Assembly (NCBI RefSeq): GCF_023273855.1
Contig: NZ_CP096884.1
Coordinates: forward strand, 2,976,001 to 3,040,000
Direction of reading: 5' to 3'
Source of the DNA: Seonamhaeicola sp. ML3
Lineage (GTDB): Bacteria > Bacteroidota > Bacteroidia > Flavobacteriales > Flavobacteriaceae
Length of the DNA stretch: 64,000 nucleotides
Under the pieces are notes generated by a model. That model was not told the origin of the DNA. It made no database searches and saw only the letters and a list, made by a program, of their open reading frames with translations. Shown piece after piece: positions 1 to 64,000 of the stretch; positions within the stretch are counted from its first letter, which is position 1; every line of letters begins with the position of its first letter. Made by a program: the position numbers and the translations under genes.

Positions 1-1013
1 TATTTCCTCATAAAGGTTGAAATATGATTTTCAATAGACTTCTCTTTTATCGGCTTATCTTTAATCTTAATTTTTGGTAAATTTCTATGAATAATCATGT
101 CACTTAATTTTCTTAAAACAAAATCTCCATGATTCTGCCAATGCTTCATTGCAGTTATGATGTCGTAATCATCTAAGCCGGAAAAAACCTCAAGAGTTTT
201 CGAAGAAAAATTCTCCATACTTATTTTGTTCTCAAAAAAATAGGAAAGCGTTTTCGTAACAAATACATCTTCACCAATATCGTGTAATTGCTTAGCACGT
301 TTTAACACTCTTATTAACAATTGTTCTGCGGCCAATCCTGTTTTATGCAAATACACCTGCCAATACATTAAGCGCCTTGCAACTATAAACTTTTCAACAC
401 TGTATATACCCTTCTCTTCTATTACGAGCTCGTTATCGACAACGTTAAGCATAGTTATAAGACGTTCACTGTTTATGTTGCCCTCGGCTACACCTGTGTA
501 AAAACTATCACGCTTTAAGTAGTCTGCACGATCCATGTCTAATTGCCCCGAAATTAACTGACACATAAAGTTTCGATGATAATCTCCTTTGAAAATATTT
601 ATTGCAAGCGTTAAATTTCCGTTAAATTCATCATTTAACTTTTCCATAAATAAGAGGGAAATATCCTCGTGAGAAACGTTGTTAACTATACTGTGCTCCA
701 TGGCATGAGAAAAAGGGCCATGACCAATATCATGAAGAAGAATAGCTATGTATAAGGCGGATTCCTCCTCATTAGAAATTGTAACTCCCTTAAAACGAAG
801 TACATTAACAGCCTTTTGCATCAAGTACATACATCCTATAGCATGTTGAAATCTCGTGTGATTTGCGCCTGGATATACCAAGTAAGACATACCCATTTGG
901 GTAATACGCCTTAATCTTTGAAAATATTTATGCTGGATTAAATCAAAAATCAAAGAATTGGGAATTGTAATAAATCCGTAAATTGGATCGTTCAATATTT
1001 TAAGTTTGTTCAA
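1..1013 (-). CDS. HD-superfamily phosphohydrolase (3' end outside window)
   Basis: The open frame runs without a stop from a TTG at 1013 to the window edge, so the C-terminus is missing (about 337 codons seen). Residues 52-58 read HTRFQHA and residues 94-98 read HDIGH, the histidine/aspartate metal-binding set of HD phosphohydrolases of the dGTPase/SAMHD1-like group. The likely activity is hydrolysis of a nucleotide phosphate in the cytoplasm; the exact substrate cannot be read from sequence. No ATG exists between the upstream stop (1029-1031) and the conserved N-terminus NKLKILNDPIYGF, so TTG is the best start. A -7 box on this strand at 1039-1046 supports it. The gene is divergent from porX with a 59-bp gap. 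Confidence 0.85.
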   Translation of the reverse strand, partial: MNKLKILNDPIYGFITIPNSLIFDLIQHKYFQRLRRITQMGMSYLVYPGANHTRFQHAIGCMYLMQKAVNVLRFKGVTISNEEESALYIAILLHDIGHGPFSHAMEHSIVNNVSHEDISLLFMEKLNDEFNGNLTLAINIFKGDYHRNFMCQLISGQLDMDRADYLKRDSFYTGVAEGNINSERLITMLNVVDNELVIEEKGIYSVEKFIVARRLMYWQVYLHKTGLAAEQLLIRVLKRAKQLHDIGEDVFVTKTLSYFFENKISMENFSSKTLEVFSGLDDYDIITAMKHWQNHGDFVLRKLSDMIIHRNLPKIKIKDKPIKEKSIENHISTFMRK

Positions 1014-1038
1014 ACTTTCAGAATTGTGTTAATTTCCA

Positions 1039-1046
1039 CAAATATA
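1039..1046 (-). promoter_or_regulatory. -7 promoter box of the HD hydrolase gene
   Basis: On the minus strand this reads TATATTTG, an exact match to the Bacteroidota -7 element TAnnTTTG. It lies 26 bases before the proposed TTG start. No well-spaced -33 TTG is visible, so only the -7 half is supported. Confidence 0.45.
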
Positions 1047-1072
1047 GCATTAACAAATAACAAAGCGGCTTA

Positions 1073-2626
1073 ATGAGCAAGATACAAATACTATGGGTTG
1101 ACGATGAAATCGATTTACTAAAACCCCACATTATATTTTTAGAACAACGCAATTATAATGTTACAACCTGTCTCAGCGGCAGCGATGCTATAGATATATT
1201 AAGTGAAACTAAATTTGATATTGTATTTCTGGACGAAAACATGCCCGGAATTACCGGTCTTGAAACATTGAACGAAATAAAAGAGATTCAAGATAATCTT
1301 CCCGTTGTGATGATTACTAAGAGCGAAGAAGAATATATCATGGAAGAAGCTATTGGCAATAAAATAGCCGATTATTTGATTAAACCAGTAAACCCAAATC
1401 AAATTCTCCTAAGCCTAAAAAAGAATTTAGACCATTCTAGACTTGTTTCCGAAAAAACAACATCTAACTACCAACAAGAGTTTAGAAAAATAGCTATGGA
1501 TTTAACCATGGTTAATTCTTATGAGGAATGGGTTGAGCTTTATCAAAAGTTAATTTATTGGGAAATACAACTAGAAGACATTGAAGATTCTGGAATGTTT
1601 GAAATTTTGGAGTCTCAAAAAACAGAGGCAAATATTCAGTTTGGCAAGTTTATAGAGAAAAATTACCCCAAATGGTTTCAAAATGATTGCGAAAGCCCAA
1701 TAATGTCTCATACACTATTTAAAGATTTGGTTGTTCCTGAAATTAGCAAATACCAACCTACATTACTTGTGGTGATTGACAACCTAAGGTATGACCAATG
1801 GAAAGCATTTGAACCGGTAATTAGTAATTATTTTAAGAAAGAAAAGGAAGAAGCTTTCTTTAGTATTTTGCCCTCTGCAACCCAATATGCTAGAAATGCA
1901 ATTTTTTCGGGTTTGATGCCAAGTGAAATGGAACGCCTGTATCCAAATTATTGGAAAAACGATACAGATGAAGGTGGAAAAAATATGTTCGAATATGAAT
2001 TTCTTGATGCACAAATGAAGCGTTTGGGCTTAGAGCACTTAAAATATGAGTATTTTAAAATCACAAACCTTAAAAAAGGTAAAAAACTGGCTGATAACTT
2101 TAATGCACTTAAAAAAAATGACCTTTCGGTTATTGTTTACAACTTTGTAGACATGCTATCGCATGCTAAAACCGAAATGGAGGTTGTAAGAGAGTTGGCA
2201 TCTAACGATAAAGCATACAGATCTTTAACACTTAGCTGGTTTAAGAACTCTCCGCTTTTAGAAATTGTACAACATGCACAACAATTAGGCTTTAAGTTGA
2301 TTTTAACAACAGATCACGGTACAATTAATGTAAAAAACCCTTCAAAAGTAATTGGAGATAGGGATACGAGTTTAAATCTAAGATACAAGACCGGAAGAAG
2401 TCTAACCTATGACCATAAGGATGTATTTGAGGCAAAGAAACCGAATGAAATATATTTACCATCAATAAACATGAGTAGCTCATACATATTTGCCAAAAGC
2501 GATTTATTTTTTGCCTATCCTAATAACTACAACCACTACGTGAGCTATTACAGAAACACATATCAGCACGGAGGTGTGTCTCTAGAGGAAATGGTAATTC
2601 CTTTTGTTGTTTTATCTCCAAAATAA
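1073..2626 (+). CDS. porX: PorX-like response regulator with PglZ domain
   Basis: This 517-residue protein has an N-terminal receiver domain (residues 4-120; acidic pocket D10-D11, phosphoacceptor D54, conserved K104) joined to a C-terminal PglZ/alkaline-phosphatase-type domain (about 200-515; LVVIDNLRYDQW and TTDHGT metal-site motifs). This architecture and length are those of PorX, which works with the kinase PorY and a sigma factor to control type IX secretion and gliding genes. No DNA-binding domain is present, in keeping with PorX acting through protein contacts and its phosphodiesterase-like domain. The ATG at 1073 begins the conserved MSKIQILWVDDE. tsaE follows on the same strand after about 90 bp. 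PorX presence implies the organism has a T9SS, although no T9SS structural gene lies here. Confidence 0.93.
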   Translation: MSKIQILWVDDEIDLLKPHIIFLEQRNYNVTTCLSGSDAIDILSETKFDIVFLDENMPGITGLETLNEIKEIQDNLPVVMITKSEEEYIMEEAIGNKIADYLIKPVNPNQILLSLKKNLDHSRLVSEKTTSNYQQEFRKIAMDLTMVNSYEEWVELYQKLIYWEIQLEDIEDSGMFEILESQKTEANIQFGKFIEKNYPKWFQNDCESPIMSHTLFKDLVVPEISKYQPTLLVVIDNLRYDQWKAFEPVISNYFKKEKEEAFFSILPSATQYARNAIFSGLMPSEMERLYPNYWKNDTDEGGKNMFEYEFLDAQMKRLGLEHLKYEYFKITNLKKGKKLADNFNALKKNDLSVIVYNFVDMLSHAKTEMEVVRELASNDKAYRSLTLSWFKNSPLLEIVQHAQQLGFKLILTTDHGTINVKNPSKVIGDRDTSLNLRYKTGRSLTYDHKDVFEAKKPNEIYLPSINMSSSYIFAKSDLFFAYPNNYNHYVSYYRNTYQHGGVSLEEMVIPFVVLSPK

Positions 2627-2690
2627 TCCATGAAATACATAAAACATCGTTAAAAAACACTTTTTCTTAGGTTTTTAGAAAATTTATCTA

Positions 2691-2698
2691 TAGTTTTG
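2691..2698 (+). promoter_or_regulatory. -7 promoter box of tsaE
   Basis: TAGTTTTG matches TAnnTTTG. It lies 19 bases before the TTG at 2718 and only 10 before the TTG at 2709, which favours 2718 as start. No clear -33 TTG. Confidence 0.4.
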
Positions 2699-2717
2699 TA
2701 GTATATATTTGTTCAGT

Positions 2718-3125
2718 TTGGAAATAAATTATTTATTAGAAAGCGTTGATGACGTAGCTAAGGAGTTAATTGATAAAGTAGACAGTAAGATTCTATTTCT
2801 TTATGGAGAAATGGGAGTCGGTAAAACTACTTTAATTAAATCTCTAGTGAAATGCTTAGGGAACCATGAAGAAGTAAGCAGCCCAACGTTCTCGATAGTT
2901 AATGAATATTTAGCTGGTCAAGACTTGATTTACCACTTTGATTTATATAGAATTAAAGATTTGGAAGAGGCCTGTGATTTTGGAATAGAAGATTATTTGT
3001 ACTCTAACAATTGGTTAATTGTAGAATGGCCAGAACTCATTGAACCCATAGCCCCTGAACGACTATCTAGAATAGAAATCGTTTTAAATGATGATTATTC
3101 CAGAACGTTGAGATTATTAAATTAA
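2718..3125 (+). CDS. tsaE: tRNA threonylcarbamoyladenosine ATPase TsaE (YjeE)
   Basis: TsaE is the ATPase that, with TsaB, TsaC and TsaD, makes the t6A modification at position 37 of ANN-decoding tRNAs. The P-loop GEMGVGKTT lies about 30 residues in, followed by the family motifs SSPTFSIVNEY and YHFDLYR, and WLIVEWPE near the C-terminus. At about 135 residues the length is normal. There is no ATG near the N-terminus. TTG 2718 gives MEINYLLE, like known family starts; TTG 2709 would add three residues but sits too close to the -7 box. The gene lies downstream of porX, apparently with its own promoter. Confidence 0.9.
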   Translation: MEINYLLESVDDVAKELIDKVDSKILFLYGEMGVGKTTLIKSLVKCLGNHEEVSSPTFSIVNEYLAGQDLIYHFDLYRIKDLEEACDFGIEDYLYSNNWLIVEWPELIEPIAPERLSRIEIVLNDDYSRTLRLLN

Positions 3126-3286
3126 AAAGAATATTAACCTATAAAACAGCCAAAAAAGTACTAAAAACCAAAAAGAAAATAGCAGTTATTATCATTTTAC
3201 GGTAAAACCACATTCAGAATTTTAACAAACAAGTGATTTTAACATTTCTTTAACATTTGAGCGAAAAGTACACCATAGTTCTTATC

Positions 3287-3294
3287 TACATTTG
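3287..3294 (+). promoter_or_regulatory. -7 promoter box of the repeat-peptide gene
   Basis: TACATTTG matches TAnnTTTG, 31 bases before the ATG at 3326. A TTG at 3257-3259 is 27 bases upstream, longer than the usual 17-23 spacing. Confidence 0.45.
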
Positions 3295-3325
3295 GGGTAA
3301 TTAATTAATTAAATCCCTTAATAAA

Positions 3326-3616
3326 ATGAAAACTAAAAAGTACTTAATTGCTATCATGGTTTTAGGAGGCGTGTTGTTTTCAGCTTTTGCTACTAAAACA
3401 ATAAGTTCAGATGAAGCAAACACAAGAGTCGACAGAAAAACAAGACCAATCCTTGCTGAAACAAAGGTGGACAGAAAAACAAGACCAATCCTTGCAGAAG
3501 CAAAAGTTGACAGAAAGACAAGACCAATCCTTGCAGAAGCAAGAGTTGACAGAAAGACAAGACCAATCCTTGCAGAAGCAAGAGTTGACAGAAAGACTAG
3601 GCCAATCCTTGCATAA
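3326..3616 (+). CDS. Secreted small protein made of 13-residue tandem repeats
   Basis: I do not recognise this family. The 96-residue product has a signal peptide (KTKK, then the hydrophobic stretch LIAIMVLGGVLFSAFA) and a short SSDEANTR linker. From residue 35 to the end it carries five copies of a 13-residue unit, VDRKTRPILAEAK/R, the last cut to ten residues. Each unit is basic in its first half and hydrophobic/acidic in its second. The mature protein would be about 75 residues, nearly all repeat, and exported to the periplasm or outside. There is no lipobox and no known domain. The next gene starts inside its last codons, so the two are probably translated together. Function unknown; a structural, adhesive or peptide-precursor role are all open. 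Confidence 0.7.
   Translation: MKTKKYLIAIMVLGGVLFSAFATKTISSDEANTRVDRKTRPILAETKVDRKTRPILAEAKVDRKTRPILAEARVDRKTRPILAEARVDRKTRPILA
3428..3613 (+). repeat. 39-bp direct tandem repeat, 4.8 copies
   Basis: Units start at 3428, 3467, 3506, 3545 and 3584, the last cut at 30 bases. Units 3 and 4 are identical; the others differ at a few positions. The unit is 13 codons, so copy-number change keeps the reading frame. No spacers separate units, so this is not a CRISPR array. Confidence 0.95.
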
Positions 3617-4112
3617 GGATAAGTTCGCTAGTAAAAATTTAATAATAGGGAGTATTTTGGCTACTGCAATTGCCTTATCTCCCTATTTTTTTTCTTTGTA
3701 TGAAAGTGTACCTCAAACAAAAACATGGGAGACATTTTTATTTACTTACGAGAGTTCGGTTTTCGATAATGCATACTATGCTATGTGGGTTTTAACCGGA
3801 AAACTGATTCCTCTCTATCTATTATTCTTATGGTTTTTTACATGTAGACATTGGTGGTATCATGCACTTTTAGTACCTATAGCTATGTATATTTTCCAAA
3901 CATGTGTAGTTCTATTTGGTGATGCTAATATGGATGAGTTTCAGTTTTTATACATGATTCCAATAATGGCAATAGTTATACCAACAATATACCTTTTAAG
4001 AGCAAGAATGTTCAATAAAATTGCAGTAGCGACAAAAACAATGCAAGAATTTGAAGATGAATTTAAAGCATCACCTAAGAATTTCTGGGGAAAGGTAAAG
4101 CAGTACTTTTAG
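3609..4112 (+). CDS. Four-helix membrane protein of unknown function
   Basis: An open frame runs on in another frame through the repeat array from 3411, but the part upstream of 3609 is only the repeat read out of frame. The TTG at 3609 gives a 167-residue protein, MHKDKFASKN followed by four hydrophobic segments (about residues 11-31, 53-78, 82-104 and 113-131) and a charged tail ending KNFWGKVKQYF. The start overlaps the end of the repeat-peptide gene by 8 bases, which suggests translational coupling. Later starts (for example the ATA codons at 3642 and 3645) cannot be excluded. It ends convergently with the outer-membrane protein gene, overlapping it by 4 bases. I see no catalytic motif. 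Likely an inner-membrane partner of the secreted repeat peptide (inference from overlap only). Confidence 0.65.
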   Translation: MHKDKFASKNLIIGSILATAIALSPYFFSLYESVPQTKTWETFLFTYESSVFDNAYYAMWVLTGKLIPLYLLFLWFFTCRHWWYHALLVPIAMYIFQTCVVLFGDANMDEFQFLYMIPIMAIVIPTIYLLRARMFNKIAVATKTMQEFEDEFKASPKNFWGKVKQYF

Positions 4113-6523
4113 TCTAACCTATCACGCTCTTCCAATTCTAGTTGTGCTTTGTTGTTTTTAAGTTTTCGGTTACCGAATTTATAATTAAACCCAACGGTAA
4201 ACAACCTGTTTTCTAATCTAGACCTTAAAAACGAATCTTGGTTTAAATACCTTGCTCTTGCAGTAAAATTTTGTGTATTAAATACGTCCTGAACACCTAT
4301 ACTTAATGAGGCTTTATTGTTCCACAAAGCTTTTCTAAGGTTAATATTTAAGCCATGCATCTCACTTGTATCTGTTGGGCCATCATTTGTTGGTGACAAC
4401 AGGATATAAGATATGTTAGCAGTTAAACTTTTGTCTTTTAAAAGATTGAAGTAGTTTACTACTTCAGCGTAAACTGTCCATTGTTCTGCAGAAAGTGAAA
4501 CAGTATCGTCATCAGGAGCAAAAAACCTATTATTATAATAATAAACAGAAGAGAGTACATACAAACTCCAATCCTTTGCTATTTGAGTATAGGTGGTAAA
4601 ATCTAAGCCAAAAGAATAAGACACATCTGTATTGGTGTATTTGTATATCAACGCATTATTAATATTGTCCTGAAGTATAAATTGTATGGCAGGATTTTTT
4701 TCATACCTATAATAAAGCTCAAAAGTATAATCTCTATTAAATGTGTATCCAAGGGTAATTATATCATCAATTTGAGGCAATAAATTAGGGTCACCTAAGG
4801 TATAAGTATTGTCGTTTAAAAAGTACCTGAACGGGTTTAACTGACTGTATCTTGGTCTGTAAATACGTCTGTTATAGTTAAAATATATCTCATTATTATC
4901 ACCTATTCTATTAACAATATAAAGCGATGGGAAAAGATTAAAATAATTATTAATTGAAGCTTCGTTATTAGCTCTAGAAAACCCTTCTGTATCTGTATAT
5001 TCACCCCTTATGCCAGCTTTAATACTCCAAGATTCCCAATCTTTACTTAAGCTAATATAACCAGCAAAACTTGTTTCATCATATGAAAAAATATCAGAGT
5101 TTTCTAAATCTTCTTCGCGTTCATCGTCTTTAAATAGAAATTGATCAATAATATTATCGGAATCTATATTAGCAAACTTAACTCCTGTTTCTAGGGAGGC
5201 AGAATTGGGTAAAGGAAGACTATAATCTACCTGACTAGTATTGAGTTTAATAACTTGGCTTGAAAATGTTTGAAACTTATTTGTTCTGATAAGAGAATTA
5301 TCAGGGAATAAATAATCCGTGTCAACATTTTGGAAATTAGAAGTGTCGTAATTGGTATGATGTATGTTAAAAGTTAGTTCCTCACCAGGCTTTTTAAATT
5401 TGTGTACATAATCCAGATTAATAGCAATATTATAGGTTTCATCTACCCTAGGATTAAATGTATTGAATATAGAATCTAGAACGCCATTGGTGTTAAATAT
5501 TTCAGTTGAAGAGTTTGAGGTTTTTCTAGTGACTTTCCTGGGGGCTATTAACACAATAGAAGATAGTTTTAAGCTATTATCCTCATCAAAATCATACGTT
5601 ATCGTAGTACTAATATTTTGATTTGATGTTTCTTGAGTTCTTTTAAAACTGGTTTCCCAGCTCGAAAATATATTACCTGAACTATTAATGAAATTAATAG
5701 ACTCAGTGTTGTGTATAAAGTCTTTTCTTGGGCTAATGCTGTAATTAAGATAGGTGTTTAACTTTTTGGCCTTAAAAAAATGACTTGTACCTAGAGCAAA
5801 TTTAGGGAATTGAGAGCCTTGTTTATAATTTGCAAAAATGCTTCCGCTATAACCAGAAATAATGTTTTTGCTGGTTATGATATTTAGAACAGCACCTCCC
5901 TCTGCGTCATACTTTGCAGGTGGATTGGTAATAACCTCTACCGATTTGATATTGTTGGCTGGAGTTGATTCAAGAAGCTGAACAACTTCTTCTGCAGATA
6001 AATGTACTCGCCTGTCATTTATATATATGGTGGGTGGCGTGTTTTTTATGGTAATTTTATTATCATATACTAACACACCTGGAGTATGGCTGAGTAATTC
6101 CAATGTATTGTCATTAGACAATGTTGAATTCTCAACAGTAAATACCAACCTATCAACCATGCGTTTTACGGTTGGTCTTTTAGCAACAATGGTTACGCCT
6201 TCTAAAGACTGAAGATTTTCTTTTAAAACAATAGTTTTTAAATCTAAATCAGAATTTAAATCTATCTGTTGCTCATGAGTTTTATATCCTAAAAAGCTAA
6301 TTTTGATGGTATAAGTTGCAGCTTTTAAGTTTTCAATTTTAAATTTACCATCTTCTAGAGAAGTTGTACCCGAAATAATAGTGTTTTCTTTTAGCAATGC
6401 AACGTTTGAAAATGCTACAGCGTTATTTTGTTCGTCTTGAACAATTCCCTGTAATACAAAATCTTGTGAAAAAATATTTAGACAAAAGAGTACAAATGAG
6501 AGCGCTAATAATCTTTTTAACAT
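4109..6523 (-). CDS. Outer-membrane beta-barrel receptor-like protein with carboxypeptidase-regulatory domain
   Basis: The 804-residue product starts at the ATG at 6523. That places a classic signal peptide (MLKRLLALSFVLFCLNIFSQ) first; the extra codons up to 6586 are not signal-like, and a -7 box at 6541-6548 overlaps them. Residues 22-110 form a CarboxypepD-reg-like beta-sandwich (GIVQDEQNNAVAFSNV, GYKTHEQQ). Residues about 120-230 form a plug (VEVITNPPAKYDAEGGAVLNI). The rest is a 14-strand-type barrel of the OMP_b-brl_3 kind. These are TonB-receptor relatives often without a SusD partner, and none is adjacent here. The substrate is unknown; Bacteroidota use such proteins for peptide, metal or signalling functions. 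Confidence 0.85.
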   Translation of the reverse strand: MLKRLLALSFVLFCLNIFSQDFVLQGIVQDEQNNAVAFSNVALLKENTIISGTTSLEDGKFKIENLKAATYTIKISFLGYKTHEQQIDLNSDLDLKTIVLKENLQSLEGVTIVAKRPTVKRMVDRLVFTVENSTLSNDNTLELLSHTPGVLVYDNKITIKNTPPTIYINDRRVHLSAEEVVQLLESTPANNIKSVEVITNPPAKYDAEGGAVLNIITSKNIISGYSGSIFANYKQGSQFPKFALGTSHFFKAKKLNTYLNYSISPRKDFIHNTESINFINSSGNIFSSWETSFKRTQETSNQNISTTITYDFDEDNSLKLSSIVLIAPRKVTRKTSNSSTEIFNTNGVLDSIFNTFNPRVDETYNIAINLDYVHKFKKPGEELTFNIHHTNYDTSNFQNVDTDYLFPDNSLIRTNKFQTFSSQVIKLNTSQVDYSLPLPNSASLETGVKFANIDSDNIIDQFLFKDDEREEDLENSDIFSYDETSFAGYISLSKDWESWSIKAGIRGEYTDTEGFSRANNEASINNYFNLFPSLYIVNRIGDNNEIYFNYNRRIYRPRYSQLNPFRYFLNDNTYTLGDPNLLPQIDDIITLGYTFNRDYTFELYYRYEKNPAIQFILQDNINNALIYKYTNTDVSYSFGLDFTTYTQIAKDWSLYVLSSVYYYNNRFFAPDDDTVSLSAEQWTVYAEVVNYFNLLKDKSLTANISYILLSPTNDGPTDTSEMHGLNINLRKALWNNKASLSIGVQDVFNTQNFTARARYLNQDSFLRSRLENRLFTVGFNYKFGNRKLKNNKAQLELEERDRLD

Positions 6524-6540
6524 ATAACGGACAATTAACA

Positions 6541-6548
6541 CAAAACTA
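6541..6548 (-). promoter_or_regulatory. -7 promoter box of the outer-membrane receptor gene
   Basis: Minus strand reads TAGTTTTG, matching TAnnTTTG, 18 bases before the ATG at 6523. No well-spaced -33 element. Confidence 0.4.
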
Positions 6549-6708
6549 TAATAATTAATTGAGAATACATTGGGGAAAATCCACAATAAAAAAATCCAAA
6601 ATACTTACAAAAATTCATCTTGTAACATATCCAATCTTCATAATTTATTAAGATTTGTTTTTGATTACATTTTTTATTTGTAATTTGATTTTTCATAACT
6701 AACTATCC

Positions 6709-7908
6709 ATGGCCAAATCCCTTTCTCCGTTTACAAAGCAACAACTGTTGCCTCAAGAGGAAACCCTAGAAATATTTAAGCGAAAAGGTGAACTGTTTAT
6801 AGGTATACCCAAAGAAACCGCATTTCAGGAACGACGGATATGTTTAACTCCTGATGCTGTATATGCTTTGGTGAATAACGGGCATAGAGTGTTGTTGGAA
6901 TCTGGTGCAGGTGAAGGCGCTAGTTTTAGCGATAAAGATTATAGTGAAGCAGGTGCAGAAATAACCAAGGATACTGCAAAAGTTTTTGGGTGCCCTATGA
7001 TACTTAAAGTAGAACCCCCTACTCTAGACCAAATTAAACTCATAAACCCACAGGCACTTTTAATTTCGGCTTTACAATTAAAGACACAAACCAAGAAATA
7101 TTTTGAAGCTTTAGCTTCTAAAAGGATTACCGCTTTAGCTTTTGAGTTTATTAGAGATGCCGATGGTACTTATCCTGCAGTGCGCTCTCTTAGTGAAATT
7201 GCGGGCACTGCTTCGGTCTTAATCGCCTCAGAATTGCTATCGGACACAAAAGACGGAAACGGTTTAATGTTTGGTAATATCAGTGGTGTGCCACCTCTAG
7301 AGGTTGTAATCTTAGGTGCAGGTACTGTTGGTGAATTTGCTGCTAGAGGATCCATGGGTTTAGGTGCCAGCGTTAAAGTATTTGACAATTCCATAACCAA
7401 ATTAAGGTGTATACAAACAAACTTGGGGCGTCCATTCTTTACTTCAACAATTCAACCAAAAAATTTAACTAAAGCTTTAAAGCGTTGTGATGTTGTTATT
7501 GGTGCAGTTAGAGGTAAAAATAGATCACCAATTGTGGTATCTGAAAACCTGGTACAGGTTATGAAAAAAGGCGCTATTATAATTGATGTAAGTATAGACA
7601 TGGGTGGTTGTTTCGAAACAAGTGAGGTCACTTCGCATACCAACCCAACCTTTGTTAAACATGGTGTAATACACTATTGCGTACCAAATATACCTGCTAG
7701 GTATCCCCGAACTGCTTCGGTATCAATAAGTAACATATTTACCCCTTACCTAATGCAAATAGCAGAAGATGGTGGTATAGAAAATTCATTAAGAATTGAT
7801 CGGGGTTTAAGAAATGGATTGTATTTTTACCACGGAATTTTAACTAGCAAATCTGTAGGAGAATGGTTTGATTTGAGCTACAGTGATGCCAATTTGCTTA
7901 TTTTTTAA
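6709..7908 (+). CDS. ald: Alanine dehydrogenase (flavobacterial type)
   Basis: The 399-residue protein belongs to the alanine dehydrogenase/transhydrogenase family, which interconverts alanine and pyruvate plus ammonia with NAD. Visible marks are IGIPKE (31-36), ERRICLTP with the substrate arginine (about 41-48), LKVEPP (99-104), the Rossmann ILGAGTVGE (201-209), and IDVSIDMGG with PRTAS near the end. It has about 30 extra residues at the N-terminus compared with Bacillus enzymes. The catalytic histidine of the usual YLHLA motif appears as glutamine (ALQLK, Q123), so the catalytic detail or even the substrate may differ. It is monocistronic or cotranscribed with the small protein 23 bp downstream. 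Confidence 0.85.
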   Translation: MAKSLSPFTKQQLLPQEETLEIFKRKGELFIGIPKETAFQERRICLTPDAVYALVNNGHRVLLESGAGEGASFSDKDYSEAGAEITKDTAKVFGCPMILKVEPPTLDQIKLINPQALLISALQLKTQTKKYFEALASKRITALAFEFIRDADGTYPAVRSLSEIAGTASVLIASELLSDTKDGNGLMFGNISGVPPLEVVILGAGTVGEFAARGSMGLGASVKVFDNSITKLRCIQTNLGRPFFTSTIQPKNLTKALKRCDVVIGAVRGKNRSPIVVSENLVQVMKKGAIIIDVSIDMGGCFETSEVTSHTNPTFVKHGVIHYCVPNIPARYPRTASVSISNIFTPYLMQIAEDGGIENSLRIDRGLRNGLYFYHGILTSKSVGEWFDLSYSDANLLIF

Positions 7909-7931
7909 ATACAATTACCCTTTATCATACT

Positions 7932-8279
7932 ATGAAATTCATTCAGCGCTTGGGTTACTATCTTGGTGGTTTTTCCATAGGACTTATTATTTTGTTCTTT
8001 TTCTTAAACGGAAAGAAAGTATCATGTGATTATGGACCAGATGCACGTGTCCTAAAAAATATCAGTGGAAAAAAAATTATATATCCAAGTAACAATGATT
8101 CTACAATTGTAAATTACATTTTAAAACACGGGGAAATCAATTTTTCTGAAAGTACTCCTAGGCAAGAACCTTGTGCAATTTATTTAGTTGAAGGTCGTCA
8201 TAATGATAATTCGGTTAATTTTACTGTAGAAAACTGTGATAGTATTGCTACCATTTTAAATCTAAAAATTAACAAATAA
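7932..8279 (+). CDS. Small membrane-anchored protein, possibly DUF4258
   Basis: The 115-residue protein has one N-terminal transmembrane segment (about residues 8-26, YYLGGFSIGLIILFFFL). A soluble domain with three cysteines follows (SCDYGP, EPCAIY, ENCDS). It resembles the small DUF4258 proteins of flavobacteria, an assignment from memory of the N-terminal pattern that should be checked. It begins 23 bp after ald and ends 2 bp before the sugar transferase gene, so all three are probably one transcript. The topology places the domain in the periplasm. Confidence 0.6.
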   Translation: MKFIQRLGYYLGGFSIGLIILFFFLNGKKVSCDYGPDARVLKNISGKKIIYPSNNDSTIVNYILKHGEINFSESTPRQEPCAIYLVEGRHNDNSVNFTVENCDSIATILNLKINK

Positions 8280-8281
8280 CA

Positions 8282-8875
8282 ATGTTTAAACGAAGTTTTG
8301 ACTTTGTTTTTTCTCTTTTAGGGCTCATTGTCCTTTCGCCTCTATTATTACTAATAGCAGTTCTCATTAAGCTAGATTCTAAAGGGCCGACTTTATTCAT
8401 TCAGTCCAGAGTTGGCAGGGCGAATAAAGACTTTTACATTGTAAAGTTTAGAACAATGTTTGTTGAATCTGAAAAGGAGGGACTTTTAACCCTAGGAAAC
8501 GAAGATTCAAGAGTTACCAGGGTAGGTTATTTTTTAAGGAAGTATAAAATTGATGAATGGCCACAATTATACAATGTATTGAGGGGTGATATGAGTTTTG
8601 TTGGTCCCAGGCCAGAGTTGCGATATTATGTTAATTTTTATAAGAGAGAAGATTTGATTGTATTATCTGTACGGCCAGGAATAACGGGCATAGCATCATT
8701 AAAATATCGCAATGAAGTTGAACTTTTAGAAGCTGCAGATGATCCAGAAAGTTATTTCATCAATGTCATTATTCCTGATAAATTGGAACATAACAAAACA
8801 TACATACGCAATCGTTCCTTTTTTTTCGACTTAAAAATCATAGCCCTAACCATAGGTAAAGTCCTTTTTAAATAG
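8282..8875 (+). CDS. Short phosphoglycosyl transferase (bacterial sugar transferase, PglC/WcaJ-C type)
   Basis: This 197-residue monotopic enzyme transfers a sugar-1-phosphate from a UDP-sugar to undecaprenyl phosphate, the first step of glycan assembly at the inner membrane. It has the N-terminal re-entrant helix (about 10-32), KFRTM (55-59), the catalytic Asp-Glu dyad D91-E92 in KIDEWPQLYNVLRGD, VGPRPEL (107-113) and RPGITG. It lacks the large WcaJ N-terminal membrane region, so it is of the minimal PglC kind. It is 2 bp downstream of the small membrane protein and 111 bp upstream of a CapD-like gene. A second such enzyme lies at 37011, so the organism has two glycan-initiating transferases here. 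Confidence 0.9.
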   Translation: MFKRSFDFVFSLLGLIVLSPLLLLIAVLIKLDSKGPTLFIQSRVGRANKDFYIVKFRTMFVESEKEGLLTLGNEDSRVTRVGYFLRKYKIDEWPQLYNVLRGDMSFVGPRPELRYYVNFYKREDLIVLSVRPGITGIASLKYRNEVELLEAADDPESYFINVIIPDKLEHNKTYIRNRSFFFDLKIIALTIGKVLFK

Positions 8876-8915
8876 GGTTAAAAGACTATTAATTAAGCTA
8901 ATATTTCCTTAATAT

Positions 8916-8947
8916 TTGCTTTTAAAATATTTTATGACTACATTTTG
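8916..8947 (+). promoter_or_regulatory. Promoter of the CapD-like pseudoenzyme gene
   Basis: TTG at 8916-8918 and TACATTTTG at 8939-8947 are separated by 20 bases, the right geometry for a Bacteroidota promoter although the -7 box carries one extra T. It places the transcription start just upstream of the ATG at 8987. Confidence 0.5.
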
Positions 8948-8986
8948 ACCATAAAAAATACATTTAATCGATTCCCTCATCGAATA

Positions 8987-10105
8987 ATGAATAAGCGTCA
9001 ATACGAAAAACTACAGAACGTAATAGATGGATTTGATCTAGAAATTGATCAAATCAAATCTCAACAAAATCCGGATTTTAATTCCAGGATAAATTTCAAC
9101 AAAGATGTTATTTTAATTACTGGTGCAGCTGGCTCTTTAGGTGCAGAACTTGTAAAACAATTATTAGATATTAATTTCAAACAGCTCATATTGATAGATA
9201 ATAATGAAACTGCGCTATTTAGTCTTTCCAAAAAGTATGAAAAAGAGTTAGAGAACTCAAACACAGAGTTAATTCCTGTTGATGTAAGAGATGAAGAAGC
9301 GATGAATTGGCTTTTTGATAACTACAAACCATCAATAATATTTCATACAGCCGCATATAAAAATATTCCTTTAATGGAACATAACGCTTATGAGGCTATT
9401 AGACTTAATGTTTTTTCAACTAAACTCTTAGCAGACTTATCAGTTGCGCACCATGTTAAAAAATTTATATTCATTTCAACGAATAATGCTGTAAATCCAA
9501 TTAGTGTTGTTGGTAGAACCAAATTGGTATCTGAAGCTTACCTAAACTATCTGAAAATTCATTCTCAGACAGATTTTAAAGCGATTAGGCTCGGCAATAT
9601 TTTTGAATCTAAAAATTCTTTGCTTATAAAGTTCATGAAACAGGTGCAAAATGGAAAAGCCATTAGCATTGCAAATTCAGAATGCGAAAAATATTTTATC
9701 AATAAATTTAGAGCGTGTCAATTAATCTTAAAAACAACGGTTCTTACTAAAGGCGATGGTTTTGTTTTCACATACAACATGGGCAAACCTTTCAAGGTTG
9801 TTGAATTAGCAAAGCAAATTTCAAGTCGCATTGCAAAAACAGACAAATACCCTATTGAATTTATTGGACTTGAGGACTGGGAAAAGAAATCGGAAGAATT
9901 ATTGGCAGAGCACGAGAATATAGAATTCACAGTACATGATGATATTTTAAGGATAAAATCAAGTCAAGGATATACAGGAGAGAAAATTTCCTTTAATTTA
10001 ATTTCTGTTTTAAAAACAAATATGACCAATATAGATATTAAGAATCGATTAGAAGACTGTGTTTTAAAGCTACAAACTTCTCCTGCGCTTCTTTTCGCTA
10101 TTTAA
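8987..10105 (+). CDS. Degenerate CapD/FlaA1-type nucleotide-sugar dehydratase, probably inactive
   Basis: The 372-residue protein (ATG 8987; an in-frame TTG at 8945 overlaps the -7 box) has the fold of soluble UDP-GlcNAc 4,6-dehydratases. The NAD site ITGAAGSLGAE (about 44-54) and HTAAYKNIPLME are intact. Where the intact paralogue at 15794-17749 has STDKAVNP, this one has STNNAVNP (164-171), so the catalytic Asp and Lys are both Asn. The MGATKR motif has become VGRTKL, and the later LTHKEITRYFMTIPEA block is hardly recognisable (IANSECEKYFINKFRA). The frame is full length with no internal stops, so the gene is kept. A regulatory or binding role is more likely than catalysis. It overlaps the end of the proline dehydrogenase gene by 36 bp, tail to tail. 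Confidence 0.8.
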   Translation: MNKRQYEKLQNVIDGFDLEIDQIKSQQNPDFNSRINFNKDVILITGAAGSLGAELVKQLLDINFKQLILIDNNETALFSLSKKYEKELENSNTELIPVDVRDEEAMNWLFDNYKPSIIFHTAAYKNIPLMEHNAYEAIRLNVFSTKLLADLSVAHHVKKFIFISTNNAVNPISVVGRTKLVSEAYLNYLKIHSQTDFKAIRLGNIFESKNSLLIKFMKQVQNGKAISIANSECEKYFINKFRACQLILKTTVLTKGDGFVFTYNMGKPFKVVELAKQISSRIAKTDKYPIEFIGLEDWEKKSEELLAEHENIEFTVHDDILRIKSSQGYTGEKISFNLISVLKTNMTNIDIKNRLEDCVLKLQTSPALLFAI

Positions 10106-11248
10106 CAATTTAAGTTCCCGGCTAGTTTGACCAGCAACAGAGGTGTTTTCTTCTGCTCTCCTAATCAGGTATGGCATAACATCTTTTACAGGTCCAAAGG
10201 GCATATATTTTGCTACATTATATCCCAAGCTTGCTAGATTAAAACTAATATGGTCGCTCATACCATACAATTGACCAAACCAAACCCTTGGATCATCATT
10301 GTTTAATTCTTTTTGTTTCATCAAATCCATCAATAAATAAGAACTTTCCTCGTTATGAGTGCCAGCGAAAACAGAAATAAGATCTAAATTATCCATTATA
10401 AATTTAAGTCCAGTGTTGAAATTATCGTCTGTAGTAGCTTTGTCTATACATATAGGAGATAGATACCCCAAATCTTCAGCCCTTTCATTCTCTTTTTCCA
10501 TATAAGCACCTCTCACCAGCTTGTAACCCAAAAAATAACCCTCTTTTTTAGCCTTTTGGTATTCCTTTTTTAAAAAGTCTAATCTATCATGACGGTACAT
10601 TTGCAAAGTGTTAAAAACAATAGGTTTTTCGGTATTGTACTTTTGCATCATAAGCGTCACTAATTGGTCGGCGGCGTCTTGCATCCAACTTTCTTCAGCA
10701 TCAATTAAAATTTCAATATCATTTTCCTTGGCTTTAGCACAAACTATATCATATCTATTAACGATATTTTCCCACTCTCTTTTTTCATCCACCGATAGCG
10801 CTTTATCCTTTCCAACCTTTTCATACAACTCAAGTCTACCAAAGCCCGTGGGTTTGAAAACAGCTATTGGAATAGCATCAATATTTTTGGCAAACTCAAG
10901 TATTTTAAGAACTTTTTCAACTGCCTTATCAAACTCATTTTCATTTTGTTTGCCCTCTACAGAATAGTCTAAGACAGAACTCACTCCTTTTTCATATAAT
11001 TTATGAATAACAGGTAAACAGTCATCTTCATTTACACCTCCACAGAAATGGTCAAATACCGTAGACCGAATTAACCCTTCAATTGGTAAACTGGCCTTGA
11101 GGGCAAAATTTGTGGCAGCTGTGCCAATTTTAACTAAAGGCTCTATAGATATCATCTTGAACAAAAAATAAGCTCTCTCCAGTTCTGAATCATTTTTCAG
11201 AGAAAAAGCGATTTCGGTGTTGTCAAAAATCCTCTCGTTTTCTTGCAT
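10070..11248 (-). CDS. Proline dehydrogenase
   Basis: This 392-residue FAD-dependent beta/alpha barrel oxidises proline to pyrroline-5-carboxylate, the first step of proline catabolism. Family marks are KPTGFGR, IDAEES, TLQMYRHDR, KLVRGAYMEKE and, near the C-terminus, YLIRRAEENTSV, whose paired arginines hold the proline carboxylate. It is a stand-alone enzyme, not fused to the P5C dehydrogenase as in PutA. The ATG at 11248 is chosen because the TTG at 11269 lies inside a -7 box (11267-11274). The last 36 bp overlap the CapD-like gene on the other strand. Confidence 0.92.
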   Translation of the reverse strand: MQENERIFDNTEIAFSLKNDSELERAYFLFKMISIEPLVKIGTAATNFALKASLPIEGLIRSTVFDHFCGGVNEDDCLPVIHKLYEKGVSSVLDYSVEGKQNENEFDKAVEKVLKILEFAKNIDAIPIAVFKPTGFGRLELYEKVGKDKALSVDEKREWENIVNRYDIVCAKAKENDIEILIDAEESWMQDAADQLVTLMMQKYNTEKPIVFNTLQMYRHDRLDFLKKEYQKAKKEGYFLGYKLVRGAYMEKENERAEDLGYLSPICIDKATTDDNFNTGLKFIMDNLDLISVFAGTHNEESSYLLMDLMKQKELNNDDPRVWFGQLYGMSDHISFNLASLGYNVAKYMPFGPVKDVMPYLIRRAEENTSVAGQTSRELKLLNSEKKRRRSL

Positions 11249-11266
11249 AATAGTTAAAATGTCTAA

Positions 11267-11274
11267 CAAATATA
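11267..11274 (-). promoter_or_regulatory. -7 promoter box of proline dehydrogenase
   Basis: Minus strand reads TATATTTG, an exact TAnnTTTG match, 19 bases before the ATG at 11248. Confidence 0.45.
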
Positions 11275-11344
11275 ATTAACTAGATGTTACCATTTTATGT
11301 AAAATCTCCTTAATTTCACACCCTTAAATTATATAATTTATTTT

Positions 11345-12412
11345 ATGGATTCTATAGGTTATAAAGATTGTATGATTCATTTTAACGAGGATTGCTATAT
11401 CGCAATAAATGAACACCTTAAAAAGCGAAATTTTTCTAAGATTTTCATTTTAGTAGATGAGAACACTCATAAACATTGTCTACCGTCTTTCCTAGCCAAC
11501 TTACAGGCGAATACGGCCATAGAAATTATTGAAATAGAATCGGGCGAGATAAATAAAACTATTGATACTTGCGTTGGTGTCTGGAATACATTATCTGAAT
11601 TAGATGCTGACCGAAAAAGTTTAATGATAAATATTGGAGGTGGTGTAATCACAGATTTAGGAGGGTTTGTTGCCTGTACGTTTAAGAGGGGCATCGCATA
11701 TGTAAATGTTCCCACAACGTTACTCTCAATGGTGGATGCATCCGTCGGTGGAAAAACCGGAGTTGATTTAGGACACTTAAAAAATCAAATAGGTGTTATT
11801 AGTGATCCAGATTTAGTTTTGATTGACCCTACTTTTTTAAGCACACTACCCTCAAATCAAATGCGCTCTGGTTTAGCCGAAATGTTAAAACATGGTTTAA
11901 TTAGTGATAAGAACTACTGGAATAAATTCTTAGACTTATCAGCACTTAATTTATCGGATTTAGATGGGTTAATTCACCAATCTGTTATTATCAAGAAAAA
12001 TGTAGTTGAAGTAGACCCATTTGAAGACGGACTACGAAAAACCTTAAACTTTGGACATACACTAGGGCACGCGATTGAATCTTATTTTTTAAGTAACTCC
12101 AAAAAAAATACGCTTTTACATGGAGAAGCCATCGTCATAGGTATGATATTGGCTTGTTATATTTCTACCGAATTACTTGGTTTTTCCAGAGAAACGACAG
12201 ACGATATTAAGTCTTTATTTATCAGTCATTATGGAAAAGTTTCCATTGAGAAAGAAGAGTACGATCCAATTATTGATTTACTTAAATATGACAAAAAGAA
12301 TAATCATGGTAATATTAATTTTGTCTTACTCGAGTCTATTGGGCGCTGTAAAATAGATTGTTTAGTTGATAATGAACTTATTATCGAGGCATTTGAATAT
12401 TATTCGGCTTAG
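11345..12412 (+). CDS. aroB: 3-dehydroquinate synthase
   Basis: The 355-residue enzyme converts DAHP to 3-dehydroquinate in the shikimate pathway, using NAD and a divalent metal. Visible marks are the nucleotide loop GGGVITDLGGF (about 98-108), VPTTLLSMVDASVGGKTG (127-144), and the metal ligands E in EMLKHG, H in FGHTLGHAIE and H in LHGEAI. Length and motif order are normal for a single-domain AroB. It is divergent from proline dehydrogenase and convergent with the Wzc-like gene. Confidence 0.95.
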   Translation: MDSIGYKDCMIHFNEDCYIAINEHLKKRNFSKIFILVDENTHKHCLPSFLANLQANTAIEIIEIESGEINKTIDTCVGVWNTLSELDADRKSLMINIGGGVITDLGGFVACTFKRGIAYVNVPTTLLSMVDASVGGKTGVDLGHLKNQIGVISDPDLVLIDPTFLSTLPSNQMRSGLAEMLKHGLISDKNYWNKFLDLSALNLSDLDGLIHQSVIIKKNVVEVDPFEDGLRKTLNFGHTLGHAIESYFLSNSKKNTLLHGEAIVIGMILACYISTELLGFSRETTDDIKSLFISHYGKVSIEKEEYDPIIDLLKYDKKNNHGNINFVLLESIGRCKIDCLVDNELIIEAFEYYSA

Positions 12413-12461
12413 GAAATAAATTTTATAAATAAATATTCTCAATACTGGTTAGTAAAAAAAT

Positions 12462-12542
12462 AAATTTCTGAGACTGCTGTCAGTTAAGATTGGAAAGAAC
12501 ATGGGGTGTTAACTAGAACTGACAGCTTGATATGAGAAATTT
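12462..12542. repeat. Long intergenic inverted repeat (two-step hairpin)
   Basis: GCTGTCAGTT (12476-12485) and AACTGACAGC (12517-12526) are perfect 10-bp arms around a 31-base loop. Outside them AAATTTCT (12462-12469) and AGAAATTT (12535-12542) form a second 8-bp step. It lies between the convergent aroB and Wzc-like genes. It has no U-tract, so it is not a simple terminator. The TGTCAGTT/AACTGACA arms resemble repetitive intergenic palindromes I recall from other flavobacteria. Confidence 0.7.
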
Positions 12543-12610
12543 AATTTCAATGCTATAATAGCTCTAGAATTTTTGTGAAAAAGGGTTACAACTTTTTTAA
12601 CTTAAAAGCC

Positions 12611-14962
12611 TTAAAACCACTTGAACAATCCTTTCTTTTCAGGTTCACCATAATAACCATACTTAGCACCATACCCAAAATTAGCTTGTTTCACGTCATT
12701 AACAACAAGCATCATTCCGTTTAGCTTTTTATCATTATGAAGCTCTTTAGCGAAATTTAGTATTCGTTTTTCAGTATAACCTGCCCTAGTAACATAAATA
12801 GTATGACCAGCATATTGGCTAAACAACAGTGTGTCTGTAACTAACATTGATGGTGCTGTATCTACTATAACATAATCGTATTGTTTAGAAACAGTATCAA
12901 AAACCTCTTTCATCCTTTCACTCATTAATAGTTCAGCAGGATTAGGTGGTACCTTACCTGAAAGCATAATATCTATAGAAATATTATTTAAATCATATGA
13001 GTTAATCGCTTCACCTATAATAATTGACTCATCTACAAGGAACTCTGTAAGACCTATTTTAGATTGTTCTTTATTTGTCTTGTTCTTTATGGCAGAGAAA
13101 ATCTGTGGATTTCTAATATCTGCCCCTATTAATAAAACCCTTTTTCCTGTGTTCGCAAGAGTTAATCCCAGATTTAAGCTCACAAAAGATTTACCTTCAC
13201 CATTAATAGTGGAAGTTACAAATAATACATTATCATTTTCTTTATTATTCCTTCCTCTTCTTACATAATCAAAATTAGTTCTAATTATTCTAAACGACTC
13301 AGATAGAACAGATCTATCATTTTTGGATATTAAGCCATTTGCTTTCTTCGAAAAATTAGGTATTTCTCCAAGAACTGTAATGTTAGAAATCTCTTGTTGA
13401 AGATCTTCTTTGTTATGTATTTTTGTATCCGTGAGGTCTTTTACGTAAATAGTAGCAAAAGGAATAAGCATGCCTAATAATACAGCGCCAAGATAACTAA
13501 CCAAAGGTTCAGGTGACTTTTTGCTACCCATACTAAAGGGAGACTCAACGACTTTTACACTCGGAGAGACAGATGATATTGAAATAGTGGCTTCTTCTCG
13601 TTTTTCTAAGAGAAATATGTAAAGAGCTTCTTTTATGGACTGAGTTCTTTCAATAGACCTTAATGTTCTTTCCTGATCTGGAGCTGAATATAGTTTTGAG
13701 TTTATTCTTCTTGACGAGTTTTTCAATGCATCCAATTGAATATTTAGAGTTTGCTTGGTATTATTTATACTTTGAGACAAACTACTTCTAATCTGAGCTA
13801 GTGTGTTATCTAATTCTAATACTACAGGGTTATTCTCTCCTGCACTTTTCAAATAACTTCCTCGTTGAGCCAATAATTCGTTATATCTCAAGGCTAATGC
13901 ATTAATAGACTCGTCTGCCCCTCCTAAATTAGAAGGAATACCTTCATAAGGATTGTCACCCAACATTTCATCCATATATCTAAGCATGCTTATTTGGGTA
14001 GTCAGTTCTTGTATTTGTTGCTGATTTTGAACACTTGACGAAAATGCTTGACTAGCTGTTGTTGATATGTCTGTAATTCTATTCCTTGATTTATAGCCAA
14101 CAATGCTATCATCTACTCCTTCTAAATCTGATGATATTGATTTTACACGATCGTTTATAAAATTAGCTGTATTAATAGCTTGTTTCCGTTTTTTGTCAAT
14201 TGTAGCAAAGTTGTACCCTTCGATAAGCGCATTGATAACATCCAAGGCTTTCTCTTCTACGGGATCTTTCATTACTAAATTTAAAATTTTGGAAGATTCC
14301 CCAGAAGGATAAACGTCTATTATATAAGTAAGAAACTCTGCTACCTCTTCGAGAGGAGAAATATTGATTCTAATTAATTGATTTGTGTACTTTTTAATTC
14401 TTTTTTCAACAGGAGTTAAGATTATACCTCCAAAGTGAGTATCTATCTTCTCACCAAATGACATTCTAATTGGAATATCGTCCTCTTCTATGCTATAATC
14501 GAATTCAGTTGGTGAAACTATGTTAACGTAACAACTAAAACTAGACTTATAGATTAGAGAATCTGATTCTATAAAGTTTATTTTTAATGGACTTTTTTTG
14601 TACAAATCGTGTTCATTAATTCTTCCTTGAGCATAGTGCTGTACATTAAGATTGAGCTTTTTGACTATATCTCTGAGAAAGCCTCTTGATTTAATAACTT
14701 CTATTTCATCCTCTATTTCGGCTTCTTTGTTTCCGGAAAATATAGTTAAATCTTGTATGGCGCCTCTACCAGTTTCACTTTCAGCATCATCGAGTATCAT
14801 TATCTTGGCTACGGCCTTATATTCTGGAAGTATAGCCCGCATAAAAAAATACGCTACTCCAATACAAACAAGAACAGAAAGCAAAAACCATTTCCATTGT
14901 TTTGTATATAAGGATAAAACTTTTTTAATATTAAAACTTTGACTGGGATTTAAATCTTCCAT
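12611..14962 (-). CDS. Wzc-like polysaccharide co-polymerase and bacterial tyrosine kinase
   Basis: The 783-residue inner-membrane protein controls chain length and export of EPS through autophosphorylation. A first membrane helix at about 25-43 leads a Wzz domain, followed by a long periplasmic coiled-coil region (about 265-465) and a second helix at about 487-508. The cytoplasmic BY-kinase domain has Walker A TSTINGEGKS (583-592), Walker A' LLIGADIRNP (610-619, with Gly in place of the first Asp but the second Asp kept) and Walker B VIVDTAP (698-704). A tyrosine cluster GYGAKYGYYG near the C-terminus is the phosphorylation tail. It lies 18 bp after the Wza-like gene in the leftward operon. 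No separate tyrosine phosphatase gene is visible. Confidence 0.93.
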   Translation of the reverse strand: MEDLNPSQSFNIKKVLSLYTKQWKWFLLSVLVCIGVAYFFMRAILPEYKAVAKIMILDDAESETGRGAIQDLTIFSGNKEAEIEDEIEVIKSRGFLRDIVKKLNLNVQHYAQGRINEHDLYKKSPLKINFIESDSLIYKSSFSCYVNIVSPTEFDYSIEEDDIPIRMSFGEKIDTHFGGIILTPVEKRIKKYTNQLIRINISPLEEVAEFLTYIIDVYPSGESSKILNLVMKDPVEEKALDVINALIEGYNFATIDKKRKQAINTANFINDRVKSISSDLEGVDDSIVGYKSRNRITDISTTASQAFSSSVQNQQQIQELTTQISMLRYMDEMLGDNPYEGIPSNLGGADESINALALRYNELLAQRGSYLKSAGENNPVVLELDNTLAQIRSSLSQSINNTKQTLNIQLDALKNSSRRINSKLYSAPDQERTLRSIERTQSIKEALYIFLLEKREEATISISSVSPSVKVVESPFSMGSKKSPEPLVSYLGAVLLGMLIPFATIYVKDLTDTKIHNKEDLQQEISNITVLGEIPNFSKKANGLISKNDRSVLSESFRIIRTNFDYVRRGRNNKENDNVLFVTSTINGEGKSFVSLNLGLTLANTGKRVLLIGADIRNPQIFSAIKNKTNKEQSKIGLTEFLVDESIIIGEAINSYDLNNISIDIMLSGKVPPNPAELLMSERMKEVFDTVSKQYDYVIVDTAPSMLVTDTLLFSQYAGHTIYVTRAGYTEKRILNFAKELHNDKKLNGMMLVVNDVKQANFGYGAKYGYYGEPEKKGLFKWF

Positions 14963-14980
14963 GGTAGTTTTTTGTAAAGA

Positions 14981-15751
14981 TTATCTAGTAAATATAAGCG
15001 CAACACTCAATGCAATACTCGCTAATGAAGAAATAAGACCTATTCTGGAATCACCAGATGCTGCACTAATTGCACCTCGATTAGGATGTATATATACAAT
15101 GTCGTTCTGAGTTAAATAGTAAACAGGAGATTTAAATACTTCCTTGCTTGTAAGGTCAATTCGAGTATACGTTTTAGTGCCGTTGAAGTCTCTTATAACA
15201 GTAACATCTTTTCGTTTACCGTTAATTTGTAAATCACCTGCCATAGCAATTGCTTCTAATATGGATATCCTCTCTCCTGTTATTGGGTATACGCCAGGTT
15301 GAGCTACCCATCCAAGAATTGATATCCGGTAATTTTTTATTCGTATTATTACTACAGGGTCTTTTAACAGACCTCCATCTTCAAACTTCTTTTTTAGTAA
15401 TTGTTTAGCTTCTTCAACAGTTAAACCTATCATTTTAACCTTTCCCAGAACAGGATAATCTATATTACCATCAGAATCTATAAGATAATCTATGAGTTGT
15501 CCTCCCCCTTCTCCATCAGTTGTTTCCACAAGGTTATAGGGTTTCGTGACTTCTAGGTTTAATGTAGAAATATTTATACTAAGTACGTCTCCCACTTTTA
15601 GTTTTGCTCTGAATGTATCAGTATCAACTATGGTTTCAAAATCTTTAGCATTTTGAAAATATACCACATCTTTTTTGGTATAACACGAAGTAAATGTAAA
15701 GAACGAAATGATTACAAAAGCAATGTTAATCTTGCTGAAATAGGTTTTCAT
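14981..15751 (-). CDS. Wza-like polysaccharide export lipoprotein
   Basis: The 256-residue protein has a lipoprotein signal ending FTFTSC (lipid cysteine C23), a Poly_export domain (LKVGDVLSINIS, LIDSDGNIDYPVLGKVKMIGLT) and an SLBB domain (ISILGWVAQPGVYPI, ISILEAIAMAGDL). It ends with a hydrophobic stretch IGLISSLASIALSVALIF that could span a membrane, which is unlike the amphipathic helix of E. coli Wza. It should form the outer-membrane or periplasmic part of the export channel with the Wzc-like protein encoded 18 bp downstream. Confidence 0.92.
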   Translation of the reverse strand: MKTYFSKINIAFVIISFFTFTSCYTKKDVVYFQNAKDFETIVDTDTFRAKLKVGDVLSINISTLNLEVTKPYNLVETTDGEGGGQLIDYLIDSDGNIDYPVLGKVKMIGLTVEEAKQLLKKKFEDGGLLKDPVVIIRIKNYRISILGWVAQPGVYPITGERISILEAIAMAGDLQINGKRKDVTVIRDFNGTKTYTRIDLTSKEVFKSPVYYLTQNDIVYIHPNRGAISAASGDSRIGLISSLASIALSVALIFTR

Positions 15752-15793
15752 AAGTAATAATATTTGGGGAAAGTAAGAAAATAAAATTGTTTT

Positions 15794-17749
15794 TTAAAGG
15801 CTACTGTAAGTTTTGTTGCCGTTATTGTCGCTAGAAAGACTTTTGGCTTTCTTGTAAATTTGAACCCGTTTATCAAATCTTTCATAACTTGAGTTATTCG
15901 ATTTGTACTCAGGTATAAGCTGCTTCATTTTCATAACAATATTATTATTTTGAAAACGATTCATTATACACAGGTCTTCGATTTCTGCCTTTATTTTAGC
16001 TGAATCTAATTCTCTAGTCTTGCTAATTAGTATTTTTTTGTGATAAGTTGAAAGTGTGTTTTCTCCATTAGCAAGTAACTCTTCATATAACTTTTCTCCT
16101 GGTCTCAATCCAGTTATTTTTATATCAATATCTTCAGGATAGCTCAAACCAGAAAGTTTAATCATGTTTTTAGCCAAATCAAAAATCTTAACAGATTCAC
16201 CCATGTCGAAAATAAAAATCTCACCTCCTTTACCCATCGTTCCTGCTTCTAATACTAGCTGAGATGCCTCAGGAATGGTCATGAAATATCTGGTTATTTC
16301 TTTGTGAGTTAAAGTTAATGGCCCACCTTGTTCAATTTGCTTTTTGAATAAAGGTATAACTGATCCATTAGAACCTAAAACGTTTCCAAATCTTGTAGTT
16401 ATAAATTTCGTTTTACTTTCTTTCTGTAAACAACTAATATACATTTCAGCCATACGTTTTGTAGCCCCCATGACACTTGTTGGATTTACAGCTTTGTCTG
16501 TTGAGACAAAAACAAACTTTTTGACGTTATACCTTGATGCCGTATCTGCCAATAGTTTGGTACCGTTAACATTAATTTTAATAGCCTCATATGGCGATTT
16601 TTCCATTAAAGGCACGTGCTTGTATGCAGCGGCATGAAAAACCATAGTTGGTTTATGGTATTGAAAAATAGAGTCGATTCTTAAACCATCTCTAATATCG
16701 GCAACTATTGCTGTAAAATTATGTTTGCCAGCTCTTTTCAAATCTTGTTGAACGTCATATAGTGCAGATTCAGCTTGATCGACAAGAATTAGATGCTTTA
16801 CATCAAAATTAGATATTTGATTTACCAATTCACTCCCAATAGAGCCTGCAGCACCAGTAACGACAACTGTTTCTCCTTTGAATTCGTTTATTAAATTAGG
16901 GTTGTCAATTTCAATTGGTGGTCTACCCAGTAAATCTTCTATTTGAACTTGTTTAATTTGATTTGCATTAAGTTCTCCGTCTATCCACTTCTCGATTGGA
17001 GGGACTTTTTTAACCTTTACATCAAAGTCAATAAGACTATCAACTAATTTAATTATGCGTTTTGGGTCTATAGTTTGTGAAGCAACAATAATTTCGTCTA
17101 TATCATTACTTTTTATATAACTTTCGTTGATTGTCTCAAAAGAGATAATTCTGATTCCATTGATTAGTTTACCTCGTTTTTTAACATCATCATCAATGAA
17201 GTTTACAACATTAAAGTTCTTGTTGGTCCCATTTAGCAGGGCGTTGTAAGTTATAATTCCTGAATCACCGGCACCATAAATTAAAATATTTTTTGATGTC
17301 TTGAATTTACATTTAAGATAGTTGTAACTTATCTTAAATAATAGCCTACTTCCAGCTAGAGCAACAAAACTCAGCAAAGAATGAATTACTATTATGGAAC
17401 CAGGAATAGTGAAATTAGGTAGTAAAGAGAACGACCTTATTAGAATAACACCTGTAATCCCAATACCAGCAATTAAAACAACAGCTTTGAATATGTTTAC
17501 AATATCAGTGAATCCTGTATGTCTTATAACACTTTTGTATGAGCCAACTATGAGGAAACTTGTTGCCGATACTATTGCTAAAAATGGTAACTGAACAAAA
17601 AACTGATTCGTATCAAAGTCCAATGTAAAGTTAAACCTTATCAAATAAGCGATGAAGAGTGTGAATAACACTACAAACAAATCAACAAAAAAGATTAACC
17701 ATTTTGAGGCATATTTTTGCGATAAATCAAAAAAGTAATTTCTTATCAT
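15794..17749 (-). CDS. Membrane-bound UDP-sugar 4,6-dehydratase (CapD/WbpM/PglF type)
   Basis: The 651-residue protein has four N-terminal membrane helices (about 20-135), a CoA-binding-like Rossmann domain (ILIYGAGDSG) and a C-terminal dehydratase domain. That domain has TGAAGSIGSE (298-307), VFHAAAYKHVPLME, STDKAVNP with the catalytic Asp-Lys (416-423), SVMGATKR (425-432) and LTHKEITRYFMTIPEA. It should convert UDP-GlcNAc to the 4-keto-6-deoxy sugar. The ATG at 17749 overlaps the stop of the aminotransferase gene (ATGA), so the two are translationally coupled; codons further upstream to 17827 belong to that gene. The pairing suggests the PglF-PglE route to a 4-amino-4,6-dideoxy sugar. Confidence 0.93.
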   Translation of the reverse strand: MIRNYFFDLSQKYASKWLIFFVDLFVVLFTLFIAYLIRFNFTLDFDTNQFFVQLPFLAIVSATSFLIVGSYKSVIRHTGFTDIVNIFKAVVLIAGIGITGVILIRSFSLLPNFTIPGSIIVIHSLLSFVALAGSRLLFKISYNYLKCKFKTSKNILIYGAGDSGIITYNALLNGTNKNFNVVNFIDDDVKKRGKLINGIRIISFETINESYIKSNDIDEIIVASQTIDPKRIIKLVDSLIDFDVKVKKVPPIEKWIDGELNANQIKQVQIEDLLGRPPIEIDNPNLINEFKGETVVVTGAAGSIGSELVNQISNFDVKHLILVDQAESALYDVQQDLKRAGKHNFTAIVADIRDGLRIDSIFQYHKPTMVFHAAAYKHVPLMEKSPYEAIKINVNGTKLLADTASRYNVKKFVFVSTDKAVNPTSVMGATKRMAEMYISCLQKESKTKFITTRFGNVLGSNGSVIPLFKKQIEQGGPLTLTHKEITRYFMTIPEASQLVLEAGTMGKGGEIFIFDMGESVKIFDLAKNMIKLSGLSYPEDIDIKITGLRPGEKLYEELLANGENTLSTYHKKILISKTRELDSAKIKAEIEDLCIMNRFQNNNIVMKMKQLIPEYKSNNSSYERFDKRVQIYKKAKSLSSDNNGNKTYSSL

Positions 17750-18876
17750 AAGTAGGGGGTTTTTGAGATTATATCTAGAATTCTTTCTAGATCGTTTTGG
17801 GTTAAGTTTGATCCACTTGGTAAGCAAAGACCTTTATTAAAAAGATTCTCTGATACACCGTTAGTGAAATTTAAGTATTTTTTGAATACGGGTTGGGTGT
17901 GCATAGGCTTCCAAAGTGGCCTAGACTCAATATCTTCTTTTAGTAAAGCTAAACGAATTTCTTCTCTCATTTCGAAAGAACTTGTTTCTATACAAGTCAA
18001 CCATCTATTAGAGAAATATCCACTTGGTTCATTTAGAAAATTAATTGACTTGTAACCTGATAGGTTAGCTTCGTAAAACGAATAGTTTTTTCTTCTGGCT
18101 TCTACTCTATCATTTAATACTTCCATTTGTCCCCTTCCTATACCGGCTACAACATTACTCATTCTATAATTATAGCCAATAGTGGAATGTTGGTAATGTG
18201 GGGCTTCATCACGAGCTTGAGTAGATAGGAATACAGCCTCATCTTTTAGTTCTTTAGTTTTAGTAATCAGGGCTCCGCCTCCAGAAGTTGTGATTATCTT
18301 GTTGCCATTGAAAGACAAAATACCCATGTCTGCTAGGGTTCCACAAGGTCTGTTAAAATAATTACTGCCAAGAGCTTCAGCACTATCTTCAATTACTGGT
18401 ATTTCATATTTTCTTGCAATTTCATTTAACTCATCGGCCTTGTAAGGCATTCCATATAAATGAACAGCAATAATGGCTTTGGGCTTTTTATTCTTTTCAA
18501 TCCTGTCTTTAATCGCTATTTCTAAAAGTTCGGGTGAAATATTCCAAGTATCTGTCTCACTGTCTATAAAAACAGGTGTAGCACCTAAATATAGTATTGG
18601 ATTTGCAGAGGCAGAAAAAGTAAAACTTTGACATAGCACTTCGTCTCCTCTTGTTACGCCTAATAAAGCTAGAGCTAGGTGTATAGAAGCTGTTCCTGAA
18701 CTCAAAGCTGCTATATGTCTGTTTTCACCGAGATAGTTTTCAATATCATTCTCAAAACCATTAACATTGGGACCAAGAGGAGCTATCCAATTGGTGTCAA
18801 AAGCTTGCTCTACAAACTTTCGTTCTGACCCTCCCATGTGAGGTGATGATAAATATATCTTAGTTTTGGTCAACAT
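17746..18876 (-). CDS. DegT/DnrJ/EryC1-family sugar aminotransferase (PglE-like)
   Basis: The 376-residue PLP enzyme puts an amino group on a 4-keto sugar nucleotide. Marks are LSSGTASIHLAL (58-69), HLYGMP (139-144), EDSAEALGS (163-171) and the PLP-binding lysine K193 in SFNGNKIITTSGGG. The SSPHMGGSERKF opening is the form found in PglE/PseC/WbpE relatives. It is the first gene of the leftward operon and overlaps the dehydratase gene by 4 bp, so the keto product probably passes straight to it. The acetyltransferase expected next in the route is at 37655. Confidence 0.92.
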   Translation of the reverse strand: MLTKTKIYLSSPHMGGSERKFVEQAFDTNWIAPLGPNVNGFENDIENYLGENRHIAALSSGTASIHLALALLGVTRGDEVLCQSFTFSASANPILYLGATPVFIDSETDTWNISPELLEIAIKDRIEKNKKPKAIIAVHLYGMPYKADELNEIARKYEIPVIEDSAEALGSNYFNRPCGTLADMGILSFNGNKIITTSGGGALITKTKELKDEAVFLSTQARDEAPHYQHSTIGYNYRMSNVVAGIGRGQMEVLNDRVEARRKNYSFYEANLSGYKSINFLNEPSGYFSNRWLTCIETSSFEMREEIRLALLKEDIESRPLWKPMHTQPVFKKYLNFTNGVSENLFNKGLCLPSGSNLTQNDLERILDIISKTPYL

Positions 18877-19090
18877 TTTGATTAATTTGGGTTAAGAGTG
18901 GAATTTTGGGGCGTGTAGGTGTTAACCTTTCATAAATTTGAGTAGCCTTGAGTAGTTCCCTCTTCTTTTAATTTTACAAAATTCATTTAATCAATACAAA
19001 TTTTAATTCTTTACTATAAGGTTTGTTTCCCTTTATTGGTTTAGTAAAATTACTAGAGAGATTGTAATTTATAATCTCGGAAAACAAATT

Positions 19091-19228
19091 TTAAAACAAT
19101 CGAATTCTTATTTTGCTATTAATCGATTCAATATACTTTTGCGGTGTAAATTTAGTAATTGTTTTTACTCCTGAAGCTCCATATTTATTTAATTCGCCAA
19201 AATCGTATTTAAATTCGGTTAAATACAT
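19091..19228 (-). pseudogene. Possible glycosyltransferase C-terminal remnant
   Basis: A 45-codon frame opens with ATG at 19228 directly after a stop codon and reads FGELNKYGASGVKTITKFTP, then QKYIES. This pattern looks like the C-terminal helix region of family-4 glycosyltransferases. No matching coding sequence continues upstream in any frame. It may be a decayed tail left by gene loss, or chance. Confidence 0.2.
19113..19141 (+). promoter_or_regulatory. Strong-consensus promoter in the EPS intergenic region
   Basis: TTG (19113-19115, within TTTTG) and TACTTTTG (19134-19141) are 18 bases apart, an excellent Bacteroidota promoter. It points towards the rightward EPS operon, leaving a leader of roughly 340 bases before the ATG at 19492. 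Confidence 0.6.
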
Positions 19229-19491
19229 TTAAACAGTATTTACAAAGAAAATGTGTGCGTATCGTCGATTTTAGATGCAAAAACTAAATGGGTTTAACAG
19301 CATCTAACTTTTATTAAGCTATCTAACCTGCCAAAAACTTATATGAATATTCTATATAAATACAAACTGGAATTATCTACATGTTACAACAAGTATTAGG
19401 CTGAATAATTCAAATGCTAAAAACTAATTATTTTTGATTTAAATATATTTTCACATATTTGCTAATATTTCTTAAAAAGTCCCAATAATTT

Positions 19492-20550
19492 ATGAGCATA
19501 GATAAACAAAATAGCAAACAAAAAATACTTATCACCGGAGCTGCTGGTTTTATAGGTTTTCATCTATCAAAAGTTTTAATAGAAAATGGCCACTCAGTTG
19601 TGGGATTAGATAATATAAACGATTATTATGATGTAGGTCTAAAATACTCTAGATTGGAAGAGTTAGGCATTGATAGAGATTTGGCATCTGAATTTAATAA
19701 GCACTCAAAAAGTGAAAAAAGCAATCTTTTTAGTTTTGTTAGAATGAATCTTGAAGATAGAGAAAATCTACCAAAACTTTTTGAAGGTGAAAATTTTGAC
19801 ATGGTCTGTAACTTAGCAGCTCAGGCAGGTGTTCGTTACAGTTTAGAAAACCCGGAGTCTTATGTAGATTCTAATCTTGTTGGGTTTTTAAACATACTAG
19901 AATGCTGCAGGAACTACAATATAAAACACTTAGTTTATGCAAGTAGTTCGAGCGTATATGGTTTAAATAAAGAGATACCGTTTTCAACAAAGCACAGTGT
20001 AGACAACCCGATAAGCCTTTACGCTGCAACAAAAAAGAGTAATGAGTTAATGGCTCACACTTACAGTCATCTTTACAAATTCCCTACCACTGGATTGAGG
20101 TTTTTTACTGTATATGGACCGTGGGGAAGACCTGACATGGCTATGTTTCTATTTACAGAGGCCATTGTAAATAACAGTCCTATAAAAGTGTTTAATTATG
20201 GTAAGATGGAAAGAGATTTCACTTATATCGATGACATAGTTGAAGGTATTGTTAGAATACTTGAAAAAAACACAGAACCTCGTATTACAGAAGAAGAACA
20301 GTTGTACAAAATATATAATATAGGAAATAATAATTCTGTTAAACTTCTAGATTTTATTAAAGAAATAGAACAAAATCTGGGAGTTGAAGCTAAAAAGAAT
20401 ATGATGCCCATACAACCCGGAGATGTTGAACGTACATGGGCAAATGTAGATGACTTAATGAGGGATTATAATTATCGTCCCAACACATCTATTAAAGATG
20501 GGGTAAAAGTGTTCATTAACTGGTATAAAGAGTATTATAACGTGGGTTGA
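19492..20550 (+). CDS. UDP-glucuronate 4-epimerase-like SDR enzyme
   Basis: The 352-residue extended short-chain dehydrogenase has ITGAAGFIGFHL (14-25), GLDNINDYYD, NLAAQAGVRYS, the Ser-Tyr-Lys set (SSSSVYG and YAATKK), TGLRFFTVYGPWGRPDMA and FTYIDDIVEG. The NDYYD and QAGVRYSLENP motifs are those of UDP-glucuronate 4-epimerases (UDP-GlcA to UDP-GalA). The two uronate-forming dehydrogenases encoded downstream fit this. It is the first gene of the rightward EPS arm. Confidence 0.88.
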   Translation: MSIDKQNSKQKILITGAAGFIGFHLSKVLIENGHSVVGLDNINDYYDVGLKYSRLEELGIDRDLASEFNKHSKSEKSNLFSFVRMNLEDRENLPKLFEGENFDMVCNLAAQAGVRYSLENPESYVDSNLVGFLNILECCRNYNIKHLVYASSSSVYGLNKEIPFSTKHSVDNPISLYAATKKSNELMAHTYSHLYKFPTTGLRFFTVYGPWGRPDMAMFLFTEAIVNNSPIKVFNYGKMERDFTYIDDIVEGIVRILEKNTEPRITEEEQLYKIYNIGNNNSVKLLDFIKEIEQNLGVEAKKNMMPIQPGDVERTWANVDDLMRDYNYRPNTSIKDGVKVFINWYKEYYNVG

Positions 20551-20967
20551 TTTTACAATTGTGAAGTTCATCGTAAATAATGAGGAATCAACATGATTTT
20601 TATTTTCATTGCGAAAATTTTTTCATCTTTGCTCAGCAAACCCAAATCTAAAAATGACCAAGTATTTACAAAAAGCTTCAAGCTCTTCAAATTATGTTGT
20701 TGTTTTCAGCTACTACAATATGCTACTTAACAACAAATCGTTACTTTTTATTTATGAGTATCCAAAACCGTCATTAGTCTTTGCTTTAAAGCAACATGGA
20801 CACAAGGTTTCCATCTTAAATACCTAAAACCAAAAACATGCCTACTATCACTGGATTCAATACTTTTATTACAAAGACAAACCAAAATATTATAAAATCG
20901 GTAAAATTCATAGATTTAGTTTTTTTACCCGTAATTAGGCAAACCAAGCAAAAATTATAAATTAAAT
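20551..20967. other. 417-bp intergenic region, no confident gene
   Basis: Between the epimerase and ugd. A frame from ATG 20654 to 20827 encodes 57 residues ending FIYEYPKPSLVFALKQHGHK, then VSILNT. This resembles the N-terminus of a family-4 glycosyltransferase and could be a truncated remnant. No Bacteroidota promoter with both boxes is visible. Confidence 0.4.
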
Positions 20968-22347
20968 ATGAAAATAGAAAAGATTTGTTGCATTGGCGCA
21001 GGCTATGTTGGTGGTCCAACAATGGCTGTCATTGCACAAAAGAACCCAAAAATAAAGGTTACAATAGTAGATATTAATTCTGATAGAATAGCTGCGTGGA
21101 ATAGTCCAGATTTATCGAAACTACCAATATACGAACCAGGTCTTGCAGAAATTATTAGCGAAACAAGAGATAAGAACCTGTTTTTTTCTACTGATGTAGA
21201 TACTGCTATCGATGAGGCAGAAATGATTTTCATTTCTGTTAATACACCTACAAAAACTTATGGTAAAGGTAAAGGGCAAGCTGCTGATTTGAAATATATT
21301 GAGCTTTGTGCGCGCAATATTGCCAAAGTAGCAACTACAGATAAAATAGTTGTTGAAAAATCAACTTTACCGGTAAGAACAGCCGAAACAATTAAAAGCA
21401 TATTACAAAATTCGGGAAATGGCATTAATTTTCATATTCTATCTAACCCTGAATTCCTTGCTGAAGGAACTGCAATTGAAGATTTATTGAGTCCAGACAG
21501 AGTACTTATAGGAGGAGAATCAGAAGAGGCTATTGAAAGTCTAGCAAATGTTTACGCTAGTTGGGTTTCTCAGAATCAAATTTTAAGAACAAATCTTTGG
21601 TCTTCAGAACTGTCAAAACTAACTGCAAATGCTTTTTTAGCTCAGCGTGTATCATCTATCAATGCCATTTCAGAATTATGTGAACATACTGAAGCCAATG
21701 TTGATGAAGTGGCCAAAGCTATAGGTATGGATTCTAGAATAGGATCTAAATTCTTAAAAGCATCTGTGGGATTTGGGGGTTCTTGTTTTCAAAAAGACAT
21801 TCTTAATCTTGTATACATATCAAGGAGTTATGGACTTAATGAGGTTGCTGATTATTGGGAACAGGTTATAATTATGAATGACCACCAAAAAAGAAGATTT
21901 TCAGATAAATTGATTAAAACTTTATATAACACAGTATCTGGTAAAAAGATTTCAATATTGGGATGGGCATTTAAAAAAGACACTAACGATACTAGAGAGT
22001 CGGCAGCAATTTATGTTACAGATCACCTTCTTAATGAACAAGCTTTAGTGTCGGTTTATGACCCGAAAGTCCCAGAACAAAAAGTTTATTCAGATTTAAA
22101 TTACCTGAACAGTAGGACTGAACAGGAAAATGAAGATTTCGTAACTGTTGATAAATCGCCTTACAGTGCATTAAAAGGATCTCATGCAGTTGCAATTATG
22201 ACTGAATGGGATGAATTTAAAGAATATGATTGGGAAAAAATATATTCAGAAATGAAAAAACCAGCTTTTATATTTGATGGCCGAAATATATTGAATAAAG
22301 GCAAAATGCAAGATATTGGTTTTGAATATTACTCCATCGGACAATAA
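20968..22347 (+). CDS. ugd: UDP-glucose 6-dehydrogenase (eukaryote-like type)
   Basis: The 459-residue enzyme oxidises UDP-glucose to UDP-glucuronate with two NAD. It opens [19 protein letters not shown] and has [30 protein letters not shown] and the catalytic cysteine in [10 protein letters not shown]. The C-terminal UDP-binding domain carries [14 protein letters not shown]. The GPTMAVIA and FQKD motifs are those of the longer animal/plant-like class rather than the short bacterial Ugd. Its product is the natural substrate of the epimerase encoded upstream. The VipA-like dehydrogenase gene follows after 8 bp. Confidence 0.93.
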
Positions 22348-22355
22348 TAATATTT

Positions 22356-23660
22356 ATGAATAACCCGAAAATTTCAATAATAGGTTTAGGTTATGTTGGA
22401 TTACCACTAGCAAGCCTTTTTGCTACTAAGTACAATGTTATTGGGTTTGATATAAATCAAGAAAGAGTTAATCAGTTAAAAAGAGGTATTGATGTTACTC
22501 TAGAAGTCACTGAGTCTCAGCTCAAAAAAGTTGCAAGAACAAATATTGACTTGAATGGTAGTGGCCTTTTTTTCACTACTTCTACAGAAGATTTAAGAGG
22601 TTCAAATTTCTATATAGTGACGGTACCTACCCCGGTTGACAAAAATAAGGTCCCGGACTTAACAGCATTATACAAATCTAGTGAGACTATCGGGAAAGTC
22701 TTATCCAAAGGGGGCATAGTTATATTTGAGTCTACTGTATTCCCTGGTGCAACTGAAGAGAAATGTATTCCTATTATTGAGAAAATCAGTGGTCTTAAAT
22801 ACAATGTAGATTTTTTTGCTGGATATTCACCAGAGCGGATTAATCCGGGTGATAAAGAACATACTATTGACAAGATAGTTAAAGTAATATCTGGGTCAAC
22901 TATAGAGACTAGAGAAAAGATAAAAAGTCTTTACGCCTCGGTAATCACAGCGGGAATTCATACAGCACCATCGATAAAAGTTGCAGAAGCTGCTAAAGTT
23001 ATTGAAAATACCCAAAGAGATATAAATATTGCTTTTATAAATGAACTAACTAAAATATTCAATTTATTGGATATAGATATTTATGACGTCCTGGAAGCTG
23101 CAGGGACAAAGTGGAATTTCCTTCCATTTAAACCAGGCCTTGTCGGTGGCCACTGTATAGGAGTAGACCCTTATTATCTTGCACAAAAATCAAAAGAATT
23201 AGGGTATCATCCAGAAATAATATTAGCGGGTAGACGAATAAACGACAGCATGGGGCAGTACATAGCCTCAGAAATAATAAAGTTGATGATCAAAAATGAT
23301 ATTTTGGTAAATGGAGCTAATATTTTAATTCTTGGAATTACATTCAAAGAAAATTGTACAGATGTTAGAAATACTAAAGTTATTGATCTCGTAAATGAAT
23401 TGAATACTTATGGTACACATACTTCTGTTTTCGATCCTTGGGCTAATTACCAGGAAGTGAAGAAGGAATATGGTATAGAGATGATTAAATCACCTGCTAG
23501 CTTATCTGAAAAAAAATATCAAGTTATTGTTTTAGCTGTTGCTCATGAGGAATTTATCAATCTAAACTTTAATGAATTATTATATCAAGATGGTATAATC
23601 TATGATTTAAAAGGAGTTTTGAAAAAAAGACAAAATAATATTAGCTCCAATGAAAATTAA
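22356..23660 (+). CDS. UDP-N-acetyl-hexosamine 6-dehydrogenase (TviB/WbpO-like)
   Basis: The 434-residue nucleotide-sugar dehydrogenase has [12 protein letters not shown] (8-19), [29 protein letters not shown], the residues [14 protein letters not shown], and the catalytic cysteine in [23 protein letters not shown] and the ENTQRD motif mark the TviB/WbpO/VipA group that makes UDP-GalNAc-uronate or UDP-GlcNAc-uronate. It is not redundant with the ugd-type enzyme just upstream. It overlaps the Wzx gene by 11 bp, so coupling is likely. Confidence 0.9.
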
Positions 23661-25170
23661 TCAGTTAAAAGGAGGAGCAGCTCTATCATATATAAATATT
23701 TTTCTAACTAATATAGTTGGTTTATTTCTAACACCTTTCATTATTAGGTCTCTTGGAAGTGCCGAGTATGGATTATACACCATGATAGGTGCATTAGTTG
23801 GTTACATGAGTGTATTGGACTTCGGATTGAACAATACAGTGATTAGATATGTTGCTAAATATAAGGCAAATAATGACAAAAAGGGCGAGGAAAACTTTTT
23901 AGCACATAGCTTTATAATGTATATTTTTATCTCAATATTAATTGGAATTATTGGAACTGCAATATACTTTAACTTAGATAAGATTTATTCAGAAACATTA
24001 TCAATAGAGCAAATGAATATGGCGAAAATAATGATGAGTATACTAATACTCAATTTATCCATTTCTTTGCCAGGAGGAGCATTTACAGGTATTTGTTACG
24101 GTTATGAAGAGTTTATTTTACCAAAAGTCGTCAATATTATTCGCTATGTTTTAAGGAGTGTTCTTGTTGTTGCAATACTAGTTTATGGAGGAGATGCTAT
24201 TGGTCTGGTTGTGTTAGATACAATTCTAAATTTAGTAGTCATATTCATTAATATTATAATCGTGTTTAAAATCTTAAAAGTGAAAATTAAGATGCACAAA
24301 TTCAACAAATCACTTTTTGGAGATATTCTAAAGTTTTCCTTATGGATTTTTTCTTTTGCAATTGTCCATCAGCTTAGGTGGCAATTTGGGCAATTTATAA
24401 TTGGTTTATATTATTCAACATCTATTGTGGCTATATATGCAGTTGGCATAACTTTAGGGAATTACTATGGGTCTTTTTCAAATGCTATTGCTTCTGTTTT
24501 TTTACCAAAAGCAATACAAATGACTGTAAAGGAAATTCCCCAAAAAGAACTTACAGATACATTTATAAAAATATCTAGAATAATACTAATTGTTTTACTT
24601 TATATTCTTGGTGCATTTGTAATTGTCGGCAAAGACTTTGTATTCTTTTGGGTTGGTGATGAATACCATTTGGCTTATTATTATGCTCTAGTAATAATGA
24701 TTGGTCTAACCCCTATTCTATCTCAAGGTTTTGCAAATAATATCTTAGAGGCAAAAAATTTAATGTCGTATAGGGGAAAACTACTCCTAGGATTAACAAT
24801 ATCAGGAACAATTTTAAGTGTTTTTATTGCTAAAAGATACGGGGTCATGGAATTGATATTTACTGTAGTTTTCTTTCTATTATTAGAAAGATTAATTATG
24901 ATTCCTTATTACAAAGAAAAAGCCAATTTAGATATGAAAAGATATTACAAAGAAATAACCCCTCTTTTTTTGGCTACTATTTTGATTACTGTGTTATATG
25001 TTTTTCTAAATAGCTTTTTGCCAGAAAAGAACCTCTACGTTTTTATCTTAGTATCATTTATATATTCTATTACGTACATTATTGTTATACAAAAAATTAT
25101 GACCGACTATGAAAGGTCATTTCTTAAAAAATCTATCAAAAAAATATCCGCAACCATATATAAGAAATAA
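23650..25170 (+). CDS. Wzx-like oligosaccharide flippase
   Basis: The 506-residue integral membrane protein of the polysaccharide-transporter (MATE-like) superfamily moves undecaprenyl-linked repeat units across the inner membrane. The N-terminus [20 protein letters not shown] begins the first of about 12-14 helices, and SAEYGLYTM and [16 protein letters not shown] are typical loops. It overlaps the dehydrogenase gene by 11 bp and is followed 5 bp later by a glycosyltransferase gene. A second flippase gene is at 57131. Confidence 0.9.
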
Positions 25171-25175
25171 TTTTT

Positions 25176-26219
25176 ATGGAGGTAATTATATCTATCATCA
25201 TCCCTATATATAACACAGAGCACTTTTTGGAAAGATGTCTTGATTCTGTGCAAAACCAAACCTTTAAGGATTTTGAAGTGATTTTGGTTGATGATGGATC
25301 TACAGATAATTCCAAAACCAAATGTTCAAAATATGTTGAGGGTGATTCAAGGTTTAAATATTTTTATCAAAACAATAAGGGTAGATCATCTGCCATAAAC
25401 TTAGGTTATACTTTCACAAGGGGAAAATATATGTTAATTATTGATAGTGATGACCATATCACTCCAAATTTGTTAGATATAGCCTACAGCACTTCAATTC
25501 ATCATTCTGTTGATATTGTTAACTATTCTCATTATTATGTTAAAGACGGTTTTGAAGAAAAATGTCAATCACCATTACCTAAGGATGTCATAATTGATAA
25601 CGACACTATAAAAGATTTGTTAAAAACAAGTTTTCCAGATAAACATAAATTACTATGGTTCACATGGTTGAATTTAATAAAAAAGGACTTACTTGACACT
25701 CATAACATTTTACATGATGAGTCTGTGAATTTTTGTGTTGATTCTATTTTTAATTTAGAATGCTTTCTTAATGCAGAAAAGATATATTCTATAAGCGATC
25801 CACTGTATTATTATGAATATAATGAATATTCGATGACTCAAGAGCATTACAAATCTGGATTACTACAAAAGATAACAAATCAATTTCTAGCAAGAATAAG
25901 TATTCACGAAAAATATAATTTAACTAGTTCAGACTACAAATCTGAGATTGCAAGTTATTACATAGAACATAGTCTATTCTTCATTTTGAACAATGAAAAA
26001 AAGTCACCTAAAAAACTGGACTTCAAAATACTATCAGAAATTAGAAAATCAATGATTTATGATTTTAGCTTTGATTATTACAAGAAGTATTCTGCTAAGA
26101 TGAACTTGAAACAAAAAACAATTGTGTTTCTTTTCAAACATAATAGATTGAAAATACTTGCTTTTTTACTTAGATTATTTACTAACAATTCAAAAATCCA
26201 AAGGCGATTTAACAACTAA
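25176..26219 (+). CDS. Family 2 glycosyltransferase
   Basis: The 347-residue GT-A enzyme has IISIIIPIYNTEHFLERCLDS at the N-terminus, the nucleotide-binding VDDGSTDNS (about 39-47) and DSDD (about 91-94). The C-terminal 150 residues are variable and lack membrane helices. It adds one sugar to the lipid-linked repeat unit at the cytoplasmic face; donor and acceptor cannot be read. Packed 5 bp after Wzx. Confidence 0.9.
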   Translation: MEVIISIIIPIYNTEHFLERCLDSVQNQTFKDFEVILVDDGSTDNSKTKCSKYVEGDSRFKYFYQNNKGRSSAINLGYTFTRGKYMLIIDSDDHITPNLLDIAYSTSIHHSVDIVNYSHYYVKDGFEEKCQSPLPKDVIIDNDTIKDLLKTSFPDKHKLLWFTWLNLIKKDLLDTHNILHDESVNFCVDSIFNLECFLNAEKIYSISDPLYYYEYNEYSMTQEHYKSGLLQKITNQFLARISIHEKYNLTSSDYKSEIASYYIEHSLFFILNNEKKSPKKLDFKILSEIRKSMIYDFSFDYYKKYSAKMNLKQKTIVFLFKHNRLKILAFLLRLFTNNSKIQRRFNN

Positions 26220-26260
26220 GAAGCCATTTGTTTTTACATAAAACCAAACTTATCAAAAAA

Positions 26261-27307
26261 ATGATAAACATAATAAAGAAAATAATTCCACTAGAACTTA
26301 AGTTTAAAGTAAGATTGCTTTTGTTAAAGTTAAAGCCCACCAATGGACTTGGCTTAAGTTCAAATTCGAGCAAAGTTAAACGCATCTATATTTTTTTATC
26401 TGCCGATTATGGCAACTTAGGAGATGTCGCTATAACTTATGCTCAGCATAAATTTTTAAAAGAAAAATATCCAGATTTTCTGGTTACCGAAATCCCAATA
26501 AGCAATACATTAAATGGAATAGAATTTGTTAAGAGAAAAATAAACAAAACTGACATAGTAACTACTGTAGGCGGTGGTAATATGGGTGACCTCTACCCTA
26601 TGATAGAATTGTTCCGACAACTGGTTATTGAAAATTTTAAAGATAACCCTATAATTGCTTTTCCTCAAACCGCTGATTTCGAACATTCTTCAGCATTAAA
26701 AAAAGCAATAAAGAGATATTCAAAACATAAAAATCTAACTCTTATAGCAAGAGAGCAAAAGACTTTTGAGTTTTTTAAAACTTATTTTGATAAAAACAAT
26801 ATTCTGCTTACTCCAGATATTGTTTTAAGTTTAGATAAAGTCAAACCCCTTAGAACACGAAAGGGAGCTATCATATGTTTAAGAGACGACAAAGAAAAAA
26901 AACTTACACAAGATCAAGACAATGTTTTAAAGACAATTATTGAAGATAATTTCGAAACATTTAAACACAGAGACACTCATATAGGTGGTGAAAATCTTTC
27001 GTTGTTCAACCGTGTCAAGGCATTACACCTAATTTGGGATGATTTTAAAAGTGCTGAGTTGATAATTACAGATCGTTTGCATGGAATGATTTTTTCATAC
27101 ATAACAGGAACACCAGCATTAGTCTTTTTAAACAATAATCATAAAGTAAAATCCTCTTACCATTGGATTAATTCAGCATCACATATCAAACTTGTGGACG
27201 AGTTTTCTGTTGAGAACATTAAAAAATCCATAAACGAATTGAAAAAGATTGATAATGTTACGCAGCTAAAAAACATGTCTCACCTTTACAATGTTATTGT
27301 TAAATAA
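26261..27307 (+). CDS. Polysaccharide pyruvyl transferase family protein
   Basis: The 348-residue protein carries the family marks SADYGNLGDVAITYAQ, VTTVGGGNMGDLYPM, FPQTADF, TPDIVLSLD and the C-terminal ITDRLHGMIFS. The family transfers pyruvate from phosphoenolpyruvate to a sugar as a ketal (CsaB/EpsO/WcaK relatives), adding negative charge. The ATG at 26261 is chosen over the upstream TTG at 26228 because it gives the compact MINIIKKIIPLE start and a 41-bp gap from the previous gene. Confidence 0.88.
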   Translation: MINIIKKIIPLELKFKVRLLLLKLKPTNGLGLSSNSSKVKRIYIFLSADYGNLGDVAITYAQHKFLKEKYPDFLVTEIPISNTLNGIEFVKRKINKTDIVTTVGGGNMGDLYPMIELFRQLVIENFKDNPIIAFPQTADFEHSSALKKAIKRYSKHKNLTLIAREQKTFEFFKTYFDKNNILLTPDIVLSLDKVKPLRTRKGAIICLRDDKEKKLTQDQDNVLKTIIEDNFETFKHRDTHIGGENLSLFNRVKALHLIWDDFKSAELIITDRLHGMIFSYITGTPALVFLNNNHKVKSSYHWINSASHIKLVDEFSVENIKKSINELKKIDNVTQLKNMSHLYNVIVK

Positions 27308-27319
27308 AAAACAAATGAT

Positions 27320-28291
27320 ATGAAAATTCCTGAATTATCAATTGTTATACCTGTTTACAATGTAGCTTCATATTTAGATAAATGTGTACGTAGTTGCTAT
27401 GAACAGGATATTCCAAAAGATGCTTATGAAATAATTTTAGTCAATGATGGGTCTACAGACAATAGTCTGGAAATTTGTGAATCTCTAAAAAAAGAATTTC
27501 AATCCTTAATAATAATTTCTCAAGAAAATAAAGGTTTAAGTGGAGCTAGAAACACAGGCCTGAGTGCTGCCAAAGGTGAATATGTGTGGTTTGTTGATTC
27601 TGATGATTGGATTGAAAAAAACACATTAGCAGAAATCATTAATGTATTAAAATCTAAAGTAGATCTGGCGTGGTTAGGCCATGACACATGGTCTGGTGGT
27701 AAAACTGAAAAAGAATTTGTGCCACTAGAAATCAATCAACCCGTTAGTGGTACAGACTTTTTCACTAACCATTTAAACAACTTATTTTACATTTGGAAAT
27801 TTATATATCGTCGAGATTTTCTAATTGAAAACGATTTGAATTTTCTTGAAGGAATTCTCTATGAAGACTTGGAATTTACACCACGTGCACTATTGAAAGC
27901 CCAAACTTGTCTAACTATACCAAAGGTTATTTACCACTACCTTATTAGAGAAGGAAGTATTGCTACCAACATAAAACCTAAGAATATAGAACACAGGTTT
28001 TTTATTTTAAACGAACTTGACAAATTATTTACTTCAAATATTGAAGATGAATTCAAAGCTGGGTTAGCTAATGTAATATACAATATGATCGATTCAAGTT
28101 TAAAATTAGCTGCAAGGGCAAACATAAAGCTTCCAAAAAATTCTTTAACGACTATTAAAGTATTTAAAGGAAATAAATATTTTGAGGGTGAAAAAAATTT
28201 AAAGTACTCATTGATAACGGGTATGCCCCTTGGTTATTATCATTTTTTTAAATCCTATCATGCCTTAAGAAAAGTTATTTCAAAAAGCTAA
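27320..28291 (+). CDS. Family 2 glycosyltransferase
   Basis: The 323-residue GT-A enzyme opens with ELSIVIPVYNVASYLDKC and has VNDGSTDNS (about 40-48), NKGLSGARNTGLS and VDSDDW (about 92-97). This is the EpsJ/WaaB-like group common in EPS loci. The LYEDLEFTPRAL motif later supplies the catalytic acid. Gap of 12 bp from the pyruvyl transferase and 6 bp to the next gene. Confidence 0.9.
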   Translation: MKIPELSIVIPVYNVASYLDKCVRSCYEQDIPKDAYEIILVNDGSTDNSLEICESLKKEFQSLIIISQENKGLSGARNTGLSAAKGEYVWFVDSDDWIEKNTLAEIINVLKSKVDLAWLGHDTWSGGKTEKEFVPLEINQPVSGTDFFTNHLNNLFYIWKFIYRRDFLIENDLNFLEGILYEDLEFTPRALLKAQTCLTIPKVIYHYLIREGSIATNIKPKNIEHRFFILNELDKLFTSNIEDEFKAGLANVIYNMIDSSLKLAARANIKLPKNSLTTIKVFKGNKYFEGEKNLKYSLITGMPLGYYHFFKSYHALRKVISKS

Positions 28292-28297
28292 ATCAAT

Positions 28298-29416
28298 ATG
28301 AAAAGAATTTTACACGTTGTTGGTTCGATGAATAGAGCCGGTGCAGAGTCTATGGTTATGAACCTATATAGAGCTATCGACAAACAAGAATATCAATTTG
28401 ATTTTGCTTATTTTACTGAGGATATATGTGATTTTGATGATGAAATCACTGCTCTAGGTGGTAAAATATACAGGATACCAAAAAAATACTCTAAAAACTC
28501 GATAATTAGAACCGTAAAACTCTTTAAACTAATAAAAGATAACAAACCTTTCCATGCGGTTCATTGCCATCAATTATTTAGTAATGGATTTCACTTGATA
28601 GCTGCATATCTGGCCGGAATAAAACTTAGGATAGCACATTCTCATAATACAAGCGATGTTAATAGCAAAAGCCTAATCGGAAAAGTCTATCAGAGTTTTT
28701 CAAAAAAATTAATATCGAATTTCGCTACAAATTATATTGCATGTGGAATTGAAGCAGGAAAATTTCTCTTTGGTGAGAAAAAAGCTCCCCTATTCATACC
28801 CAATGCTGTTGATGTAGATAACTTCATTAATGTAAAAGAAAAAAGAGATATTACATTTTTTAACCGTAATACCATAAACGAGAGAACGATAATAATTTCG
28901 CAAATAGGTCGACTAATGCCTGTAAAGAATGTTGAGTTCTCATTAGATTTTGCAGATTATCTAATAAAAAAGGACGTTGATTTTCACCTAAATATAGTGG
29001 GTGATGGTATTCTTGCCCAAAAGCTAAAAAAGTTAGCTTCTGAAAAAGAATTAAATGAACATGTGTCTTTTCTAGGTGTTAGATCAGACATTAACCATAT
29101 ATTGGGTAATACAGATTTATTGTTAATGCCATCATTTCATGAAGGGTTTCCTGTAATATTGGTAGAATCTCAAACTGCCGGTATACCTGCTTTAATTTCT
29201 AATAGAATATCTAAAGAAGTTGATTTAGGTTTGAACCTAGTTCATTTTTCATCATTAGAAGATAACTTCGAAAGATGGGAGAAAATCATGAAAAACATTT
29301 TGTCTTCATCAGAATATAAAACAAATAAGCAAAGGCATGAGGTTTTAAAGTCTCATGGCTTCGATATTAATGTCAGTGTAAAAAGGCTAGAAAATGTTTA
29401 CAACGGAAAAAGTTAA
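28298..29416 (+). CDS. Family 4 glycosyltransferase (EpsF-like)
   Basis: The 372-residue GT-B enzyme begins ILHVVGSMNRAGAESMVMNLYR, typical of EpsF-type enzymes. It has IAHSHNTSD, ISQIGRLMPVKN at the start of the donor domain and the PSFHEGFPVILVESQTAG E-x7-E motif that binds the nucleotide sugar. No membrane helix. It is a retaining transferase by family. The next glycosyltransferase gene starts 4 bp after its stop. Confidence 0.9.
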   Translation: MKRILHVVGSMNRAGAESMVMNLYRAIDKQEYQFDFAYFTEDICDFDDEITALGGKIYRIPKKYSKNSIIRTVKLFKLIKDNKPFHAVHCHQLFSNGFHLIAAYLAGIKLRIAHSHNTSDVNSKSLIGKVYQSFSKKLISNFATNYIACGIEAGKFLFGEKKAPLFIPNAVDVDNFINVKEKRDITFFNRNTINERTIIISQIGRLMPVKNVEFSLDFADYLIKKDVDFHLNIVGDGILAQKLKKLASEKELNEHVSFLGVRSDINHILGNTDLLLMPSFHEGFPVILVESQTAGIPALISNRISKEVDLGLNLVHFSSLEDNFERWEKIMKNILSSSEYKTNKQRHEVLKSHGFDINVSVKRLENVYNGKS

Positions 29417-29420
29417 AACA

Positions 29421-30302
29421 ATGGAAAACGAAAACAATCTGGTTACGGTAGGTATTCCTTTCTTTAATTCTGAAAAGTTTTTAGCTCAGGCCATAAATTC
29501 GGTAATAAATCAAACTTATTCTTATTGGGAACTGTTTTTATTAGATGACGGAAGTACAGATACTTCGGTATCAATTGCCAAAAGCTTTGAAAAACTAGAC
29601 AAAAGGATAACAGTAATAAGTGATGGTAAAAATCTTGGTCTTCCGAGCAGGTTAAATGAACTCTCAGATTTATCAAATGGAAAATTTTATTGTAGAATGG
29701 ATGCTGACGATATCATGTTTCCAGATCGTTTGGAAAAACAATTATCTCATTTGGTCTCTAATCCGGAAATTGATTTATTGGGTACCGGTTTGGTAGCAAT
29801 AGATAATCAAAATCAAATTATAGGCCTCCGAAAAGGAGAATTCAAAGAAAATATTAGTCTAAAAGATTTACTCAAGGGGACTTGGGCTGTACATCCAACA
29901 ATTATGGGAAAAGCAAGTTGGTTTAAGGAAAATAGGTATGATATAAATCTTAAAAGAGCTCAGGATTATGATATGTGGATACGTACTGTTAAAAAAAGCA
30001 AGTTTGTTAAATTAAATACACCATATTTGTATTACAGAGAAGCCAGTACATCTACAATAAAAAAATATTTTATTGCAATGATAAACTTAATTAAGATTTA
30101 TTGGAAGAATAAATCCATTTTAGGCTTTTTAAGAAGTATAAAAATGACTTTTGTTAGTATAGTAAAACTAGTCGTTTATTTGGTTTTTTGGGTATTCGGA
30201 GTAACATCTAAATTGATAGAAAGACGATCTACGGCTCTTAAATCCAGTGAACTAAAATATCACCAAAAAACTATTCAAAGCGTCTCATCCATGCTTTCAT
30301 AA
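29421..30302 (+). CDS. Family 2 glycosyltransferase
   Basis: The 293-residue enzyme has VTVGIPFFNSEKFLAQAINS, LDDGSTDTS and MDADDIMFPDRLEKQL, the WaaE/WcaA-like pattern. A hydrophobic C-terminal region (FVSIVKLVVYLVFWVFG) may anchor it to the inner membrane. The ATG at 29421 is preferred because it follows the upstream stop by 4 bases; an ATG at 29394 in the same frame would overlap the previous gene by 23 bp. Confidence 0.88.
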   Translation: MENENNLVTVGIPFFNSEKFLAQAINSVINQTYSYWELFLLDDGSTDTSVSIAKSFEKLDKRITVISDGKNLGLPSRLNELSDLSNGKFYCRMDADDIMFPDRLEKQLSHLVSNPEIDLLGTGLVAIDNQNQIIGLRKGEFKENISLKDLLKGTWAVHPTIMGKASWFKENRYDINLKRAQDYDMWIRTVKKSKFVKLNTPYLYYREASTSTIKKYFIAMINLIKIYWKNKSILGFLRSIKMTFVSIVKLVVYLVFWVFGVTSKLIERRSTALKSSELKYHQKTIQSVSSMLS

Positions 30303-30312
30303 CTCAAATAAA

Positions 30313-31449
30313 ATGAAGTACTTATTTGAAAATTTTACTTCCGGAGATTATGCACTCATGTATAGGTGGGTAATAGGTTTTTTCGTAATATCTGGTTCGT
30401 TAATACTAATGATTCTTCAGGATAGAAAAGATGCCTACTTTCGAAATGACAGAAATCTGTTAATAATAGTTACCGCGTTCCTAGTCTTCTTTGCAGGAAC
30501 CAGGGGGAATAATATTGGTACAGATACTGGTAACTACTATAATTATTTCTATCTCAAGGGCCTTCATATAGATAACTTTTTTGATTATTTAAGTGCATTA
30601 GGTACAGATTTTTTATTTGCAGTCGTACTATATATAGTACTTCCTTTCAAGAATTTTACATTATTTCTGTTTGTTGTTTCTGCATTGATGAATATTAGTC
30701 TATTCAAATTTGTAAGAAGGTTTACTAATAATAGCATCGATGGTAGTAGCTTTCTGCTGTTTGTAACCATGACCTCTTCATTTGTTTTCTTAAATTACGA
30801 AATAAACACTATTAGAAACGGCTTAGCAATACCATTCATACTTTATGGTATATACTATGTTATACAAAAAAACAATAAATACGCTATTCTATATTTCCTA
30901 ATTGCTTTTTTCTTTCATCGAACATCTATCATACCAATAGTTTGCGTTTGTCTTATTATGCTATGTAATAATGTTAAAATAAAATATTTTATCATATTTT
31001 ATGTTCTAGCTGTAGGACTTGCCTATACTGGATTTGGGTTTGATAAGTTAACTTTTCTAGGACAACTAGAAGGTGAAGATATAAAACAATTAGCATTTCA
31101 AGGAGAAACCAATTACAGAGTAGGTTTTAGGATAGATTTCGTTTTTTACAATTCTTTGTTTTTATTTCTGTTTGTTAAATTCAGTAATTTAAAGAACGCT
31201 TCCGATTTGTTTTTAATTAAATATTATATAGTTGCCTCTGTGGTATTCTTTTTTAATTTTAACATTCCATTTTCTGATAGAATTGGTGGCTATAGTTGGA
31301 TTGTGATACCATTGCTACTGTTCAATACTATTAATATTTCTTTTCCCAAAAAAAAGCTATCCATTTTAGCTTGGGTAACTATCTTTTATTTTATACTTAA
31401 TCATATCCTTTTACCTATTTTATCAGGTGGTGACGATAATACGAGATAA
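30313..31449 (+). CDS. EpsG-family polysaccharide polymerase (Wzy function)
   Basis: The 378-residue inner-membrane protein has about ten helices and the EpsG signature FFAGTRGNNIGTDTGNYYNYF near residue 56-76, followed by YEINTIRNGLAIPF and FFFHRTSI. These proteins polymerise repeat units on the periplasmic side. With Wzx, Wzc and Wza in the same locus it completes a Wzx/Wzy-dependent pathway. Gap of 10 bp from the preceding transferase. Confidence 0.85.
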   Translation: MKYLFENFTSGDYALMYRWVIGFFVISGSLILMILQDRKDAYFRNDRNLLIIVTAFLVFFAGTRGNNIGTDTGNYYNYFYLKGLHIDNFFDYLSALGTDFLFAVVLYIVLPFKNFTLFLFVVSALMNISLFKFVRRFTNNSIDGSSFLLFVTMTSSFVFLNYEINTIRNGLAIPFILYGIYYVIQKNNKYAILYFLIAFFFHRTSIIPIVCVCLIMLCNNVKIKYFIIFYVLAVGLAYTGFGFDKLTFLGQLEGEDIKQLAFQGETNYRVGFRIDFVFYNSLFLFLFVKFSNLKNASDLFLIKYYIVASVVFFFNFNIPFSDRIGGYSWIVIPLLLFNTINISFPKKKLSILAWVTIFYFILNHILLPILSGGDDNTR

Positions 31450-31472
31450 CATCTAATACTTATTAATTTAAT

Positions 31473-32249
31473 ATGATGAAAAACTTAAAAGTTGTTTTAT
31501 TTACAAGTTCTGGAAGCTTTGGCTCTGCAACATTATCTTATTTAAAAGAAAATTACACTGTTGTTGGAGTTGTTTTAGATATACCAAAAAAAGGTTCTGG
31601 TCTACGTCTAATCAAAAGGCGAATTAAGCGATTAGGAGTTATTAAGGTTTTTTTACAACTTTTATTCATGAAAGGCATTGTTCCTTTACTTAGATTAGAG
31701 AGTAAAAAAAGACAGTCAGAAATACTATCAGGGTTAAATTTGAATAGTTTAAATGAATTTAAAAATATACTAAGGGCAGATACCATAAACGATCCAAATG
31801 TAATAGATTTTGTAAATGAATTAAAGCCTGATGTAGTCATGGTTAATGGCACTGGAATAATCCACAAAAAAATTATAAATGGTATTGAACCTCCTTTATT
31901 AAATATGCATGCAGGAATTACCCCTAAATATAGAGGTGTTCACGGAGGTTACTGGGCACTGGCTAATAAAGATCTTGATAATTGTGGAGTAACAGTTCAC
32001 TTTATCGATGCTGGTATAGATACAGGAGGGATAATAAGCCAAAAAAATATTGAAATAGAGAAAAGAGATAACTATATCACATACCCATTACTTCAGCTGT
32101 TAAAAGGGTTTGAGTGCATGGATGAAGCTTTCAATCAAATTAATAACGGTAAATTAACTCCCATAAAAAACGGATTAGAAAGCAAGTTATACTATCATCC
32201 TACCATAATAGATTATTTTCACAATCGAATTTTTAATAAAGTTAAATAA
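31473..32249 (+). CDS. Formyltransferase-domain protein (sugar N-formyltransferase-like)
   Basis: The 258-residue protein has the catalytic set of tetrahydrofolate-dependent formyltransferases: N144 and H146 in LLNMHAGITPKYRG and D183 in DAGIDTGG. It lacks the C-terminal tRNA-binding domain of methionyl-tRNA formyltransferase, and it lies among EPS genes. Formylation of an amino sugar is therefore the likely role, as in WbtJ or VioF. The second start codon at 31476 is equally possible. Its stop overlaps the start of the deacetylase gene by one base (TAATG), so the two are coupled. Confidence 0.82.
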   Translation: MMKNLKVVLFTSSGSFGSATLSYLKENYTVVGVVLDIPKKGSGLRLIKRRIKRLGVIKVFLQLLFMKGIVPLLRLESKKRQSEILSGLNLNSLNEFKNILRADTINDPNVIDFVNELKPDVVMVNGTGIIHKKIINGIEPPLLNMHAGITPKYRGVHGGYWALANKDLDNCGVTVHFIDAGIDTGGIISQKNIEIEKRDNYITYPLLQLLKGFECMDEAFNQINNGKLTPIKNGLESKLYYHPTIIDYFHNRIFNKVK

Positions 32250-33271
32250 TGTCTCCGAACAATAATAAAGGATATTTTGTCATTTCACTAGATTTCGAAC
32301 TCCATTGGGGGGTTTTTGATGCCTTAGATTTAAATTCCTATCATAGCAATCTTTTAAATGCTAGGAAGGTAGTTGAAAAATTAATAGAACTTAGCGATGA
32401 ATATGGGATACATCTAACTTTCGCAACAGTAGGTTTGTTATTTGCTGGAAATAAAAAAGAAATTGAAGAATTTATACCTAAAAGGATTCCCGGATATTCT
32501 AATAAAAATTTAAACCCCTTTTCCTTATTAAATCAAATTGGTGAAGACGAAAAATCAGACGCTATACATTATGCCAAGTCACTTGTTGAAAAAATCAAGA
32601 AAAATGGAAACCATGAAATAGGAACACATACTTTTGGGCATTATAACTGTTTGGCTTCAGGACAGAATATCGAAGATTTTTATGCAGATTTAGTTTCGGC
32701 TAAAGAAATTGCAGAAACAATGGATTTGAAATTAGAAAGTATTGTTTTTCCAAAAAATCAAGTGAATAACAGTTATCTACTTCAATGTAAAAAGAATGGA
32801 ATAACAAACTACAGAGGAGCTGAAATGCACCAGTTATATAACTTTGACATACGCAATAAGAAAAGCTATAGACTTCCAGAATCAATTATTAGATTGTTGA
32901 GACTTATTGATGGATACTTAAATATTTCTGGAAATCACACTTATCCAATAAACGCTATAGAACCTGATGAATTAGGCCTTATTAACTTACCTTCTAGTAG
33001 GTTTTACAGGGCATACTCACCAAGACTTTCTTGGTTTGAGTTTTTAAAACGACGAAGGATTAAAAAAGCAATGTTACATGCTGCCAAAAACAATGAACTA
33101 TTTCACTTATGGTGGCATCCTCATAATTTTGGTGACCACATGGAAGAAAATTTCAAAAACCTAGAAAACATTTTTAAATATTATAGTAAACTAAACTCTA
33201 AATACAAGTTTAAAAGTATTTCTATGACAGGTTTAACTAACGAAATATTACAAAAATTAAAAACTAAATAA
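32249..33271 (+). CDS. Polysaccharide deacetylase (NodB-like), cytoplasmic
   Basis: The 340-residue protein shows the NodB metal set: D15 in ISLDFELHWG, and H127 and H131 in EIGTHTFGHY. A later WWHPHNFGDH may supply the catalytic histidine. It has no signal peptide or membrane helix, so it should act inside the cell, on a lipid-linked intermediate or precursor rather than on finished polymer. Coupling to the formyltransferase suggests acetyl removal followed or accompanied by formylation (inference). A strong terminator follows at 33354. Confidence 0.82.
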   Translation: MSPNNNKGYFVISLDFELHWGVFDALDLNSYHSNLLNARKVVEKLIELSDEYGIHLTFATVGLLFAGNKKEIEEFIPKRIPGYSNKNLNPFSLLNQIGEDEKSDAIHYAKSLVEKIKKNGNHEIGTHTFGHYNCLASGQNIEDFYADLVSAKEIAETMDLKLESIVFPKNQVNNSYLLQCKKNGITNYRGAEMHQLYNFDIRNKKSYRLPESIIRLLRLIDGYLNISGNHTYPINAIEPDELGLINLPSSRFYRAYSPRLSWFEFLKRRRIKKAMLHAAKNNELFHLWWHPHNFGDHMEENFKNLENIFKYYSKLNSKYKFKSISMTGLTNEILQKLKTK

Positions 33272-33353
33272 TTTTTTTGGTGTTTATATAAAGTAATTAA
33301 GGCAAACCCACAAAGAGTCAATCTGCTTTATTAAATAATTCTAAAATAGGCAT

Positions 33354-33392
33354 AAAAAAAGTAGGAGTGTACTTCTCTCCTACTTTTTTTTT
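33354..33392. terminator. Bidirectional intrinsic terminator
   Basis: GTAGGAG (33361-33367), a 9-base loop and CTCCTAC (33377-33383) are flanked by seven A and nine T residues, so it works in both directions. It closes the rightward operon ending at 33271 and the leftward beta-helix gene ending at 33456. Confidence 0.92.
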
Positions 33393-33455
33393 GATATAGT
33401 TATGATTTTCAATTACTAATTGAATTGTTTTTTTAATAACTAATGATTAAGTAAA

Positions 33456-35438
33456 TTAATTAGTAGATATTAAGTTATCTATGAGATTTATATTTTCAGA
33501 ATTTTCTACTATATAGTCAGTATTTGTAATATTCCCTTCAAGCCTTATATTTTTACTGTTGGAAATTTTATTCGCCATATTAGTAGATGTCGAGTTTAAT
33601 GTACAGTTCTTGAATGTTATTTGAGAGGAGTTAAGGTTACTTTCATTAAGCAAAAGATTTAAATATAACGGTCTCTCTTTAACCTCTATGATCTCGTTAC
33701 TTATAACTATGTTATTACTATTGTTTGTATTGTAAATGTTTCTGTAGCCTCTACTATTATTGATATTACTGGTTATTGTGTTTCCTGTGAAGGTTGTGTT
33801 TAACAGGTTACTAACCAGAAATACTCCATTTACACAATTTTCAATGCGATTATTTCTAATTTCATGATGTTCCCCTTTGATTGAAATTCCATGATTGTAA
33901 CCTTTAATATAATTATCTACAAATAGCCAATGGTGATTAAGTTCCTTTCCTTGTGTATCTTCTTCATTTGGAAAAGTTACAAATGAGCTTATAGATAATG
34001 CTGTGAATTTAGATGTTTCTCTCGATTCAAAAGTATTATTTCTAACTACAACGTCATGAGATGCAAATGAACCTACGGATCTATCGAAAAAATTATTTTC
34101 TATTAATACATCATTGGCTGTAAATACAAGAACATCACCATCATGATTACCTGTAAAAACGCTATTTCTTACAATAATGTTTTCATTTAAAGCTGTTTGT
34201 CTTAAACGACCATCTGCTGTTCTATGGCGTATTGCCTCCATATCTATTCCCCATCTAGGTTCAACACCTGAACTACTATAAATCTTAGATCCAGAACTAT
34301 CGTATGCTTGATCGCCTTTACCGGTATCTTTAATAGTACAGTTGTCGATAGTTATAAATCTACCATCTAAAAAACTAATACCATTTCTTCTTGCCCTGGA
34401 AATAGTACAATTTTTAACTATAACATTCTTGGTTTCTTTCTTTCCTGGAGCAAGAGAACCATCGTCTTGTCTCAGTGATTCACCATGGAACATTATAGCA
34501 TCTCCTGTAGGGTCGCTAAAACTTACATTGTCTATGACTATGTTTTCTGAACCAATAACAAAAACTAAGTTACCATATTCATGTGTGTCTCTTGGAATTC
34601 CATGCCTGTCAGCAATTGGTGAATAATCATGTTCAAATCTATCACCAATCAAATTTCCTCCAGATATAATTACATTATCTGCCAAAAAGATTTTAAATAA
34701 GCTATAGGAAAAACTCTTATTTGGTTGAACTCTCAGAAAAGCATTTTCACTCATTTTTAAATGAAAATCTTCTGGAATATATATAGATGCATTATCTAAG
34801 TGTCTTGCCCTACCATAATATTCAATATCTACTTTGAAATAGGCATCTAATGTCTCTATTGAAAATTCATCAGCTCCCATTAATTTTACTTGATCAATGG
34901 TTCTTTGAAGGATATCTTTGTTATCAAGGGCGATATCATCATTTACTTTACCTTCAACTATACCCCATCGTTCAGGCTTAAAAACAAAAGTAGGATCTTT
35001 TAAACTGGGAGTAGTTCCAGATAGTTTTAAATCTTTATTCAATAATTCTCCAGATATTACTGATTCACTTGAGAATATTATTTCCCCATTAATAATATCT
35101 CCACCTTCGAATTCAATAGTAACTCCACTAGGTAAATTAACTGTAGTACCTCCCAAATCAAGTACACAGTTTATAATTATGGTAGTATTGGGTTGAATAT
35201 TTGTTAAACTAAAATCACAAGGTAAGCTAGTATCAACCTCTATTTCTGTTTCGTCTTCGGGAGTAACAACTTCTTCCTCTTCTTCTTGTTCTTCCGAGCT
35301 ATCTTCAGTGGATTCTTCTTTTTCAACTATTTCTGCTTCCGGTTCAACAAAAAGTTCTTCATTGCTGCATGAATTACAGGAAAATAGGAGTAAAAAAAAG
35401 ACTGTAATTAACATTGTGTGCTGTAGGTTTTTTTTCAT
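33456..35438 (-). CDS. Surface lipoprotein with right-handed parallel beta-helix
   Basis: The 660-residue product has a lipoprotein signal ending LLLFSC (C21). A Glu/Asp-rich linker covers about residues 30-70. A long region of short beta-strand turns (NVIVKNCTISRARRNGISF, IRNSVFTGNHDG and similar, about 75-655) is typical of pectate-lyase-fold and PbH1-repeat proteins. The acidic residues just after the cysteine resemble the export signal for surface lipoproteins in this phylum. The fold is shared by polysaccharide lyases, hydrolases and epimerases, so it may trim or modify the EPS encoded around it; no catalytic set can be named. It is alone on its strand inside the EPS locus. Confidence 0.8.
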   Translation of the reverse strand: MKKNLQHTMLITVFFLLLFSCNSCSNEELFVEPEAEIVEKEESTEDSSEEQEEEEEVVTPEDETEIEVDTSLPCDFSLTNIQPNTTIIINCVLDLGGTTVNLPSGVTIEFEGGDIINGEIIFSSESVISGELLNKDLKLSGTTPSLKDPTFVFKPERWGIVEGKVNDDIALDNKDILQRTIDQVKLMGADEFSIETLDAYFKVDIEYYGRARHLDNASIYIPEDFHLKMSENAFLRVQPNKSFSYSLFKIFLADNVIISGGNLIGDRFEHDYSPIADRHGIPRDTHEYGNLVFVIGSENIVIDNVSFSDPTGDAIMFHGESLRQDDGSLAPGKKETKNVIVKNCTISRARRNGISFLDGRFITIDNCTIKDTGKGDQAYDSSGSKIYSSSGVEPRWGIDMEAIRHRTADGRLRQTALNENIIVRNSVFTGNHDGDVLVFTANDVLIENNFFDRSVGSFASHDVVVRNNTFESRETSKFTALSISSFVTFPNEEDTQGKELNHHWLFVDNYIKGYNHGISIKGEHHEIRNNRIENCVNGVFLVSNLLNTTFTGNTITSNINNSRGYRNIYNTNNSNNIVISNEIIEVKERPLYLNLLLNESNLNSSQITFKNCTLNSTSTNMANKISNSKNIRLEGNITNTDYIVENSENINLIDNLISTN

Positions 35439-35855
35439 AGTATTTAAAGGATTTGGGTCCGTTGATAATTCTGATCAATACTATAAATATTTTTTTTTAT
35501 TGTCGTCCAAAAACATTTTTTTTCGATAAAAAACGTTGCATTAACTTACATTAATCGTTTAAAAACGTATTTTTGCGACGAAATGCAAATACAAAGGATA
35601 AAAAATATCGTTTTAGAGTAGTACAATTTCAAAAAGCAATTTATAGAAATGCAAAAGTATATGATAATGAAAAGAATACATTAATATGTTAATAACTTTT
35701 TAAAAATAATAAGCAAAAAAAGGAAGATAAGAAGTGGATTCAAATCAATAATACTTAATTAGTCGTCAATATTTTCATTTAGACCATTAAAAAAAAGTGT
35801 TAACAAAAAAAATATTTAAGTTTGCTGCAACAAATTCAACACTTAACCTATAATA
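35439..35855. other. 417-bp divergent intergenic region within the EPS locus
   Basis: Very AT-rich. It separates the beta-helix lipoprotein gene from the second block of rightward EPS genes. A plus-strand -7 box TATTTTTG lies at 35568-35575, and a minus-strand box TACTTTTG at 35652-35659. Neither has a well-spaced -33 TTG. Both would give leaders of 200 bases or more. No open frame of note. Confidence 0.5.
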
Positions 35856-36989
35856 ATGAGTAAAAAGTTTTTTTTAGTCACCACAGTACCAATAACCTTG
35901 AACTTTTTCCAAGGGCAAATTCAAGTTTTTAAAAAACTATTTGATGTAAGCTTGGTATCCAGTCCTGGAATTCAACTTGAAAATTTAGAGGCTAGTGAGA
36001 AAGTATCTACTCATACGGTTACTATGGAGCGCAATATAGCGCCACTAGAAGATGTAAAAAGTTTAATTGGTATGATTAAACTTTTTAAAAAAGAAAAACC
36101 ATTTTTAGTTCATGGTAATACGCCTAAGGGAGGATTAATAAGTATGCTAGCAGCATACATATGTAGAGTGCAGAAGAGGGTTTATTGTATTCATGGTTTA
36201 AGATATCAAGGTAATTCAGGTTTAAAAGGGTTTATACTAAGAACAATGGAAAAGACAACCTGCGCGCTAGCAACTGATTTGGTCACAGTAAGTTTTGGAG
36301 TAGCAAAAACACTTAGTGAAGATAAAATCACCTCAAAAGAGGTTCATGTTATTGCTAATGGTAGTATAAATGGTATAGACCCGAATTATTTCAATCCGAA
36401 AATAGAGTTTTCTGTCCCTGAAAATTTAGATTTCAATACCGATAAAAATAGTATTGTTTTTGGTTTTGTTGGGAGATTAGTAAAAGATAAAGGCATAGTA
36501 GAATTAGTGAATGCATTTGTTGATTTAAACAAAAAGCACAAAAACATAAAATTACTGTTAGTAGGAAACACAGAGGATTTACTCGACCCGCTTCCCGATT
36601 CTACTAAAAATCACATTTTAAATTCTAAAGATATTTTTTCTGCAGGTTTCCAAAAAGATATCCGGCCTTATTTAAAGTTAATGAATGTTTTTACATTTCC
36701 GAGCTATAGAGAAGGCTTTGGAGTTTCTATAATGGAAGCTGCAGCAATGGGCGTACCTTCAATTTCTTCAAATATTTCTGGTTGTAATGAAATAATTTCA
36801 GATGGATATAATGGAAAGCTCATCCCTCCTAAATCTACTAGTCATCTCCAGGACGCTATGGAATCTTTTATCAAAAACCCCGAGTTAATAAAAAAATATG
36901 CTTCCGTTAGTAGAAAAAGTGTCCTAGAAAAATATGATCAAAAAATAGTTTGGAATGCTATTGAGGAATTCTATACAAAACTCTCATAA
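35856..36989 (+). CDS. Family 4 glycosyltransferase
   Basis: The 377-residue GT-B enzyme begins FFLVTTVPITLNFFQGQ and has VHGNTPKGGLISMLAAY, YCIHGLRYQG, FGFVGRLVKDKGI and FPSYREGFGVSIMEAAAMG (donor-site E-x7-E). The TPKGGL and HGLRYQG motifs are of the PglA/CapM-like group that commonly precedes a PglC-type sugar transferase, as here (gap 21 bp). It probably adds the second sugar to the first lipid-linked sugar (inference from position). Confidence 0.9.
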   Translation: MSKKFFLVTTVPITLNFFQGQIQVFKKLFDVSLVSSPGIQLENLEASEKVSTHTVTMERNIAPLEDVKSLIGMIKLFKKEKPFLVHGNTPKGGLISMLAAYICRVQKRVYCIHGLRYQGNSGLKGFILRTMEKTTCALATDLVTVSFGVAKTLSEDKITSKEVHVIANGSINGIDPNYFNPKIEFSVPENLDFNTDKNSIVFGFVGRLVKDKGIVELVNAFVDLNKKHKNIKLLLVGNTEDLLDPLPDSTKNHILNSKDIFSAGFQKDIRPYLKLMNVFTFPSYREGFGVSIMEAAAMGVPSISSNISGCNEIISDGYNGKLIPPKSTSHLQDAMESFIKNPELIKKYASVSRKSVLEKYDQKIVWNAIEEFYTKLS

Positions 36990-37010
36990 TTTTATCAAAA
37001 CATAAACATC

Positions 37011-37649
37011 ATGACCTACCAAATTTATCCTAAACTAATGAAACCTGCATTGGACTTTATCATAGCAATTGTTTTTTTGGTCTTTTCATCACCCATCTTA
37101 ATTGTTACAACTATTCTTTTATTTTTCTCCAATAAAGGAAAACCTTTTTTTTATCAAAGGAGACCGGGAAAAGATGAAAAGATTTTTAAGATAATAAAGT
37201 TCAAAACCATGAACGACAAAAAAGATGAAAATGGAGATTTACTTCCAGATGATAAGCGTATAACGGTTGTTGGAAATATAGTTAGGAAGACTTCTATTGA
37301 TGAAATGTTACAGTTTATTAACATATTAAAGGGAGAAATGTCATTGATTGGTCCCAGGCCTCTTCTTCCAAAATACTTACCTTACTACACTAAGTCTGAA
37401 AAGAAAAGACACGATGTAAAACCTGGCATTACTGGTTTGGCTCAAATAAATGGAAGAAACTTTCTTGATTGGGACACTAAACTAAAATATGATGTAGAAT
37501 ATGTTGAGAATATATCGTTTTCAAATGACTTTAAAATTTTGATTAAAACAATTGGAAAAGTTTTGAAATCAAAAGATATTTCTAATAATCAAAATGCTCT
37601 ACAGCCCTCATTAGATGTAATGAGGAAAAGTAAACCAGTTAAAGCCTGA
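37011..37649 (+). CDS. Phosphoglycosyl transferase (PglC-like)
   Basis: The 212-residue monotopic enzyme starts the EPS repeat unit by moving a sugar-1-phosphate to undecaprenyl phosphate. The re-entrant membrane helix is at about 14-38, followed by KFKTMNDKK (63-71), the catalytic dyad D97-E98 in TSIDEMLQFINILKGEM and IGPRPLLPKYLPYY (113-126). The RPLLPKYLPYY form and HDVKPGITGLAQINGRN are characteristic of PglC/WlaH-type enzymes using diacetamido-bacillosamine. A PglD-like gene follows 5 bp later. Confidence 0.9.
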   Translation: MTYQIYPKLMKPALDFIIAIVFLVFSSPILIVTTILLFFSNKGKPFFYQRRPGKDEKIFKIIKFKTMNDKKDENGDLLPDDKRITVVGNIVRKTSIDEMLQFINILKGEMSLIGPRPLLPKYLPYYTKSEKKRHDVKPGITGLAQINGRNFLDWDTKLKYDVEYVENISFSNDFKILIKTIGKVLKSKDISNNQNALQPSLDVMRKSKPVKA

Positions 37650-37654
37650 TCACA

Positions 37655-38359
37655 TTGAGTTATTCAAATAAAATACTGGAGACATCAAAACCAAATATTG
37701 TTATTATTGGTGCATCAGGCCATGCAAAGATGGTCATTGAAATTCTAAAGTTAAGAGGCGAGTATAATATAATAGGCCTAATAGATTCTTTCAAGACAAA
37801 AGGAGATAAAGTGATGGAGTATGAAATTTTAGGTTGTGAAGAAATTATTCCCGAACTAATGAAAACTCATAACTTACATGGTGGTATCATTGCCATAGGT
37901 GATAATTGGACAAGAAAAAAAATGAGGGATAAAATTATAACCCTTACAAAAAAATTCAAGTTTATATCGGCAATTCACCCGTTTTCTTATCTGTATGAAG
38001 GAATTATTATTCCTGTTGGAGTAGTTGTTATGGCTGGTGTAATCGTTAATACAGATGCTAAAATTGGAGACTTTTGCATATTGAACACCAAAGCTTCTTT
38101 GGGTCATGATAGTGAGATGAAATCTTTTTCTAGTTTAGCACCTGGCGTAACCACTGGTGGTAATGTTGTCTTGGGTGTTGAGTCCGCTGTCTGTATAGGC
38201 GCTACAATTGTCAACAACATTTCAATTGGTGATTATTGTGTTATAGGAGCCAGTTCATTAGTCATTGATGATTTCAAAAACAATAGTTTAGTCTATGGTA
38301 CACCTGCAAGATTAGTACGGCACAGAAATCCTGATGAAAAATATCTAGGTAAGAATTAA
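37655..38359 (+). CDS. PglD-like sugar-nucleotide acetyltransferase
   Basis: The 234-residue NeuD/PglD-family protein has an N-terminal UDP-sugar-binding Rossmann lobe (IVIIGASGHAKMVIEIL, about 15-31) and a C-terminal left-handed beta-helix of hexapeptide repeats (about 115-215). The probable catalytic histidine is H151 in TKASLGHDSEM. It should acetylate the 4-amino group made by the DegT-type enzyme. There is no ATG near the start; TTG at 37655 gives a sensible N-terminus. Position right after the PglC-like gene supports the bacillosamine-type route. Confidence 0.87.
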   Translation: MSYSNKILETSKPNIVIIGASGHAKMVIEILKLRGEYNIIGLIDSFKTKGDKVMEYEILGCEEIIPELMKTHNLHGGIIAIGDNWTRKKMRDKIITLTKKFKFISAIHPFSYLYEGIIIPVGVVVMAGVIVNTDAKIGDFCILNTKASLGHDSEMKSFSSLAPGVTTGGNVVLGVESAVCIGATIVNNISIGDYCVIGASSLVIDDFKNNSLVYGTPARLVRHRNPDEKYLGKN

Positions 38360-38390
38360 AAAATACAATCAAAAATATTACATCTATAAT

Positions 38391-39428
38391 ATGAAGCCAA
38401 ATCTTAACTTAATAGAAACTAAAGAACAATGGGATTTAACCTTAGAAAAGGTAGAGGTTTATGATTTCTATCATACTTATGATTACCATCTATTATCTAA
38501 AAACCCTGATGAAAAAGCCGTTCTACTAGAATATAATGAGAATAATTTCACTATTTGTATACCGCTTATAATTAGAAGCATAGAAGGAACAGAGTTTTTT
38601 GATGCCACATCTGTTTATGGGTATGCAGGTCCAATCAGTAAAAATCTACCAGATCAATTTGACTCAGCTACTTTTAAAGAAATACTATTAGATTTTTTAA
38701 AAAGTGAAAAAATAGTATCGGTGTTTTCTAGATTAAACCCCTTTATAGATAATCAAGATAGCATTTTACATAACATTGGAGAAATTCATGAGCTTGGAAG
38801 AGTTGTAAATATCGACTTAACAAAAAACATAGATGAACAACGAATGATTTTTTCGAAGACCACGAAAAGATACCTCAATAAGTGCAGAAGGAGTTTTGAT
38901 GTTATAAAAAGTTCAAGTATTGAGGATATGGAAACTTTCAGGAGTCTTTACTATGAAAACATGGACAGAGTGAATGCGAAAAAAGATTATTATTTCTCGA
39001 AAGAATACTTTGAAAAATTTGTTGACAGTAAGGATTATGAAACCGATGTGCTCATGGCCATAGATAAAGAAAGTAAAACAATTATTTCTGCTGCAATGAT
39101 GGTTAAAACCAATAACATAATCCAGTATCATATCTCGGGAACAAAAAATGATTACTTGTCCTTATCACCTATTAGACTATTAATTGATGAAATGAGAATT
39201 AGCGGTACTGGTGAGGGCTACAAATTTTTCAATTTAGGTGGTGGACTAGGTAATAATGAAGATGAACTATTTAGGTTTAAATCATCTTTTTCAAAAGATT
39301 TTAAAACCTTTAAAATTTGGAAATGTATAGTGGATCAGGATATGTATGATAGCTTAGTGTCCAAATCTAACAACAAAAACGAATCAATAGATTTTTTTCC
39401 ACTATACAGATATGTGAAAAATGATTAA
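38391..39428 (+). CDS. FemAB/BioF2-like acyltransferase
   Basis: The 345-residue protein has a double GNAT fold. N-terminal features are FYHTYDYHLLSK and YGYAGPISKN. Central features are SKTTKRYLNKCRRSF and SAAMMVKTNNIIQYHISGT. Near the C-terminus is FNLGGGLGNNEDELFRFKSSF, the last being the GNAT/FemAB core motif. Relatives transfer amino acids from tRNA to peptidoglycan or acyl groups to sugars. In an EPS locus an amino-acyl or acyl decoration is the likely role, but the substrate is unknown. It occupies the place where PglE usually follows PglD. Confidence 0.75.
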   Translation: MKPNLNLIETKEQWDLTLEKVEVYDFYHTYDYHLLSKNPDEKAVLLEYNENNFTICIPLIIRSIEGTEFFDATSVYGYAGPISKNLPDQFDSATFKEILLDFLKSEKIVSVFSRLNPFIDNQDSILHNIGEIHELGRVVNIDLTKNIDEQRMIFSKTTKRYLNKCRRSFDVIKSSSIEDMETFRSLYYENMDRVNAKKDYYFSKEYFEKFVDSKDYETDVLMAIDKESKTIISAAMMVKTNNIIQYHISGTKNDYLSLSPIRLLIDEMRISGTGEGYKFFNLGGGLGNNEDELFRFKSSFSKDFKTFKIWKCIVDQDMYDSLVSKSNNKNESIDFFPLYRYVKND

Positions 39429-39481
39429 TAATATTTAGTCTATAGTAAACACTCATATTTTGTAAAATATTATTGACAACA

Positions 39482-39495
39482 TGACTATTGTCATA
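39482..39495 (+). repeat. Small dyad ATGAC-TATT-GTCAT
   Basis: Perfect 5-bp arms around 4 bases in the 132-bp gap between the two acyltransferase genes, immediately upstream of the larger inverted repeat at 39495. Function unknown. Confidence 0.4.
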
Positions 39496-39562
39496 TTTAA
39501 ATAGCAATAAAATAAGGTTATTTACATTGGTTTAAAAACCCCAATTTTATTGCTATTTAAAT
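39495..39562. repeat. 19-bp perfect inverted repeat ending in a start codon
   Basis: The arms at 39495-39513 and 39544-39562 are exact reverse complements of 19 bases (core TAGCAATAAAA / TTTTATTGCTA) around a 30-base spacer. The spacer itself holds GGTTT/AAACC. The first two bases of the ATG at 39561 lie in the right arm, so RNA read through from upstream would fold the translation start into a long hairpin. Confidence 0.85.
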
Positions 39563-40811
39563 GCCTTACGACACTCCTTTCATCTGTAATACTTTCCAGA
39601 GCATTTGGAAATCACACTTCAAACCAAATAATAAATTATATCGATTCAATTTCATAGAAGGTATAGATTTTTATAAGACCAAATTTACTCCAGTTTTTTT
39701 TAACATAGGTAAAAACTTAACTAAAGGCAACAACTATTTATTAAAGGATTTGGGAGGGCTTAAGAATAAAGCATTAGTAATTTATGATGTTCTAGCTCAT
39801 GCCCAAAAGACTCATGATATCCCTGAAACCAATAAAAAAACTAGGGTTTATAAATCTGTTCAATATTCCGGATTTTTAATAAATCTAAATAAATTTGAAA
39901 ATCTTAATGAGTATATGCAATTTGCTTTTGGCAGGAATAGCAGAATGAAGATGAGAAAATACTCAAGAAAACTTAATCAATGTTTTGATTTTAAAACTAA
40001 AATGTTCTTTGGTGAAATTGAAAAAAAACAATTTGATGATTTGTTTGATCAATTTATGAATTTACTGGAAAAAAGGTATTCTCAAAAGCAAATAATGCAT
40101 AATAATATGCAACTTAAAGAATGGCAATTTTATAAAAAAGTTGCTTACCCCCTTATTTTAAAAAAAAGAGCTTCTCTTTTTGTAGTGTATGATGGTGAAA
40201 CCCCTATAGCTATTACTTACAATTACCATACAAAGAACTCTATTATAGACGCTATTACGGCTTTTGATATCGATTATTCTAAATTTAATATTGGGTATAT
40301 AACCAATTTAAGTCTACTTGATTGGTGCTTTAAAAATAACATAAACACATTCGATTTCTCTAAGGGTTTTTATGAATATAAAAAAAGGATGAGTACTTCT
40401 GAATATAATTTTGAATATCACATTATATATAACAGCTCTTCTTTTATTTCAAAAACCCTTGCCTTCTGCTATTACAACTATTTTGAGTTTAAGTCTTTCT
40501 TGAGAAAAAGGAATTATAATGAAAAGTTTCATCAATTAACTTATAAATTAAATCATATAAGGGGGTTAAGACCCAAAAAAAACATTCTTATTGAAAAAAT
40601 TGATTCTCTTCCTCAGAAAGACAATCTGATTAGCATTGATTTGACTGAAGATGATAACTTCTGTTTTTTACGTAAAGTAATAAATAATTTTCTTTATGTC
40701 TCAGAATCACCATTTGAGGAGATTAACACTTTTAAAAGAAAAGATATCTCAAATGCATATATTCTATCAGATAGTAATTTTGAGTTCATACAAGAAGTTA
40801 AAATTGCGTGA
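39561..40811 (+). CDS. GNAT/BioF2-like acyltransferase
   Basis: The 416-residue protein resembles CelD/BcsL-type GNAT proteins: GRNSRMKMRKYSRKLNQCF, RASLFVVYDGETPIAITYNYHT and the core INTFDFSKGFYEYKKRMS. It differs from the FemAB-like protein just upstream. It lacks a signal peptide and membrane helices. An acyl transfer to the polysaccharide or its precursor is likely. The start codon lies in the right arm of a 19-bp inverted repeat, which may limit translation unless a transcript begins inside the repeat. Confidence 0.72.
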   Translation: MPYDTPFICNTFQSIWKSHFKPNNKLYRFNFIEGIDFYKTKFTPVFFNIGKNLTKGNNYLLKDLGGLKNKALVIYDVLAHAQKTHDIPETNKKTRVYKSVQYSGFLINLNKFENLNEYMQFAFGRNSRMKMRKYSRKLNQCFDFKTKMFFGEIEKKQFDDLFDQFMNLLEKRYSQKQIMHNNMQLKEWQFYKKVAYPLILKKRASLFVVYDGETPIAITYNYHTKNSIIDAITAFDIDYSKFNIGYITNLSLLDWCFKNNINTFDFSKGFYEYKKRMSTSEYNFEYHIIYNSSSFISKTLAFCYYNYFEFKSFLRKRNYNEKFHQLTYKLNHIRGLRPKKNILIEKIDSLPQKDNLISIDLTEDDNFCFLRKVINNFLYVSESPFEEINTFKRKDISNAYILSDSNFEFIQEVKIA

Positions 40812-40895
40812 GGTAATAATTAGAAAAACAGAGATAATCTTTTGATTCTTATATTTTAAAAACAAACTATTTAACTCATTAAAATAAAGGGTATT

Positions 40896-42581
40896 ATGGT
40901 TATTTTAGGCTTAAATTATTACTTTCATGATTCTACAGCATGTATAGTTAAAGATGGGATATTAATTTCCGCAATAGAAGAAGAACGATTAAATAGAGAT
41001 AAACATACACAGCAATTTCCAGAATTAGCAATAAAAAGATGTTTGGATACGGCTAACCTCGGTTTTGGAGATATAGACCATATAGCGGTTTCTATAAAAC
41101 CAACATCGCATTGGCTAAAAAAAATGGTTTACATAATCAAAACCCCTAAAAGCTTTTTACCTTTCTTTGGACACCATGTTGTAAACGCTTATGCTAAACA
41201 AAGAAGATTAAAGTTGTGGTATAATAAAGTTTTCAAAGGAGTTGATGGTCCAAAAATCCACTTTATACAACACCATTTAACTCATGTTTGTGGGACTTTT
41301 TTCGTTTCCCCATATAAGGAAGCAGCACTTTTGGGAATAGATGGTTCTGGTGAATGGGCAACTACTTGGTTGGGGTTTGGTAGCGGTTTGGAAATTAAAA
41401 AGTTAAGTGAGAGCTTCTTCCCAAATTCCTTAGGGTCATTTTATGAAACTGTCACACAATTTTGTGGGTTTAAACCAAATTATGATGAAGGCAAGACCAT
41501 GGGATTAGCGCCAATGGGTAATCCTGAAGTTTATAGAGACAAAGTAGATAAAATTGTAAAAGTCAATAGAAATGGGGAGTTAAAAGTTGATTTATCTTAT
41601 TTCAACTATCAGTACCTTATTAAAGATCTTTACTCTTCAAAGTTTCTAGATGCATTTGGAAAACCAAGAAATCCAGAAGATAAATTCCAAACTAACCACT
41701 ACGACACTGCGGCGGCATTTCAAACTATATTAGAGGACCGAGTAATAGAAATATGCATGTATCTTCATAAAAAAACAAAAGCTGATTATTTAGTGATTTC
41801 TGGAGGTGTTTCATTGAACAGTGTTATGAATGGAAGGATAATAAGAGAAACACCTTTTAAAGATGTATATGTAATGCCCGCAGCAGGTGATAATGGTACA
41901 GCAATTGGAGCTGCATATTATCTTTATAATGGTATTTTCAAAAAGCAAAGAAAATTTGTACATGATAATCCATATACCGGAACGGAATATGGAAACGAAG
42001 AAATAGAAAAAATTATTAAGTCTGCTAAGTTAAAATCAGATTATTATGAAGATGTTTGCGAAAAAGCCTCTTCTCTACTTGCACAAGGAAAAATTATAGG
42101 CTGGTTTCAAGGAAAAATGGAGATTGGCCCCAGAGCTTTAGGTAGTCGAAGCATATTGGCGAACCCTGCATTTCCTGATATGAAAGATAAAATAAATGCA
42201 GAAGTCAAGTTCAGAGAATCGTATAGGCCTTTTGCGCCTTCTGCACTAGTTGAATCATACCAAGATTATTTTGATTTACAGGTAGAGGCACCATTCATGT
42301 TAAAAGTATGCCAAGTTAAGAAGGATAAAAGAAAACTTATACCGGCAGTTACTCACGTAGATGGAAGTGCCAGACTGCAGACGGTGAGCAAACAATCACA
42401 TCCTATGTATTATGAGGTTATAAGCAAACTTGGAGAAAAAACAGGGGTCCCCGTAGTTTTGAATACTAGTTTTAATATACAAGGTGAGCCTGTAGTAGAA
42501 TCTCCAAAAGATGCTTTAAGATGCTTTTTTTCAACTGGTTTAGATGCTTTAGTAATAGGCAACCATGTCATTGAAAAATAA
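40896..42581 (+). CDS. NodU/CmcH-family carbamoyltransferase
   Basis: The 561-residue enzyme should transfer a carbamoyl group from carbamoyl phosphate to a sugar hydroxyl through an ATP-dependent intermediate. N-terminal Kae1-like domain: ILGLNYYFHDSTACIV, the metal histidines in IQHHLTHVCGTFF, LLGIDGSGEWATT, and GGVSLNSVMNGRI. C-terminal carbamoyltransferase domain: GKIIGWFQGKMEIGPRALG, SRSILA, YRPFAPS and NTSFNIQGEP. Length is normal. It sits between the acyltransferase and exosortase genes. Confidence 0.92.
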   Translation: MVILGLNYYFHDSTACIVKDGILISAIEEERLNRDKHTQQFPELAIKRCLDTANLGFGDIDHIAVSIKPTSHWLKKMVYIIKTPKSFLPFFGHHVVNAYAKQRRLKLWYNKVFKGVDGPKIHFIQHHLTHVCGTFFVSPYKEAALLGIDGSGEWATTWLGFGSGLEIKKLSESFFPNSLGSFYETVTQFCGFKPNYDEGKTMGLAPMGNPEVYRDKVDKIVKVNRNGELKVDLSYFNYQYLIKDLYSSKFLDAFGKPRNPEDKFQTNHYDTAAAFQTILEDRVIEICMYLHKKTKADYLVISGGVSLNSVMNGRIIRETPFKDVYVMPAAGDNGTAIGAAYYLYNGIFKKQRKFVHDNPYTGTEYGNEEIEKIIKSAKLKSDYYEDVCEKASSLLAQGKIIGWFQGKMEIGPRALGSRSILANPAFPDMKDKINAEVKFRESYRPFAPSALVESYQDYFDLQVEAPFMLKVCQVKKDKRKLIPAVTHVDGSARLQTVSKQSHPMYYEVISKLGEKTGVPVVLNTSFNIQGEPVVESPKDALRCFFSTGLDALVIGNHVIEK

Positions 42582-42723
42582 AATATGTGTTTAATATGTT
42601 CATAACTAAAATTCGTAAAACGTATTTTATTCAATTTATCTTACTACCTAGAAGTAAATAGTTCTTATTTTATCAGTTTAGCAAGAATAATGTTTAATTA
42701 GTCGAAAAAAAACTAAACTTACT

Positions 42724-42741
42724 AAGTAGAAAACTACTTTT
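42724..42741 (+). terminator. Weak hairpin AAGTAG-AAAA-CTACTT with short T run
   Basis: Six-base arms and a four-A loop followed by a few T residues, in the 181-bp gap before the exosortase gene. It may attenuate readthrough from the carbamoyltransferase gene. Confidence 0.3.
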
Positions 42742-42762
42742 AATCCATCAAACTTAACCGCT

Positions 42763-43353
42763 GTGATAAATAACCTCAAATCTGTTATAGCCAAAGTTCC
42801 TAAGAATATAAAACTTTTTTTAGGAAAGGCTTTCATTCTCTTTATAGCTTGGAAATTGATATACAGTCTTTTTCTTTACAATTCTAAATATTTAGACCAT
42901 CCTTTAACAACTCATGTTGGGGAGGCTTCTGTATTCTTAATAAACCAACTTGGTGATTTAGAAGGATATACAACAAAAAGAGTGACCGATGTATACAATA
43001 TAAACGGGAATGTTGTAAATGAAGAATCATCAGCAATATACCATAATGACCGAATGGTTTTACACATAGCAAATGCATGTAATGGACTTGAGCTGATGGT
43101 ACTATATATTGGTTTTATTATTTGTATGCCCTCTAGTTTTCTTAGAAAGTTGCTCTACATTGTTGTTGGTATATTAATACTGGATATGATTAATATTTTG
43201 AGATGTACAGGACTCATTTACTTGAGAGAGTATTACCATGTTTATTTTCAATTTGCTCATCGCTATTTGTTCAATGCAGTTACTTATACTGCTACGTTCA
43301 TATTATGGGTTGTTTTTTCCAGAAAAATTAGTTTCAAAAATGAGAATATATAA
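42763..43353 (+). CDS. Exosortase-family membrane cysteine protease/transpeptidase
   Basis: The 196-residue multi-pass protein carries the exosortase catalytic set: C106 in NACNGLEL, R147 in INILRCTGLI and H166 in QFAHRYLFN. Exosortases cut C-terminal sorting tails of exported proteins at the inner membrane and join them to a surface anchor, often with EPS genes nearby. Its small size is that of the exosortase forms found in Bacteroidota. The start is a GTG at 42763. No protein in the window has a matching C-terminal tail, so the target is elsewhere. It overlaps the next membrane-protein gene by 14 bp. Confidence 0.88.
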   Translation: MINNLKSVIAKVPKNIKLFLGKAFILFIAWKLIYSLFLYNSKYLDHPLTTHVGEASVFLINQLGDLEGYTTKRVTDVYNINGNVVNEESSAIYHNDRMVLHIANACNGLELMVLYIGFIICMPSSFLRKLLYIVVGILILDMINILRCTGLIYLREYYHVYFQFAHRYLFNAVTYTATFILWVVFSRKISFKNENI

Positions 43354-43744
43354 ATCAGACAGGGTACGTTTCATATCAGGTCTCATACTTATAATAATCT
43401 TCTATTCTACTTATTATATTTATGTTGAAGAAAATGAACACATCAAAACTTTAAGCAGATTTTTAGAGTATTTCATAAAATTTTTATTTACTGTTGCTAT
43501 TTATCTAATAGGGTATTATCACCTTGGCAAATTAAAAGATGAGTGGATGTCCTATTTATGGCACTTTATTCATATTTCTGGCTTATGTATAATAAGTGCT
43601 ATAGGACTGTATGATTATTTAATTGCTGATATCTCTCTGGGAACGTTATTGTTTGCTGGATCCGTACAAGAATTTTTAATCTCTCCTGTTTTATATGTTG
43701 GGATGGGCTTATTAAATAGAAGTCTCAATAACAGAGATAAATAA
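43340..43744 (+). CDS. Four-helix membrane protein coupled to the exosortase
   Basis: The 134-residue protein (ATG 43340, MRIYKSDRVRFISG) has four predicted membrane helices at about 9-28, 40-62, 68-95 and 98-123. I do not recognise a family. An in-frame start at 43238 would lie deep inside the exosortase gene and is unlikely. The 14-bp overlap with the exosortase gene and the terminator right after it make it an exosortase-associated protein by position. It may serve in the same sorting step, but that is inference. Confidence 0.65.
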   Translation: MRIYKSDRVRFISGLILIIIFYSTYYIYVEENEHIKTLSRFLEYFIKFLFTVAIYLIGYYHLGKLKDEWMSYLWHFIHISGLCIISAIGLYDYLIADISLGTLLFAGSVQEFLISPVLYVGMGLLNRSLNNRDK

Positions 43745-43772
43745 AAAAAACTCCTTAATTTGGAGCTTTTTT
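43743..43772. terminator. Intrinsic terminator closing the EPS locus
   Basis: CTCC (43751-43754), a 7-base loop and GGAG (43762-43765) are flanked by A8 and, after one unpaired C, T6. It lies between the last EPS gene and the convergent Lrp gene. Confidence 0.65.
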
Positions 43773-43802
43773 GTGTAGGTTTTATTGTATTTAGTTTTTT
43801 AT

Positions 43803-44282
43803 TTACATGTCATTAAATATGGAATGCATTAATCGTTTTTTATCGTTTATGCTTTCTTCTAACGAAATCATAGTTTCAGTTCTGTAAACACCTTCTATAT
43901 CATCCAGTAAGAATATCACCTCTTTAGCATGCTCTGTGCTTCTAGCCCTAATTTTACAAAAAATGTTGAACTTACCTGTGGTAATGTGTGCAACTGTAAC
44001 ATAAGGAATCTCATTAATGCGCTCTAATACAAACTTAGTTTGAGAGGTATTGTTTAGATAAACACCAACATAAGCTATAAAGGAATACCCTAGCTTTTTG
44101 TAATCTAACATTAAAGAAGAACCCTTTATTATTCCAGATTCCTCCATTTTTTTAACACGTACATGTACCGTACCTGCTGATATCAGTAATTTTTTTGCTA
44201 TATCTGTAAAAGGAATTCTTGTGTTATCTATCAACATATCAAGAATTTGGTGGTCGATTTCGTCTAGTTTAATTTTCCCCAT
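43803..44282 (-). CDS. Lrp/AsnC-family transcriptional regulator
   Basis: The 159-residue protein has an N-terminal winged helix (LDEIDHQILDMLIDNTRIPF, then TDIAKKLLISAGTVHVRVKKM) and a C-terminal RAM ligand-binding domain (about 68-150). Such proteins sense amino acids and control their metabolism. The gene follows the M14 peptidase gene on the same strand. Between them lies a 17-bp perfect dyad at 44335-44351, just upstream of its -7 box (44307-44314), a plausible operator. Confidence 0.92.
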   Translation of the reverse strand: MGKIKLDEIDHQILDMLIDNTRIPFTDIAKKLLISAGTVHVRVKKMEESGIIKGSSLMLDYKKLGYSFIAYVGVYLNNTSQTKFVLERINEIPYVTVAHITTGKFNIFCKIRARSTEHAKEVIFLLDDIEGVYRTETMISLEESINDKKRLMHSIFNDM

Positions 44283-44306
44283 AATTAATTATTCTTAGAT
44301 AAAAAG

Positions 44307-44314
44307 CAAAAATA
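44307..44314 (-). promoter_or_regulatory. -7 promoter box of the Lrp gene
   Basis: Minus strand reads TATTTTTG, matching TAnnTTTG, 25 bases before the ATG at 44282. Confidence 0.45.
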
Positions 44315-44334
44315 ACACATTTTTATTAATAATT

Positions 44335-44351
44335 ACGCATTTAAAATGCGT
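44335..44351. promoter_or_regulatory. 17-bp palindrome, candidate Lrp operator
   Basis: ACGCATTT-A-AAATGCGT is a perfect dyad about 20 bases upstream of the Lrp -7 box and right behind the stop of the M14 gene. On the minus strand it lacks a T run, so an operator is more likely than a terminator. Length and place fit Lrp/AsnC autoregulation. Confidence 0.5.
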
Positions 44352-44352
44352 T

Positions 44353-45501
44353 TTATTTTATATTTAATGCGATTATTTCATTTTTTAATACTATTAAAAC
44401 GTTTTCGTTACCAATTGTTAACTTTTCATTGTTTGCCCCTAACACTTTTACTCCTTTTGCATCAATCTCTTTATGAGCAAAAAAATCACTTAACTTTTCA
44501 ATCTTTTCTATAAAAGGCACAAACAAGAGCTTACCTGCTTTTAAAATTTCTTTGTATTGTATACCAATATCTACTAATTCATCTCCATAACCTGATACAT
44601 TTCTTATAATTATATCTAAAAAAAGCTTTTCATTTTCTGGAATTTGAAAATATGGCTCATAAAGAGACCCGTCTACATCGGTAACTGAAATATAATTTAA
44701 AGATATTAAATAGGACATGTATATGAGCTCTCTGGTAAATTCTCTTTGGTAGTCAGAATCATAATGACCAGCTTCGAAGAGAATAGTTGGTATATTTTCA
44801 CTTTGAAACGTATCACCAACACAATTTATATTAAAAGCATCGTCATAAACACCTACCTGATTTGGAATAACGTCTTGAAGAGCTTTATTCATAACTCCAA
44901 TTATCTCCATAGCAACCCTTCTATTTGGAGTAATAGTACATACTTTATCTTGTGCTGGAGAAAGAAATGATACAGTAGCCGATTTATTGGCTTTGCCTGC
45001 ACTAAAAATAGTTCGCTGTCCATGTAAATTATAGCAATAGTTGGGCTTAAAACGATTAAACACGTTACGTAACACATTGCTTTCTGGTTGTGTTAAATTT
45101 TGTGCATCCCTGTTTAAATCAACTTCATTGGCATTAACCCTAGTATATGCATGGGCTCCATCTGGATTTAAAATGGGAATGACATATAAGGTGCAGTTCT
45201 TTAAAATTGAATTAATGGAATCATTGTCACTTTTGAAAGAATTAAATAAATCGAATAGTGCTTTCGTAGTGGTAGATTCATTGCCATGCATTTGCGACCA
45301 CATTAAAATTCGTTTATTGCCGGTTCCGACTTTAACACCGTAAATTGGTTTTCTCAAAACCGATTTACCTATAATCTCAACTTCAAATTTATCTCCTAAA
45401 TCCTTAAGCAAAGGTTCTATATTTTGATTAGTAATATAGCGCCCATAAAGAGATTCTTCTTTGTGTTTTATATAGAGTGATTTAATGTACTCCTTTTGCA
45501 T
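44353..45501 (-). CDS. M14-family zinc carboxypeptidase-like protein, cytoplasmic
   Basis: The 382-residue protein has the M14 zinc ligands H72 and E75 (MHGNES) and H160 (NLHGQR), substrate arginine R131 (DLNRD) and catalytic glutamate E243 (ILFEAGHY). There is no signal peptide, so it acts in the cytoplasm, unlike most M14 digestive enzymes. About 110 residues follow the catalytic domain (from 270) with no motif I know. It may trim peptides or act on a peptidoglycan fragment. It is divergent from the XRE regulator gene, with palindromic operators between. Confidence 0.88.
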   Translation of the reverse strand: MQKEYIKSLYIKHKEESLYGRYITNQNIEPLLKDLGDKFEVEIIGKSVLRKPIYGVKVGTGNKRILMWSQMHGNESTTTKALFDLFNSFKSDNDSINSILKNCTLYVIPILNPDGAHAYTRVNANEVDLNRDAQNLTQPESNVLRNVFNRFKPNYCYNLHGQRTIFSAGKANKSATVSFLSPAQDKVCTITPNRRVAMEIIGVMNKALQDVIPNQVGVYDDAFNINCVGDTFQSENIPTILFEAGHYDSDYQREFTRELIYMSYLISLNYISVTDVDGSLYEPYFQIPENEKLFLDIIIRNVSGYGDELVDIGIQYKEILKAGKLLFVPFIEKIEKLSDFFAHKEIDAKGVKVLGANNEKLTIGNENVLIVLKNEIIALNIK

Positions 45502-45516
45502 TTATTAGATTTTGGA

Positions 45517-45526
45517 TACAAATGTA
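45517..45526. promoter_or_regulatory. TACA-AA-TGTA palindrome, operator and minus-strand -7 box
   Basis: Perfect dyad. On the minus strand it reads TACATTTGTA and so contains a -7 match (TACATTTG) 17 bases before the M14 gene start. Confidence 0.5.
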
Positions 45527-45538
45527 AACAATTACTAT

Positions 45539-45552
45539 TTTACATTTGTAAA
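45539..45552. promoter_or_regulatory. TTTACA-TT-TGTAAA palindrome, operator
   Basis: Perfect 6-bp arms around TT. Contains the core TACATTTGTA (45541-45550) shared with the sites at 45517 and 45766. Confidence 0.5.
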
Positions 45553-45575
45553 CAGTAGAATTGAATAGTTTTGAT

Positions 45576-45585
45576 TACAATTGTA
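45576..45585. promoter_or_regulatory. TACA-AT-TGTA palindrome, operator
   Basis: Perfect dyad of the same TACA-NN-TGTA type, third in the M14/XRE gap. Confidence 0.45.
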
Positions 45586-45733
45586 TACGTTTATAGTAGA
45601 CTTAGTAAACTAAAAACGCTAAATGCAGGTAAATAAAAACGTAGTTGTGCAAAGATTAATTATTTTCATATATATCAATTAATTAAGTTTAAAAATGTAA
45701 AGTTTAAGTTTAATTATTTTAACTGTTTAACTA

Positions 45734-45775
45734 TAGATTTGTAAACTTAATGACGTATAATTTTATACATTTGTA
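45734..45775 (+). promoter_or_regulatory. XRE gene promoter with two operator-like sites
   Basis: TAGATTTGTA at 45734-45743 is a one-mismatch site holding a TTG at 45739-45741. TACATTTGTA at 45766-45775 is a perfect dyad and contains the -7 box TACATTTG. The two boxes are 24 bases apart, one more than the usual range. The -7 box ends 20 bases before the ATG at 45794. Confidence 0.5.
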
Positions 45776-45793
45776 ATAGATTAAATAAAAAAC

Positions 45794-46195
45794 ATGTTTA
45801 CAATGATAAACACTATGGATTTCTCTAAAAGATTAAAAAAAGTCATGGAATATTATGGTGAGTCCTCCTCTTCTTTTGCGGAAAAAATTGGTGTTCAACG
45901 CTCTAGTATATCTCACATTCTATCTGGTAGAAATAAACCTAGCCTGGAGTTTGTTTTAAAGGTACTTTCTTCTTTCCCCGAAGTAGAACTTTATTGGTTA
46001 TTAAATGGCAAGGGTAACTTCCCTTCTTCTCAAAAAGAATTACCCTTAGAAAACAAATCCTCAAAAACAATAACCGAAAGACCTCCCCTTGAGACCAATT
46101 TAAAGACTATAGATATTCGCGCTAATGAGAATAAAGCTATTGAGCGGATAGTGATTTTTTATTCAGACGGAAGTTTTGAGAATTTTGAAAATTGA
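45794..46195 (+). CDS. Small XRE-family helix-turn-helix regulator
   Basis: The 133-residue protein has a phage-repressor-type HTH at about residues 9-65 (FSKRLKKVMEYYGESSSSFA, then EKIGVQRSSISHILSGRNKP). A linker and a C-terminal motif RIVIFYSDGSFENFEN follow. The gene has its -7 box inside a TACATTTGTA palindrome, and three more such sites lie upstream, so it probably represses itself and the divergent M14 gene. In-frame ATGs at 45803 and 45815 are possible starts; the HTH is complete from any of them. Confidence 0.85.
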   Translation: MFTMINTMDFSKRLKKVMEYYGESSSSFAEKIGVQRSSISHILSGRNKPSLEFVLKVLSSFPEVELYWLLNGKGNFPSSQKELPLENKSSKTITERPPLETNLKTIDIRANENKAIERIVIFYSDGSFENFEN

Positions 46196-46217
46196 TTCTT
46201 TTCTTTATTTAAATTTG
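46185..46217 (+). promoter_or_regulatory. Promoter of the small lipoprotein gene
   Basis: TTG (46185-46187, within TTTTG) and TAAATTTG (46210-46217) are 22 bases apart. The -33 box lies in the last codons of the XRE gene. The ATG at 46246 follows after 28 bases. Confidence 0.55.
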
Positions 46218-46245
46218 CAACACATTTTATTTAAACTTAGAATTC

Positions 46246-46617
46246 ATGCGCTTTTATTACTTCATCATTCCATTGCTCTTCCTTAGCTGTTATAACTCAG
46301 AACGAAATTGTAAAAGTTTCAAAACCGGCACATTTTATAGTGAAGTTAGCATCGGTGAAAAGCTTTATACCTCCAAGTTTACGCGAACTGATGCTTTACA
46401 AGTTGAGATTTATAATAACAAAGTTGATTCCTCAAATGTACGCTGGATAAACGATTGTGAGGTTATCTTTAAAACCATAAACCCGAAAAGTATGGCCGAT
46501 GAAAAAGACATTCATCTCAAAATATTAACCACAACAGACAGTTCTTATACGTTCGAGTACTCTTACGTGGGTGAAATTAAAAAGCAACAAGGAATTGCTT
46601 ATAGGTTAAACGACTAA
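46246..46617 (+). CDS. Small lipoprotein of unknown function
   Basis: The 123-residue product has a lipoprotein signal (FIIPLLFLSC, lipid cysteine C15) and a compact beta-rich domain with the pattern FKTGTFYSEV, VRWINDCEV and YTFEYSYVGE. I recognise the pattern as widespread in flavobacteria but know no function. It has its own promoter and overlaps the convergent next gene by 4 bp. Confidence 0.7.
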   Translation: MRFYYFIIPLLFLSCYNSERNCKSFKTGTFYSEVSIGEKLYTSKFTRTDALQVEIYNNKVDSSNVRWINDCEVIFKTINPKSMADEKDIHLKILTTTDSSYTFEYSYVGEIKKQQGIAYRLND

Positions 46618-47114
46618 TCAAACGGATATAAAAAAGACTCTACTAAATTGAAATGAACTTGCATGTCCTTAGTAATTTCGTAGGTTAAAAAGATTTCCCC
46701 CCAATATTCACCATCCGAGAAATCGGCGATAATCCATTTATGATTCAGCAGCTTTACTGTATTTATCATCATTTTTCTGCCCTCACTAGAACTATAAGGC
46801 ACAATAGGGTGCTCACCCTTAGACTCGTTTGTTTCATAGAGTTTATCCTTTACAAAAGGAATCAACTCGCTTATTACGTGGCCGTCGTTTTCAAAATAAC
46901 TGAGCGCATCTTCATTCCTTTCTAAATTAAAATGTGAAGCATCTAAAACAGCATTATTCAAAACCTCTAACGAATCCTCGTGTTTTTTAATTCGATTATC
47001 TCTTTTTTCAATCTTAGTGTTCAAATCTTCAAAAATACGTTTTGAATTAACGTATTGAAACAGCACCAAAAGCACCGCAAACACAAACAGATACATGAAA
47101 ATTTTTTGCTTCAT
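46614..47114 (-). CDS. Membrane-anchored protein of unknown function
   Basis: The 166-residue protein has one N-terminal membrane helix (about 5-21, IFMYLFVFAVLLVLFQY), a charged coiled-coil segment (about 25-55) and a C-terminal domain with HKWIIADFSDGEYWGEIFLTY. No family recognised. It lies 1 bp downstream of the MBL hydrolase gene on the same strand, so the two are probably cotranscribed. Confidence 0.65.
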   Translation of the reverse strand: MKQKIFMYLFVFAVLLVLFQYVNSKRIFEDLNTKIEKRDNRIKKHEDSLEVLNNAVLDASHFNLERNEDALSYFENDGHVISELIPFVKDKLYETNESKGEHPIVPYSSSEGRKMMINTVKLLNHKWIIADFSDGEYWGEIFLTYEITKDMQVHFNLVESFLYPFD

Positions 47115-47115
47115 A

Positions 47116-47877
47116 TCAAATAGTTATTTGTAATTCATCATAAGCCAAAAAAACATTCTCCGGCAACTTGCTCTCAACTTCATCATGAAACCCTAACATA
47201 TGGCTAATATGGGTTAAATATGCTCTTTTCGGACTTACTTCCTTAATAAAATCCAACGCCTCTTCTAGGTTGAAATGTGAATGGTGTGCTTTATCTCGCA
47301 AAGCGTTAACAACCAACACCTTTATACCTTTTATTTTTTCAACCTCTTTTTTCTTAACCGTTTTCATATCTGTTAAATAGGCGAAATCGCCAAACTTAAA
47401 TCCGAACACCTGGAGAGATCCGTGTTTTCCGTTTACAGGTTCTACCTCAATACCCGGTAATGCAAAGGGTTTATTTTTTATTCTATGCAAAATAACTCCG
47501 GGAGCCCCAGGATACTTGTTCTTGGTTTTAAAAATATAATCGAATCTTTTTTTAAGAGATTTAAGTACACGTTTATGTCCGTAAATAGGAATATCACCTT
47601 GCCTAAAATAAAAAGGCCTTATATCGTCTAAGCCCATAACGTGATCGGCATGTTCATGAGTAAGCAAAATACCGTCAATTTTCTCACAATTAGCCCTGAG
47701 CATTTGTTGCCTAAAATCAGGTCCACAATCAATAACGTAAACATAATTATCAAACTCCACCAAAACAGAAACCCTAAGCCTTTTATCTTTTGGGTTTTCA
47801 CTTAAACAAACTGGATGCTTGCTTCCAATAATTGGGATGCCCTGTGAAGTTCCGGTACCTAAAAAAGTAACTTTCAA
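47116..47877 (-). CDS. MBL-fold metallo-hydrolase (PhnP-like)
   Basis: The 253-residue hydrolase has VTFLGTGTSQGIPIIG at the N-terminus, CLSENPKDKRLRVSVLV, the metal motif THEHADHVMGLDD and later HSHFNLEEAL and YLTHISHMLG. The cyclic-phosphodiesterase PhnP-like group has this order. The start is taken as TTG 47877, just before VTFLGTGTSQG; the frame stays open to 47958 but those codons are not conserved and overlap a -7 box at 47895-47902. Probable action on a cyclic or phosphodiester metabolite; substrate unknown. Confidence 0.85.
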   Translation of the reverse strand: MKVTFLGTGTSQGIPIIGSKHPVCLSENPKDKRLRVSVLVEFDNYVYVIDCGPDFRQQMLRANCEKIDGILLTHEHADHVMGLDDIRPFYFRQGDIPIYGHKRVLKSLKKRFDYIFKTKNKYPGAPGVILHRIKNKPFALPGIEVEPVNGKHGSLQVFGFKFGDFAYLTDMKTVKKKEVEKIKGIKVLVVNALRDKAHHSHFNLEEALDFIKEVSPKRAYLTHISHMLGFHDEVESKLPENVFLAYDELQITI

Positions 47878-47894
47878 AAGTGTTATGTTTATCA

Positions 47895-47902
47895 CAAAAA
47901 TA
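47895..47902 (-). promoter_or_regulatory. -7 promoter box of the MBL hydrolase gene
   Basis: Minus strand reads TATTTTTG, matching TAnnTTTG, 18 bases before the TTG at 47877. It supports the short start. Confidence 0.45.
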
Positions 47903-47913
47903 GTGTTATTTTT

Positions 47914-47942
47914 TTGTTTGCTATAGTTATTTAATACCTTTG
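47914..47942 (+). promoter_or_regulatory. Promoter of the 494-residue conserved gene
   Basis: TTG (47914-47916, within TTTTTG) and TACCTTTG (47935-47942) are 18 bases apart, a near-perfect Bacteroidota promoter. The ATG at 47971 follows after 28 bases. Confidence 0.7.
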
Positions 47943-47970
47943 TGAGTAACGCATACAACCTATAAATGAT

Positions 47971-49455
47971 ATGGAAATAAGGATAAAAGGAGATAGAGAA
48001 TTCGATGATATCCCCTCAATAAAATCGAAAGCTCTACGCATAAATTTAAATCAAAATATTTACGGAACTTTTGCTGAGATTGGAGCAGGTCAAGAAACTT
48101 GTAGACAGTTTTTTAGGGCCGGTGGTGCTTCTGGAACAATCGCCAAGGCCATGTCTGCTTACGATAAAGCTTTTAGTGATGCCATATATGGTTCTGAGGA
48201 GGATGGTAGGTATGTAACCGAGTCTAGGTTAAGAAAGATGCTTTCTCATGAAATGAGCCTCATGGAAAAACGCATTACTAGAGATAAAAATCCAGATAAA
48301 ATATTTTTTACATATGCTAACACTGTAGCTACAATAGATTTTGCCAAACAATTTAAAGGGCATGGCTGGGTAGGCATAAGATACCAAGTAGAAGCAGAAC
48401 AAGAGGAATACAACGAGATAATATTGCACTTAAGGTTTAAGGAGACAGATGCTAGACTACAACAAGAAACCTTGGGAACACTTGGAACCAATTTAATTTA
48501 TGGTGCTTTTTACCATTATCATCAACCAAAGAAACTCTTAAAATACCTTTACGACCATTTAGACAAAGATCAACTTGAAATTGATACCGTAAATTTTTCG
48601 GGGCCGGTGTTTAAAAATGTTGATAATCGATTGATGAGCTTACAGCTAGTGAAGAATGGTATGACCGATGCCGTTGTTTTTGGACCTGACGGCACTAATG
48701 TCCTACCTGCCAGGATTTTTTACAAAAAAAATATACTAACGCTTCGCGGAAGTTTTAGGCCTGTTACTAAGGTTAATATGGCAATGTATGAGAAATCGTA
48801 TGAAATGTTTACTAACGAGAAAAAGGTTCAAAAAAACAATACGGTTACCGTTTTCGAGATAACCTTATCAAATTTACGAGCCGAAGGCGAAATAGATGAA
48901 CAAGATTTTATAGACCGAGCTGATTTGCTCTGTGCTTTGGGGCATTCTGTAATGATTTCAAATTTTAAAGAATACTATAAAGTTGTTGAGTATTTCTCAA
49001 ATTACACCAAGGCTAGGATGGGCTTAGCCATGGGCGTGAGCAACTTAGTAGATATTTTTGATGAGAAATACTATCGACACATAAGTGGTGGAATCTTAGA
49101 GGCTTTCGGAAAATTATTCTTCAAAGATTTAAAAGTATACCTCTACCCTATGTTCGACCCAAAAACCGGTGAACTCATTACTAGTGAAAACTTGAAAGTA
49201 TACCCAAGAATGAAGGAGCTTTATAAGTTCTTTAAGTACAATGGGAAAGTCGTAGATATTAAAGACTATGACGAAACTATTATGAATATCTTTTCCAGGG
49301 AAGCTCTTAGTATGATTGACAAAGGTGAACCCGGATGGGAACGGATGTTACCTGAAGGTACAGCAGACCTCATAAAGGATTATCGTTTATTTGGATATAC
49401 CAGAAAACCCCTTAAACCACTCACTATTAAACGCAGAGCTGCAAACAAAAAATAA
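47971..49455 (+). CDS. Large conserved cytoplasmic protein, function unknown
   Basis: The 494-residue protein has no signal peptide or membrane helix. It contains strongly patterned blocks: IYGTFAEIGAGQETCRQFFRAGG near the N-terminus (split here as IYGTFAEIGAGQETCR and QFFRAGG), KMLSHEMSLMEKR, KQFKGHGWVGIRY, NFSGPVFKNVDNRLMSLQLV and SGGILEAFGKLFFKD. I recall near-identical proteins across Bacteroidota and other phyla under misleading names, but no proven function. The AEIGAGQE block suggests a nucleotide or cofactor site. A strong promoter and a tight terminator frame it as a single-gene unit. Confidence 0.75.
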   Translation: MEIRIKGDREFDDIPSIKSKALRINLNQNIYGTFAEIGAGQETCRQFFRAGGASGTIAKAMSAYDKAFSDAIYGSEEDGRYVTESRLRKMLSHEMSLMEKRITRDKNPDKIFFTYANTVATIDFAKQFKGHGWVGIRYQVEAEQEEYNEIILHLRFKETDARLQQETLGTLGTNLIYGAFYHYHQPKKLLKYLYDHLDKDQLEIDTVNFSGPVFKNVDNRLMSLQLVKNGMTDAVVFGPDGTNVLPARIFYKKNILTLRGSFRPVTKVNMAMYEKSYEMFTNEKKVQKNNTVTVFEITLSNLRAEGEIDEQDFIDRADLLCALGHSVMISNFKEYYKVVEYFSNYTKARMGLAMGVSNLVDIFDEKYYRHISGGILEAFGKLFFKDLKVYLYPMFDPKTGELITSENLKVYPRMKELYKFFKYNGKVVDIKDYDETIMNIFSREALSMIDKGEPGWERMLPEGTADLIKDYRLFGYTRKPLKPLTIKRRAANKK

Positions 49456-49456
49456 C

Positions 49457-49484
49457 AAAAAAAGCCTTTTAAAGGCTTTTTTTT
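49457..49484. terminator. Bidirectional intrinsic terminator
   Basis: AAAGCCTT / AAGGCTTT arms with a short loop, flanked by A and T runs, between the convergent 494-residue gene and bcp. It lies directly behind both stops. Confidence 0.85.
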
Positions 49485-49935
49485 ATTTTAGAATTTGATC
49501 GGTATGTGCTTTGGTTTTTACCTTGGTAATAATATCCTCAAGAACACCATGCTCATCTATAATAAATGTGGTTCTGTGAATGCCATCATAAACCTTGCCC
49601 ATAAACTTTTTTTCACCCCAAACACCATAGGCATTGATAACGGACTTATCTTCATCTGCTAACAACGGATAAGGAAACTCGTATTTGTTTTTAAAATTAG
49701 CCTGTTTTTTTTGACTATCTGCACTAACTCCCAGGACATCGTATCCTTGAGCCAAAAATCGTTCATAATTATCGCTTAAATTACATGCCTCTAATGTGCA
49801 TCCGGGCGTACTAGCCTTGGGGTAAAAAAATAAAACTAGCTTTTTACCTTTATAATCACTCAACGAAATTGTATTACCATCTTGATCTACCGAAGTAAAA
49901 TCTGGTGCTTTATCACCTACTTTTAATGTAATCAT
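49483..49935 (-). CDS. bcp: Thiol peroxidase Bcp (peroxiredoxin)
   Basis: The 150-residue peroxiredoxin reduces hydrogen peroxide and organic peroxides using thioredoxin. The peroxidatic cysteine C46 and resolving cysteine C51 lie in TPGCTLEACN, with the conserved FFYPKASTPG ahead of them. Length is typical of the BCP/PrxQ class. It is divergent from the endonuclease III gene with only 36 bp between the starts, and its -7 box lies at 49957-49964. Confidence 0.95.
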   Translation of the reverse strand: MITLKVGDKAPDFTSVDQDGNTISLSDYKGKKLVLFFYPKASTPGCTLEACNLSDNYERFLAQGYDVLGVSADSQKKQANFKNKYEFPYPLLADEDKSVINAYGVWGEKKFMGKVYDGIHRTTFIIDEHGVLEDIITKVKTKAHTDQILK

Positions 49936-49941
49936 ATTTTA

Positions 49942-49964
49942 TAACTTTGTTTTTAGCAAAAATA
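49942..49964. promoter_or_regulatory. Interleaved divergent promoters of bcp and endonuclease III
   Basis: TAACTTTG (49942-49949, plus) is the -7 box for the gene at 49972. On the minus strand 49957-49964 reads TATTTTTG and serves bcp. Both promoters must overlap within a 36-bp gap, so the two genes probably compete for polymerase. Confidence 0.5.
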
Positions 49965-49971
49965 AAACCTA

Positions 49972-50631
49972 ATGACCAAACAAGAAAGCGTAAATTTTGT
50001 AATTAACACTTTAAACGATCTTTACCCCGAGATTCCTATTCCGTTAGACCACAAAGACCCCTACACGCTGCTTATTGCCGTTTTAATGTCAGCACAGAGT
50101 ACCGATGTTAGAGTTAATCAAATCACACCTTTGCTTTTTGAAAAGGCAGACAACCCTTATGATATGGTAAAATTAAGTATTAGTGAAATAAGGGAAATCA
50201 TAAAACCAGTTGGCCTATCCCCTATGAAAAGTAAAGGTATACATGGTTTATCTGAAATCTTAATAGAAAAACACAACGGTGAAGTACCACAAAGTTTTGA
50301 AGCTCTTGAAGCCTTACCTGCTGTAGGCCATAAAACAGCTAGTGTTGTAATGTCGCAAGCTTTTGGGGTTCCCGCGTTCCCCGTAGACACTCACATACAT
50401 AGACTAATGTACAGATGGAACTTGAGCAATGGTAAAAACATAACTCAAACCGAAAAAGACGCTAAACGATTATTCCCAAAAGAATTGTGGAATGATTTGC
50501 ACCTACAAATAATATGGTATGGCAGGGAATATTCTCCAGCAAGAGGCTGGAACCTAGATAAGGATATTATTACCAAAACTATAGGTAGAAAGTCAGTAAT
50601 AAAAGAATACAACAAAACAAAAAAGCCCTAA
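49972..50631 (+). CDS. nth: Endonuclease III-type DNA glycosylase lacking the iron-sulfur cluster
   Basis: The 219-residue protein is a helix-hairpin-helix glycosylase that removes oxidised pyrimidines and nicks abasic sites. The HhH motif LEALPAVGHKTASVV holds the catalytic lysine K121, and VDTHIHR holds the catalytic aspartate D139. The C-terminus, where E. coli Nth has four cysteines for a [4Fe-4S] cluster, reads WYGREYSPARGWNLDKDIIT, and the whole protein contains no cysteine at all. The catalytic core is otherwise intact, so an active cluster-free enzyme is expected. A terminator begins at its stop codon. Confidence 0.92.
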   Translation: MTKQESVNFVINTLNDLYPEIPIPLDHKDPYTLLIAVLMSAQSTDVRVNQITPLLFEKADNPYDMVKLSISEIREIIKPVGLSPMKSKGIHGLSEILIEKHNGEVPQSFEALEALPAVGHKTASVVMSQAFGVPAFPVDTHIHRLMYRWNLSNGKNITQTEKDAKRLFPKELWNDLHLQIIWYGREYSPARGWNLDKDIITKTIGRKSVIKEYNKTKKP

Positions 50632-50645
50632 TAAAGGGCTTTTTT
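50619..50645. terminator. Intrinsic terminator of the endonuclease III gene
   Basis: AAAAAAGCCC (50619-50628), a 7-base loop containing the nth stop codon, and GGGCTTTTTT (50636-50645). It is symmetrical, so it also serves the leftward small gene ending at 50648. Confidence 0.92.
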
Positions 50646-50647
50646 GT

Positions 50648-50791
50648 TTAATTAAGAAGCATTTCCAGCTTCTCGTTATTACAATTTACAACACTTAAAG
50701 CTTTTGAATAATCTAAAAGAAATCTGACCGTTTCTTCTTTCGGTTCAAGTTCATTTTTTTTAAAATGTTTTTCAGTGTAAAGTTTTGCCAT
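50648..50791 (-). CDS. 47-residue small protein downstream of the sigma factor
   Basis: An ATG at 50791 opens a 47-codon frame: MAKLYTEKHFKKNELEPKEE, then TVRFLLDYSKALSVVNCNNE and KLEMLLN. It ends right at the terminator behind endonuclease III. The frame has sensible flavobacterial codon use and a helical, charged product with a hydrophobic stripe. It follows the sigma factor gene by 56 bp on the same strand and is probably cotranscribed. I recall small proteins of this kind next to this sigma factor in other flavobacteria. Function unknown. Confidence 0.65.
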   Translation of the reverse strand: MAKLYTEKHFKKNELEPKEETVRFLLDYSKALSVVNCNNEKLEMLLN

Positions 50792-50847
50792 TTAAATCAA
50801 TTTAAGGTTTACTCAAATGATAACGTGACAAAATTTGGTTTATTGTA

Positions 50848-51432
50848 TTAGTTAATTAGAACTATATTATGCTTGTCTATTATTTTGCGTAAATTTATTA
50901 GTGCATATCTCATTCTGCCCAGAGCTGTATTGATACTAACCCCTGTTCTTTCTGAAATTTCCTTGAAGCTCATGTCTTTGTACATACGCATCAAAAGTAC
51001 TTCTTTTTGGTCTGTTGGAAGTTCATCAACTAAACGCCTCAAATCACTTTCTACCTGGTTTTTTATAATAGATTTTTCAGCATTTAATGTAGAATCGCTT
51101 AAAACTGAGAAGATACTAAACTCACCAGCATTGTCAAACTTTGGCATCCTACTGTTCTTTCTGAAATAATCAATCACCAAATTATGAGCAATCCGCATCA
51201 CCCATGGCAAAAACTTACCTTCTTCGTTGTACGAACCAGCTTTTAAGGTTCTTATTACTTTTATAAATGTATCTTGAAAAATATCTTCGGCAACATCTCT
51301 ATCGTATACTTTAGAGTATACAAAGCTGTAAATCTTCTGTTTATGCCTGTATATTAAAGTCTCTAAGGCAAATTCATCTCCTTTAATGTAATTACTAACA
51401 AGGGTAGCGTCTGGGATAATTTTTTTTTGCAT
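50848..51432 (-). CDS. ECF-type RNA polymerase sigma factor
   Basis: The 194-residue protein has region 2 (LETLIYRHKQKIYSFVYSKV, then DRDVAEDIFQDTFIKVIRTL; WVMRIAHNLVIDYFRK) and region 4 (LPTDQKEVLLMRMYKDMSFK, EISERTGVSINTALGRMRYA). No anti-sigma factor gene is adjacent. The ATG at 51432 is preferred; ATGs at 51438 and 51468 are possible. The long leader (about 90 bases) from its promoter at 51531 leaves room for control. The 47-residue gene follows on the same strand. Confidence 0.93.
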   Translation of the reverse strand: MQKKIIPDATLVSNYIKGDEFALETLIYRHKQKIYSFVYSKVYDRDVAEDIFQDTFIKVIRTLKAGSYNEEGKFLPWVMRIAHNLVIDYFRKNSRMPKFDNAGEFSIFSVLSDSTLNAEKSIIKNQVESDLRRLVDELPTDQKEVLLMRMYKDMSFKEISERTGVSINTALGRMRYALINLRKIIDKHNIVLIN

Positions 51433-51530
51433 AATCATTACTTTTAATGCAAGAAGAGAGGGCTTCATTGCTTGGGGTTAATCTATTTAAAAGTAATGTT
51501 TCGCTATAGGCAATAATTTTGTTTGTAGTC

Positions 51531-51562
51531 CAAATATAACAACAATCATTCCTAAAACACAA
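51531..51562 (-). promoter_or_regulatory. Promoter of the ECF sigma factor gene
   Basis: On the minus strand TTG (51562-51560, within TTTTTG) and TATATTTG (51538-51531) are 21 bases apart, a full match to the Bacteroidota housekeeping promoter. Confidence 0.65.
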
Positions 51563-51628
51563 AAATCGATGTGTTTTTTTCATAAATAATGCTTTTCATC
51601 GATGCTTTCTAAGTTAAAATACTTGTAG

Positions 51629-51636
51629 TATCTTTG
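51629..51636 (+). promoter_or_regulatory. -7 promoter box of uvrA
   Basis: TATCTTTG matches TAnnTTTG and overlaps the TTG at 51634, which rules that codon out as the uvrA start. Confidence 0.5.
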
Positions 51637-51660
51637 TTAGATTATACTCTAAAAAAGCCT

Positions 51661-54444
51661 ATGAAACCTAATATTTCTGAAGTAAACCCTAAAGAAAACA
51701 TTATTATTAAGGGTGCTAAATTGCACAATCTTAACAATATTGATGTTGTAATACCAAGAAATAAACTGGTGGTAATTACCGGGCTGTCCGGATCAGGAAA
51801 ATCTAGTTTAGCGTTTGACACGCTTTATGCAGAAGGCCAGCGAAGGTATGTAGAAAGTCTTTCTAGCTACGCTAGACAATTTTTGGGACGCCTAAACAAA
51901 CCTAAAGTAGATTACATAAAGGGCATAGCGCCTGCCATAGCCATAGAGCAAAAAGTAAATTCAACCAATCCCCGTTCTACGGTTGGAACATCGACAGAGA
52001 TATATGATTATTTAAAGTTACTTTTTGCCAGAATCGGTAAAACCTTCTCTCCTATTTCTGGAGAGCAGGTAAAAAAAGAGACTGTAAGTGATGTTATTAA
52101 TTACATAAAAACTTTTGATGAAGGTGAGCGTCTGCTACTTTTAGCCCCTGTGGAACTGGAGGAAAACAGAACTATTGAAAACAAACTTAAAGCCCTACAA
52201 CAGCAAGGTTATGCAAGGATAAAACAAAACAATAAAGTAGTACGTATAGACGAAGCTCAAGTTTCTGACAAAGACCAAATTGAGCTTGTTGTTGACAGGA
52301 TAGTCTTGAAAAACGACGAAGATTTCCTTAACCGTTTGGCTGATGCTATTCAAACGGCTTTTTATGAAGGCAAAGGAACTTGTATAGTCGAAGCACTAAA
52401 AAATGAAACCAAACGTGTGTTCAGCAATAAATTTGAGTTGGATGGTATAACGTTTTTAGAGCCCAATGTACACCTTTTCAGTTTCAATAATCCCTATGGT
52501 GCATGTCCGAAATGTGAGGGTTATGGAGATATTATAGGAATTGACGAAGATTTGGTCATTCCAGATACAGGATTGTCTGTATATGAAAATGCTATTTTTC
52601 CATGGCGAGGAGAAAGCATGAGCTGGTACAAAGATCAGCTGGTAAACAATTCTCATAAATTTAATTTCCCAATTCACAAGCCTTATTTTGAACTAAGCGA
52701 AGAACAGAAACAACTTATTTGGGATGGTAATCAATATTTTGAAGGTCTCAACAGCTTTTTTGCTGAGTTAGAATCTAAAGCTTACAAAATTCAAAATCGT
52801 GTTATGCTCTCACGCTATCGCGGTAAGACTAAATGTAAAGCATGTAATGGTAAACGGTTAAGAAAAGAAGCTGATTATGTTAAAATTGGAGATGTAACGA
52901 TTACAGATTTAGTAGAAATGCCAATAAAAAATCTACTTAGCTTCTTCTCTGATTTGAAACTTAGTAAACATGATGAAAAGATTGCCTCTAGACTACTTAA
53001 AGAAATAAACAATAGACTTACATTTTTATCGAATGTTGGGCTGGACTACTTAACACTAAACAGAAAATCCAATAGCTTGTCTGGCGGAGAAAGTCAAAGG
53101 ATTAATCTAGCGACCTCTTTAGGGAGTAGTCTTGTGGGGTCTATGTATATCTTAGACGAACCAAGTATTGGCTTACACCCTAAGGATACCGAAAGATTGG
53201 TTTCTGTTTTAAATTCATTGCGTAACCTAGGAAACACTGTAATTGTAGTTGAACATGATGAAGACATTATGAAAGCTGCTGATAATATTATAGATATTGG
53301 CCCAGAAGCGGGAACTTACGGTGGTAATGTAGTGGCCAATGGCACTTACAAGGATATTTTAGAATCTAACTCATTAACTTCAAAATATTTAAGCGAAGTT
53401 TTACAAATAGAAGTCCCAAAAACAAGAAGAACAACAAAGTATCATGTTAATGTTGTTGGAGCTAGAGAAAACAATCTCAAAAATATAGATGTTACCTTTC
53501 CATTAGGAATGCTAACGGTAGTAACTGGTGTTTCTGGAAGTGGAAAAAGCACATTAGTGAAAAAAATCTTGTTCCCTGCATTACAAAAAAAATTAACCGA
53601 TTTTAGTGATAGACCAGGACAATTTACTGCTCTTGAAGGTAACTTTAATAATATTAAATCTATAGAATTTGTTGACCAAAATCCTATAGGAAGGTCATCT
53701 AGGTCCAATCCAGTAACTTACATTAAAGCTTACGATGATATAAGGTCGTTATTTGCAAATCAAAAACTTAGCAAAATACGAAACTATCAAGCCAAACATT
53801 TTTCGTTCAATGTTGACGGAGGTCGCTGTGAGACTTGTAAAGGTGAAGGTGAGGTTACAATTGAAATGCAATTCATGGCTGATGTTCATCTGGAATGTGA
53901 AACTTGTAAGGGTAAGCGGTTTAAAAAAGAAGTGCTTGAGGTCACCTTTGCTGATAAAAACATTTATGATATTCTAAGCCTTACAATAGATGATGCTATC
54001 ACATTTTTTGAGGCTAATAACCAGCCCAAAATAAAAAAGAAACTTCAACCTTTACAGGATGTAGGCTTAGGGTATGTTACATTAGGGCAAAGCTCCTCAA
54101 CTCTTTCTGGCGGGGAAGCCCAGCGCATTAAGCTAGCTTCTTTTTTAGGGAAGGGACAAAATTCCGATAATACACTTTTCATTTTTGATGAACCTACAAC
54201 TGGCCTTCATTTTCACGATATTCATAAACTTCTAAAATCATTCAATGCCCTTATTGATAAAGGTCATTCCATAATAGTTGTAGAACACAACTTAGAGCTT
54301 ATAAAATGTGCAGACCATATAATCGACTTAGGTCCTGATGGCGGTGAAAACGGTGGAAATGTAGTGGCTTATGGTACTCCTGAAGACATCAGCAAAAACA
54401 CCAAATCTGTTACGGGGAAATATTTAGCTGAAAAACTAACATAA
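51661..54444 (+). CDS. uvrA: Excinuclease ABC subunit UvrA
   Basis: The 927-residue damage-recognition ATPase of nucleotide excision repair has two ABC modules. First: Walker A ITGLSGSGKSS (about 38-48) and signature SGGESQRINLA with ILDEPSIGLHP. Second: VTGVSGSGKST and SGGEAQRIKLA with FDEPTTGLHF. Zinc modules show CPKCEGYGD/CKACNGKRL and CETCKGEGEV/CETCKGKRF. Length is slightly short but complete. The ATG at 51661 is used because an upstream in-frame TTG (51634) lies in the -7 box. Single-gene unit by appearance. Confidence 0.96.
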   Translation: MKPNISEVNPKENIIIKGAKLHNLNNIDVVIPRNKLVVITGLSGSGKSSLAFDTLYAEGQRRYVESLSSYARQFLGRLNKPKVDYIKGIAPAIAIEQKVNSTNPRSTVGTSTEIYDYLKLLFARIGKTFSPISGEQVKKETVSDVINYIKTFDEGERLLLLAPVELEENRTIENKLKALQQQGYARIKQNNKVVRIDEAQVSDKDQIELVVDRIVLKNDEDFLNRLADAIQTAFYEGKGTCIVEALKNETKRVFSNKFELDGITFLEPNVHLFSFNNPYGACPKCEGYGDIIGIDEDLVIPDTGLSVYENAIFPWRGESMSWYKDQLVNNSHKFNFPIHKPYFELSEEQKQLIWDGNQYFEGLNSFFAELESKAYKIQNRVMLSRYRGKTKCKACNGKRLRKEADYVKIGDVTITDLVEMPIKNLLSFFSDLKLSKHDEKIASRLLKEINNRLTFLSNVGLDYLTLNRKSNSLSGGESQRINLATSLGSSLVGSMYILDEPSIGLHPKDTERLVSVLNSLRNLGNTVIVVEHDEDIMKAADNIIDIGPEAGTYGGNVVANGTYKDILESNSLTSKYLSEVLQIEVPKTRRTTKYHVNVVGARENNLKNIDVTFPLGMLTVVTGVSGSGKSTLVKKILFPALQKKLTDFSDRPGQFTALEGNFNNIKSIEFVDQNPIGRSSRSNPVTYIKAYDDIRSLFANQKLSKIRNYQAKHFSFNVDGGRCETCKGEGEVTIEMQFMADVHLECETCKGKRFKKEVLEVTFADKNIYDILSLTIDDAITFFEANNQPKIKKKLQPLQDVGLGYVTLGQSSSTLSGGEAQRIKLASFLGKGQNSDNTLFIFDEPTTGLHFHDIHKLLKSFNALIDKGHSIIVVEHNLELIKCADHIIDLGPDGGENGGNVVAYGTPEDISKNTKSVTGKYLAEKLT

Positions 54445-54481
54445 CCTCAGATTCAGCTTTACTTCACTTAAGGATTTGCGT

Positions 54482-55558
54482 TTAATAAAACAGGATACCT
54501 ACGAATAGTAAAATAACAAAGGCTACAGGCACAACAAAACTCAAATAAATAAATGTTATAACGCCTGTTTTAATTAAACCACCAAACCAGCTGCTCATGT
54601 AAAACTTGCGAATGGCAATAAACAAGTAAAAGAAGGTAGACATAATGATTAAGAAATCTAACGTCCCAGGCAGGTTGAAAAAATAATTTATTATCATAAG
54701 CAAGCTGAATGCCATGAAAAGAAAGGAGAAAAAGTAAAAGCTAAACACCAAATGATGTGCATAAGCGCCTTTACTGTAAAAAAACAATTTTAAAATGAGC
54801 GCAAATATGGGTAGCAATATGAACAAGGAAATGGGTATAGCATCATATACATATTGTAAAATACCCTCACCACTATTCTTCTTTTTTAACTTAAGAGCTT
54901 GAGCATAAAACTTTCTGGTTAATACTCCAGCATCATCTTTCATGCCCATTGCTCTATACACTTCATCATCTGGAGTTCCCGCATCTATTAACGAGTCTAT
55001 TTTTTTTGAATTGTACCCAAAAATAGATTGTGAGCTTATGTCTTTTTTAACACGGTTTTTAACCAGAGAATCTAAAACCTTAGACTCTACTTGACTCAAC
55101 CCTTCAACCCCTTTCTCTTCCAGAGGCTTTAAAATACTATCAATCTTAATAGAATCCATCACTCTTTCTGCCTGAACTTCTAAACTATCATTTAAAAGAG
55201 GTCTTGCCGTAGCTTCCTTTAAAGACTTATCTAAGTTTTGCACTTTATCTTTTACAACCAATACAGATAACAAAAAAAAGAAAACCACCGACACAAAAAG
55301 ATACAACTGAGCAGGATGAAGATACAATAAGCGTTTGCCTTCAATAAACGTCTTGGCCAGATAGCCCGGCCTAGTCATTAATGGAATAAAGCTCTTGAAA
55401 AATTTAGCATCAAAAGAAAAATAGTTACTTATTGTGTTATAAAACAATACACCAACTGTTAGTTTATCCCTAACCTGCTGGCCACAATGCGGACAAAATT
55501 TAAAATCCTTTTCAAATTCTTCTCCACAATTTTTACAGGTTTCAAGCGTATCTCCCAT
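54482..55558 (-). CDS. DUF3667 zinc-ribbon membrane protein
   Basis: The 358-residue protein begins with a zinc ribbon (C8-x2-C11 and C22-x2-C25, TCKNCGEEFEKDFKFCPHCG) followed by FKSFIPLMTRPGYLAKTFIE and LYLHPAQLYLFVSVVFF, the DUF3667 hallmark. A charged soluble stretch (about 110-225) interrupts the membrane helices, and three or four more helices follow. The ribbon faces the cytoplasm by the positive-inside rule. No function is known. Confidence 0.85.
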   Translation of the reverse strand: MGDTLETCKNCGEEFEKDFKFCPHCGQQVRDKLTVGVLFYNTISNYFSFDAKFFKSFIPLMTRPGYLAKTFIEGKRLLYLHPAQLYLFVSVVFFFLLSVLVVKDKVQNLDKSLKEATARPLLNDSLEVQAERVMDSIKIDSILKPLEEKGVEGLSQVESKVLDSLVKNRVKKDISSQSIFGYNSKKIDSLIDAGTPDDEVYRAMGMKDDAGVLTRKFYAQALKLKKKNSGEGILQYVYDAIPISLFILLPIFALILKLFFYSKGAYAHHLVFSFYFFSFLFMAFSLLMIINYFFNLPGTLDFLIIMSTFFYLFIAIRKFYMSSWFGGLIKTGVITFIYLSFVVPVAFVILLFVGILFY

Positions 55559-55790
55559 AGGCTGATTTAGTTAACTCTAAAAATAACAAAGTTTTACTAG
55601 ATAACATATTGAAAATTGCGGATTGTTATTGACTTAAACCAAAAAAACAACTCTAACACTACCATCAAATCAAAAACCGCCATAAACCTATAAATTTTAA
55701 ACAGCAACCCCACCTTAATTATCAGCCTGTATTTTTTTTGGCACACTGTTTGGTTACTACATAATGTATTAACATTTAAACGCTACGATT

Positions 55791-57047
55791 ATGAGAAATT
55801 TACTATATATGATAGCTAGCTTGTTTTTTTTCAGCTCGACTATTTTCGCATCAACCGCCAATTCTAATACATTAAATACATCTGCATTTTTTGGAGGTTA
55901 TGGCAATAATTTCATTTTTGTAGAGAACGGTATTGAGTTTTCAGTTTTTCCAGATGGGCAATTCGATTTTAATATTCTTGGAAGAAATTCACGTTTCAAT
56001 GTGTCTTTAGGTTCCCGAAATGCTAATATTAGTTTTAATTCTGGTTTCAACTACAATGCTTTTGTTCAATATGACGAGTTTGGTGCTATTATTCAAATTG
56101 AGAACACACCTATTTATTATGATTATTATGGTCGTATTGTGCAAGCTGGAAACGTAAACATAAACTATAATGGTTTTGGAAACATATCCCGTATTGGTGG
56201 ACTATACGTGCACTATAACAGGTTTAACACATTCTCGCATTGTACAGGATTTATTAATTTTTATAACAGACGATACGTTTATAGACCATGGCATAGATAC
56301 TACATATTACCTGCTTTAGATTATTGTGTTGTATACAATAGACCATACAGAAGGTTTTACAACCCAGTCAGATATATCTACAATAGACCTTTCTATAACA
56401 ACTACAGACCAATTACTGCTGTTGCAAGCAGACGAGGACACACTGTTGTAAGAAATAGAAAGTATGCTACTGTTAATAGAAGTACAAGAAATGTTACTAG
56501 AATTAACAGAAACTCAAATCCTAGGAGAGATTTAGCCAGAGTGCGTTCTGAGAGAATTACATCTTCGAATCGCAATGCCAATATCAATAGAAATAGCAGG
56601 TCTTCTAATACTGAAACCACTAGAAGATATGCTACCAATAGAACAAACAACACATATTCTCAACCTAGGAGCACAGAAAGAGTGAGAATTGCTGATAATA
56701 GGAGGTCTAGAGAAGATATTTCGGCTAACAGTAGAACTCCCGCTAACAACAATAGATATTCTAATACTGTTAAAAGGGAACGAAACTATACTGAAAAGGT
56801 GAATAGGCCAAACAACAATAATTCTCGTAATTATAGTAGTAACAATAATTCAAAAAGAAGAACGCCACAGGTTTCTAACAGGCAATCTAATTCTAACCAA
56901 AGGTATTCCAGATCGAGTACCTCACAGAATAGAAATAGTACTTCACGAAACTCTGTAAGCAGATCTCAAAACAAAAGTAACTCTGGAGCAACTCAAAGTA
57001 GAGGTTCCTCTGGCAACAATACAAGGTCTTTACCCAGAAGACGTTAA
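55791..57047 (+). CDS. Secreted protein with a long basic Asn/Arg/Ser-rich tail
   Basis: The 418-residue product has a signal peptide (LLYMIASLFFFSSTIFAS) and an N-terminal domain (about 25-190) with repeated short patterns, GGYGNNFIFVENGIEFSVFP and YYDYYGRIVQAGNVNINYNG, reminiscent of beta-strand repeats. A Tyr/Arg-rich stretch (RRYVYRPWHRYYI) follows. From about residue 205 to the end it is low-complexity, rich in Asn, Arg and Ser and strongly basic. A mature protein of this charge would bind acidic polysaccharide or nucleic acid; that is inference. I do not know the family. A terminator follows. Confidence 0.7.
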   Translation: MRNLLYMIASLFFFSSTIFASTANSNTLNTSAFFGGYGNNFIFVENGIEFSVFPDGQFDFNILGRNSRFNVSLGSRNANISFNSGFNYNAFVQYDEFGAIIQIENTPIYYDYYGRIVQAGNVNINYNGFGNISRIGGLYVHYNRFNTFSHCTGFINFYNRRYVYRPWHRYYILPALDYCVVYNRPYRRFYNPVRYIYNRPFYNNYRPITAVASRRGHTVVRNRKYATVNRSTRNVTRINRNSNPRRDLARVRSERITSSNRNANINRNSRSSNTETTRRYATNRTNNTYSQPRSTERVRIADNRRSREDISANSRTPANNNRYSNTVKRERNYTEKVNRPNNNNSRNYSSNNNSKRRTPQVSNRQSNSNQRYSRSSTSQNRNSTSRNSVSRSQNKSNSGATQSRGSSGNNTRSLPRRR

Positions 57048-57070
57048 TGATTTTTTTGGTTGGTTAGTTG

Positions 57071-57117
57071 GAAAGCCCTGCGATATGTATGCCTCAAAGC
57101 AACATCGCGGGGTTTTC
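57071..57117 (+). terminator. Hairpin terminator-like structure
   Basis: GAAAGCCCTGCGAT (57071-57084) pairs with ATCGCGGGGTTTTC (57104-57117) over 14 positions with two G-U pairs, around a 19-base loop. It lies between the convergent secreted-protein and flippase genes. The T run is weak. Confidence 0.6.
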
Positions 57118-57130
57118 TCTTTAGCACTAT

Positions 57131-58588
57131 TTATCTCTTAATATATCTATTTATTACTGAAGAAATATCAACAGATAAATTAAACCTGTATACTATTAAG
57201 AAGTAAGCAATACAAATCACGACAGTCTTTAAGCCTATGTTAATTATCGGCTGAAAAGAAAAATCCCAGAAATAGAAAAGAAACGACATTGTTAAAATCA
57301 GTATTCCTACTTTTAAACTGTTTGTTGAAAAAGGTAATATCCTGAAATACCTGTAAACAAAAAATAACTTTATTGAATTGTAAAGTACAATAGCTAAAAA
57401 AGTACCTAGAGCCGCCCCGTTGATTCCCAAAACAGGAATTAGAAAAATATTTAACATAATCATTACTACTACAAGCGCCACTCCAAAAGCTAAAATAACC
57501 CTGTAGTAATCACTATTAAATAAAATAGCATTATTACTCCCTAAAATAGAATCGTAGAGTTTTGCCGTGCTTATTAAGATAACCACATACACCCCTGCAC
57601 TATACTTATCATCTATGAGGTAGTAAAATTGATTGATATTTGAAACTATAAGCAGAAAAATCAAACCGCTAACAATCAATAAATTAAGAGAACTTTTTTT
57701 GTACAATTCTTCTAAAGCATCGAAATCACTTTCATTTAAAAACTTTGCTGATAACGGCATTAGTATTTGATGCATCGACCTTTGCGGCACTACAATAACC
57801 GTTGCAATGTAAACAGCAACGTTATAAAAGGCGATATTTTCTAAATCAATCAACAACTGCCCTAGCATGAATTTATCTATATCCAATAAAATACTGGCTA
57901 CAGATCCAGCAACCATAATTAAAGCACTGTATTTTAAAATTTTATTTAAACCAGATATTTTCTTGAAAGTAATTACAGGGAGTTTAATACTAAAAGCGAA
58001 TAGTTGCATGATTAGCATTCTAAGAATATACACACAGACCAAACCTGTCATAAATTGCTCAATATTAATCACTTCGTAGTAAAGCAGGACTAAAAGGACT
58101 AAAGCTCCTACTCTATGAAAGACCTCTTTCATTAAATTGCCAAAAACCGTTTTCATTTGGACTTTAGCCCAAGCAAAAAAGACTTCAAAATATGCCAGCG
58201 CAATAGCCACGACTATAATATGCCATATATAACCTTCAATTAAATCGTTTTTACTTGATAATATTTGTCCAATTGTTTCATGAGACAAATACCCAATAAA
58301 ACTCACTGGTAAAACAATAAGCATTGGCAAGAGAATCATTAAAGTCAAAAAACTATTCACAGAAACCCTTGTTTTAAATGAAGAATAGAATTTCACCAAT
58401 GTGTTGTGAACGCCAAATGCCATTAATGGCATCATGACATGAGCAACTGAAAGCATATAACCAACCATGCCATAGTATTCTCCAGACATAAACTTTGTAT
58501 ACAAGAACAATGTGTTAATCGCACCAATTAAAAAGCCTAGATAAGTAGAGGCTACATTTTTTATCGACTGTGAAGCTACAATGCCCAT
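57131..58588 (-). CDS. Second Wzx-like flippase
   Basis: The 485-residue membrane protein has about 12-14 helices, with the N-terminal QSIKNVASTYLGFLIGAINT, FGVHNTLVKFYSSF and ISTAKLYDSILGSNNAIL patterns of the polysaccharide transporter family. It is the last gene of a leftward operon with a GT4 and a YfhO protein, overlapping the GT4 gene by 1 bp. It probably flips a lipid-linked glycan different from that of the large locus. Confidence 0.87.
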   Translation of the reverse strand: MGIVASQSIKNVASTYLGFLIGAINTLFLYTKFMSGEYYGMVGYMLSVAHVMMPLMAFGVHNTLVKFYSSFKTRVSVNSFLTLMILLPMLIVLPVSFIGYLSHETIGQILSSKNDLIEGYIWHIIVVAIALAYFEVFFAWAKVQMKTVFGNLMKEVFHRVGALVLLVLLYYEVINIEQFMTGLVCVYILRMLIMQLFAFSIKLPVITFKKISGLNKILKYSALIMVAGSVASILLDIDKFMLGQLLIDLENIAFYNVAVYIATVIVVPQRSMHQILMPLSAKFLNESDFDALEELYKKSSLNLLIVSGLIFLLIVSNINQFYYLIDDKYSAGVYVVILISTAKLYDSILGSNNAILFNSDYYRVILAFGVALVVVMIMLNIFLIPVLGINGAALGTFLAIVLYNSIKLFFVYRYFRILPFSTNSLKVGILILTMSFLFYFWDFSFQPIINIGLKTVVICIAYFLIVYRFNLSVDISSVINRYIKR

Positions 58589-59865
58589 TATAATAGCCTG
58601 GATAAAGATTCGGTTAATTTCTTTCTACTGTATTTTTGTAAACCTACAGGATAAGTTTTTAGAGTGTTGTTTTTGTAAGCCTTATAATGACTTAAGATAG
58701 AGTCTTTCAATAAACCATATTCGTTATAATAAAAGTAATTCCCAGTGTTGGTTTCACTAATTATCTTTTCAACATCAGAATCTTTGGGGCCCAATGCAAT
58801 GATAGGCCTATGTGATATCATGTATTCAAATAATTTTCCAGGAATTATGCTTTTAGTGTCTTTGGAATCTATCTCAACAAGTAATAATACTTGAGACTTT
58901 CTTTGAAATATAACAGATTCATAATGTGAAATATAACCTATATTATTAACATAATTACTTAAACCTAAAGATTTTATCGAGTTTAGAACCTCACCACTTG
59001 TAGTACCCACGAAATTCAATTGAAAATCTTTGGCGAAATTAGGATATTCACTTACCAAATCCGCAAACACTTTCCATAAATTTTCAGGGTTTCTTCCTGA
59101 TAACAAAGACCCAATGTGAGCAATTGAAAACTTCTTATCTAAATCAACGGGTTCTATTTTTTCGTAATCATAACCGTTAGTTATAACACTAATGGGTTTA
59201 ATAGTTAATTTAGAAAATTCAGATTTAGTAGTAAAACTTGTCGCTACAATTTGATCGGCAGAGTTCAATACGCTTTTTTCAAGAAAAAGGTGCTTTCGTT
59301 GAGACCGTTTGGTTAGTTTTAATTTTTTGTGGTAACCTATAGTTGTCCATGGGTCCCTGAAATCTGCAATCCACTTTATATTCAACCGTTGCTTAATTTG
59401 CATCCCTATGAGGTGTAAACTATGTGGCGGTCCAGTTGTTATTATTGTTTCAATGCTTTCATTTGAAATATAATCGCTTAAAAATTCAACTGATGGCTTA
59501 ACCCAATTTTTTCTAGCATCTGGAATAAAAAAATTCCCTCTAACAAACAACATAATCCTTTCTGACAAACTCTGATTTTTTTGTTCAGAAATAACACCTT
59601 TTGCTATAGTGTTACTATTTTTTCTAGAAAAGAATCTTGCCAACTTATAAGGTTCTTTAATAGGAAACCTTAAAACTTTTGTACCGTTAGGAATTTTGTT
59701 TACAAGACTTTCGTCGACTAGAGCATAGTTGGGATTCTCTGGAACGAAAACAATGGGTTCAATACCATAATCTGGTAAATACTTTACAAACTTTAACCAG
59801 CGTTGAACACCAGGACCTCCTGCAGGAGGCCAATAATAGGTGATTATGAGTACCTTTTTACTCAC
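58588..59865 (-). CDS. Family 4 glycosyltransferase
   Basis: The 425-residue GT-B enzyme begins VLIITYYWPPAGGPGVQRWL, a form common in flavobacterial GT4 enzymes. It has TTGPPHSLHLIG, WIADFRDPWTTIGYH and, in the donor domain, IAHIGSLLSGRNP and LFEYMISHRPIIALGPKDS. Length is somewhat above average. It overlaps the flippase gene by 1 bp and the YfhO gene by 8 bp, so all three are coupled. Confidence 0.9.
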   Translation of the reverse strand: MSKKVLIITYYWPPAGGPGVQRWLKFVKYLPDYGIEPIVFVPENPNYALVDESLVNKIPNGTKVLRFPIKEPYKLARFFSRKNSNTIAKGVISEQKNQSLSERIMLFVRGNFFIPDARKNWVKPSVEFLSDYISNESIETIITTGPPHSLHLIGMQIKQRLNIKWIADFRDPWTTIGYHKKLKLTKRSQRKHLFLEKSVLNSADQIVATSFTTKSEFSKLTIKPISVITNGYDYEKIEPVDLDKKFSIAHIGSLLSGRNPENLWKVFADLVSEYPNFAKDFQLNFVGTTSGEVLNSIKSLGLSNYVNNIGYISHYESVIFQRKSQVLLLVEIDSKDTKSIIPGKLFEYMISHRPIIALGPKDSDVEKIISETNTGNYFYYNEYGLLKDSILSHYKAYKNNTLKTYPVGLQKYSRKKLTESLSRLL

Positions 59866-62266
59866 TCTTGCTTGTGTTTTTTTTCAACTCATAAAACAAC
59901 CCACCGAAGAGCAACAACACTAGCAAAACAGAACTGCCTAATGCAATGCCACTTCCTGTTTTTACAACATCTGGATCAAACTTAAACTCAATTATATGGC
60001 TTCCTTTTGGAATATCCATACCCCTTAACGTATAATTTACTCGCATGTGGGTAGTCGGCTCACCGTTTATGAAAGTTTTCCATCCATTACCATAATAGAT
60101 TTCAGAGAAAACCGCAAAACCATCATTGTCGTTGCTTGATTCGTATTTTAAATAGTTAGGTTTTGCTTCTTTAAGTATAATCGAGGCTAATGAATCTAAT
60201 TCGAAAGATTTTCCTTTTTCTTTTTTAAGCAGTTCCGTTTTACGGGCAAAAATTGCAACATTCTTATTATCTAAGCTATCTAGCATAAGAATTTCATCAT
60301 TGGCAGAATCCACAGGTTTTAACTTTTTTACAAACCAAGCATTGCCATTGGCTTGGTCGTTAAAATAGGACACTACGCCTTCTTTGGTATCGGCAATAAT
60401 ATACTTTGTGTTTAGCATGTTTAAGACATTCATGTTGTTCTTAGCAACATAAAAATCAAAAACTTCCCTGTACCGTTTTAGTTCAGCTGCATTATATCCG
60501 TTTAAAGAATTATGAAAATAAGATGCCTTTGTTCTATTTTGAAGCCCTTCATTAGAGATATCGAATACCCTAAAATGACTTTTATCTTTAAGGATTTCCT
60601 TGTCGGCTTCATTCATCGCAAAAGGTTTATTTACCTTTATGACAGACACAAAATCATCATTATTAACATAACGCCTATCCACCCCAACTAAATCGAATAA
60701 GATTAAAACACCAAATGTAAGTGCTACCCATTTCTCTTTTAATTTACCCTTTAAAAAGGCATAAACAGTAACAGAAGCTAGTATGACTAGCATTAAAGTC
60801 CTTAAAGTATCTGCTGTGAAAATCGATTTCCTATCTTCTTTAACTGTGTTTATAAAATCCTGTCCGTAGCTCTGGATGTAATACCCATCGTTAGCTCCAG
60901 AAAAACTGAATAATGAATTCTTAAACAATAGAAACACAACTGCTATACCAGCAGTAATTATCGTTGTATATTTTAATGCCTTTAATTTTTCTTCCTTTTT
61001 GCCAAAGTCATTTAATAGTCTTACCAAAGCAAAGACCGCTAATACAGGAACACACAATTCCAATATCACTTGAATAGAACTTACAGCTCTAAATTTGTTA
61101 TACAATGGCACATAATCAATAAAGAAATCGGTGAGAAAACTTAAATTCTTTCCGTAAGATAGTAAAAGAGACATAATAGTGCCACCAACTAACCACCATT
61201 TCAGCCTGCCTTTTACTAAAAATAACCCAAGCACAAATAGAAACAAGACCACAGCACCTACATAAGCTGGCGCTTCAACAATAGGCTGTTGCCCCCAGTA
61301 AGTAGGTCCTTCTTCAGATTTGTATTTTTTATATATAGCGGAGTCCTTACCTAGATGCTCAAAATTCCCACCTCCCATAAACCTTGGGATAAAGAGGTTA
61401 AAGGTCTCCAATTTACCATAACTAAATTGAGTAATATAGTCCCTGTCTAAACCATAAGTAACTTCTTTAGGAGAACCATCAGGATTAATAGTTAATTCAC
61501 TTTTTCCACGTGTACTTTCCTTAACATACTCCTGGGTAGCCATGACTCCTGTTGCGTTTAAACCCACAGATAAGACCACGGCCAAAATTAAGATTCCTAC
61601 CGACTTGAAATAATGCGGCAATGCTTTCTTTTTTACTGCATCGATTAAATAAACGATACCCAAAACGACAACCAACAACAACAAGTAATACGTCATCTGA
61701 AAGTGATTGGATACAATTTCCAGCCCCATAGCTACGGTTGTCAACAAAAACCCATAGACATACCGCTTTTGAAAAGTAAGCAGAATACCGCTTAAAACCA
61801 ATGGCATATAAGCTATGGCGTGCGCCTTACTATTATGTCCCACTCCCAAGATTATAATTAAATACGTGGAAAAGCCAAAAGCCAAGGCTCCAATAGCAGC
61901 TAACTTAAAATCTACTTTTAGCACCAAAAGCAAAATGTAAAAACTTAATAAGTAGAGAAATAAGTAATCGGCTGGCCTTGGTAAAAAACGAAGTACTAAG
62001 TCTAACTTCTTAATATAATTATGTGGATATTGCGCGCCAAGTTGATATGTAGGCATTCCACCGAAAGCACTATTAGTCCAGTAGGTTTCCTCTCCTGTTT
62101 TAGCTCTAAAATCGTTTTGTTGTTTAGACATCCCAATGTATTGCTTGATGTCATTTTGAAAAATAGCTTTTCCTTGTAAAACCGGATTAAAATAAGCCAA
62201 AGAAGCTATAATAAACCCAACTAGTACTAGTATGTGGGGTAAAAATCTTTTGAAAGAAAATTGCAT
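59858..62266 (-). CDS. YfhO-family membrane protein
   Basis: The 802-residue protein has about 12 membrane helices in the first 530 residues and a periplasmic C-terminal domain. YfhO marks are NDIKQYIGMSKQQNDF, YWTNSAFGGMPTYQLGAQYP, GHNSKAHAIAYMPLVLSG and LETFNLFIPRFMGG, and the late YGNGWKTFINGEPTTHMRVN. Relatives are GT-C-like enzymes that glycosylate lipoteichoic acid or lipids in Firmicutes. In Bacteroidota the substrate is unknown. It heads the leftward glycan operon. Confidence 0.9.
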   Translation of the reverse strand: MQFSFKRFLPHILVLVGFIIASLAYFNPVLQGKAIFQNDIKQYIGMSKQQNDFRAKTGEETYWTNSAFGGMPTYQLGAQYPHNYIKKLDLVLRFLPRPADYLFLYLLSFYILLLVLKVDFKLAAIGALAFGFSTYLIIILGVGHNSKAHAIAYMPLVLSGILLTFQKRYVYGFLLTTVAMGLEIVSNHFQMTYYLLLLVVVLGIVYLIDAVKKKALPHYFKSVGILILAVVLSVGLNATGVMATQEYVKESTRGKSELTINPDGSPKEVTYGLDRDYITQFSYGKLETFNLFIPRFMGGGNFEHLGKDSAIYKKYKSEEGPTYWGQQPIVEAPAYVGAVVLFLFVLGLFLVKGRLKWWLVGGTIMSLLLSYGKNLSFLTDFFIDYVPLYNKFRAVSSIQVILELCVPVLAVFALVRLLNDFGKKEEKLKALKYTTIITAGIAVVFLLFKNSLFSFSGANDGYYIQSYGQDFINTVKEDRKSIFTADTLRTLMLVILASVTVYAFLKGKLKEKWVALTFGVLILFDLVGVDRRYVNNDDFVSVIKVNKPFAMNEADKEILKDKSHFRVFDISNEGLQNRTKASYFHNSLNGYNAAELKRYREVFDFYVAKNNMNVLNMLNTKYIIADTKEGVVSYFNDQANGNAWFVKKLKPVDSANDEILMLDSLDNKNVAIFARKTELLKKEKGKSFELDSLASIILKEAKPNYLKYESSNDNDGFAVFSEIYYGNGWKTFINGEPTTHMRVNYTLRGMDIPKGSHIIEFKFDPDVVKTGSGIALGSSVLLVLLLFGGLFYELKKNTSKSE

Positions 62267-62296
62267 GAAATTACTTTAAAATCAACGCAGGTGAAA

Positions 62297-62581
62297 TTAA
62301 TCAATTTCTTCGAAATCAACATAATCACCCACGTCTTTATTAGATGCTTTTCTATTGGGAATTTTATCGATAGTAACTTCTCCCGCTTTCTTAGAGGCTT
62401 GCTCCTGTGTCGTATTTTTATATTGCCCGAAAGGTTGACCAAAACGCTGTTCGGCTTTCTTAATAATGAACTTTGCAAGAAATGGCGATAATAGTCGCGC
62501 CAAAATCTTTACACCAAAGTATATTAGAATAATAATCAGAATAGTTCTTACCAAACCTGTTACTGAAGCAAATTGATGCAT
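62297..62581 (-). CDS. DUF4834 small membrane protein
   Basis: The 94-residue protein has one helix (about 9-28) and ends with the DUF4834 signature VTIDKIPNRKASNKDVGDYV then DFEEID. It lies 30 bp upstream of the YfhO gene on the same strand, with a -7 box at 62596-62603. The family is confined to Bacteroidota and has no known function. Confidence 0.85.
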   Translation of the reverse strand: MHQFASVTGLVRTILIIILIYFGVKILARLLSPFLAKFIIKKAEQRFGQPFGQYKNTTQEQASKKAGEVTIDKIPNRKASNKDVGDYVDFEEID

Positions 62582-62595
62582 GTAAATCTTTTTAA

Positions 62596-62603
62596 CAAAA
62601 GTA
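62596..62603 (-). promoter_or_regulatory. -7 promoter box of the DUF4834-YfhO operon
   Basis: Minus strand reads TACTTTTG, matching TAnnTTTG, 14 bases before the ATG at 62581. No -33 TTG at the usual spacing. Confidence 0.4.
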
Positions 62604-62656
62604 CAATTCTATCCTTTTTAAATCCTTTAATAACGATAAAAAAAGCATAAAATATC

Positions 62657-62664
62657 TATATTTG
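62657..62664 (+). promoter_or_regulatory. -7 promoter box of the outer-membrane protein gene
   Basis: TATATTTG matches TAnnTTTG. The start codon (62737) lies 72 bases further on, after two stem-loops. Confidence 0.45.
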
Positions 62665-62680
62665 ATTTTAAGTTGATAGC

Positions 62681-62726
62681 CTCGTTTTAAAAAACGAGTT
62701 CGCCTTTATGTCTTGTTTGAAAACAA
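62681..62726 (+). promoter_or_regulatory. Leader stem-loops before the outer-membrane protein gene
   Basis: CTCGTTTT-AA-AAAACGAG (62681-62698) and TTGTTT-GA-AAACAA (62713-62726) form two tight hairpins in the 5' leader. Neither is followed by a terminator-type T run. They may protect the messenger or tune translation. Confidence 0.5.
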
Positions 62727-62736
62727 AAACCTAACA

Positions 62737-63768
62737 ATGAAGCCTTTAAAGACCTTTATTTCATGCCTATTATTAATGACCTCCACATTGGTTTACCCCC
62801 AATATACAGATGTCATTAATTCTAATAGACCAGGGGCCTCTAGAAGCGCTTACTCTGTAGGTACAAATGTAGTGCAGTTTGAAATTGGACCTTATTACGT
62901 AAAAGAAAAAAGGACTCCAGCCACAACATACGAGGTTAGCGGTTTGGGAGTAGATTTTTCCGCGAGATATGGACTGTTTTTTGAACAATTAGAGATAAAC
63001 ATAGAAGGCATTTACCAAAATGACACAAAAAAGTATACGTTTAGACCTGATGCTGAAGAACCCAGAAGCAATTTTAAGCATATTACGCTTGGAGCTAAAT
63101 ATTTGATTTACGATCCCTATAAAGACCAAGAGAGTAACAAGCCAAATCTTTACAGTTGGAAAGCCAACCATAGCTTTAAGTGGGAAGACCTAATTCCTGC
63201 TGTTTCAGTTTACTTGGGTGGTAACTATGATACTAAGAACAACCCATACACGGCACCAGGAATTGAAGGTTTTAGTCCAAAGGTTATGGTAGCTACACAA
63301 AACAACTTTGCTGGTGGTTGGGTATTCATAATGAATTTCATCAAGGATCGTATAGGTACAAACCAATCCGATTTTCAATACGTATTAACTCTAACACATG
63401 CTTTCAATCAACAATGGGTAGTATTTGGTGAAATGCAAGGTATCAAAAGTGATTTTTATGCTGATAATTTATTTAGAGTTGGTGGTGCCCGGCTATTAGG
63501 TAGAAACTTTCAACTAGACGCTGCACTTACTTTTAACACAAAAGATACACCCTCTGTTTTTAATGCGGGTATTGGAGCTTCGTACAGGTTAGACTTTCAT
63601 AAAGACCCTATACCAGATAACAACAATAGTGTTGAAGACGAAGGAAAAAGAAAAACCCGTAAGAACAACACTAAAAAACAGAAAAAGAGAAAAAAGAGAA
63701 GAGATGACGAAATAAACGAGGAAAATAAAATAAAAAAACAGAAAAAGAAAGACATTGATTTTGACTAA
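62737..63768 (+). CDS. Outer-membrane MetA/phenol-degradation-type beta-barrel protein
   Basis: The 343-residue product has a signal peptide (LKTFISCLLLMTSTLVYPQ) and a barrel with INSNRPGASRSAYSVGTNVV and FEIGPYYVKEK, the 'transporter' (phenol MetA-like) family pattern. The last 45 residues are nearly all Lys, Arg, Asn, Glu and Asp (about 299-343), an odd basic tail on a barrel. The ATG at 62737 gives a proper signal peptide; the TTG at 62713 lies in a hairpin. The GNAT-like gene follows 33 bp downstream. Substrate unknown. Confidence 0.75.
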   Translation: MKPLKTFISCLLLMTSTLVYPQYTDVINSNRPGASRSAYSVGTNVVQFEIGPYYVKEKRTPATTYEVSGLGVDFSARYGLFFEQLEINIEGIYQNDTKKYTFRPDAEEPRSNFKHITLGAKYLIYDPYKDQESNKPNLYSWKANHSFKWEDLIPAVSVYLGGNYDTKNNPYTAPGIEGFSPKVMVATQNNFAGGWVFIMNFIKDRIGTNQSDFQYVLTLTHAFNQQWVVFGEMQGIKSDFYADNLFRVGGARLLGRNFQLDAALTFNTKDTPSVFNAGIGASYRLDFHKDPIPDNNNSVEDEGKRKTRKNNTKKQKKRKKRRDDEINEENKIKKQKKKDIDFD

Positions 63769-63801
63769 AAACCCAACACCAACTAAAAGTGTTAACTGAA
63801 T

Positions 63802-64000
63802 ATGATTACAATTAAAGAGGTTAACTCAAAAAAAGACCTAAAGGCTTTTATAAAATTTCCGTTCAAGCTATATGAAGATTCAGAAAGCTGGACACCACCA
63901 ATTATTAGCCAAGAACTAAAAACTTTTGATAAAAACGAAAACCCTGTATTTAAAGATGCAGATGCGAGATTATTTTTAGCCTATCAAAACAATGAAATTG
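63802..64000 (+). CDS. GNAT-like protein (3' end outside window)
   Basis: ATG at 63802 opens a frame that runs off the window (66 codons seen). It begins MITIKEVNSKKDLKAFIKFP and continues FKLYEDSESWTPPIISQELK and DADARLFLAYQNNEI. This N-terminus is that of GNAT-like acyltransferase proteins about 370-380 residues long, common in Bacteroidota. The catalytic part is not in view. Confidence 0.75.
   Translation, partial: MITIKEVNSKKDLKAFIKFPFKLYEDSESWTPPIISQELKTFDKNENPVFKDADARLFLAYQNNEI

Follow-up and report, generated by a model that had tools for sequence, protein, structure and literature searches.

The locus consists of a short gene for a putatively exported peptide and, overlapping it in another frame, a gene for a four-helix membrane protein. 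Both lie downstream of tsaE in a 64-kb stretch of DNA from Seonamhaeicola sp. ML3, referred to here as the window (Table 1). The product of the first gene has a signal-like N-terminus (MKTKKYLIAIMVLGGVLFSAFA), which would be cleaved after AFA, a short spacer and five VDRKTRPILAE(A/T)(K/R) units. These read in order VDRKTRPILAETK, ...AEAK, ...AEAR, ...AEAR and VDRKTRPILA followed by the stop codon. The peptide has no lipobox. Tandem Repeats Finder (TRF) reports two arrays in the whole window, one of them at 3423-3625 (period 39, 5.2 copies, 90% matches, score 301). The open reading frame and TRF thus bear out the signal-like N-terminus and five near-identical units described in an earlier, sequence-only reading. 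So does the identity of two units at the DNA level: copies 3 and 4 show no difference over 39 nt, and the array is for this reason taken to have duplicated recently. The array also draws a Pfam match to Lysostaphin_N (E 0.0015; 19 bits, with a cut-off of 60), which was put down to repeat composition. A 55-aa lipoprotein-like ORF with a proline/glycine-rich tail lies elsewhere in the same genome (L122, 1417-1584), and resembles the peptide in the N-terminal region only (E 0.029).

Table 1. Coordinates of the features of the locus, numbered from the first position of the window
Feature	Position	Strand	Basis or remark
tsaE	2709..3125	+	Pfam PF02367, E 2.1e-34; conserved upstream neighbour
TTAACA-N5-TTAACA direct repeat, 11-nt period	3239..3255	+	upstream of promoter; shared with relatives
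TACATTTG, -7-type element (TAnnTTTG) of the peptide's putative own promoter	3287..3294	+	comparison with relatives
Predicted exported peptide gene, 96 aa	3326..3616	+	ORF; homologue of single-unit peptides (median 47 aa) in relatives
Predicted signal peptide MKTKKYLIAIMVLGGVLFSAFA	3326..3391	+	sequence and alignment with MKTKKYLIAIAIFGG.LF.AQA of relatives
Five tandem tail units	3428-3466, 3467-3505, 3506-3544, 3545-3583, 3584-3613	+	stop codon shortens the fifth
Four-helix membrane protein, 233 aa	3411..4112	+	open frame; ATG 3411 chosen by comparison; AF2 model

Start of the membrane gene and upstream elements

The sequence-only reading had placed the start of the membrane gene at TTG 3609, which is probably wrong. 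The membrane-protein frame differs from that of the peptide and is open from ATG 3411 to 4112. This ATG follows that of the peptide gene by 85 nt, a spacing seen in 100 of 159 overlapping units of relatives and more often there than any other. Counted from ATG 3411, the overlap is most likely 206 nt (50 nt + 4 x 39) and contains the entire array in two frames. In the membrane-protein frame the array DNA reads as 13-residue units of the TERQDQSLQKQEL type, forming an N-terminal extension. Because 39 is a multiple of three and the array is within the overlap, duplication in the window would have lengthened both proteins.

An in-frame ATG of the membrane gene lies within the peptide gene in 159 of 200 relatives; six others overlap without an in-frame ATG, 33 have separate genes and two have no peptide. 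The overlap is 59 nt in 89 of the 159. A start codon 3' of the peptide stop is absent in 153 of the 159 and an ATG other than the overlap ATG in 134, while 70 have no further ATG, GTG or TTG between the overlap ATG and the first membrane helix. The relative frame is constant in all 82 overlapping loci among 91 examined. No extra constraint from the membrane protein's N-terminus is visible in the overlap (third-position entropy of the peptide frame 1.29, against 1.31 in the signal h-region, 64 sequences), and a silent/replacing test of that N-terminus had four usable close pairs and was uninformative.

Two elements upstream of the peptide gene are shared with relatives. The first, TAnnTTTG, is the Bacteroidetes -7 promoter consensus. 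In 174 of 198 relatives it occurs in the 80 nt ahead of the peptide ATG, mostly 28-36 nt before it, against 7% of shuffled sequences; a TTG at the -33 distance is present in only 34 of 198. The second, TTAACA-N5-TTAACA, is present in 99 of 198 relatives in the 200 nt that precede the peptide gene (mean of shuffles, 0.2), and a pair of the same hexamers with spacing 4 or 6 in none of the 198. Across the genome of the window there are eight exact sites, against two for a reversed control. This direct repeat looks like a response-regulator site, and a Pho-like one by its resemblance to the B. subtilis PhoP box. Membership of a Pho regulon was considered and rejected: no recognisable pst or pho gene adjoins any of the eight sites, the module's own included (ORFs judged by eye). 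The passage of PMC3547664 consulted gives no box sequence. Other sites in the genome precede rpsF-like, TonB-receptor-like and other envelope-type ORFs (by eye).

Conservation of the pair and of the peptide tail

A first search, with the part of the membrane protein from position 3609 on as query, found the protein in 108 of 149 family genomes and in all seven genomes of the genus, own included; a 59-row profile found it in 275 of 397 family genomes. In a phylum sample it was present in 8 of 296 genomes, all eight in the Flavobacteriaceae, and in an order sample in 18 of 296, 16 in the same family (own included) and two in other families. A scan of genome contigs with a single-protein query gave two loci, in Aequorivita. 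Loci L001-L235 yielded 205 distinct membrane-protein units, of which five were dropped (score < 130) and 200 examined. Just upstream of the membrane gene, 198 of these have a signal-bearing short ORF (median 47 aa); none was found in L168 and L182. A direct search with the repeat peptide detected it in 43 of 149 family genomes. A comparable finder detects such an ORF on the sense strand in 196 of 200 units and on the antisense strand in 19 of 200, with a rate of 2% in shuffled DNA; in view of these controls and of the conservation, the idea of a spurious ORF was rejected. The earlier suggestion that two coupled genes form a unit, in which the peptide has a membrane protein dedicated to it, is therefore supported: the peptide is upstream in nearly every distinct relative and the membrane gene usually starts inside it, so that the membrane protein does not always stand alone with a downstream ATG and the peptide gene is conserved. 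Among the matches listed from the open-licence PMC literature, none describes the pair.

The genomic context is also conserved. In 193 of 200 relatives tsaE lies upstream of the module. Downstream, ald follows on the same strand in 126 of 200; in 71 it was not seen, and for three no judgement was possible. Between the module and ald of the window stands a TonB-type outer-membrane gene, which is on the opposite strand. An overlapping pair is also found in another family of the order (L245, 3802-4687), with an overlap of 89 nt and a longer peptide of divergent middle part whose tail retains GIDPRDIRIPSHG. On the tree, the window's membrane protein clusters with L170, L034, L059, L135 and L188, not with its congeners, a placement that may reflect either fast evolution or transfer. 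Some relatives of the membrane protein are doubled, with eight helices as judged by length and double matches: L086 (866-2137), L106 (776-2038), L108 (285-1511), L244 (3503-4483), L247 (3332-4366) and L249. Near all of these except L249 there is a small ORF of DNA-binding type by eye; the three such ORFs scanned have no Pfam match.

AF2 models of the membrane protein show four helices of membrane length, the first of them followed by a hairpin. The window model (mean pLDDT 84.9) draws the repeats as one long helix; pLDDT is 73.9 for the L018 model. Mean loop charges, rough values taken at fixed offsets, are -1.9 for TM1-TM2, +1.0 for TM2-TM3 and -3.2 for TM3-TM4, and this charge pattern suggests a topology with both ends cytoplasmic and acidic periplasmic loops. 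No confident match for the pair was found in Pfam, NCBIfam, PHROG or the PDB. For the membrane protein, three matches were set aside as too weak: the best in Pfam (E 0.012), one to the NCBIfam MAG1210 family in 16 of 59 members (best E 0.0011), and the best in PHROG (E 0.0025). A PDB sequence search with the profile gave nothing at E <= 1, and Foldseek nothing at E <= 0.001 for the window model. With VIA-align, the L018 model reached a best Z of 7.2 over 83 residues (rmsd 4.4), a range that the tool calls common. The PADLOC model PDLC00706, a CBASS-type '2TM' effector, weakly matches 25 of 59 membrane proteins at E <= 0.1 (best 8.6e-6). Run singly, 3 of 10 proteins matched weakly (E 0.008-0.019), and where a range is shown the partial likeness is to the second half of the protein. 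An effector of this class would have a cyclase as partner; the check for partner genes covered the ORFs of window positions 1-9000, by eye.

The peptides share a tail of the approximate pattern (I/V)(D/E)(K/R)xxIKxPxxG, with or without a lipobox at the N-terminus. The consensus of 64 equal-length peptides is T(T/A)(K/Q)(I/V)(E/D)(K/R)x(K/R)I(K/R)(V/I)PxxG, and the mean tail charge is +2.2. A strict form was defined as [VIL][DE][KR] within the last 22 residues. It occurs in 136 of 196 distinct peptides, so that about three in ten lack it, and in 10% of tails after shuffling. By N-terminus it is found in 40 of 68 peptides with a lipobox and 98 of 130 without. The sequence-only reading had raised processing at basic residues. 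The peptide ends in PxxG in 98 of 196 distinct cases, and this G precedes a further unit or a spacer in L211 and L084; for both reasons dibasic cleavage does not seem the obvious processing rule. Many pheromones diverge fast. The tails, by comparison, are fairly alike between genera, which counts against reading them as a ligand. Lipobox-like sequence is present in 67 of 196 distinct peptides. The canonical lipoprotein export signal (LES) of surface lipoproteins is C-X-K-(D/E)2 or Q-A-(D/E)2 after the lipidated Cys, with SDDFE as another flavobacterial form (PMC5080379). None of the 67 carries the canonical form. When the test was relaxed to any two neighbouring acidic residues from +2 to +6, the only version that covers SDDFE, one of 67 passed.

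The overlap, common and constant in frame as it is, invites the reading that the peptide is a leader that chiefly sets translation of the membrane protein. We regard this as quite improbable: the 33 non-overlapping units still have a signal-bearing ORF, the strict tail is kept in 28 of these 33 (and in 106 of the 159 overlapping units), and in several arrays the copies diverge mostly by silent changes in the peptide frame, as described below.

Multiplication of the tail

Internal arrays of the tail were found in 11 of 198 peptides. Counted by eye, there are five units in the window, six in L084, four in L213 and L214, three in L170, L203, L114, L115, L215 and L224, and two in L211; L114 and L115 belong to one genus, as do L084 and L203. 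A repetitive peptide is not the usual state: 187 of 198 showed no internal repeat of the tail, and the six congeners found have one tail apiece. The array state changes at least six times on a FastTree tree of 200 membrane proteins, a count that pools gains and losses and leaves support values unused. The window and L170 are neighbours on this tree and may have one array origin in common. Arrays occur in 9 of 33 separate units against 2 of 159 overlapping ones (Fisher p 2e-6, kinship ignored).

Multiplication is seen in other forms as well. In L086 (2893-4046), six near-identical 49-aa lipoprotein genes stand in a row, ~201 nt apart, followed by one membrane gene. A second peptide gene lies farther upstream in L156 and L187, and repeated pairs of peptide and membrane protein occur in L083, L194, L196 and L207.

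Codon differences between adjacent copies were sorted into silent and replacing changes. Four arrays are strongly silent (L084 14:0; L114 17:0; L115, of the same genus, 18:0; L213 7:1); L215 has 9:4, and L211 and L170 have 4:2 each. For L170, a 'core30' count of 2:12 compared the third copy out of register and was set aside. Three have no silent excess: L224 (2:4), where the count takes in sequence ahead of the first unit; L203 (11:13), aligned across a long divergent spacer; and L214 (2:13), whose last copies are out of register. The window has 8:4 with flanks and 6:1 in the core, and the pooled figure for all 11 arrays is 96:43. In most cases, though with exceptions, the copies thus differ silently when read in the peptide frame. 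Read in the membrane-protein frame, the same seven core changes of the window give 0:7, and the third frame gives 0:7 as well; since both wrong frames give this figure, the membrane-protein frame acts like a non-coding one here. On these seven changes, the peptide frame, not the N-terminus of the membrane protein, appears to be what is kept in the window array.

These counts bear on the idea that the arrays arose by neutral slippage in an unimportant tail. The silent changes in L084, L114 and L213 speak against it, as does the fact that the multiplied unit is the conserved tail in several lineages. The rarity of arrays, the identity and hence recent origin of copies 3 and 4 in the window, and the absence of a silent excess in L203, L214 and L224 as counted are in its favour, and relaxed constraint would also produce the concentration of arrays in separate units. 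On balance neutral slippage seems improbable.

A possible ligand and its membrane partner

Taken together, the observations are consistent with a conserved two-gene module in which the membrane protein has the tail as its ligand, either periplasmic or released, and multiplication of the tail raises the dose. We hold this reading tentatively, at a probability of about 0.45. The first gene would encode a small exported peptide with a signal-like N-terminus, carrying a lipobox in other lineages and none in the window, a short spacer and a basic C-terminal tail. The second gene, mostly started within the first in another frame, would encode a four-helix inner-membrane protein. The basic tail would be the active part, recognised by the membrane protein or passed on through it, with a possible signalling output. 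Tandem duplication in some lineages, that of the window included, would put more tails on each precursor and so raise the dose; in L086 multiplication of the entire peptide gene may serve as another route. A ligand whose dose matters is suggested because the tail is conserved, occurs on two kinds of N-terminus and has been multiplied. The role of receptor is assigned to the membrane protein because of charge and pairing, rather than through a confidently recognised domain or fold.

The nearest rival is a fixed small subunit: the peptide would stay anchored to membrane or lipid, with a tail that constitutively forms part of, or regulates, the membrane protein or some larger complex of the envelope. 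Extra units would then provide avidity and would not be released as ligands. The lipobox-like sequence in a share of the peptides and the near one-to-one pairing would suit such a subunit, and the conserved place beside tsaE suggests a housekeeping role. However, 121 of 159 overlapping units have no lipobox, so that cleavage of the signal would be expected to leave them without a lasting anchor, and the six gene copies of L086 and the 5-6 units per precursor elsewhere suit dose over fixed stoichiometry. A fixed subunit is thus rather unlikely, more plausible all the same than slippage or a leader. Known regulators of this kind include AcrZ, KdpF and CydX, small membrane proteins of ~30-50 aa tied to one membrane partner. 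The peptide of the module is likewise small with a single membrane partner; it differs in its signal-like N-terminus and in that the conserved, multiplied part would be an exported tail.

Yeast alpha-factor is made from a multi-copy peptide precursor. Fungal Kex2-processed repeat proteins (PMC7329392) are also multi-copy peptide precursors, and like them and alpha-factor the peptide of the module has a signal and then near-identical short units in a species-dependent number. By sequence, a signal followed by tandem near-identical units, the arrangement of a multi-copy precursor, was found in the window and 10 others of 198 peptides. Unlike the fungal precursors, the module is bacterial, mostly has one unit, has units that often end in PxxG rather than a dibasic site, and includes a dedicated, usually overlapping gene for a four-helix membrane protein; processing is putative.

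In bacteriocin and immunity pairs, the gene for a short exported peptide stands just ahead of one for a small membrane protein, the same order as in the module. A bacteriocin-like peptide with the four-helix protein as its immunity protein would account for this adjacency of a small exported peptide and a small multi-helix membrane protein and for the variable number of units, and in L247 genes for an HlyD-type protein and a C39-peptidase ABC exporter (4919-7253) lie ~2.4 kb from the module. That exporter was rejected as a component of the system: it came to light in L247 by chance, and the window's own genome has no Peptidase_C39 (PF03412) match (0 of 1). Reading the ORFs of window positions 1-9000 by eye revealed no gene recognisable as one for export or modification. 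With the membrane gene so widespread in the family, mostly beside tsaE, and the tail conserved, a bacteriocin is very improbable.

Finally, some likeness exists to the PG1828 family lipoprotein (NF050142), also a short lipoprotein. At E <= 0.1 its profile hits 16 of 62 peptides (best 4.9e-5). Among a set of 10, two have no match at this threshold; in the other eight the matches score 13.6-24 bits, below the NCBIfam cut-off of 50, and span at most profile positions 1-32 of 59, the signal/lipobox region. Wherever a range is given, both these and the BhsA/YhcN matches of the peptides are confined to the N-terminal signal region, and both were rejected.

The ligand reading can be extended to family-wide peptide signalling in flavobacteria, of a kind new for Gram-negatives, in which the gene for a basic tail ligand overlaps that of its own four-helix receptor and tandem duplication sets the dose, in the window and L170 inside two-frame DNA. 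This wider proposal is doubtful. More generally, the data suggest that a short tail does the work in a system not yet described. With its membrane gene in 275 of 397 family genomes and a peptide partner for which Pfam, NCBIfam and PHROG give no confident description, the module may represent an unannotated basic envelope or signalling function, and the repeated multiplication of the short tail marks the part worth testing. The window itself is a clear example from nature of a tandem repeat that has grown within a two-frame overlap: most differences between its copies are silent when read in one frame and replacing when read in the other.
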